A stretch of 32,424 bases of DNA from contig NZ_LN889813.1 in assembly GCF_900009145.1 (NCBI RefSeq), positions 234,757 through 267,180 of the forward strand, written 5' to 3'. The position numbers and the translations under genes are program-made. Each line of letters starts with the position of its first letter. The stretch's first letter is position 1. Below the pieces are notes generated by a model. The model was not told the origin of the DNA and did no database searches. It saw only the letters and a list, made by a program, of their open reading frames with translations. The stretch comes from Planktothrix tepida PCC 9214. Lineage in GTDB: Bacteria; Cyanobacteriota; Cyanobacteriia; Cyanobacteriales; Microcoleaceae. Shown here piece by piece: positions 1 through 32,424 of the stretch.

Positions 1-63
1 ATAGAAAATGGGCAGTCTGGCAATGGAGAATAAACAACAGTCAACACTTAACAGTAAAAAACT

Positions 64-2829
64 GTGAATTCAAGCCTTGAAACCTTAATCCAGTCAGCAG
101 AAACAGATGTAGATGCAGGAAATGTTCGGGAAGCTCACGCGACACTTTCGGAAATTTTCGCACTCGATCCTTATTGTGCTAAAGCTTATAAAATTTTAGG
201 GGATTTGTATGAAGTTCAAAGCTTATTTACAGAAGCGATTTCTGCCTATCAAAAGGCAATTAAACTAGAGCCAAATTTTGTTGAAGCTTATGCTTATTTA
301 GCTCAGGTTTATCGCAATACAGGGGAATTTGATCACGCCTTATTCTGCTATAAAAAAGCTTTAAGTCTGCGTCCAGATTGGACAGAGTTATATTTTCAAT
401 TAGGCCAAGCTTATTCCTGGAGTGGGGATGTTCTAAAAGCGATTCGCTGCTATCAAAAAACCTTAGAACAAAACCCCCATCACGTTTATGCCTATTTTGC
501 CTTAGCAATAGCTTATGGGGGATTAGGAGAAACGGAACGAGCCATTGCCCTTTATCAACACATTATTAAGTTACAACCCGATTTAGCGAATGCCCATAAT
601 AATTTAGGATGTTTATTGTTTGCGAAAGATGACTTCGCAGGAGCGATAGAAGCCTGGAATAATGCCTTAAGATATAATAAAAAAGAAGAAGATAATTATT
701 CGATTTATAATAATCTAGGCCAAGTTTTTACTGCTCAAAATAAGATTACAGAATCAATTCAATCCTATTATAAATCTGTAAAACTCAAGGATGATTTTCC
801 TCTTGTTTATAGTAATTTAGGTAAACTTTATCAACAACAAAATCAACACAAAACAGCATTTTATTGTTTTACAAAAGTTATTGAATTAGATCCTGATAAT
901 CGATTTGCCTACACCGATTGTGGAGCTTCCTTACTGAAGTTAGGTCGGATTGATGCAGCTTTGCAGTATTTTCAAAACATTATTTTACGAGAGCATCAAT
1001 TTATAACAGGCTATTGTCAGAGGGTAAAAGAACATTTCAGTGATGATGAATTGTCCTTAGCCCAACAAGCTTGTGCTAATTTTCTCATCGCTTTAAAACA
1101 GTGGGATAGAGAAATCGGAAAAGATTCTACAACGATTTATAATTTTCTAATTCAAACCCATCTTAACCTCGGAAATGCCTTAGTAACCTATGGCAAGTTT
1201 GAGCAAGCGGTCAGTTACTACCAAAAAGCTGCCCAAATTTACCCCCAATCTATTGAAATTTACCTAAAATTAGGCAATTGTTTATTCAAAATTCAGCAAC
1301 TTAATGCTGCATTAACAGTTTATCAAATCGCTCGAACGTTACTGAAATCGGGGTCAGAGGTTTCCCTTGTTCAGGAGCTTGAAGTTTATTTGCAATTAGG
1401 AAGAATTCTGGAAAAACAGGAAGATTGGGACGCGGCGGCAAACTACTACAACACCGTTTTACAGATACAGCAACAGCCCGGTTTTCAATCTTTACTTTCT
1501 AACTATCCTTTAACATTAAGGTTACTGCAAGACTGGGCAAGAACTGAAGTAATAAAGCACCCCCAAAAAGTGTGTGATTCAACCTTAATCTGGCTAAAAA
1601 ACCATAATTTACAGGATAGTCATTATTATTCCCGATTAGGATTATTAGCTTCTGAGGGAAAAAATAGCCCAGGTTTAGAGAATGGGGAGAAAACTCCCTG
1701 TAAAATTCCGACACAATGCGGGGGATTAGACTGTCAACCCTGTCTCAAGCGTGTATTTCAATCTTTCCCCTGGAAAAATTTGGGACATGGAATTCAAAAG
1801 TGTGGGATATCAGAGAGTAACATTGCTTCAACCTCTTTGTTTGTGGCGATCATTCCTAATGGACGAGCTTGGATTGTTCCCCAAGAAAATTATTGGATGG
1901 TTTGCAAAGCGATCGCCATTATCACACCCGATAACCAACTATTAGCGGATGTTTCACGCGAATATCCAGCCCCGCTTCCCGGTTGTCCCAGTTATGATCC
2001 GATGCAGCATCAAGTGTTTCAAACCGAACAGTTACCGCCCCTACAGCAAATTGAGGGACGAGTAGCCGTGTTGTCGGGGTTGTCGGGAAATGTCTATTTT
2101 CATTGGATGGTAGATATTTTGCCACGGGTGGAATTGTTGCGTCAAAGTGGAATTGATTTCAACACAATTGATTGGTTTTTAGTGAATAGTCAACAAGCCT
2201 CTTTTCAACGAGAAACCTTAACTCGTTTGGGGATTCCGGAATTTAAAATCTTAGAAAGTGATCACTTTCCCCATATCCAAGCCCAACAGCTAATTGTTCC
2301 CTCATATCCTGGATATATGGGATGGTTACAACCTTGGGCTATTGATACGTTGCGGCGTTGGTTTTTGCCCAGGGGTGATAATCGGAATTATCCTGAACGC
2401 ATTTATATTAGTCGAGGAGATGCCCGCTATCGTCGGATTTTGAATGAAAACGAAGTGATTGAATTGTTGCATCCCTGGGGGTTTGTTGTGGTGCAACTGG
2501 AGTCGATGTCCTTTTCCCAACAAGTGGCTCTGTTTTCTCAAGCTAAAGTGATTATGGGAGCCCATGGAAGCGGTTTAACCAATATTATGTTTTGCCAACC
2601 GGGAACCCAAGTCATTGAATGGGTGTCTCCCCACTATAATCGCCATTATTATTGGGTGATTAGTCAATATTTGGGATTAGAACATTATTCTCTAACGGGA
2701 GAGGGCTTTTCTTGCTATCCCCTGCGGGAGTTAATGTATCAAAATTCCTTGACGGAGGATATTTGGGTAAATCTCGTTTCTTTAAAACGGTTATTAGAAA
2801 TGTTATTTGTAGAAAGAAAACAGGTTTAG
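64..2829 (+). CDS. TPR-repeat protein with C-terminal GT61 (DUF563) glycosyltransferase domain
   Basis: The 921-residue product has an N-terminal array of TPR repeats (roughly residues 1-490; repeated pattern A-Y-x-N-L-G then E-A-I-x-x-Y-x-K-A, ending L-x-P). A linker with four cysteines follows (C546, C552, C557, C560). The C-terminal glycosyltransferase family 61 domain covers about residues 590-921. GT61 hallmarks are visible: NVYFHWMVDILPR near 675, YISRGDARYRR near 783, and GAHGSGLTNIMF near 832 followed by VIEW. GT61 enzymes transfer sugars such as xylose or GlcNAc; in bacteria they sit in exopolysaccharide or glycoprotein loci. The acceptor here is unknown. No signal peptide or membrane segment is visible, so it is probably cytoplasmic. 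The start is a GTG without a clear Shine-Dalgarno; it is the first possible start after an in-frame stop at 55-57. Family assignment is firm, substrate unknown. Confidence 0.9.
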   Translation: MNSSLETLIQSAETDVDAGNVREAHATLSEIFALDPYCAKAYKILGDLYEVQSLFTEAISAYQKAIKLEPNFVEAYAYLAQVYRNTGEFDHALFCYKKALSLRPDWTELYFQLGQAYSWSGDVLKAIRCYQKTLEQNPHHVYAYFALAIAYGGLGETERAIALYQHIIKLQPDLANAHNNLGCLLFAKDDFAGAIEAWNNALRYNKKEEDNYSIYNNLGQVFTAQNKITESIQSYYKSVKLKDDFPLVYSNLGKLYQQQNQHKTAFYCFTKVIELDPDNRFAYTDCGASLLKLGRIDAALQYFQNIILREHQFITGYCQRVKEHFSDDELSLAQQACANFLIALKQWDREIGKDSTTIYNFLIQTHLNLGNALVTYGKFEQAVSYYQKAAQIYPQSIEIYLKLGNCLFKIQQLNAALTVYQIARTLLKSGSEVSLVQELEVYLQLGRILEKQEDWDAAANYYNTVLQIQQQPGFQSLLSNYPLTLRLLQDWARTEVIKHPQKVCDSTLIWLKNHNLQDSHYYSRLGLLASEGKNSPGLENGEKTPCKIPTQCGGLDCQPCLKRVFQSFPWKNLGHGIQKCGISESNIASTSLFVAIIPNGRAWIVPQENYWMVCKAIAIITPDNQLLADVSREYPAPLPGCPSYDPMQHQVFQTEQLPPLQQIEGRVAVLSGLSGNVYFHWMVDILPRVELLRQSGIDFNTIDWFLVNSQQASFQRETLTRLGIPEFKILESDHFPHIQAQQLIVPSYPGYMGWLQPWAIDTLRRWFLPRGDNRNYPERIYISRGDARYRRILNENEVIELLHPWGFVVVQLESMSFSQQVALFSQAKVIMGAHGSGLTNIMFCQPGTQVIEWVSPHYNRHYYWVISQYLGLEHYSLTGEGFSCYPLRELMYQNSLTEDIWVNLVSLKRLLEMLFVERKQV

Positions 2830-2880
2830 GGCTGTGGGACAAGGAGTAGAGTGCATCTAACACTCAGAAGTTAACAGTCA

Positions 2881-2898
2881 ATATCAAAAACTTGATAT
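2881..2898. repeat. Short inverted repeat upstream of the 849-residue TPR gene
   Basis: ATATCAA and TTGATAT form perfect 7-bp arms around a 4-bp AAAC spacer, in the 117-bp gap between the GT61 gene and the next TPR gene. TATCAAAAAC also occurs twice as a direct repeat here. It could be an operator or a weak hairpin; no T-run follows, so it is not a convincing terminator. Confidence 0.35.
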
Positions 2899-2946
2899 CA
2901 AAAACCCAAAACCCAGTAGAATTAGCTTTGGGAAGATCCCGATTGA

Positions 2947-5496
2947 GTGTCTGAACTGAAACCAACTATGTTACCTAACGAAATTCGCGCCCGCAGTGTA
3001 CAGTTTCTCCATCAACAAGCAGAAATCTATTTTAATCAAGGACAATTCGAGGATGCGATGAAGGCTTGCAACCAGTTGTTGCAGATTCAGTCTGATTATG
3101 CACCCGGTTGTAAACTGATGGCGGATATCTTACTCCGACAAGGGAAACTGCAAGAGGCGCAGCAATGGTATACCCGGACGTTACAAGTTCAACCTAATTG
3201 GGCCGAAGTTCATGCTAATTTGGGCAGTCTGTACGCTAAAGCGCAACAATGGCAACAGGCAATTGCGTGTTATGAGAAAGCTGTCACCCTAAAACCGAAT
3301 TTTGCAGGTGCTTATCGGAATTTAGCCAGAGTTTGGACACAACTCAACGAACCGAAAAAATCAGCACAAGCCCTATATCAAGCCTTGACCTTAGAACCCA
3401 ATCAAGCAACGGCAGAAGAATATTTTAACCTCGGCCATCAGTTAGGGCAGCACGGTGATGTCAAAGCCGCAGAAGCTTGTTATCGGACAGCAATTCAACT
3501 CAATCCTAATTTAACCGCAGCCCATCAAAGTTTGGGAACCCTTCTTCAAGGGCAAGGTAAAGCTCAGGAAGCCACACAAATCTATCGCCAAGCCATTGAG
3601 TTAAATACTCCTCAAGCCCCCTCAGACACCTTAGCCGCAGCCACAGCCAGAACAACCGTGACAGTCGCTTCACCTCAAGATACCTTAGCGGGAGCGATGC
3701 AACAACCCATGGTGAAAAATGGGACAACACCTGTAAGCAATCATCCTAGTAATCCTCAAACCTATTTAAAGCAAGCTCAAGCTTATTGTACCTTAAAAGA
3801 ATGGGATCAAGCGATCGCAGCTTGTCAAAAAGCGTTACGATTACAACCGGATTTAGCGGAAGCGTATAAAATTCAAGGCAATGCCCTGCAAATTTTAGGG
3901 GAAATGTCGGCGGCGGTTCGCTGTTATTCCAAGGCCTTAGAAATTCAACCGCAATATCCCGAAGTTTATGCCAATTTGGGAAGTTTATATGCTCAAGAAG
4001 AACGATTAGAAAAAGCAGCTTCTTATTATCAACAAGCGGTTAATTTAAAACCTGATTTTGCTGGGGTTTATCGCAATTTTGCCAAGGTTTTAACCCAGAT
4101 GGGGCAATTAGACCAAGCTTCGCAATGCTTGGAAAAAGCCTACAGTTTAGAACCAGAAAAAGCCACACCCGAAGAACATTTTAATTTAGGAAATACCCGC
4201 TTTAAACAAGGTCGATTAGACGAAGCGATCGCAGCTTATCAACAAGCCTTGAAATTAAATCCTCAGTTAGCGGGAGCCTATTATCAGTTAGGTCAATTAT
4301 ATTCTACAAAAGCAGAACTAGATGCAGCGATTCAGGCTTACCAAAAAGCCTTAGAATTAGAACCATCCCGCTTAGAATTTTATTATGGGTTTGCGGATTT
4401 CTTCAGCCGTCAAGAATGTTGGGATGACGCCATCAGAGTTTATAACCAAATTTTAGGATTAGATGCTAATCAAGCCGTTGCTTATTATAAAGTCGGGGAG
4501 ATTTTTAATCGTCAGTGGCGGTTAGAGGAAGCCGTTAACCTGTATCAGAAATCCATTGCTTTAAATCCTAAATTAGTATCTTCCTATTATGGATTAGGAA
4601 AAGTTTTAGTTAAGCAGGAAAATTGGCAAGATGCTGTTCAAGTGTTGCGCCAAGGAATACAAATGAATCCCAGTGGAGATGCAGAAGCTTATAAAGGTTT
4701 CGGAGATGCACTTGCCAAAATTGGGGAACGAGAAGAGGCAATTAAAGCTTATCAAAAATCTGCCGAACTTGATAGTAATAATGCCGAAGTTTATCAAAAA
4801 TTAGGGGATTTACTGCGAGATCAGGAACGATTTGAAGAAGCCATTATTGCTTATAATCGTTCTATTGAAATTGATCCAACTGTGTTTTGGACACAAAACA
4901 ATTTAGCCGATATTTTCTTTAAACAAGAACGGTGGGAAGATGCAATTTCAGCTTATCAAAATGCGATCGCTTTAGATTCTAGCTATTCGTGGTCATACAA
5001 TAGTTTAGCTGATGCCTTAGTTAAATTAGAACGCTGCGAAGAGGCAATTCCTGCTTATGAACAAGCCATTAAACTCAATCCTCAGTTTCCTTGGTCTTAC
5101 TATAATTTAGGGGAAGTTTTAACTCAATTAGAACATTGGGAAGAAGCAGTTGTAGCTTATCGAGGCGCAATCAAAGTTCAGTCTGACTTACCAAATATTC
5201 AGGAAAAACTCGCCGATGCGTTGAGAAATCGAGCTAAATTAGATTTACAGGAATCCTTGGGATATTATTATCAAGTGATTCAAGAAAACCCCGATCATGT
5301 TGCTGCTTATCATAAAGCTATTGAGATTAAACCCGATGATCCCAAATTGTATATCCAATTAGCGAATACCTTAGTTAATCATAATCATTTAGATGGAGCA
5401 ATTGTCTTCTATCAGATGGCATTGCAATTAGATCCAGAGCATCCCGAAATATCGCAAAAATTAGAGGGAATTGTCGAAAAAAAAAAGCTAGGTTAA
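2947..5496 (+). CDS. Long TPR-repeat protein, probable scaffold; ends at an A10 tract
   Basis: The 849-residue protein consists almost wholly of TPR repeats with no catalytic domain. A Thr/Ala/Pro-rich stretch near residues 222-270 separates two arrays. The array before it and the one after it align block by block (HANLGSLYAK matches YANLGSLYAQ, AGAYRNLARV matches AGVYRNFAKV), so the gene contains an internal duplication of several TPRs. TPR superhelices bind peptides or partner proteins; the role here is inferred as a scaffold for glycan enzymes. The start is GTG; an ATG seven codons later is an alternative. The ORF closes with E-K-K-K-L-G just after a run of ten A. The next frame continues without a start codon into a GT2 enzyme, so the stop may be bypassed (see 5463-5487). 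If so this is the N-terminal part of a product of about 1,550 residues. Confidence 0.9.
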   Translation: MSELKPTMLPNEIRARSVQFLHQQAEIYFNQGQFEDAMKACNQLLQIQSDYAPGCKLMADILLRQGKLQEAQQWYTRTLQVQPNWAEVHANLGSLYAKAQQWQQAIACYEKAVTLKPNFAGAYRNLARVWTQLNEPKKSAQALYQALTLEPNQATAEEYFNLGHQLGQHGDVKAAEACYRTAIQLNPNLTAAHQSLGTLLQGQGKAQEATQIYRQAIELNTPQAPSDTLAAATARTTVTVASPQDTLAGAMQQPMVKNGTTPVSNHPSNPQTYLKQAQAYCTLKEWDQAIAACQKALRLQPDLAEAYKIQGNALQILGEMSAAVRCYSKALEIQPQYPEVYANLGSLYAQEERLEKAASYYQQAVNLKPDFAGVYRNFAKVLTQMGQLDQASQCLEKAYSLEPEKATPEEHFNLGNTRFKQGRLDEAIAAYQQALKLNPQLAGAYYQLGQLYSTKAELDAAIQAYQKALELEPSRLEFYYGFADFFSRQECWDDAIRVYNQILGLDANQAVAYYKVGEIFNRQWRLEEAVNLYQKSIALNPKLVSSYYGLGKVLVKQENWQDAVQVLRQGIQMNPSGDAEAYKGFGDALAKIGEREEAIKAYQKSAELDSNNAEVYQKLGDLLRDQERFEEAIIAYNRSIEIDPTVFWTQNNLADIFFKQERWEDAISAYQNAIALDSSYSWSYNSLADALVKLERCEEAIPAYEQAIKLNPQFPWSYYNLGEVLTQLEHWEEAVVAYRGAIKVQSDLPNIQEKLADALRNRAKLDLQESLGYYYQVIQENPDHVAAYHKAIEIKPDDPKLYIQLANTLVNHNHLDGAIVFYQMALQLDPEHPEISQKLEGIVEKKKLG
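5463..5487 (+). promoter_or_regulatory. Candidate -1 frameshift/slippage site (SD-like AGAGGGA + A10 with A AAA AAG)
   Basis: AGAGGGA (5463-5469) resembles a Shine-Dalgarno. Eleven bases later the heptamer A AAA AAG (5481-5487) lies in the zero frame as codons AAA-AAG, at the end of a run of ten A (5477-5486). This matches the published E. coli dnaX element: an upstream SD about 10 nt away and the same heptamer. A -1 shift enters the frame of the downstream GT2 gene directly (next codons GCT AGG TTA AAT). The zero frame stops seven bases after the heptamer, at 5494. A +1 A insertion by transcriptional slippage on A10 would have the same effect. I see no strong downstream stem, only a weak TAGG/CCTA pairing. 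Whether it functions is inference. Confidence 0.6.
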
Positions 5497-7610
5497 ATCC
5501 CTACTTTTCCTCTGCTCAATCTCAATCGGAATATGAACAACTCTATCAGGCGTGGTTAAAGTACAATACTCCTACGCCTGAAATTCTTAAGCAACAGGCT
5601 GAGAATACTAAAACCTTCAGGTATCAACCCCTAATTAGTATTATTATGCCTGTTTATAATCCACCTGAAATTTTTCTGCGAGAAGCGATTGAATCCGTTT
5701 TAAATCAAAGCTATCCTCATTGGGAATTTTGTATTGCTGATGATGCCTCTCCCTCTCTCCATATTAAACACATCTTAGAAGAATATCAACAACAAGATAG
5801 CCGAATTAAAGTTATTTTTAGAACTCAAAACGGTCATATTTCGGCAACTTCTAATTCAGCCTTAGAGTTAGCAACGGGGGAATTTATAGGGTTATTAGAT
5901 CATGATGATGTTTTAACTCCCGATGCTTTATATGAAGTGGTGAGTTTATTAAATCAGAATCCAGCCGCTGATATGATTTATTCCGATGAGGATAAACTGA
6001 ATGAAAAGGGCGAATTAACAGGTCATTTCTTTAAACCGGATTGGTGTCCTGATTCCTTTTTGTCTCGGATGTACACCTGTCATTTCGGAGTTTATCGACG
6101 TTCTATTATTCAGGAAATAGGAGGCTTTAGAATTGGATATGAAGGCAGCCAAGACTATGATTTAGTCTTGAGATTTACCGAAAAAACCGATAAAATTTTT
6201 CATATTCCTAAAATTCTCTATCATTGGCGAATTCATAACAGTTCTGCCGCCGGAGGAACTGAAGCAAAACCCTATGCTTATGAAGCAGCAAAACGAGCGT
6301 TACAAGATGCAATTGACCGTCGAGGAGAACCCGGAATTGTTAAAGATGTTTCGATTTATCTAGGACATTATCTTGTCCGCTATAAAATTTTAGATTACAA
6401 ACGAGTGAGTATTATTATTCCCACAAGAGATTTAGGAGAAATCTTAAATCGCTGTTTGGAATCTATCTTTACTCTTAGCATTTATCCTGATTATGAAGTG
6501 ATTGTCATTGATAATGGCAGTACAGAAGAGGAAACTCAGGAAATTTTAGAGAAATGGCAAGAAAAAGAACCAACTCGGTTTAGATATTATGCTTTAGATA
6601 TTCCGTTCAATTTCTCTAAAATCAATAACTACGCTGTACGTCAAGCAACTGGGGATTATTTGCTATTGTTAAATAATGATACTGAAGTGATTCATCCTGA
6701 TTGGATTGATGCCATGGTTGAACAAGCCCAACGACGTTCGATTGGTGCGGTGGGTGCGTTATTACGGTATCCTGATAAAATTGTTCAACACGCTGGTGTT
6801 GTGGTGGGAATTGGTCATTTTGCAGCCCATAGTCACCGCATGGCATCGGAAACAGACCCCGGATATTATGGTCAAGTTATTTCTATCAGTAATTATTCAG
6901 CAGTTACCGCAGCTTGTTTGATGTGTCGGCGAGAGGTATTTGAACAAGTGGGGGGGTTTGATGAACAGTTAGCCGTTGCTTATAATGATGTAGACTTTTG
7001 CTTAAAACTGGTTGAACAAGGCTATCGGAATATTTATCTTCCTCACGTTGTTTTATATCATTATGAATCTAAAAGTCGAGGTTATGATACAACGCCAGAT
7101 AAGTTAGAACGATTTATGCAGGAAGTTACTATAATGCGACAAAGATGGCAACATTATGTTGATTATGATCCCTGTTATAATCCTAATTTAACGTTATCGA
7201 GTTCTAATTATGGATTAAGGCAATTTGCTGAGGTAAAAATTAGCGATGTGTCTCTAAAACTTGATGACCAAGTGTTAGAGAATTGTTCAATTGATGAACC
7301 CGAAATTAAAATTTATACGGGAATCAGCGAAATTCGGTTTAAAGGATGGGTACTTGGACAACAAGAGAAAGTAACGGCTGTTCAAATTATTGGGAATCAC
7401 GCTCAAGTGATTAAGGAAATTCCCGCTAATTTTTCCCGTCCTGACGTTGCTATTCTGCATCCTGAAAACCCCCATTCAGAATTGTGTGGTTTTGACGAAA
7501 CCGTTGAAATAACAAATCTGTCTAATCAAACAGAATTGTTACTTCAAGCTGTTCTAAACGAAAGAACTTATGCTAAATTTGGAACAGTTAAACTAAAAAT
7601 TAATGCTTAA
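5487..7610 (+). CDS. Tandem-domain GT2 glycosyltransferase (two GT-A domains) with C-terminal beta domain; no proper start codon
   Basis: Two family 2 glycosyltransferase domains follow each other. The first has LISIIMPVYN, then DHDD (residues 85-88 counted from the ATG at 5646). The second has VSIIIPTRD, a DNGS motif, NND at 343-345, and GGFDE with YNDVDFCLK. Such double GT2 proteins occur in O-antigen/exopolysaccharide loci and may add two sugars (rhamnosyltransferase-like). Residues 530-654 form an extra, probably beta-rich domain with FKGWVLG and RPDV. The first ATG, at 5646, falls inside the first beta strand of the Rossmann fold, so it cannot be a natural start. The frame is open upstream to the A10 tract and encodes the expected extension (PTPEILKQQAENTKTFRY), but has no ATG, GTG or TTG between 5487 and 5645. 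Either it is made by frameshifting from the TPR gene or it has lost its own fusion. Confidence 0.88.
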   Translation, partial: ARLNPYFSSAQSQSEYEQLYQAWLKYNTPTPEILKQQAENTKTFRYQPLISIIMPVYNPPEIFLREAIESVLNQSYPHWEFCIADDASPSLHIKHILEEYQQQDSRIKVIFRTQNGHISATSNSALELATGEFIGLLDHDDVLTPDALYEVVSLLNQNPAADMIYSDEDKLNEKGELTGHFFKPDWCPDSFLSRMYTCHFGVYRRSIIQEIGGFRIGYEGSQDYDLVLRFTEKTDKIFHIPKILYHWRIHNSSAAGGTEAKPYAYEAAKRALQDAIDRRGEPGIVKDVSIYLGHYLVRYKILDYKRVSIIIPTRDLGEILNRCLESIFTLSIYPDYEVIVIDNGSTEEETQEILEKWQEKEPTRFRYYALDIPFNFSKINNYAVRQATGDYLLLLNNDTEVIHPDWIDAMVEQAQRRSIGAVGALLRYPDKIVQHAGVVVGIGHFAAHSHRMASETDPGYYGQVISISNYSAVTAACLMCRREVFEQVGGFDEQLAVAYNDVDFCLKLVEQGYRNIYLPHVVLYHYESKSRGYDTTPDKLERFMQEVTIMRQRWQHYVDYDPCYNPNLTLSSSNYGLRQFAEVKISDVSLKLDDQVLENCSIDEPEIKIYTGISEIRFKGWVLGQQEKVTAVQIIGNHAQVIKEIPANFSRPDVAILHPENPHSELCGFDETVEITNLSNQTELLLQAVLNERTYAKFGTVKLKINA

Positions 7611-7670
7611 TATCCGGTGTGGGAAACTGACGCACCTCAACTTTGAACCCTATCCCTAAACTCATTAACA

Positions 7671-10600
7671 ATGCTATCTAAATCTACCAACCTCCAAACC
7701 GCTACAAATTTATTTGAAGAAGCCAATCAACTCAAACAAGCGGGTCAACTTCAAAACGCAATTATTTCCTATCGTCGTGCTGCACAATTAAACCCGAATT
7801 TTCCTTGGATTTATCATAATTTAGGTGAGGTGTTGGCAGAAAATGGTCAATTATTAGAAGCAATGCAAGCGTTTCAGCAAGCGGTTAAATTAAATCCTGA
7901 TTCTGCTTGGTCACAATATCAGTTAGCAGAAGTTTTCTTAAAATTAGGAAATTTACCCAATGCAATAGAAAGGTTAACACAAGCGATCGCCATTAACCCC
8001 TATTCTCCTGAATTTTATAATAGTTTAGGTAACGCCTTATTTAAACAGGGTGACTTAGAACAGGCGATTACTAATTATCGGAAAACAATTGAACTAGATC
8101 CAGAAAATGCGATCGCTTATCAATATTTAGGAGAAGCATTAGCTCAACAGGGTGAACTTGATGAATCGCTCACTTCCTGTCAAAAAGCCATTGAGCTTAA
8201 TCCTAATTTAGGAGATGTGTATCAAATTTTAGGAACAGCATTAGTCAAAAAAGGGTTATTTCAAGAAGCATTAAATATTTTATTAGAAGCATTAGACTTT
8301 AATCAAAAATCGCCTAAAATTTATCATGCTCTAGGAGATATAGCAGTTCATTTTCAACAATGGAATAAAGCCATTGACTATTATTCTCAAGCGATTCAGC
8401 TTAAACCCAATGTACCTATCTTTCATCACAATTTAGGGAACGTTTACGCTCAACTCTATCAATGGGAAGATGCGATCGCTGCTTATTCTCAAGCCATCGC
8501 CATCAATCCTGAGTCAGCCGATTGTCATCAAAGTTTTGCAGAGGTTTTAGCTAAATTAGAACGTTGGGATGCTGCGATTTCTTCCTATTCCAAAGCCTTA
8601 GAATTAAATCCTGATTTAACCAATATTTATCCTCATTTAGCAGAAGCATTAAAACAGCGAGGAACCCCCGCCGATTTAGAAAAAGCAAATCAATATTATC
8701 AAAAAGCTATTGAATTTAATGCTGATGATCTGGACGCTTATGAAATGCTGCTAAAAACTCAACCCAATAATTTAGAATTGTGTTGGAAATATGCCAATTT
8801 GTTATGGAGTAAAAATCAGCGTGAACAAGCTTTGATTTATTATAAAAAAGTCAAAGAAGCTAACCCCCAAGATTTTGAAATGTTAGTAAAATTAGGGGAA
8901 GCTTTTGTAAGGATGAGTCAATTTGATGACGCGATCGCTATTTACAATAAAGCTTTAGAAATTAACCCTAACTCAGCCGATGTTTACCACCGCTTAGGGG
9001 AACCATTAGAAAAAAATGGTCAACTGGAAGAAGCTGCTAAAACTTATCAAAAAGCTATTGAATTAAACCCTCACTTTTTTGGTTCCTACCATAATTTAGG
9101 GGATATTCGACGCAAACAAAACAAGGTTGAGGAAGCTGTTGCTGCATATCAAAAAGCAACCGAACTCAATCCCCATTTTCACTGGTCATATCATAATATT
9201 GGGGATATGTTGCTTGAACAACCGGATCGCCTCGATGAGGCGGCGGCGGCTTATCAAAAAGCGATCGCAATTAATCCCCATTTTGCTTGGTCATATCAAA
9301 ACTTAGGAACGGCTCTGCTCAAACAAGGAAAAATCGAGGAAGCGATTACAGCTTACCGAAGAGCAGGTGAACTAGATCCTGTTTTTAAATTTGATGTGAA
9401 AAGTATTCAAGATATTTTACTCAAAAAAGCTTTAGTTGCTGATCATTTGTATAGCTTGTGGGTCGCTGATAATTTCCCCAGAGAAGCTGATCTCAAAAAG
9501 ATGGCTGAAACTCTAGAAATCTTCCGTTATAAGCCATTGATTAGCATCATTATGCCTGTCTATAATACACCTACTTATTTTTTACGGGAAGCCATTGATT
9601 CGGTTTTAAATCAAGTTTATCCTGACTGGGAATTTTGTATTGCGGATGATTCATCAACAGATCCTCATGTTAAAGAAATACTAGAAGAATACGTTGCAAA
9701 AGATTCTCGCATTAAAGTCGTTTATCGCACCGAAAACGGTCATATTTCTAAAGCATCTAACTCTGCCTTGGAATTAGCAACGGGAGAATTTATTTCTTTA
9801 TTAGATCATGATGATACCCTCACGCCAGATGCGTTGTATGAAGTGGTATTACTTCTAAATCGTTATCCTGATGCCGATATGATCTATTCCGATGAAGATA
9901 AATTAAGTCCTGATGATCAACTCATCAGTCCTTTCTTTAAGCCAGAATGGTCTCCCGAATCATTTTTCTCCCGAATGTATACTTGTCATTTAGGAACTTA
10001 CAGACACTCAATTATTAAAGAAATTGGGGGTTGGCGAATTGGTTATGAAGGAGCGCAGGATTATGATTTGGTTTTAAGATTTACAGAAAAAACTGAAAAA
10101 ATTTACCATATTCCTAAAATTCTCTATCATTGGCGGATGCACCCGGGATCGGCAGCAGGAGGAACAGAAGCGAAACCTTATGCGTATCTAGCCTCGCAAA
10201 AAGCGTTACAAGATGCCATAGATCGACGGGGTGAGAAAGGAGAAATTCAAGGAATTCCTGGTTTTTTAGGGCATCATTTAGTTCGTTATGAAATTAGCGA
10301 ATACAAGCGGGTTAGTATTATTATTCCAACGAGAGATTTAGGTAAAGTTCTGGATCGCTGTTTGGAATCTATTTTTACTAAAACGGGTTATCCTAACTAT
10401 GAAGTGATTTTGATTGATAATGGCAGTGTGGAAAGCTATACAGCCCAACTGATTGAGCAATGGTATCAGAAGGAACCCGAACGGTTTAAATGCTATCGAT
10501 TAGATATTCCGTTTAACTTTTCTAAAATCAATAATTATGGGGTGAGCCAAGCAACAGGAGATTATTTACTGTTTTTAAATAATGATACAGAAGCCATTAC

Positions 10601-11129
10601 ATCTGACTGGCTTAATGCTATGGTTGAGCAAGTTCAAAGACCTGCTATTGGAGCCGTTGGAGCTTTATTATTATTCCCAGATAACACAATTCAACACGCT
10701 GGCGTGATCATGGGATTGGGCGGTGTAGCAGGTCATCCCTATTATAATATGCCTCAAACTCCAGGGTACTTTAGTAATGTGATTGGCTTAAATAATACTT
10801 CAGCCGTTACAGGAGCTTGCTTAATGTGTCGGCGAGATGCCTTTGAGCAAGTGGGAGGATTTGATGAGGAACTAACGGTTGCTTACAATGATGTCGATTT
10901 ATGTTTAAAATTACTCACTCAAGGTTATCGAAATCTCTACTTACCTCATGTGGTTTTGTATCACCATGAATCTAAAAGTCGGGGTTATGAAGATACGCCA
11001 GAAAAAAAAGAACGGCTGGGTCGAGAATCAAAAATTATGGAAAGTCGTTGGCAAAAGTTTATTGATAACGATCCCTACTATAGCCCTCATTTAAGCCGTG
11101 AGTTTCAAGACTATCGAATCAAAGTCTAA
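7671..11129 (+). CDS. TPR-GT2-GT2 fusion glycosyltransferase
   Basis: The 1152-residue product joins a TPR array (about residues 1-590) to two GT2 domains in one frame. Domain A starts at PLISIIMPVYN near 622 and has DHDD at 712-715. Domain B starts at VSIIIPTRD near 881 and has NND ending at D972, then GGFDEELTVAYNDVDLCLK. It is a close paralogue of the pair 2947-5496 plus 5487-7610: long segments such as YDLVLRFTEKT and GGTEAKPYAY are identical. It lacks the beta-rich tail and ends after DYRIKV. Its intact architecture is the best guide to what the frame-split neighbour should look like. A probable role is cytoplasmic sugar transfer to a lipid- or protein-linked acceptor; the sugar is unknown. 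Two consecutive GT-A modules suggest two transfer steps, or one catalytic and one accessory domain. Confidence 0.92.
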   Translation: MLSKSTNLQTATNLFEEANQLKQAGQLQNAIISYRRAAQLNPNFPWIYHNLGEVLAENGQLLEAMQAFQQAVKLNPDSAWSQYQLAEVFLKLGNLPNAIERLTQAIAINPYSPEFYNSLGNALFKQGDLEQAITNYRKTIELDPENAIAYQYLGEALAQQGELDESLTSCQKAIELNPNLGDVYQILGTALVKKGLFQEALNILLEALDFNQKSPKIYHALGDIAVHFQQWNKAIDYYSQAIQLKPNVPIFHHNLGNVYAQLYQWEDAIAAYSQAIAINPESADCHQSFAEVLAKLERWDAAISSYSKALELNPDLTNIYPHLAEALKQRGTPADLEKANQYYQKAIEFNADDLDAYEMLLKTQPNNLELCWKYANLLWSKNQREQALIYYKKVKEANPQDFEMLVKLGEAFVRMSQFDDAIAIYNKALEINPNSADVYHRLGEPLEKNGQLEEAAKTYQKAIELNPHFFGSYHNLGDIRRKQNKVEEAVAAYQKATELNPHFHWSYHNIGDMLLEQPDRLDEAAAAYQKAIAINPHFAWSYQNLGTALLKQGKIEEAITAYRRAGELDPVFKFDVKSIQDILLKKALVADHLYSLWVADNFPREADLKKMAETLEIFRYKPLISIIMPVYNTPTYFLREAIDSVLNQVYPDWEFCIADDSSTDPHVKEILEEYVAKDSRIKVVYRTENGHISKASNSALELATGEFISLLDHDDTLTPDALYEVVLLLNRYPDADMIYSDEDKLSPDDQLISPFFKPEWSPESFFSRMYTCHLGTYRHSIIKEIGGWRIGYEGAQDYDLVLRFTEKTEKIYHIPKILYHWRMHPGSAAGGTEAKPYAYLASQKALQDAIDRRGEKGEIQGIPGFLGHHLVRYEISEYKRVSIIIPTRDLGKVLDRCLESIFTKTGYPNYEVILIDNGSVESYTAQLIEQWYQKEPERFKCYRLDIPFNFSKINNYGVSQATGDYLLFLNNDTEAITSDWLNAMVEQVQRPAIGAVGALLLFPDNTIQHAGVIMGLGGVAGHPYYNMPQTPGYFSNVIGLNNTSAVTGACLMCRRDAFEQVGGFDEELTVAYNDVDLCLKLLTQGYRNLYLPHVVLYHHESKSRGYEDTPEKKERLGRESKIMESRWQKFIDNDPYYSPHLSREFQDYRIKV

Positions 11130-11193
11130 AGAATCAATGTCAAGCTTTACGAGTTATGCTAGATTAAGTTAGGATTTTTGCAGCTTTCAACTC

Positions 11194-11198
11194 AGGAG
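11194..11198 (+). promoter_or_regulatory. Shine-Dalgarno of the SAM methyltransferase gene
   Basis: AGGAG lies seven bases before the ATG at 11206. It is the clearest ribosome binding site in a window where most starts lack one, and it fixes this start. Confidence 0.75.
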
Positions 11199-11205
11199 TT
11201 AGTTA

Positions 11206-11898
11206 ATGGTAGATGTCTATCAAGTTCGTAAGGAGCTTGCTGTTCAATATATTAGTGGGGAAGGTATGGAAGTTGGTGCGCTTCATGCTCCCCTAGAAGT
11301 TCCTAATGGTGCAAAAGTTCATTATGTTGATCGAATGTCTGCTGCTAATCTGAGGAAACAATATCCAGAATTATCGGCGGTTAATCTGGTTGATCCTGAT
11401 ATTATTGATGATGGTGAAAGATTAGCCCAAATTCACGATAATACTTGGGATTTTGTAATTGCTAATCACATGATTGAGCATTGTCAAAATCCCATTGGTG
11501 CGATTCAAAATTTTCTTCGAGTTTTGAAGGAAGGAGGCATCTTATATATGGGAGTTCCTGATAAACGTTATACCTTTGATTTAGATCGCCCGATTACAGA
11601 TTTAGATCACCTAATTCGAGACTATAAAGAAGGGCCTGAATGGTCTAAGCAAGGGCATTATCAAGAATATGTTTCTTTAGTTGATAAAGTCCCAGAAGAC
11701 CAAATATCGGCTCGGATGAAACTCTTGTTAGATATGGATTATAGTATTCATTTTCATGTTTGGAAACCCGATTCTTTTTTAGAATTGCTGTCCTATTGTC
11801 AAGAAACATTGGGCTTTCAATTTACAATCGAACAATTTAAAGAAAATGATTTTGAGTTTATCTGTATTCTCAAGAAAACTCAAAATCATAAGTCTTAG
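11206..11898 (+). CDS. Class I SAM-dependent methyltransferase (Methyltransf_11-like)
   Basis: The 230-residue protein has a Rossmann-type SAM-binding start: GEGMEVGALHAPL at residues 18-30 stands in for the E-x-G-x-G motif I. The motif IV/V region reads DFVIANHMIEHCQNP near 82-93, followed by a post-motif loop FLRVLKEGGILYMGVPD. This E-I-G-A-L-x-x-P version is common in methyltransferases encoded among glycosyltransferases, where they methylate sugars or lipid-linked glycans. It begins 76 bp after the TPR-GT2 fusion on the same strand, with a strong AGGAG, and probably belongs to that transcription unit. No membrane segment or signal peptide is present. The exact acceptor (O-methylation of a sugar is likely) cannot be determined from sequence. 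Confidence 0.85.
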   Translation: MVDVYQVRKELAVQYISGEGMEVGALHAPLEVPNGAKVHYVDRMSAANLRKQYPELSAVNLVDPDIIDDGERLAQIHDNTWDFVIANHMIEHCQNPIGAIQNFLRVLKEGGILYMGVPDKRYTFDLDRPITDLDHLIRDYKEGPEWSKQGHYQEYVSLVDKVPEDQISARMKLLLDMDYSIHFHVWKPDSFLELLSYCQETLGFQFTIEQFKENDFEFICILKKTQNHKS

Positions 11899-11952
11899 TC
11901 AGGGAATATTCGATATCAAAATTGGATACAAGTTTCAGTTAAAAACTCTAGC

Positions 11953-14900
11953 TTAACTTGATGTACCATTGAACCAGTTGAGCGCTTGGGTTAACTCAAT
12001 TTCATCAAAAGGTTGAGATTGCTGTTGAAGTAAAAAACGCTGTGCAAAGCGATTGGTTGTAAAACTACGTTGAGGATAGATAATCTGTCCTTTATTTTCA
12101 TGACTAACTTCGATGATCGCACCAAGTTCATGGACAACTCCTTTATAATATCGAATTGCAAAGTCCAGTTGAACTTTTTGTTTATAGAGTTCTACTAAAA
12201 TTTGGGGTTCTATAACATATACAAGTTCTTTTAAATACCATCTTGCCCCTAAACCGGGTGACCAAAAATCGGGAAACCAAACACAAAGGTGCATATAATT
12301 ATCTTCTTGATAGTAAGTCGTATGTCCATAGATAAATGCTGAGTTATGCCAAAGATAAGGAGTCCAAAACTCTAATCGGGAACCTTCTACACAAACTCGA
12401 CTAATTTCTTTAAATAAATGAACCGGTGATTCTGTTAAATGTTCTAAGCAGTGAGCGGAGTAAACATAATCAACACTCCGGTCTGGAAAAGGTAATTTGT
12501 CCGTTTGTAGGTTCAGAACATGATCAACAACTCCTGGAATTGCACAGTAATCTAAACCAATTGTTCCGGGTTTCTTATTTCCGCCACAACCCAAGTCTAG
12601 TTTGAGATATTCAGATGAACTTGATTCCGGTTGTTGTAGTGGAGTGGGAACCGCTTGTTCAACTTGATTTTCCTGATTGTTATTTTCCTCATTTTTATGG
12701 AGTTCCCAGTGTGCTTGTTCCAGTTCTGCTAAAACTTCATCTAACTGTGATTGTGAACGCTCTAATTGTTCTCTTGTCCGCTCTAATTCATATCGAAGTG
12801 CTTTTAGCTCCTCTGGACTATCTGGTAATTCAGATTGAGTCAAATCAGGTTTTTTTTCTAATACTACTTCTGACATTTCTTGTCCAATTTCAGTGTTCAT
12901 TTCTTGTTGATCCTGCTTTGAAGATTTTTTTACACTACGAATTACATTAACAACTTGATTATAGATGACTTTCCAATCACACTCATAGTTAAGCCAACCT
13001 TCCCTTCCATCTTGTATATCTACAATAGACTCAAGGGGTACATAACTGGGTGTGATCGCATTGTCACGAGCTTCTGCCCACATCTGAATTTGAGAATAGT
13101 GGGCACGATCAGAGTGAGCAACACCCGGTTTATTGGCAATCCAGGTCACCAGGGTTAACCCCGATCCGAGTACAGCAATGTAAGCATCTATGGCAAATGC
13201 CCATACTAAAGTTTCAGGTATGGAGCAGTTTAAACCATTGTATATTGTGACTGTGGATGGAATTTGTTGAATAATTTTTTCCATCGTCTCTTTTTCGGTA
13301 GAAAACCCATCAAATAAAATGGCTAAATTGGGGTATTCTTTAGACAGTTCATTGATAATATTGGCATAGCCATCAACTTGATTAATCCACGATTTATTAT
13401 GTCCGCGAAGATTGATCCATAATAAAGGAAAATGGGTTTTTGCTTCTTCAATTTGTTGTAAAAAACCTTCGCTACAATTTTGAATCGCTGCCTTGTATAT
13501 CCGTTGAACTAAACTCTCTTGGATACAAAACTCTGTCAATCGAACAGCAAAAAGATTATTCTTCAAAACGAATTGAAAAATATCTGTGTTATTCTGGACT
13601 TTAGAAATTTTATTTTCAGGAATTTCAGGAAAGAGGTGATGTAATTCTAATCGACTCTCTGAACCTAGTATAAATTGATCAATTCGATCTAGTAGCTGGG
13701 TTTGATCAAGGTAGTCAATCGCGGTTAGGTCATTCCAAAAATAATGACCTAAATTAGCAATGACCCCGGAGATAGAAGTTAGTTTTTTGGTTTTGTTTTC
13801 TGGAGAAAGATAAGATTTTACATCTTGCCAGTTACCCACTAGGTGGGCTTTGAAACTGTTGAGATATTCCTCATGCTTTAACCACATTCCCCATTCCGGT
13901 GAAAGCAACACTAAAAGCTCTCTTTGGGGAAAATAAACAGCAACTTTTCCGCCACTCCAACCCCCGACCACCAGGTAAAAAACTTCTGTTCCTTGGAATC
14001 GGTAGAAACATAAAGGAGTAACTGTATGCTGCTGGATATAGAAGGATTGATTACTTTTGAGAACTGTACCTGTCAAAGGACAAATGGTGTAAATATATCC
14101 AGTTTCTACAATACTTTGTTGAAAATAGTGGGGATTGAGAAGTTCCCAGGTAAAGTCTGACTTTTTTTTGATTAATTTACTTAATTGTTTGGTTTCGTCC
14201 CCACTATTAATACTATTAACATAAATTTCTTCTAAAGCAAGATTTTCTTGTTTAATCAGTTTTAGATTAGCTAAAGAAATATGAGAACGGTTAAGGAAAG
14301 TTTCGCTTTCCTCATCCAAGGCGTTAAGATTAATGATGGTATACGAGTTATTTTTTTGACAAAAATATTGATAAGCTTTTTCTTGGCTAATTTCTATACT
14401 GTCCTCAACATCATCCTTTAAATTGCCATAATTATTAAGGTTTCTCCAAATTTTATCATAAAATTCAGTCTTTTGGAATGTTGGGTTAGCTTTTTGAAAC
14501 ATAGTTACAGCTTCTTGAATTTTACCTTGCTCCGCTAGAAGCAGAGCCAAACTTTCATAAGCACTAGCTTGAGCAGGTACTCGTTTAATCAGTTGACGGT
14601 AGCAGATAATTGCTTCTTCTAGTTTCCCTTTGTGCTGAAAAATTTGTCCTAAAGTTGAGTAGGCATTAGTCCATTCAACGTCTGCTAAAAAACCTTGATA
14701 ATTGGCTAAAAAACTTGGTATATTTAGCGCTGATGAATCGAATTCTACACAGTTGTTATAGGCTATATAAGCTTTATCAGTTTTATTTTGTAAACTTAAA
14801 AAATTTGCTAAATCAAAATAGTATTCTAAAGCCGTATCTAAGCTATTTTCAGGAGAATAAACTAAAGCCAGAGTGATTGACTTAACAGAAAAAGCTGTAC

Positions 14901-15426
14901 CGAAGGAGAAAAAGCGAAACTCTGCACGTTGACCGCTAACAATATCTAAATAAAAGTTTAGCTGTTCTTGTCCAGGATCAACTTCTGTTTCATAAATAAT
15001 CGAGGGAAAGGGGGCAGCGATATCAAATTTGAAGCCTTTTTGCTGATTAGAAACATCAGTTTGCTCAGAATTAAATTCTGGGAAATCAAACTGAACTTGA
15101 ATCCGATAAAATCCATCAGGAATATCAATGTAAGGGCCGTAAAATACAAAATTTTGATTTCCTGCTAAACTAATAACAAAACCTTCTGAGGTTTCTATTG
15201 TTTTGGGATCGGGAAGGATATTTAACTGTTTAGCAGGAATATGAATCGTGCTTAATTCAGGTAACTGTCCTAGAAAACTCGGTTGAGTTAAATTCGGGTT
15301 AAGCATTAATGCTCGACGGTAACTCCCAATTGATTCTGCTAATTTTCCCTGTTCAAAGGAAGACTGACTTAATTTATAGTAATCTTCCCAGGTCTTTAGT
15401 TCATTCATTTCCAGACTTTCACTCAT
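11953..15426 (-). CDS. Multidomain protein: TPR, inserted beta domain, GT-B/GT61-like glycosyltransferase domain, coiled coil, SAM methyltransferase
   Basis: The 1157-residue product has five parts. One TPR lies near residues 10-45. A probable beta-sandwich follows at about 55-190 (FVFYGPYIDIPDGFYRIQV). More TPRs cover 195-335. A glycosyltransferase-like region spans about 540-790: LGHYFWNDLTAIDYL near 557, LWINLRGHNKS near 670, and VLGSGLTLVTWIANKPG near 752. The last resembles the GSGLTN segment of GT61 or the donor-binding half of a GT-B fold. A Gln/Glu-rich coiled coil (865-915) leads to a C-terminal methyltransferase with YLKLDLGCGGNKKPG near 938 and SAHCLEHL. It is probably co-transcribed with the STELLO-type gene 69 bp upstream. 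The methyltransferase call is strong. The glycosyltransferase call is moderate, because no complete family signature is visible. The beta domain splitting the TPR array is unusual. Confidence 0.78.
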   Translation of the reverse strand: MSESLEMNELKTWEDYYKLSQSSFEQGKLAESIGSYRRALMLNPNLTQPSFLGQLPELSTIHIPAKQLNILPDPKTIETSEGFVISLAGNQNFVFYGPYIDIPDGFYRIQVQFDFPEFNSEQTDVSNQQKGFKFDIAAPFPSIIYETEVDPGQEQLNFYLDIVSGQRAEFRFFSFGTAFSVKSITLALVYSPENSLDTALEYYFDLANFLSLQNKTDKAYIAYNNCVEFDSSALNIPSFLANYQGFLADVEWTNAYSTLGQIFQHKGKLEEAIICYRQLIKRVPAQASAYESLALLLAEQGKIQEAVTMFQKANPTFQKTEFYDKIWRNLNNYGNLKDDVEDSIEISQEKAYQYFCQKNNSYTIINLNALDEESETFLNRSHISLANLKLIKQENLALEEIYVNSINSGDETKQLSKLIKKKSDFTWELLNPHYFQQSIVETGYIYTICPLTGTVLKSNQSFYIQQHTVTPLCFYRFQGTEVFYLVVGGWSGGKVAVYFPQRELLVLLSPEWGMWLKHEEYLNSFKAHLVGNWQDVKSYLSPENKTKKLTSISGVIANLGHYFWNDLTAIDYLDQTQLLDRIDQFILGSESRLELHHLFPEIPENKISKVQNNTDIFQFVLKNNLFAVRLTEFCIQESLVQRIYKAAIQNCSEGFLQQIEEAKTHFPLLWINLRGHNKSWINQVDGYANIINELSKEYPNLAILFDGFSTEKETMEKIIQQIPSTVTIYNGLNCSIPETLVWAFAIDAYIAVLGSGLTLVTWIANKPGVAHSDRAHYSQIQMWAEARDNAITPSYVPLESIVDIQDGREGWLNYECDWKVIYNQVVNVIRSVKKSSKQDQQEMNTEIGQEMSEVVLEKKPDLTQSELPDSPEELKALRYELERTREQLERSQSQLDEVLAELEQAHWELHKNEENNNQENQVEQAVPTPLQQPESSSSEYLKLDLGCGGNKKPGTIGLDYCAIPGVVDHVLNLQTDKLPFPDRSVDYVYSAHCLEHLTESPVHLFKEISRVCVEGSRLEFWTPYLWHNSAFIYGHTTYYQEDNYMHLCVWFPDFWSPGLGARWYLKELVYVIEPQILVELYKQKVQLDFAIRYYKGVVHELGAIIEVSHENKGQIIYPQRSFTTNRFAQRFLLQQQSQPFDEIELTQALNWFNGTSS

Positions 15427-15495
15427 AACTCAACTTGATTGTATGTTGCTCTATAATTAATTAGGCTTGATGTTATTGGGAATATTAGCTATTCC

Positions 15496-16497
15496 TTACC
15501 CCATATACTTGCTAATTTCTTGACTCCACAATTGGCAAAGTTTAAGGTCAATTTCAGACAAAAATTGATGCTGGTAAAGATGGCTATAAAGCTCTACCAT
15601 TAACTCACTCGCTTGGCGAGACTCAGATGAAAAGCTTTCTAAAAGATCAATAAATTTTTTAACGTCTGTATAAAGGGGAACTTCTGCTTCAAAATCTTTT
15701 AAAAGATTATGTTCATTTCTCAGTTGGTAAACCGAAGGAGATAGGAACAGTACAGCAGAATCCATGCACCATAACAAACGTTGAGCAATATAACCCCGCC
15801 AGATATCGGTTACACGACTATGGACTCCAATGGGGAGTAACATCAGAGGAAATGCAGGTTTGTAGAATAAAGTATTTTGAGTATTAAAGGGAGTATAGCA
15901 ACCTGCTCCCAAAGCTAACTTTTTGCCAGAATCAAAGATAATTTCTGCTTCGGATGCTGTTAATCGATAGATGGCATCCACATCAGGATCTAAATCAGCT
16001 AACCCTTGCTGAACATAACAAGTTACTTCTTTTTCGTCTGTTAGAGTTTGATCGATTTTATTTTTAATTGCATCCAGGGGTAAGCCCCGAGGCCATATTT
16101 TTTGAGAGGTAAAGTATGAATAAACGTTATAAACTCCCCGTGCTTCAATGATTGGTGTTTTGACTTGACTTGGTACAAAATTGGGATATCGATCAGCATA
16201 TGGAATATTATCGTCATCGGATTCCGCAATGATCTCCGCGCCTTTTTTTAAAGCATAGAGGTATCCTAATGTTTTTCGAGCGTAATGATTGGCAGGAATC
16301 AGAGATGCAATTTCTCCAAATTCGTCATATTGCTGATCAATACTTAAATACTCTGCTCCAGGCACATCAAAGGTAGACGGCGTTTTTTTATCTCCAACAA
16401 TGATAATATTCCACCCTAAATCTACAAGAATATCTCGATATTTGAAGAGTGCATCTGTGGGGCTGTTAATCGTTGTTAAAACAAAAGCTTTCATCAT
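15496..16497 (-). CDS. STELLO/DUF288-family putative glycosyltransferase
   Basis: The 333-residue protein begins with the Rossmann-like strand FVLTTINSPTDAL, then IIIVGDKKTP, the LSIDQQY segment, and PANHYARKTLGYLYALKKGA. It next has ESDDDNIPY (DDD near residues 93-95). This order (VGD-K-TP, L-x-x-x-x-Q, RK-x-x-GYL-A, DDDN) matches the STELLO family (Pfam DUF288), known from plant Golgi proteins that act with cellulose synthase and from bacterial polysaccharide loci. The DDD presumably binds a metal/nucleotide-sugar. Unlike the plant proteins it has no membrane anchor and is only the catalytic domain. Two ATGs are adjacent at the start and no SD is visible, so either could be used. It is first in a minus-strand pair and divergent from the TPR gene at 16672. 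The family is confident; reaction and substrate are unknown. Confidence 0.82.
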   Translation of the reverse strand: MMKAFVLTTINSPTDALFKYRDILVDLGWNIIIVGDKKTPSTFDVPGAEYLSIDQQYDEFGEIASLIPANHYARKTLGYLYALKKGAEIIAESDDDNIPYADRYPNFVPSQVKTPIIEARGVYNVYSYFTSQKIWPRGLPLDAIKNKIDQTLTDEKEVTCYVQQGLADLDPDVDAIYRLTASEAEIIFDSGKKLALGAGCYTPFNTQNTLFYKPAFPLMLLPIGVHSRVTDIWRGYIAQRLLWCMDSAVLFLSPSVYQLRNEHNLLKDFEAEVPLYTDVKKFIDLLESFSSESRQASELMVELYSHLYQHQFLSEIDLKLCQLWSQEISKYMG

Positions 16498-16560
16498 TAT
16501 TTTTTTGTTCTTACTCGGCTAGACTTGACTTTTTCCAGATCGGATCAGATGCTGGTCTGT

Positions 16561-16644
16561 TTTGAGTTTCTCAAATTAATATTACATAATTGAGAAGTCA
16601 TAAAACAGTTATTTAAAGAGGCAATTTATTGCTTATAATATAAT
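16561..16644 (+). promoter_or_regulatory. Divergent promoter region: inverted repeats and overlapping TATAAT boxes
   Basis: In the 174-bp divergent gap, TTTGAG-TTT-CTCAAA (16561-16575) and GCAAT-TT-ATTGC (16621-16632) are short inverted repeats. TATAAT occurs at 16634-16639 and overlaps a second copy at 16639-16644, about 30 bp before the TPR start. No good -35 hexamer is seen at the right distance. The -10 is plausible; the operator reading is speculative. Confidence 0.35.
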
Positions 16645-16671
16645 AATATTGAGTGGCAAAATTGACAAGGC

Positions 16672-17952
16672 ATGAACACAAATTTCCAACTCACTTCTCT
16701 ACAAGACGCAAACTCTTGTTTTAAGCAAGCAAATCAGTACCAGCAGCACCGTCAATTGGATCAAGCCGTGGTTGCTTACCGTCATGCTATCACCGAAAAA
16801 CCCAACTTTTCCTGGTATCACCACAACTTAGGAGAAACCCTAACTCAATTGGGTCAGTGGGAAGAAGCGATCGCAAGTTACCAAAAAGCCTGCGAACTTA
16901 ATTCCAACTCGGCTTGGTCTTACTATAACTTGGCAGAACTCCTAGAGCAACAGGGGAGAATCCCCGAAGCAACGGATGCTTATCGCCGTGCTGTGGAACT
17001 CAATCCTGATTTTTATGAGTTTCAGCAAAGCCTTGGAAAATTGCTCTGCCAACAAGGACATTTTTCAGAAGCCATCAGTTCCCTACAAACTGCAATTGAA
17101 TTGGAACCCGATGCAACCTCCTGTTATCAATATTTGTGGGATGCCTTTGCTCGTCAAGGACGGGGAAGCGAAGGCATTGCTTATTTGCGGAAAGCCCTTG
17201 AAGTCAGTGCCAACAAATGGGAACTTTATCAACAGTTGGGAGAAGCGTTAGAAGCTCTAAACCAAATTGAGGAAGCCCTTGAGTCTTATCAACAGGTGAT
17301 TAAACTGAACCCCAAATCAGCCTGGACTCATTATAAGTTAGGCTTGATTAGCAGAAATCAAGGCAAAATGCAAGAGGCGATTACCGATTTCCGTAAAGCC
17401 GCAGAAATTGATCCTCAATCCGCCATTTATTATCATTTTCTCGGACATACCTTATCCCTAACTCACCAATGGGAAGACGCAATTACCTCCTATCATAAAG
17501 CGTTGGAACTGGCTCCTGATGCGGCGATTATTTACCAACATTTGGGGGATGCTTTAGCGACCTTACAACGGTGGCCACAGGCGGTTACTGCCTATCACCA
17601 TTCCGTTGAACTTGATCCGAACTCCTTGGAAGCTCAAGATCATTTAGGGTTTGCCTTGGCTCAACTGCAACGTTGGGATGAAGCGGTTGCTGCTTACCGT
17701 CGCGCCTTAAATATCAGCGAATCTGATGTTGTTTACCAACATTTGGGGGAAGCGTTGCAAAATCGTTCCCCCTTACAACCTCTTCCCCAAGCTGCTAAAG
17801 CGGACTTAGAAGCAGCAGCCCAATGTTACCGTCGAGTCCTTGAATTAAACCCGAACTGGGTATCTACCTACCAGCTATTGGGGGATGTTTTAACTCAACT
17901 GGGGGAAACGGAAGAAGCTGAACTTTGTTACCATCGTGCCCAGAAGCCCTAA
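16672..17952 (+). CDS. Stand-alone TPR-repeat protein
   Basis: The 426-residue protein is TPR repeats from end to end, about eleven units (typical unit: AWSYYNLAELLEQQGRIPEA), with no enzymatic domain, signal peptide or membrane segment. A Trp/Tyr-rich variant (SWYHHNLGE, AWSYYNLAE) recurs in the TPR-GT2 fusion and in the 21479 gene, so these arrays are related. The gene is divergent from a minus-strand pair (STELLO plus TPR-methyltransferase) and convergent with the sulfotransferase gene. Position and shared TPR type suggest a docking or scaffold subunit for the neighbouring glycan enzymes, which is inference. The ATG follows AAGG at a short distance. It ends with no frame anomaly, unlike the two other plus-strand TPR genes that end at A10 tracts. 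Confidence 0.88.
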   Translation: MNTNFQLTSLQDANSCFKQANQYQQHRQLDQAVVAYRHAITEKPNFSWYHHNLGETLTQLGQWEEAIASYQKACELNSNSAWSYYNLAELLEQQGRIPEATDAYRRAVELNPDFYEFQQSLGKLLCQQGHFSEAISSLQTAIELEPDATSCYQYLWDAFARQGRGSEGIAYLRKALEVSANKWELYQQLGEALEALNQIEEALESYQQVIKLNPKSAWTHYKLGLISRNQGKMQEAITDFRKAAEIDPQSAIYYHFLGHTLSLTHQWEDAITSYHKALELAPDAAIIYQHLGDALATLQRWPQAVTAYHHSVELDPNSLEAQDHLGFALAQLQRWDEAVAAYRRALNISESDVVYQHLGEALQNRSPLQPLPQAAKADLEAAAQCYRRVLELNPNWVSTYQLLGDVLTQLGETEEAELCYHRAQKP

Positions 17953-17984
17953 AACCTGGACTTCAGCCTTAACGTTCCGCCTGG

Positions 17985-18012
17985 GTAGAGACGTTTCATG
18001 AAACGTCTCTAC
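17985..18012. repeat. 28-bp perfect palindrome of a dispersed cyanobacterial repeat type
   Basis: Arms GTAGAGACG and CGTCTCTAC enclose TTTCATGAAA, giving a perfect 28-bp palindrome centred on CATG in the 75-bp gap between convergent genes. A variant copy with the same arms lies inside the coding region at 24479-24506. As far as I recall, near-identical palindromes are scattered in many cyanobacterial genomes. It could act as a bidirectional terminator or mRNA stabiliser, but no T-tract follows. Confidence 0.8.
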
Positions 18013-18027
18013 GCGAGTAATTTTAGC

Positions 18028-20262
18028 TTAATTTAAGTTATGATTTTCTGCCCCACTCAGAGCGATTGGTTCAGATTCAGGCTGTTCTGGAGTGGATGGA
18101 TAACTTTTAATGAAAGGTAATGGCATTGTTTTTTTGACCATCATTTGGCGCATTAACTGTTGCCATTCCTCAGAATGGGTTAAACCATGGGAATCTAGTT
18201 CAAAGCCTTGGGCTAAGGATAATTTAGAAAAGGTTTCTAGCCAAGTCAAAATTGTTTCACTTGGTGAAGTTTTAGTTAATTTCAACGCTTGCTGAAGGTG
18301 CTGTTTCATTAAAGGTAATTTACCATTTCGGTAAGCATTCCAAGCATCCCAAATTAATAGGTTGTAGTTGATTTCGCTTTCCGGTTTGGGATCTTCAGCC
18401 ATTGTTTGCTCTAAGCGTTGCCGTTCCTGCATTTGTTCTAATTGAGCTTGGGATTGAGCTAATTCAACTTGGAGTTCGTGCAGTTGAGCTTGCGATCGCT
18501 TCAATTCCGTTTGTAGTTGATGAATTTGAGCTTGTTTTTGTTTTAAGTCTCGTTTGGTTTGCTGGTATTGTGATTGAGTTTGGGTGAGTTGGGCTTGTAC
18601 TTGTTCAAGCTGCTCAACAGATGTTTCAAGTTCCTGAATATAAGCCTTCTGTTGTTCTAACTGTTGTTGTGCGTCTTGGAATTGTGACTGAGTTTGAGTC
18701 AATTCCATTTGCACTATTTCTAATTGAGATACCGATTGTTCTAATTGAGAATGGTATAAATCCAACTCTCCTTCCACTTGATACAGTTGAGAATTTGAGC
18801 GTTTTAAATCCCGTTTCAGTTGTTTAACTTGATCCGTTGCTTGTTGCAAAGCTGCTTGTTCTTGGTGCAGTTGAGTTGTTTTTTGTTCTAGTTCTTTTAC
18901 GGTTTGATGCAGTTGAATTTGAAAGCGTTCTTCTCGCTTTTTAGTTTGTTGTAACTGCATCATTAATTGACTCAATAAAGCTTCAGCTTCATAAATTTTA
19001 GCTTCCGATTCCCCAAGTTGAGTTTTATACCGTGTTAAATCGTCCTGAACTTGAGGCCAGTTTAGTTCATAATATTCTAATTCTTCCTGAGTTTGATGTA
19101 ATTGGGATTGATACCGCATTACATCAAATTGAGCTTGGCTTAGTTGAGCTTTAGTGGCTTCTAATTCGATACGAGTTTGGTTGAGTTGAGTATGAGATTC
19201 TTGTAAAACAGACTCGGTTCGTTGTAACTGAGTTTGAGATTTTTCTAAAACGGTTTCTGTTTCCTGTAATTGAGATTGAGACTGATCTAATAAAGCTTCT
19301 GCTGTTTTCAATTGAGATTTTGTTTGCTCTAACTCAGTTTTAATTAATTGAGCTTCTTGGACTTCAGCTTGTTGGTCTTGCAATTGAGCTTTTAAGGATT
19401 TATTTTCCTGTTCTAATCGACGCCCATTTGCCCAATCTTGAAATGCCCAAGACCGATACAGAGATGGCTTTAATAAGTCTTGCCACGAAAAGTCTGGTGT
19501 TTGTTCAGGATGCCATGCTCTCCCTTCAAGTTCCTGATACAGTTCAATGGCTTCAGGAAAATAATAGTCAATTAAAGTCGGTTTCTGACTGTTTGAAGAA
19601 ATCTCAGTTTTCAATAAAGAAGGATCGTAAGCAGTGGGTGCTGGATAACTTAACTCAACGTTAAACTTTTGATTAATAGTATCAATATAGGCAGTTTGGT
19701 TTTGAATAATTGTGTTTAGATTAGTTAGCAGACAACGATGTTGCTCTTGATTATAAAAATTCAGGATTTTTTGATTATAATGCTGCCAATATTTGATGGC
19801 TAATTCAGGCTGAGTTTGAAAGATTTCATCCTGTCGCCGATACAGGGAATCTGCAACTTCCCAAGGAGAACGATAAATTAATAAAAATTTGGCTTCGGGT
19901 AACAGTTTTGCCCAAAATTCTAAAAATAGAGTAGTTCTAGGTTCTTTCCATCCCCAGACAGCACTTAAAGCATTTTGTTCGATGAGTTCTTTAGCTCGGT
20001 CAACAAATTCTTCCTTAATCTCCAAATTGTCCTGTAATGTCCAACCTGCACTACTGGCTCCTTGTGAGTCAAGAATATTCATGTGAAGGTGATAAAAGTC
20101 AATATTCTCAAAATGACCCTTTATATTAACGTGATCTGCACCTAATAAATTTCGGCCTATATGAACCCCTGCACTCTGAAGAATTGATGCAGTTAAGGAA
20201 GTTCCTGAACGGTGCATTCCGGTGATAATGAAAGCAGTTTGTTCTGGGTTTTGCTTTTGCAT
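18028..20262 (-). CDS. Sulfotransferase with long coiled-coil tail
   Basis: The 744-residue product starts with a PAPS-dependent sulfotransferase domain (about residues 8-230). ITGMHRSGTSLTAS at 13-26 is the 5'-phosphosulfate loop, and LIYRSPWEVADSLYRRQ near 127-143 contains the 3'-phosphate-binding Arg/Ser. WGWKEPRTTLF between them is typical of the bacterial family acting on carbohydrates. A Gln-rich coiled coil of about 330 residues follows (roughly 287-619; repeated S-Q-x-Q-L heptads). A C-terminal helical segment (WDAWNAYRNGKLPLMKQHL) resembles a degenerate TPR. The likely role is sulfation of the polysaccharide made by neighbouring enzymes; sulfated exopolysaccharides are known in cyanobacteria. 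It lies 42 bp downstream of the GT4-like gene, so co-transcription is likely. GGAAA precedes the ATG. The domain call is strong; the acceptor is unknown. Confidence 0.9.
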   Translation of the reverse strand: MQKQNPEQTAFIITGMHRSGTSLTASILQSAGVHIGRNLLGADHVNIKGHFENIDFYHLHMNILDSQGASSAGWTLQDNLEIKEEFVDRAKELIEQNALSAVWGWKEPRTTLFLEFWAKLLPEAKFLLIYRSPWEVADSLYRRQDEIFQTQPELAIKYWQHYNQKILNFYNQEQHRCLLTNLNTIIQNQTAYIDTINQKFNVELSYPAPTAYDPSLLKTEISSNSQKPTLIDYYFPEAIELYQELEGRAWHPEQTPDFSWQDLLKPSLYRSWAFQDWANGRRLEQENKSLKAQLQDQQAEVQEAQLIKTELEQTKSQLKTAEALLDQSQSQLQETETVLEKSQTQLQRTESVLQESHTQLNQTRIELEATKAQLSQAQFDVMRYQSQLHQTQEELEYYELNWPQVQDDLTRYKTQLGESEAKIYEAEALLSQLMMQLQQTKKREERFQIQLHQTVKELEQKTTQLHQEQAALQQATDQVKQLKRDLKRSNSQLYQVEGELDLYHSQLEQSVSQLEIVQMELTQTQSQFQDAQQQLEQQKAYIQELETSVEQLEQVQAQLTQTQSQYQQTKRDLKQKQAQIHQLQTELKRSQAQLHELQVELAQSQAQLEQMQERQRLEQTMAEDPKPESEINYNLLIWDAWNAYRNGKLPLMKQHLQQALKLTKTSPSETILTWLETFSKLSLAQGFELDSHGLTHSEEWQQLMRQMMVKKTMPLPFIKSYPSTPEQPESEPIALSGAENHNLN

Positions 20263-20304
20263 AGATTTCCAATAAATTAAAGGGTGAGAGTTGAGGATTA
20301 ACGT

Positions 20305-21375
20305 TTACCAAATTTCATGAATATTATCGAGAATCTCTAAAAAAGCTTGACGCTCTTTAAGGAGATTATGTTCATGAACAGTTTGTTTCGCATGGGTTAA
20401 CATTTCCCCAATTTGAGTTTGAGAATATTGTAAGGCTTGTTGGAGCGCCTTCAATAAACTTTTGATCGTATACTCAGGACGTAAACAATTTCTACCTGAA
20501 TGACAAAAGGAACGATTTCCAAGACAATCTGGACAAATCACCAGTGTCCCCACTGCCATCCCTTCTAAGGCGGGTAGGTAAAAACCTTCACCTTCTGTTT
20601 GGTTCGGAAGAAAGAGAGTCACTTTGGCACGGTTTAGCTTTTGTAGATATTCAGATCTCGGAAGTTGTGCAGTCAGGAGTTCCACGTTCTTCCCTATTTT
20701 TTCTAATTCTATCTTTAAGGTTTGTCCCAATTCCGGTTCTTTTAAAGCGGCAATTAAAACTTTATCCTCTTTTTGATGCCAATCTATTCCTTGAGGAATT
20801 AAGTTCAGATCCAAGCCACAAGGAATAACAAATATTTCTCCATTCACTTGATCAGTGGCTTCTAAATACGTTTTGATCTCAGTGCTGACACAAATCCGAA
20901 TCGCTTTATACTTGAGAAAGGGATAACGGGGATTATCAGGATAAGCGTGTCGAACGTGCTGAATTAAATTAATAATCGGAATGGGAGAATTGTTTTTATA
21001 GCGTTCATCGAGGAACTGCCAATCTAACCCTTCCATAAAAATTATATCAGAATATTCTAACGGTTGCGATAATATCAATTTTCGCTCTAAATTTAACCAA
21101 GGATTACTAGCATCCCAACTGCTTTGAGGCGTAAAATAAATCAAGGGAGAATAGCGTTGGGAAAATTGGACATGATTAAAATAATCCCAAACTTTTAAAT
21201 GTCCCCCTGTGAACCCTCCATAATCTCGGTAAAATAAAAATGACTGACGTGCAGGTAGAGGCAGAGTTGAGGGAGACTGCCAAGCGTTCATTTTGACTTC
21301 AATTTCTTGTAGCCAAGATTGCGATCGCTCTAACTGATATCTAATTTGTTGTAATTTGGAGGAATGAAATTGCAT
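20305..21375 (-). CDS. GT4-like (GT-B) glycosyltransferase with short N-terminal coiled coil
   Basis: From the ATG at 21375 the protein is 356 residues. It opens with a short coiled coil (QQIRYQLERSQSWLQEIE) like the coils in three neighbouring enzymes. A GT-B fold follows: YRDYGGFTGGHLKVWDYF at the N-terminal half, then the donor-binding half with TEGEGFYLPALEGMAVGT, the E-x7-E motif of family GT4 (Glycos_transf_1). These enzymes use nucleotide sugars with retention of configuration. The frame is open upstream to an ATG at 21441, but AGGA lies just before the internal ATG at 21375 and the extra 22 residues look non-conserved, so I prefer 21375. The gene probably forms a unit with the downstream sulfotransferase, consistent with building then sulfating a glycan. 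Confidence 0.82.
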   Translation of the reverse strand: MQFHSSKLQQIRYQLERSQSWLQEIEVKMNAWQSPSTLPLPARQSFLFYRDYGGFTGGHLKVWDYFNHVQFSQRYSPLIYFTPQSSWDASNPWLNLERKLILSQPLEYSDIIFMEGLDWQFLDERYKNNSPIPIINLIQHVRHAYPDNPRYPFLKYKAIRICVSTEIKTYLEATDQVNGEIFVIPCGLDLNLIPQGIDWHQKEDKVLIAALKEPELGQTLKIELEKIGKNVELLTAQLPRSEYLQKLNRAKVTLFLPNQTEGEGFYLPALEGMAVGTLVICPDCLGNRSFCHSGRNCLRPEYTIKSLLKALQQALQYSQTQIGEMLTHAKQTVHEHNLLKERQAFLEILDNIHEIW

Positions 21376-21379
21376 AAAT

Positions 21380-21383
21380 TCCT
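21380..21383 (-). promoter_or_regulatory. Shine-Dalgarno deciding the start of the GT4-like gene
   Basis: On the minus strand AGGA precedes ATG at 21375 by four bases. No comparable site precedes the upstream ATG at 21441, so the shorter form is favoured. Confidence 0.55.
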
Positions 21384-21478
21384 GTACAATCCAAAACAGG
21401 TATTTTATTGTAATTCTTAGCTTCCCTGAAGTCGCCCTCAACTCTTATTGAATCTTAAAATTAACCGAGAATACAGGC

Positions 21479-23068
21479 ATGAGTGTTAGCTATTTTGAAA
21501 CCGCCAATCAACAGTTACGGACAAGTCAGTTTGAACAAGCCATTCAAACCTATGAACAAGCGATACAGGAAAATCCGACATCCCCTTGGAGTTACTATAA
21601 CTTAGGGGAAGCCCTCAACCAACAGGGAGATGCCCAAAAGGCGATCGCAGCTTACCAAAAAGCCATTGATTTCAACCCGAATTCCCCTTGGTTTTATGAC
21701 CGCTTAGGCAGTGTGTTGACTCAGCAGGGTAATTATGGCGAAGCAATCAGTTGTTTCCGTAAAGCCGTCGATCAAGATCCGAGCTTTCATGAATTTTACA
21801 CGAATTTAGGCTTTGCCTTAACCCAACAAGGCAATTTTACAGAAGCGATTACTCAATTTCAGAAGGCGTTAGAGCTTAAACCCAACAACGGGGAAACCTA
21901 CTATTATTTAGCACAAGCTTTTGCTCAAAAACATCAATGGCAAGATGCTCTTTCTGCCTATCATCAAGCGTTACAAATTAATCCTTATTGGCCGGAGTGT
22001 TATTTGGGTTTAGGTCTGATTCAAGAACAACTACATCAAGCTGATGAAGCTGTGAGCAACTATCGTCGTGCTTGTCAACTGAATCCGAATTTAACCGAAG
22101 CTTATCAGCGCTTGCAAGATATTTTAAAAAGTCAAGAACAATGGCAAGAACTCATTAATCTTTGTCGTCGCCGTTGTCAGGTTAATTCTAATTCGGCGGA
22201 CGCTCATTATGATTTAGGCTCGGCATTAGTTCAACAGCAAGAATGGAAAGAAGCAACAGTTGTTTTGCATCGCGCTTGTGAATTGAATCCTAATTTTGCA
22301 GACGCTTATCAACAGTTAGGAAAAGCGTTAGCTGCACAAAATCAATGGCAAGAAGCCGTAACAAGTTATCGTCGTTGTGTTGAACTGAATCCTGATTCTA
22401 TTCAAAATCAACAAAGTTTAGCTCAAGCACTGGTTCAAGTTCATCATTTAGAAGAAGCAATTACCGTTTATCGTCAAGCTTGTGATTTTGAAACCGCCTC
22501 AGCAGAATTATATGAGCAATTAGCACAAGCTTTAGCCCAATTTTATCAATGGGAAGAAGCGATTTCCGCCTATCGTCAAGCCTTAGAACTGAATCCAGAA
22601 AATCAGAGCAGCATTGAGTTTGGGTTACAACAACTTTTAGGCAAACAACGCCAATTTGAAGAAGCGATCGCTCAATATCGTCGGAATCAAGAGTTTATTC
22701 CTGATTCCTTTGAATCTTATCAAAATTTAGGACAATCTCTCCGACAACAAGGCAACATTGAAAATGCGTTAGTTGCTTTACGTCGCGCTTGTGTTCTTAA
22801 CCCTGCATCTCCCGTTGCTTATCATCTTTTAGGTCATACCTTTGCTATGTTGCAAAAGTGGGATGAAGCGATTAGTTGTTATCGTCGCGCTTGTGAGATT
22901 TATGACCAATCACCTGATATTCATTTACACTGGGCAGAAGCCTTAGAACAAAAAGGAAATTATCAAGATGCCCTTGTTTATTTCCAAAAAGCCATTAACC
23001 TCAGACCGGATTTTGATCTCGCTTATGAAGGGATTAGTCGTGTAATTTCAAAAAAAAAACAACGTTAA
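21479..23068 (+). CDS. Stand-alone TPR-repeat protein ending at an A10 tract
   Basis: The 529-residue product is a continuous TPR array of about fifteen units, with many CQLNPN and SPWSYYNLGE variants and a recurring Y-R-R-A-C-x-L-N-P unit. No catalytic domain is seen. It is divergent from the GT4-like/sulfotransferase pair, mirroring the arrangement at 16672. The ORF ends S-K-K-K-Q-R directly after ten A (23050-23059). In the +1 frame the sequence continues without a stop into more TPR-like protein (23061-23297), so the natural protein was, or is, longer. The likely role is a scaffold, by inference. The start ATG has only a weak AGG nearby. Confidence 0.88.
   Translation: MSVSYFETANQQLRTSQFEQAIQTYEQAIQENPTSPWSYYNLGEALNQQGDAQKAIAAYQKAIDFNPNSPWFYDRLGSVLTQQGNYGEAISCFRKAVDQDPSFHEFYTNLGFALTQQGNFTEAITQFQKALELKPNNGETYYYLAQAFAQKHQWQDALSAYHQALQINPYWPECYLGLGLIQEQLHQADEAVSNYRRACQLNPNLTEAYQRLQDILKSQEQWQELINLCRRRCQVNSNSADAHYDLGSALVQQQEWKEATVVLHRACELNPNFADAYQQLGKALAAQNQWQEAVTSYRRCVELNPDSIQNQQSLAQALVQVHHLEEAITVYRQACDFETASAELYEQLAQALAQFYQWEEAISAYRQALELNPENQSSIEFGLQQLLGKQRQFEEAIAQYRRNQEFIPDSFESYQNLGQSLRQQGNIENALVALRRACVLNPASPVAYHLLGHTFAMLQKWDEAISCYRRACEIYDQSPDIHLHWAEALEQKGNYQDALVYFQKAINLRPDFDLAYEGISRVISKKKQR
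23050..23059 (+). repeat. A10 homopolymer at the TPR frame break
   Basis: Ten A residues give codons AAA-AAA-AAA in the TPR frame. Losing one A (or adding two) moves reading into the frame that encodes the next TPR-like segment. The -1 frame stops at once (23071), so unlike 5481-5487 this is not a dnaX-type site. It is a candidate for transcriptional slippage or a mutational switch. Confidence 0.6.
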
Positions 23069-23297
23069 TTTAGATCCCCTCTCCCGATATCGAGAGATGT
23101 TACAAAATAGTCCCAATAATCCTGAGATTTATCAGGAATTGGGACAACAATTACATCGTCAAGGCTATTTAAAAGAAGCGATTGATTGTTATCAAAAAGG
23201 GATAGAACAACAAGGAGAACCGATTCATTTATGGTTTTATCGGAATTTGGGAGAAGCATTAATCAGTTATCAGTCATCAGTTATCAGTCATCATTGA
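23061..23297 (+). pseudogene. Out-of-frame TPR continuation of the 21479 gene
   Basis: In the +1 frame relative to the TPR gene, the region reads on from the A10 tract without a stop. It encodes VNLDPLSRYREMLQ and then a TPR-like unit (NNPEIYQELGQQLHRQGYLK, EAIDCYQKG). The start of another unit (WFYRNLGEAL) is cut off by a 14-bp tandem repeat. An ATG at 23097 exists but has no SD, and it falls inside the extension rather than before it. This looks like a real TPR tail separated by a one-base frame change and truncated at its 3' end. Expression through slippage is possible but unproven. Confidence 0.6.
23264..23291 (+). repeat. 14-bp tandem repeat, two copies
   Basis: CAGTTATCAGTCAT is present twice head to tail. 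As I recall, repeats of this kind are common in cyanobacterial intergenic DNA. Here it marks the point where TPR coding similarity ends. Confidence 0.75.
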
Positions 23298-23651
23298 AGG
23301 GGGACTCTGAGACAATTCTTTCCTTCTTCCTATTCCCACGAATTATTCATAAGAATATATTATTATTAATTTATGATTGTTTTGAAATTTAAAACAAAGA
23401 GACTCCAACCGGATTTTTTATTGAAAATAATTTTCAAATAGTTGACGAAATCATGGGGGTTGTGGTAAGCTTGAAAAAACACTACCCAAGGGGTTAGTCT
23501 GTCTATTTGTAAAAATGACGGCTAGAAGGCTATAACTTCGTTCAAGATTAAGCAAAATTTACAATATTCCGGTTCGATTCTCAATTCCCGATGCACGAGT
23601 TTTTGTAACGGAAGATTAAGACAAAATTCGAGACTTGACAAAAACATATTT
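23298..23651. other. 354-bp AT-rich gap without recognisable gene
   Basis: The gap separates the decayed TPR tail from the 3' end of the minus-strand glycosyltransferase. I find no convincing ORF, RNA gene or mobile element. The only structured element is the possible minus-strand terminator at 23474-23497. Confidence 0.5.
23474..23497 (-). terminator. Possible intrinsic terminator for the minus-strand FkbM/GT unit
   Basis: On the minus strand, CTAACCC-CTT-GGGTAG forms a six-pair stem with one bulged A, followed by TG and six T. It sits about 155 bp past the stop codon of the gene at 23652, which is far but possible. The stem is short. Confidence 0.35.
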
Positions 23652-25349
23652 TTATGCGTTAACCCTGAAAGGTTGGGTCTGGTGAAAATAGCGGTGATAA
23701 CAATGAATGAATTTTGCCTTTTGGGGTTCATCAGAAATTAAACTGGCTAACCATTGGAAGGTTTGAGTATAAGCGAGACAGTCCAGAGGACGCATCCAAG
23801 GTTTAACGGTTGGACGGGAAAAATAGTTCTGGAGGAGTTGCTCAGACTCGGCTGCTATTAAATTAATCTTTTCAACCGTTAACGGTTTAGGCTCCAAACT
23901 GCAAATTGTCGGTTGTTCCAAACAAACCGCCGCTGCTCCTCTTGAAGATAAATTTAATAATAGATCAAGGATAGCAGCTTGTTCAGACAGTTGGGGATTA
24001 AAGCCACCATAACGCTGTACCCAACTGCGCCGAAATAAAATCGTGCTAGTGCGGATAAATTGCCACAGCGTCGGTAACATCCAGCCATGAACGCCGTGCA
24101 AGCCTTCTCGTCCTTGTAATACTGACCCAAAGGCAAGGAGGTTGATGTTGTGATTCCAAAAACTAGACGGGGTTTTCCAAGAACTGAAAACCATTTCTAA
24201 AGACCCTGCTTTCTGTTCAAAGCAAGCCACTTGTTGAGCGAGTTTGTTGGGTAAAAACACTTCTGGAGGATGCAAAAATGTGATAAATTCCCCTTCCGCA
24301 ACTTCTAAACCCTGATTATAAGCGGCTACAATTCCTGAAGACGGTTGATGGATATAGCGAATTAAGGGATATTCTCTGGTTAATAGCGAGCGCATTTCCC
24401 CTATAGAATTATTATCATCAACAACAATAATTTCAAAGTCTGTAAAAGTTTGTTGGTAAACACTATCAATGGTGGTAGGTAGAGACGTGCCATGGCGCGT
24501 CTCTACACAGGTGGTGGGAATAATGACACTCACCTTCGGGGTGGGATTAGCAGATAGAGGGGTGAGATAAATTGTTGCATCAGCACTATTTCCCGCAAAA
24601 TGATTTTGAAGAAAAATTTGATTGTGTTGTGCTTCGGTTCCTTGAAACGCTTCTAAACGATGTCCAGGTAGATGATGATAGTCATGATTTTGATGAATTG
24701 CAGTAATTATCTGGCTGGCATTAATCACCGGAATATTCTGTTTGAGTCCTTCCCCCACCATCCAGTTATCCCAACCTGCTCGTCCAATGGCAAATTCTGG
24801 AAGTTGGGAAAATAAAGGTTTAGGGAAAACGAAATAATCTAATGCGCCTACACCACTGAAAGTTCCAGCTTGATGAAGGCGATCGCGTAAATTTTGTTCC
24901 CAATTAGGATTATTATAATCGATGGAATCAGTAATATCCAAATTCCAACGTCTTCCTAATATTAAAAATTGCGGGTATTGGCTGACAACTTGTTGAACCG
25001 TTGGTATGAAATCCCTCGTTAAAATAATATCCGAATTAACATAAGTCAAAATTCGGTGAGTGGCTTGTTGGGAAGCTTGGAAAAAAATACTATTTAATAG
25101 AGGCGTTCCTTGAGCATTAACGTTGATGTCAGGAATATAACGTAAACCGAACTCTATCGCCGTTTCTTGAGTTCCCTGATCAGTTCCCAATAAGATAATC
25201 TCCGGTTGCGGTTGTAACTTTGTCCAACTTTGAATAGCATTCCGTTGAATTATCCCTATCTGACCTCGAAACGGTTTAGGGACTGCAAAAATCGTGATTG
25301 TTAACGTGGGTTGAATATGGGGAGAAATTGATAAAGGGGTAGCTGTCAC
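23652..25349 (-). CDS. Two-domain glycosyltransferase (GT-A plus GT2-like) with palindrome-encoded insert
   Basis: The 565-residue product has an N-terminal GT-A-like domain (about residues 15-265) with ILTYVNSDIILTRDF, whose NSD stands at the usual metal-binding position. A GT2 domain starts at VSVIIPTT near 272 and has FEIIVVDDNNS. In the second domain the place of the usual D-x-D reads ITFLHPPEVFLPNKL, so that acid motif is missing and the domain may be non-catalytic or divergent. A 28-bp palindromic repeat lies in the coding sequence (24479-24506) and encodes V-E-T-R-H-G-T-S-L where GT2 proteins normally have the Y-N-R-type loop. The start is GTG with GAGGA six bases before it, just 12 bp after the FkbM stop, so the two genes form an operon. 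Substrate unknown. Confidence 0.82.
   Translation of the reverse strand: MTATPLSISPHIQPTLTITIFAVPKPFRGQIGIIQRNAIQSWTKLQPQPEIILLGTDQGTQETAIEFGLRYIPDINVNAQGTPLLNSIFFQASQQATHRILTYVNSDIILTRDFIPTVQQVVSQYPQFLILGRRWNLDITDSIDYNNPNWEQNLRDRLHQAGTFSGVGALDYFVFPKPLFSQLPEFAIGRAGWDNWMVGEGLKQNIPVINASQIITAIHQNHDYHHLPGHRLEAFQGTEAQHNQIFLQNHFAGNSADATIYLTPLSANPTPKVSVIIPTTCVETRHGTSLPTTIDSVYQQTFTDFEIIVVDDNNSIGEMRSLLTREYPLIRYIHQPSSGIVAAYNQGLEVAEGEFITFLHPPEVFLPNKLAQQVACFEQKAGSLEMVFSSWKTPSSFWNHNINLLAFGSVLQGREGLHGVHGWMLPTLWQFIRTSTILFRRSWVQRYGGFNPQLSEQAAILDLLLNLSSRGAAAVCLEQPTICSLEPKPLTVEKINLIAAESEQLLQNYFSRPTVKPWMRPLDCLAYTQTFQWLASLISDEPQKAKFIHCYHRYFHQTQPFRVNA
24479..24506. repeat. Palindromic repeat copy inside a coding region
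   Basis: The same GTAGAGACG/CGTCTCTAC arms as at 17985-18012 surround a changed centre (TGCCATGGCG). It stays in frame in the minus-strand glycosyltransferase gene. GGTGGT occurs on both sides (24471-24476 and 24510-24515), resembling a short duplication. Confidence 0.75.
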
Positions 25350-25355
25350 AATATA

Positions 25356-25360
25356 TCCTC
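25356..25360 (-). promoter_or_regulatory. Shine-Dalgarno supporting a GTG start
   Basis: GAGGA on the minus strand lies six bases before the GTG at 25349 and directly follows the TAA of the upstream FkbM gene. It supports the unusual start and translational linkage. Confidence 0.65.
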
Positions 25361-25361
25361 A

Positions 25362-26936
25362 TTAATCTTCAAGGGTTTCTGCGAGAACTCTTGCCAATAG
25401 TTTAACCATTACTGCATTATCAGATTTTGATTTTTTAGTAACAGTTGGTTCTGGTTTTTGTTGAGCTTGAGTTAAGAGCATTTTAGTTTGTTCGAGTTCG
25501 GTTTGCAGTTTAGTGAGTTCTTCTTTCTGTTGATGGTACTGAGCAACATATTGTTCTAACTCAACCTGAACTTCATCGAGTTGAAATTGAGTTAACTCTA
25601 ATTCTTCTCGAACTTCATGCAGTTCAGAACGGGACTGATCAGATTCTTTTCGGGTTTGTTCGAGTTGAGATTGAGATTGTTGCAGTTCCGTTCGGGTTTG
25701 TTCGAGTTGAGATTGAGATTGTTTGAGGTCAGTTTGAGATTGTTCGAGTTGAGTTTGTAATTGTTGGTGTTGAGATTGAGATTGTTGCAGTTCCGTTTGG
25801 GTTTGTTCGAGTTGAGTTTGTAATTGTTGGTGTTGAGACTGAGATTGTTGGTGTTGAGTTTGTAATTGTTCGATTTGAGACTGAGATTGTTTGAGGTCAG
25901 TTTGAGATTGTTGGAGTTCAGTTTGTAATTGTTCGATTTGAGACTGAGATTGTTTGAGGTCAGTTTGAGATTGTTGGAGTTCAGTTTGGGTTTGTTTGAG
26001 GTCAGTTTGAGATTGTTTGAGGTCAGTTTGAGATTGTTTGAGGTCAGTTTGAGATTGTTTGAGGTCAGTTTGAGATTGTTTCAGGTCGGTTTGAGACTGT
26101 TCTAACTCGACTAACATTTGATCCCGTTGGGATTGTAACTCAGTTAAATTTTCTGTACTCTGTTGTAGTTGAACTTGAGTCTGCTCCAACGTGACCAAAA
26201 CCTCTTGGTACTGGGACTGTAAAGTTTCTAGCTGTTCTTGGGTTTCCTGAAGAAGTTGGGAGGTTTGGGATAAAGGTTTAACCGGATTAACTACGTCCTC
26301 AGTTTCAAGGGTTTGACGGACATAGAAGGCTTCTCCCCAAGCGGGATGGTAGGGACTGACTTCTGCTACCCGTTGAAATTGGTAATCAGCAAGGAACTGA
26401 TCAACTTGTTCTACTAATGCACCTCCTTCAAATAGTTCCTGATAATGAACAGTGGTATAAACAGCATCCAGGGTATTGAGAAGTTGGTTAGCACCTTCTA
26501 AGGCCAAAAGTTCAGCGCCTTGGATATCAAGAATCAGGATATTAAAGTCAATGGGAGACAGATGGAGTTCTTCGAGAAGACTATCCAAAGTACGGGAGGG
26601 GAGGGTGAGTTGTTGAGTTTCTTTGATATTTGGGTAAATTTCGCTGTACCGTTTCCAGGACAGAATGGAACTGCTAGACTCAAGGGAAGTTAGATGGAGG
26701 GTAACGGTGTCATTATGGTTGGCAATAGCAGCTTGGACGACTTGAACATTAGGACTCTCAGCAAAGTTGGTTTGTAGGCGTTCAACAGTGCTGGGGTTGG
26801 CATCAATGATCAGGGTTTTAACCGTGTCGGGAAGGTTAAGCCGTTTAAGGGTTTTACCATCGGAAGCACCAATAAAAATAATCCCGCGTGGGGCTATGCT
26901 GTGTTGTTGGCAGAGGTTGGAGAAGTCGAGTTTCAT
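25362..26936 (-). CDS. FkbM-family methyltransferase with long repetitive coiled coil
   Basis: The 524-residue protein begins with an FkbM-type SAM methyltransferase (about residues 1-205): GIIFIGASDGKTLKRL near 18-33, LIIDANPS, and ILILDIQGAELLALEG near 132-147. A coiled coil from about 215 to 500 is built from seven-residue units (T-D-L-K-Q-S-Q and variants). This region is encoded by 21-bp and 63-bp DNA repeats and is probably length-variable between strains. FkbM proteins often O-methylate sugars in polysaccharide or glycolipid pathways. The coil probably docks the enzyme on partners; the same Gln/Ser/Leu heptads occur in the sulfotransferase and the 11953 protein. It is first in an operon with the downstream glycosyltransferase. 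No SD is visible before the ATG. Confidence 0.87.
   Translation of the reverse strand: MKLDFSNLCQQHSIAPRGIIFIGASDGKTLKRLNLPDTVKTLIIDANPSTVERLQTNFAESPNVQVVQAAIANHNDTVTLHLTSLESSSSILSWKRYSEIYPNIKETQQLTLPSRTLDSLLEELHLSPIDFNILILDIQGAELLALEGANQLLNTLDAVYTTVHYQELFEGGALVEQVDQFLADYQFQRVAEVSPYHPAWGEAFYVRQTLETEDVVNPVKPLSQTSQLLQETQEQLETLQSQYQEVLVTLEQTQVQLQQSTENLTELQSQRDQMLVELEQSQTDLKQSQTDLKQSQTDLKQSQTDLKQSQTDLKQTQTELQQSQTDLKQSQSQIEQLQTELQQSQTDLKQSQSQIEQLQTQHQQSQSQHQQLQTQLEQTQTELQQSQSQHQQLQTQLEQSQTDLKQSQSQLEQTRTELQQSQSQLEQTRKESDQSRSELHEVREELELTQFQLDEVQVELEQYVAQYHQQKEELTKLQTELEQTKMLLTQAQQKPEPTVTKKSKSDNAVMVKLLARVLAETLED
25859..25984. repeat. Two 63-bp direct repeats in the coiled-coil coding region
   Basis: The unit starting TTTGTAATTGTTCG at 25859 recurs exactly 63 bp later at 25922. 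It corresponds to three heptads of the FkbM protein coil. Confidence 0.7.
25994..26098. repeat. 21-bp minisatellite encoding heptads
   Basis: GTTTGAGGTCAGTTTGAGAT plus T repeats four times without change (25994-26077). A fifth copy with three differences follows (26078-26098). One unit encodes one coiled-coil heptad, so copy-number change keeps both frame and coil register. Confidence 0.85.
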
Positions 26937-27090
26937 GGAGGGGTGGTTGGAGTTGAAAGATGAACGGGTTTTATTGTATCAGGGAGTCGAATAGAACCAA
27001 CAGAACCCGCTAATAACTGCTTTTATCCTGTTATTTAGAGGTCAAGATATTTTGCGTTCGCGTAGATGTTATCGTGGGGTATGATTTATA

Positions 27091-27095
27091 AGAGG
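27091..27095 (+). promoter_or_regulatory. Shine-Dalgarno of the antitoxin gene
   Basis: AGAGG lies five bases before the ATG at 27101 and supports this small ORF as a real gene. Confidence 0.6.
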
Positions 27096-27100
27096 TAAGT

Positions 27101-27304
27101 ATGTTAAAAACGTTTTGGGGTACAGTTAAACAAGGGAAAATCGAATTGCTAGAGCCATCAGAGTTAGTGGAAGGAACGCAAGTGCTAATAACTCTGATTC
27201 CTGATGATGAATCTGAATTTTGGCTTCAAGCAAGTAAGATTTCGTTAAATGCAGTTTGGGATAACGCTGAGGATGATGTTTATGCCGAGTTGCTCAAAAA
27301 ATGA
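27101..27304 (+). CDS. Small antitoxin-like protein of a MazF/PemK-type toxin-antitoxin pair
   Basis: The 67-residue protein begins MLKTFWGTVKQGKIELLEP, then LVEGTQVLITLIPDDE. This is the short beta-hairpin pattern G-x-V-x-x-G-K-I-x-L-x-E-P of AF2212/AbrB-like antitoxins. An acidic tail follows (NAEDDVYAELLKK), as expected for binding a basic toxin. A good AGAGG precedes the ATG, and the 3' end overlaps the start of a truncated MazF/PemK-like toxin, the usual gene order. It would neutralise the toxin and repress the operon. Since the toxin is broken, it is now probably an orphan. Composition does not differ clearly from its surroundings. The family call rests on context as much as on sequence. 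Confidence 0.65.
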   Translation: MLKTFWGTVKQGKIELLEPSELVEGTQVLITLIPDDESEFWLQASKISLNAVWDNAEDDVYAELLKK

Positions 27305-27452
27305 TGTCATTCTGGTTCGCTATCCGTTTTCAGATTTGTCTAATTCAAAGGTCAGACCAGCAGTTGTGGTCAATGCCCCACATCCATCTCAAGATATTTT
27401 GATTGTCCCTCTAACAAGCAAAACAGAATCCTTGCTTGATGCGCGCAGTTAA
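27282..27452 (+). pseudogene. Truncated MazF/PemK-like toxin
   Basis: From the ATG at 27282 (GAGGA eight bases upstream, at 27269-27273) the product reads MPSCSKNDVILVRYPFSDLS, then NSKVRPAVVVNAP and ILIVPLTSKTE. This is the N-terminal half of a MazF/PemK endoribonuclease: the V-x-V-x-x-P-F start, K-x-R-P-A-V-V-V, and the L-V-P-L-T-S-K strand. It stops after 56 residues, while the family is about 105-120. The second half, with conserved G-x-x residues and the C-terminal helix, is missing, so it should be inactive. It overlaps the antitoxin gene by 23 bp. Directly after the break comes the tail of an unrelated DUF29 protein, which points to a deletion joining two genes. Confidence 0.7.
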
Positions 27453-27648
27453 TCGCCATTTTCATCGTAATCCTAGCTTAAAGTCTCCCATTGTTGATGC
27501 TTTAGAAGATGGCTTTGAGGCAGGAGTTGATCTAGCACTCCGAGACACAAATTTGCCCTTGAGAACTTTTCCAACCCAATGTCCATACAAGTTTGAGGAA
27601 GTTCTCGCAGATAGTTTTATTTGCGATACTCGCCAAGATTGGGAATAA
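27436..27648 (+). pseudogene. C-terminal fragment of a DUF29-family protein
   Basis: This frame encodes NRHFHRNPSLKSPIVDALED, then GFEAGVDLALRDTNLPL and TFPTQCPYKFEEVLADSF. It matches the C-terminal part of DUF29, a protein family of unknown function abundant in cyanobacteria (typical pattern: N-P-S-L-K, A-x-x-E-T-x-L-P, F-P-x-x-C-P-Y, L-x-x-x-F). About the first half of the usual ~140 residues is absent. Possible starts (TTG at 27436, ATG at 27439) have no SD, and a stop lies just upstream in frame. The best reading is a remnant created together with the toxin truncation around 27430-27450. Confidence 0.6.
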
Positions 27649-27774
27649 TTGTTTAAATATAGCGATCGCTCCCCCACTTGAACAAAGTGAATATTAGGAC
27701 TTACCAGAAACAAAGATTCAAATAAAAGCGGTTAAATCGCAAGTAGAGGAAGTGATCGCGATCGCACCAACAAC
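27649..27774. other. Short intergenic stretch with two HIP1 octamers
   Basis: GCGATCGC occurs at 27662-27669 and 27758-27765 within 126 bp. HIP1 is the highly iterated palindrome of many cyanobacterial genomes. No gene or terminator is evident. Confidence 0.6.
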
Positions 27775-30039
27775 TCAAGAAAAATCCCTCAACTTAGATA
27801 GAACTTGATCTAATTTACCTTGAATGGCAGGTTGTTGTGAATTCAGTTTCAGAGATTGCCGATAGGCTTGAGCGGCGGATTCCCATTCTTCCCGTTCCAC
27901 TAAAGCATCTGCGAATTGATTATAGGCTAACACATATTTGGGATTAAGTTCTAGTGATTTTTGGTAGAAGTTCATGGCCTCGTCCCAACTCCCTTGTTTT
28001 TGGTAAGCAGAAGCTAAACCCCTATAGACATGGGCTGCTTTTGGGTTAATATTAATCGCCTGTTGATACGCATGAATCCCTTCCTCTATTTCATCCAATT
28101 CAACGCAACATTCTCCCAACCAATGATAGGAATCACTACGATTAGGATTTAACTCAATTGCTTGCTGAAAACTGACCATCGCTGTAGTTGTTAATTTTTG
28201 CCATTTGAGTGTTTGACCTAAACCCAAATAAGCTGAAACCAAACTTGGATTAAGAGTTAAAGCTTGATAAAAATGGGTTAAAGCTTGCGTGTAGTTTTTC
28301 TGATTTAGAGATTCTGTTCCCTGAGCAGAATAGATTTCAGCTTTTTCAAGGTGTTGTAAGTTAGTATATTCGTTGGTATCCAGTTTACTTTTTTGAATCA
28401 ATACTTCTAAGAAGGGTAGGTAAACTTCTACTGCATCAGGACATAATTCCAAGGTATGATGATAAGCAGCGATCGCTTCTTCTAGTCTGCCAAGTTGTGC
28501 AAGGGTTTTACCCAATTGTAATTGGGCTGTAAACGAGTTAGGATAGATTTGAATAGCAGTTTGGTAATGGGATAAAGATTGCTGCCAATTTCCTTGGGAA
28601 TAAAGAATATCTCCTAAGCCAGTGTAGGCCTCTGCACAATGAGGATTAAGTTCAATCGCTTTTTTATAATATAAATAAGATTCTCTTTCATTTTCTTGTT
28701 GCTTAAAAATCTTCCCTAGCTGCAAATATGATCCATAAAATTTAGGATTAAGTTCAATCGCTTTTTTAAAATAAGAAAAGGCAGATTCTAGGTTTTTCAT
28801 TTTCAGCAATACCTCTGCTAATTTATAGCAGTAAGAAGCTGATGAGGGTTTTAGTTGGATTGCTTTTTTGTAAGATTCAATGGCTTCTTCAAAATAGCCC
28901 ATTTGGTTTAAAACATCACCTAAGTTATAGTAACATATTGCCGAATCAGGATAGGAAATAATCGCTTTTCGATATCCAGCGATCGCTTCCACCATTTTTC
29001 CTATTCTTTTTTGTTGATTAGCTAGTTTTAAACTTTCACAAGCCAGTTGATGATTTGCATTTGCTCGTAGGTTACTATTATAACGAGTTGGTAATACTTC
29101 ACTATAGGTATTCATTTGTTTTCGAGGAATATAACCTTCTTTGTTAAACTCTTTTGCTTTGTTATCCATCTTTACAAATAGTGGATTTAAGGCATTAAAA
29201 TCAACAGATTTACCTTGTTTATGTGAGTTATACAGATCATAAATTGTGTTCAGAGTTGCTGGTACTAAATCTGCTAAGAAATGAGCATGAACTGAATGTT
29301 CATTTACAAAAACTGTCCGATCTCTTTCTGTCATGGGTAATAAAGGATCTAACTCATTATTTATATCTCTAACTAAAACATTAATCCCATTCCACCAACC
29401 TTTTCGCACCTCTTGATTTTCTTCTGGGGTCATGTGATTAGGATGACAGCGAGTATAGGTTTCAAACAAAAGTTTATATTCAGGATGAGTCACTAAAAAA
29501 TCATAATTTGCTTGTCGAATATGCAAATAATTGCAATCATCAATAATAATTAAAGCTTTTTCGTGAAGATAGGGGAGGATCAACTCTAAGCACATTAACT
29601 GACTGCGATAGTCATGAGGCCCATCCACAAAATAAACACCTACCTTTTTATCTCCAATATATTTATCTAAATTTAATAAAGCATCTTCATAATCTTGATT
29701 AATTAGATGAGCATTTTTAACTCCCAGTTCTTTTTTTCGCTTCAAAATAATTGAATAGTTCTTTTTGTCTTGATCAAATTGAGCAAAGTTATCTATTCCA
29801 TAGCAACAAATATTCGGACAAGCACTTGCTACCGATAAAAGTGTGAGTCCCTGAAAAACTCCTACTTCTAAATAACACGCCTTTTCTTCTTCAGCAAATA
29901 ACGTAGAAAATCGTTGCAGAATACCAATCACTTTTTCTCCAGAAAAACCAGTCAAAATATCTTTATTAGGTTTTTTCTGAAAGCCATTAGCTTCAGATTC
30001 ATTAACTGCATTAATTAGATTGTTTAGATTTATACTCAC
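27775..30039 (-). CDS. SAM methyltransferase (Methyltransf_24-like) fused to TPR array
   Basis: In the 754-residue product, residues about 20-230 form a class I methyltransferase of the cephalosporin-hydroxylase/Methyltransf_24 type: CYLEVGVFQGLTLLSVA near 52-68, YGIDNF, YFVDGPHDYRSQL near 131-143, and LIIIDDCNY. A helical linker (to about 330) leads to a TPR array of about twelve units (335-750). Here the enzyme precedes the repeats, the reverse of the TPR-GT fusions, so TPR position is not fixed in this cluster. The start is GTG, with AGGA nine bases upstream. It follows the TPR-radical SAM gene by 65 bp on the same strand and is probably co-transcribed with it. The likely role is methylation of a sugar or glycolipid while bound through the TPRs; acceptor unknown. 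Confidence 0.85.
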   Translation of the reverse strand: MSINLNNLINAVNESEANGFQKKPNKDILTGFSGEKVIGILQRFSTLFAEEEKACYLEVGVFQGLTLLSVASACPNICCYGIDNFAQFDQDKKNYSIILKRKKELGVKNAHLINQDYEDALLNLDKYIGDKKVGVYFVDGPHDYRSQLMCLELILPYLHEKALIIIDDCNYLHIRQANYDFLVTHPEYKLLFETYTRCHPNHMTPEENQEVRKGWWNGINVLVRDINNELDPLLPMTERDRTVFVNEHSVHAHFLADLVPATLNTIYDLYNSHKQGKSVDFNALNPLFVKMDNKAKEFNKEGYIPRKQMNTYSEVLPTRYNSNLRANANHQLACESLKLANQQKRIGKMVEAIAGYRKAIISYPDSAICYYNLGDVLNQMGYFEEAIESYKKAIQLKPSSASYCYKLAEVLLKMKNLESAFSYFKKAIELNPKFYGSYLQLGKIFKQQENERESYLYYKKAIELNPHCAEAYTGLGDILYSQGNWQQSLSHYQTAIQIYPNSFTAQLQLGKTLAQLGRLEEAIAAYHHTLELCPDAVEVYLPFLEVLIQKSKLDTNEYTNLQHLEKAEIYSAQGTESLNQKNYTQALTHFYQALTLNPSLVSAYLGLGQTLKWQKLTTTAMVSFQQAIELNPNRSDSYHWLGECCVELDEIEEGIHAYQQAININPKAAHVYRGLASAYQKQGSWDEAMNFYQKSLELNPKYVLAYNQFADALVEREEWESAAQAYRQSLKLNSQQPAIQGKLDQVLSKLRDFS

Positions 30040-30104
30040 CTTATTTATTCCTAAAACTAAACTATCTGGAATTCAAAAATCACTCATTAAGATTTCATCA
30101 TTGG

Positions 30105-31724
30105 TTAAGGTTTTTCTTCCATCAAGCTTTGGGCTAAGTTCTCCAAACTATTTACATTTTTCAATGTTACTAATTCAGGGAACTCCAGCCGAGAACAAGT
30201 TTGACAAGGACTACCTTTAGGGAAAAATCGAATTAAATTTTTGCGCCAATTTACAAGTTGCTGATCTACATAATGTTCAAAAATACTTCTTCCATCGTTT
30301 AAATTTCCAATAATATATTGATCATGCTCAGGCAAATCAGCGTAAACATTGCAGCATGGTAAAACATTACCACGGTAGTCTACACTCAAATCCTCAAATG
30401 GATAAAAACAAGGACAAGAACGATTGATGACGGTAGGCCCTACGTCTACAAGCTCTCCTCTGTTAAAACCAATAGATGCTATATTTCTTCCCCAAATATT
30501 AATTAAAGTATCTTTATAGTTTTCCTTAATTGAATAACCAAAACCTTTCGTGTAAGAGGGCTGTTTTCGTTTTAATTCAAGTTTTTCCGCCATTCTACTC
30601 ATTTTTTCTACAATGTACTGCTCATCAAAGACACCATTTTTAGGACCGTAGATTGAAATATTTAAACTCATCAATCCTGATTTTTGAAGTTCTTCTAAAT
30701 AATTAAAATCTAAATAATCGCCGTTTGTATTGATGATGATGTTTGCTTTGGGTAGATAGTATTTTGCTTGAGTAATTCTTTGAAGAATTATTTTATCTGC
30801 TAAAGGTTCATTATACTGATGAAAACCAAATATACCGTCATAATGTATTAAAGCTAATTCTTTCAGAATATTCAGATATATTTTTTCATCTAAATATTGG
30901 TTCTCTTTCAAACGAGTTCCATATTGGTTGGGACAAAAAATACATTTTCGATTGCAAAATGAAAAGACTTCTACATGAACACGCCTAATAGAATTTTTAA
31001 ATAATTTCTTTGCAATATCAATTTCTGATATAGGACGAAAATGTCGATCACTTATATAAATTTGTTTTCCTTTAAAAACCACTGTAGCATATTTATCAGA
31101 ATCCAAGTCCGATTGACAGATTGTATGGTTATTAACTTGAAAGGCTACACCAGGCTTCTCTATTAATACATGATTAGATTCGGAGTCTAAGGCATAAGGA
31201 TTAATATTATTTGCAGCACGGTAAGCAGACATCGCATTATCCCAATCTTGAAGTTTTGCAAAAGCATGGGCAAGACTGATATAATAATAATGTTTTTTTG
31301 AATCTAACTCAATCGCTTTTTTATACTCAACAATTGCTTGATTCCAATTTCCTTTCTTCTCTAAAGTTCTTCCAAGTTGATAGTTAAATTCAGGGTCGCC
31401 CGAACCATTATTTATCGCATTTAAAAAACAAACGATAGCTTCATCTAATAAATTTTCATCTTGACTTAAAACCTTTGCTAATCTATAATTAAAACAGGCT
31501 GATTTTGGGTTTAATTCAATAGCTTTTCGGTAATGCTGAATCGATTCTTCCAAATTACCAACTGCTCCTAAAGCCTCACCCAATTCATAATAATACCAGG
31601 AAAAAGTAGGATTATTTTCAATGGCTTTAAGATAAATTATGATAGACTCGTGTAACTTCCCTTCCCGTTGAAGTTGTCTAGCTTTCTTTAAAAAAACATT
31701 TTGAGTTGGGTTTTCATTAGACAT
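30105..31724 (-). CDS. TPR-radical SAM/SPASM fusion protein
   Basis: The 539-residue product has about five TPRs (residues 5-180) and a linker. A radical SAM domain follows with the 4Fe-4S motif CNRKCIFC (C257, C261, C264) and INTNGDYLDF. The C-terminal SPASM-like auxiliary cluster region contains C437, C439, C457, C458, C507 and C510. SPASM proteins cleave SAM reductively and often modify peptides; others act on sugars or cofactors. GNVLPCCNVY plus the C-x-x-C near the end is typical. Its place in a glycan cluster suggests radical modification of a sugar (epimerisation, dehydration, C-methylation) or of a peptide carrier; this is open. It is first of a minus-strand pair with the methyltransferase-TPR gene. 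No SD precedes the ATG. The catalytic motif is complete. Confidence 0.88.
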   Translation of the reverse strand: MSNENPTQNVFLKKARQLQREGKLHESIIIYLKAIENNPTFSWYYYELGEALGAVGNLEESIQHYRKAIELNPKSACFNYRLAKVLSQDENLLDEAIVCFLNAINNGSGDPEFNYQLGRTLEKKGNWNQAIVEYKKAIELDSKKHYYYISLAHAFAKLQDWDNAMSAYRAANNINPYALDSESNHVLIEKPGVAFQVNNHTICQSDLDSDKYATVVFKGKQIYISDRHFRPISEIDIAKKLFKNSIRRVHVEVFSFCNRKCIFCPNQYGTRLKENQYLDEKIYLNILKELALIHYDGIFGFHQYNEPLADKIILQRITQAKYYLPKANIIINTNGDYLDFNYLEELQKSGLMSLNISIYGPKNGVFDEQYIVEKMSRMAEKLELKRKQPSYTKGFGYSIKENYKDTLINIWGRNIASIGFNRGELVDVGPTVINRSCPCFYPFEDLSVDYRGNVLPCCNVYADLPEHDQYIIGNLNDGRSIFEHYVDQQLVNWRKNLIRFFPKGSPCQTCSRLEFPELVTLKNVNSLENLAQSLMEEKP

Positions 31725-31774
31725 AAGCTAATTAATAAAAATAAAAAGATTTGTTATATTAATGGGAACATTGA

Positions 31775-31802
31775 TTTAGCTTTTATTGTCTCAAAAGCTA
31801 AA
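31775..31802. repeat. 10-bp inverted repeat in a divergent promoter region
   Basis: TTTAGCTTTT and AAAAGCTAAA are perfect 10-bp arms around an 8-bp spacer. It lies in the 114-bp gap between the minus-strand radical SAM gene and the plus-strand GT2 gene. It is a candidate operator for one or both genes; no -35/-10 pair could be assigned with confidence. Confidence 0.5.
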
Positions 31803-31838
31803 TAATAATAACATAACACCAAAATAAAGTCTATCAAT

Positions 31839-32424
31839 ATGGCCAAATGCTCTATTGTGATTCGATGCTACAACGAAGAACAACATATAGGACGCCTGCT
31901 CAGTGGCATCATTGAGCAAAGTGTGCAGGATGTTGAAATTATCTTAGTAGACTCTGGCTCCACGGATGCCACCCTTGCTATTGCCTCCCGTTATCCTATC
32001 AAACTTGTGTCAATCAAGCCCCAGGAATTTTCCTTTGGTCGAGCACTGAATCTGGGGTGTCAAGCTGCCACAGGGGATATCATTGTGATTGCTAGTGCCC
32101 ATGTTTACCCCGTTTATCGGGACTGGCTCGAACAACTGTTAGTTCCCTTCCGTGACCCCAAAATTGCCCTAACTTATGGGAAACAACGGGGAAATCAACA
32201 GAGTAAATATTCTGAACATCAAGTCTTTGCTAAGTGGTTTCCTGATGAGTCTCACTGGTATCAAGACCATCCCTTCTGCAATAATGCTAACGCTGCGATT
32301 CGCCGTTCCCTGTGGCAACAACTGCCCTATAATGAAACCTTAACAGGTTTAGAAGATTTGGATTGGGCTAAACGGGTACTGGGACTTGGCTATCAACTTG
32401 CTTATGTGGCAGAAGCAGAAATTG
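31839..32424 (+). CDS. GT2 family glycosyltransferase, 3' end beyond the window
   Basis: An open frame from the ATG at 31839 runs to the right edge (195 codons visible). It opens with MAKCSIVIRCYNEEQHIGRL, then VEIILVDSGSTDATL, the nucleotide-binding core of GT2. FSFGRALNLGCQAATGDIIV and SAHVYPVYRDWLEQL follow, where S-A-H-x-x-P stands at the usual D-x-D site, as in a known GT2 subgroup. Then come NNANAAIRRSLW and LTGLEDLDWAKR with the conserved E-D motif. It is probably an inverting glycosyltransferase of the rhamnosyl/galactosyl type in exopolysaccharide synthesis. No SD is visible. It is divergent from the radical SAM unit across the inverted repeat at 31775-31802. It has no N-terminal TPR; what follows the catalytic domain cannot be seen. 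Confidence 0.9.
   Translation, partial: MAKCSIVIRCYNEEQHIGRLLSGIIEQSVQDVEIILVDSGSTDATLAIASRYPIKLVSIKPQEFSFGRALNLGCQAATGDIIVIASAHVYPVYRDWLEQLLVPFRDPKIALTYGKQRGNQQSKYSEHQVFAKWFPDESHWYQDHPFCNNANAAIRRSLWQQLPYNETLTGLEDLDWAKRVLGLGYQLAYVAEAEI

Follow-up and report, generated by a model that had tools for sequence, protein, structure and literature searches.

A probable programmed slip site where a TPR gene meets a double-GT2 frame in Planktothrix

In the bloom-forming cyanobacterium Planktothrix (genome size 6.78 Mb), a run of ten adenines at the seam between a TPR gene and a double-GT2 reading frame is probably a programmed slip site from which two products would be made, a reading to which we assign a probability of roughly 0.8 on the strength of sequence comparison. 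Unslipped expression would end two codons past the tract (EKKKLG stop) and yield the TPR protein on its own. If the mRNA carried one extra A, or the ribosome moved back by one base, a fusion (EKKKARL...) with a predicted length of ~1,554 aa, as computed from the coordinates, would arise instead; one A fewer would lead to EKKS and a stop, i.e., once more to a TPR-only protein. Both proteins are presumably made and both useful, with the free TPR chain perhaps acting as scaffold, partner or brake and the fusion perhaps serving glycan synthesis as an enzyme of the cluster around it. RNA polymerase slippage and ribosomal frameshifting, which are not mutually exclusive, may act together in producing the shift.

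Layout of the seam

In the window, i.e., the whole stretch of 32,424 nucleotides that was analysed, all features of the seam lie on the + strand. The TPR protein is encoded in the zero frame (2947..5496), contains Pfam TPR matches and measures 849 aa as counted from the GTG behind the upstream stop, with an in-frame ATG being also present at 2968. The gene ends, in the zero frame, with GAA AAA AAA AAG CTA GGT TAA, where the A10 tract occupies positions 5477..5486 and the heptamer A AAA AAG, in the zero-frame phase, positions 5481..5487, just as an earlier note on this DNA had described them. The same holds for the SD-like AGAGGGA (5463..5469), located 11 nt ahead of the heptamer, the GAGG core of which (5464-5467) is 13 nt ahead. 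The zero-frame stop TAA (5494..5496), which ends the free TPR product, is separated from the heptamer by six bases, and not by seven as had been stated.

The -1 frame is open from the heptamer to 7610 (5481..7610), in line with the earlier claim that it leads into the GT2 gene, and comprises a linker, two GT2 stretches and a C-terminal part without assignment. The linker (53 codons, 5487..5645), which can be read only after a shift, is devoid of ATG, GTG and TTG, as had been reported, and no start codon was found in the window between the zero-frame stop and 5646. The first ATG of the GT2 frame (5646..5648) encodes residue 56 of the -1 product and is thereby placed three residues inside the PF00535 match, which begins at residue 53; this Pfam match is the basis for placing the ATG, as the earlier note had done, within the first Rossmann strand. 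A paralogous gene at 7671..11129 carries the TPR region and two GT2 stretches in one ORF, as had also been observed, and lacks an A10 tract. Next to the split gene are found, as assigned by domain matches, a TPR-GT61 gene (64-2829), this TPR-GT2-GT2 paralogue and methyltransferase, STELLO-type and sulfotransferase-like genes, a neighbourhood that suggests a surface-glycan cluster.

Conservation of the tract and of the shifted frame

The junction was searched for in 59 genomes, including that of the window, and was obtained from this genome and from eight other Planktothrix species, each species being represented by one genome (among the genome labels, G001 is taken as P. rubescens PCC 7821, G003 as PCC 11201 and G007 as P. 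paucivesiculata PCC 9631). A tenth Planktothrix (G004), in which the gene is broken at contig ends and the junction is unassembled, was left out, so that nine of ten species are readable. In all nine assembled junctions the A10 tract together with GCTAGGTTAA is identical, and this identity extends through AAAAAAAAAAGCTAGGTTAA; the heptamer is likewise conserved in phase, the zero-frame stop is kept, and the GAGG core is retained throughout, with AGAGGGA changed to AGAGGCA in one species. An alignment of orthologues, which the earlier note had named as a check, is thus favorable to it with regard to tract, phase and GAGG core. At the 3' end of the TPR gene, 34 of the final 36 nt are invariant, which is tied for the best among 835 windows of the gene, and this end also carries the second-longest invariant run of the gene (21 nt).

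The stretch from the zero-frame stop to the ATG at 5646 measures between 140 and 209 nt in the nine species, with the lengths differing by multiples of three. Counted from 5497, the linkers of all nine species contain no stop in the -1 frame; the two remaining frames have 2-3 and 6-13. The dN/dS of the linker is 0.20 (43 shared codons; 35 of 36 pairs usable), and that of the 654-codon GT2 core is 0.14. In the other Planktothrix species the linker includes one or two copies of a dispersed repeat, also in frame; candidate start codons are found in five of the nine linkers, at no position common to more than two species. This body of comparative evidence supports the conclusion that the -1 frame is read from the A tract into GT2 under purifying selection. 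As judged by these measures, the shifted frame is selected as protein and kept open, which is what would be expected of a recoded gene with two products.

The A10 tract alone is unsurprising, because synonymous shuffles (300 per species, with EKKK and the codon use of the gene given) reproduce an A10 here in 54-82% of cases; no excess of the tract over the expectation from amino acids and codon use was found in these shuffles, and the tract could partly be a by-product of lysine codons. What is surprising is its fixed length and frame together with the conserved -1 reading. The aligned region holds 15 groups of A/T runs of at least six; four of these exceed six, among which only the A10 is constant in length in the nine species, and one of the eleven groups with a maximum of six is so as well. 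Neither A11 nor A8 is encountered at the junction in any of the nine Planktothrix species (0/9), even though one extra A would restore the fused gene, a state that is tolerated in the relatives carrying it. The 6.78-Mb genome contains A10G twice and the reversed pattern three times. The other A10G is intergenic, with no stop-to-stop frame longer than 60 codons covering it. Of the four further copies compared with it, that of the nearest sister (G002) has A10 as well, and three are interrupted, namely those of G008 and G007 and a second copy in the genome of the window. The frozen length of the tract is a stronger argument than its presence. We infer a need for the free TPR protein only from the lack of fused revertants among the nine species, one genome each.

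Outside the genus, a family-wide search (61 genomes; the family is presumably Microcoleaceae) and a scan of further genome contigs provided 20 full-length non-Planktothrix relatives for examination, with the partial genes at contig ends in G012 and G033, as well as L047 (best segment ending at 580, listed to residue 708), being left out. TPR-GT2 is present as one ORF in 19 of these 20 relatives, 17 of them within the family and two in other families or unplaced (L037, L056); the remaining one (G030) is split. Because 19 of 20 outside relatives are fused, the fused gene is most simply regarded as ancestral, and the break as derived in Planktothrix and then frozen. The earlier note had considered a fused ORF without the A tract in related strains as the case against its reading; within the genus this is absent, whereas outside it an A tract is missing from the seam of 6 of the 20 relatives. 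Fused ORFs without the tract, confined to genomes outside the genus, show the break to be derived and do not mark it as an error.

An ending like KILPKK or VIEKKN is shared by 14 relatives, in which the seam is situated just behind the last TPR helix and is occupied by A8-A10 in 13, the exception being the second copy in G025 with A6 (G025 is taken as Okeania hirsuta, and G082 as Microcoleus vaginatus). Elsewhere in the ORFs of these 14 lysine-rich-seam relatives, runs of A8 or longer number 20 versus ~40 in shuffles, a comparison between related rows that carries little weight. The tract at the seam occupies several codon phases among the relatives. In G018 and G023, two single-contig genomes of another genus, which we take to be perhaps Arthrospira/Limnospira, A10 covers the same codons (GAA AAA AAA AAT) and it is the zero frame that encodes the fusion; one extra A would bring an immediate stop there, and with one A fewer the stop would follow three residues further on. 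In the draft genome G030, in which A10 is found versus A8-A9 in its sisters, the gene is split in the opposite direction and the opposite shift is needed, as if this tract had been broken a second time, independently. In a tree built from 30 GT2 cores, Planktothrix forms one clade (100/100), with no sister group resolved for it.

These observations allow for the idea, which we put forward tentatively and at less than even odds, that the seam tract has long served the family as a two-product switch, which was retained when the default product changed, the unslipped A10 giving the free TPR protein in Planktothrix and the fusion in G018/G023. If that were true, what selection preserves would be the slip site with its mixture of proteins, and not the reading frame. 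The graded series of genes that are fused without a tract, fused with a tract and split with a tract may show how programmed slippage arises, and the same series bears on whether RNA polymerase or the ribosome is the agent.

Agents of the shift and rival explanations

The earlier note had proposed ribosomal -1 frameshifting; use of the -1 frame was borne out, but the mechanism is less certain given that RNA polymerase, too, classically slips on a run such as A10. Slippage of the polymerase, giving a mixed mRNA pool (A9, A10, A11...) that is translated in the ordinary way, appears to us the somewhat likelier main source of the fusion, by a little better than even chance. As a conserved coding-region homopolymer of at least nine A or T, which is the mark sought for transcriptional slippage, the A10 is present in 9/9 species. 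With ten A, it surpasses the length of nine at which many genomes evidently shun A runs, and runs of 8-10 A in Nostoc IS elements have been reported as likely slippage sites (PMC1088944). Consistent with slippage of the polymerase are also the two A10G sites in 6.78 Mb, the presence of A8-A10 in several codon phases at this seam of the relatives, the opposite shift required in the split relative G030, and the fact that both non-fusion frames in Planktothrix stop within three codons of the tract. What slippage alone leaves unexplained is the conserved GAGG.

The next likeliest main source, which we hold to be credible at somewhat under even odds, is -1 ribosomal frameshifting of the dnaX type on A AAA AAG with the help of GAGG. 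The in-phase heptamer and GAGG occur together in 9/9 species, and among the 49 conserved Glu columns of the TPR gene only 3 have GAG as the invariant codon. The GAGG is positioned within the range of 6-17 nt used in PMC4066793, and a CCTCC anti-SD is present in the genome, making the SD-like element a putative stimulator. tRNA-Lys(UUU) is the sole tRNA-Lys found, with none of the loci of 44 tRNA matches showing a CUU anticodon (150 of the 604 initial candidates were scored); in E. coli, the slipperiness of AAG has been ascribed to a sole tRNA-Lys(UUU) (PMC5009743). The earlier description of the site as dnaX-like hence holds for the heptamer, GAGG, the anti-SD and tRNA-Lys(UUU), but not for the 3' stem-loop. 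No dnaX-like stem-loop was found downstream in the window (fold z +1.5) or in the downstream folds of the nine species (z -2.1 to +1.9), and a consensus fold of seven of the nine contains a single two-sided change among 22 pairs. The consensus fold (7 sequences) and the per-species folds (nine) do contain a weak possible hairpin, AAAAG(C)TAGG/CCTACTTTT (5483..5508), with z between -2.0 and +0.4 in the nine species, one of them with an altered form; it contains the end of the tract itself and is not convincing as a stimulator. Because a 3' stem-loop was looked for and not found, this is not a full dnaX-type signal. Moreover, the tract is longer than the heptamer requires, the other codon phases in other genera suit a phase-blind process, and the conserved G of AAG is no independent evidence, because it doubles as the first codon base of the -1 frame.

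The break could be a tolerated accident, in which an indel in the tract broke the fused gene, slippage supplies sufficient fusion protein and the TPR chain made on its own is waste. The fused state being the rule outside the genus, along with the resemblance of G030 to a second break at the same tract, fits such an accident, and rescued frameshifts have been described in Blochmannia (PMC3017870). After an accident the length would nevertheless be expected to drift, homopolymers being prone to indels, which is at odds with the absence of A11 and A8 from all nine species, and the other A10G of the genome has decayed; we regard an accident as unlikely. Two separate genes, with GT2 starting at the ATG at 5646 or by re-initiation, would be in agreement with the conservation of this ATG in 9/9 Planktothrix species. 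However, no SD-like sequence is seen by eye just ahead of it in the nine aligned rows, and an independent GT2 start was set aside on account of the PF00535 position and the selection on the preceding linker as -1 frame protein; the ATG is not thought to be the start of translation, and this arrangement appears very improbable.

Homopolymers in surface-glycan genes act in phase variation in some bacteria, and the tract might in the same manner toggle the glycosyltransferase between cells. An on/off tract should, however, appear in both states, and the constant A10 in 9/9 genomes (one per species) led to a phase-variable contingency locus being set aside as slightly less probable still. An error of sequencing or assembly in the homopolymer is a further rival, as 454 sequencing misreads such runs. 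That method was used for two of the strains in the study of the genus (PMC5259702). Against an error, the tract is identical in nine assemblies, the zero-frame stop and the linker are conserved, and two of the nine assemblies bear the names of strains, PCC 9631 and PCC 11201, that were sequenced by Illumina at ~150-fold (PMC5259702); this explanation was set aside on the nine identical assemblies, and its probability is next to nil.

Comparison with known systems

The probable programmed slip site at the TPR/GT2 seam has its counterparts among known recoded genes. A AAA AAG is the heptamer of E. coli dnaX, and the Planktothrix seam shares with that gene a short product ending just past the site, one tRNA-Lys and an upstream SD-like element. 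It differs in that the gene is unrelated, the long form is the one that needs the shift, no 3' stem-loop was found and an A10 takes the place of the bare heptamer. Closer in layout are the reversed dnaX genes, such as the Chlorobium candidate, in which tau results from the shift and the stop of gamma is directly past the site (PMC5009743); there, as in Planktothrix, the short form arises from a stop at the site and the long form by shift. With dnaX of Thermus thermophilus, where A9 undergoes transcriptional slippage, the seam has in common a long A run with near stops in the other frames. The Thermus layout is found at the same seam in G018 and G023; in Planktothrix, unlike in Thermus, the templated frame gives the short form.

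No earlier report of slippage in a TPR-GT2 gene was found among the literature matches listed, and the main texts of two surveys of frame transitions (PMC3711429, PMC4066793) do not contain the words tetratricopeptide, TPR or glycosyltransferase, with a listing in their supplements being possible. An annotation that follows ORFs would split the gene and place the GT2 start inside the domain. In Blochmannia and other insect symbionts, frames are broken in A tracts of genes that are otherwise selected, sometimes with the break being kept between species (PMC3017870); Planktothrix differs from these in its free-living habit and in the great rarity of A10G in the genome of the window.

In tssM1 of Citrobacter rodentium, an A11 tract undergoes transcriptional slippage and both forms as well as their ratio are needed (PMC4256274). 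The two loci are alike in having a zero-frame stop past the A run and in that slippage restores, or in Planktothrix would restore, the full length (PMC4256274). They differ in protein family and organism, and the Planktothrix locus adds a conserved SD-like element. If both of its products are made, slippage would set the dose of a glycan-building enzyme relative to a free copy of its scaffold. By these comparisons, the Planktothrix seam would be a recoded gene of a known kind, with TPR-GT2 as a newly recognised case.

Start of the TPR gene and possible pairing at the tract end

The start of the TPR ORF is uncertain (2947-2968), with a GTG codon located right behind a stop codon and an in-frame ATG codon following 7 codons further on. 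Across the nine Planktothrix species with an assembled junction, the window's own genome included, the stop-to-stop frame of the TPR gene spans 850-938 codons. At the other end of this gene, a weak hairpin is predicted at 5483-5508, in which the end of the A10 tract pairs with the downstream CCTACTTTT. Such pairing (z between -2.0 and +0.4) is possible in the nine species, with an altered form in one, and it may reflect the conserved KARLxPYF reading.

Repeat in the linker of the -1 frame

The linkers of the eight other Planktothrix species (L031-L035 and L113-L115) carry a dispersed palindromic repeat 3' of the zero-frame stop, the core of which, AGCCCTNAAGGGCTTACTAC, is altered in some copies, and which lies in frame, encoding RSEAFTPHSPEGLTT-like units. 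Among the nine linkers compared, the repeat is absent from that of the window (5487-5645). The exact core occurs 34 times in the window's own genome and 101, 128, and 29 times in the genomes G001, G002, and G005, respectively.

C-terminal part, a split relative, and the gene cluster

The C-terminal part of the -1 product (7218-7610, residues about 580-709) is without a Pfam match and is covered by alignments in the full-length relatives. Matches to the neighbouring paralogue (7671-11129) stop near residue 580.

In G030, a relative from outside Planktothrix, the gene L157 (G030:C280) is also split, in the direction opposite to that in Planktothrix, with an A10 tract approximately 190 nt 5' of the GT2 core at the site where sister sequences have A8-A9. 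This split may be real or an error, the assembly being a draft of approximately 540 contigs.

Enzyme genes, TPR-fused and other, are clustered at 64-20262 of the window, comprising TPR-GT61, two TPR-GT2-GT2, TPR-methyltransferase, STELLO-type, and sulfotransferase-like genes.
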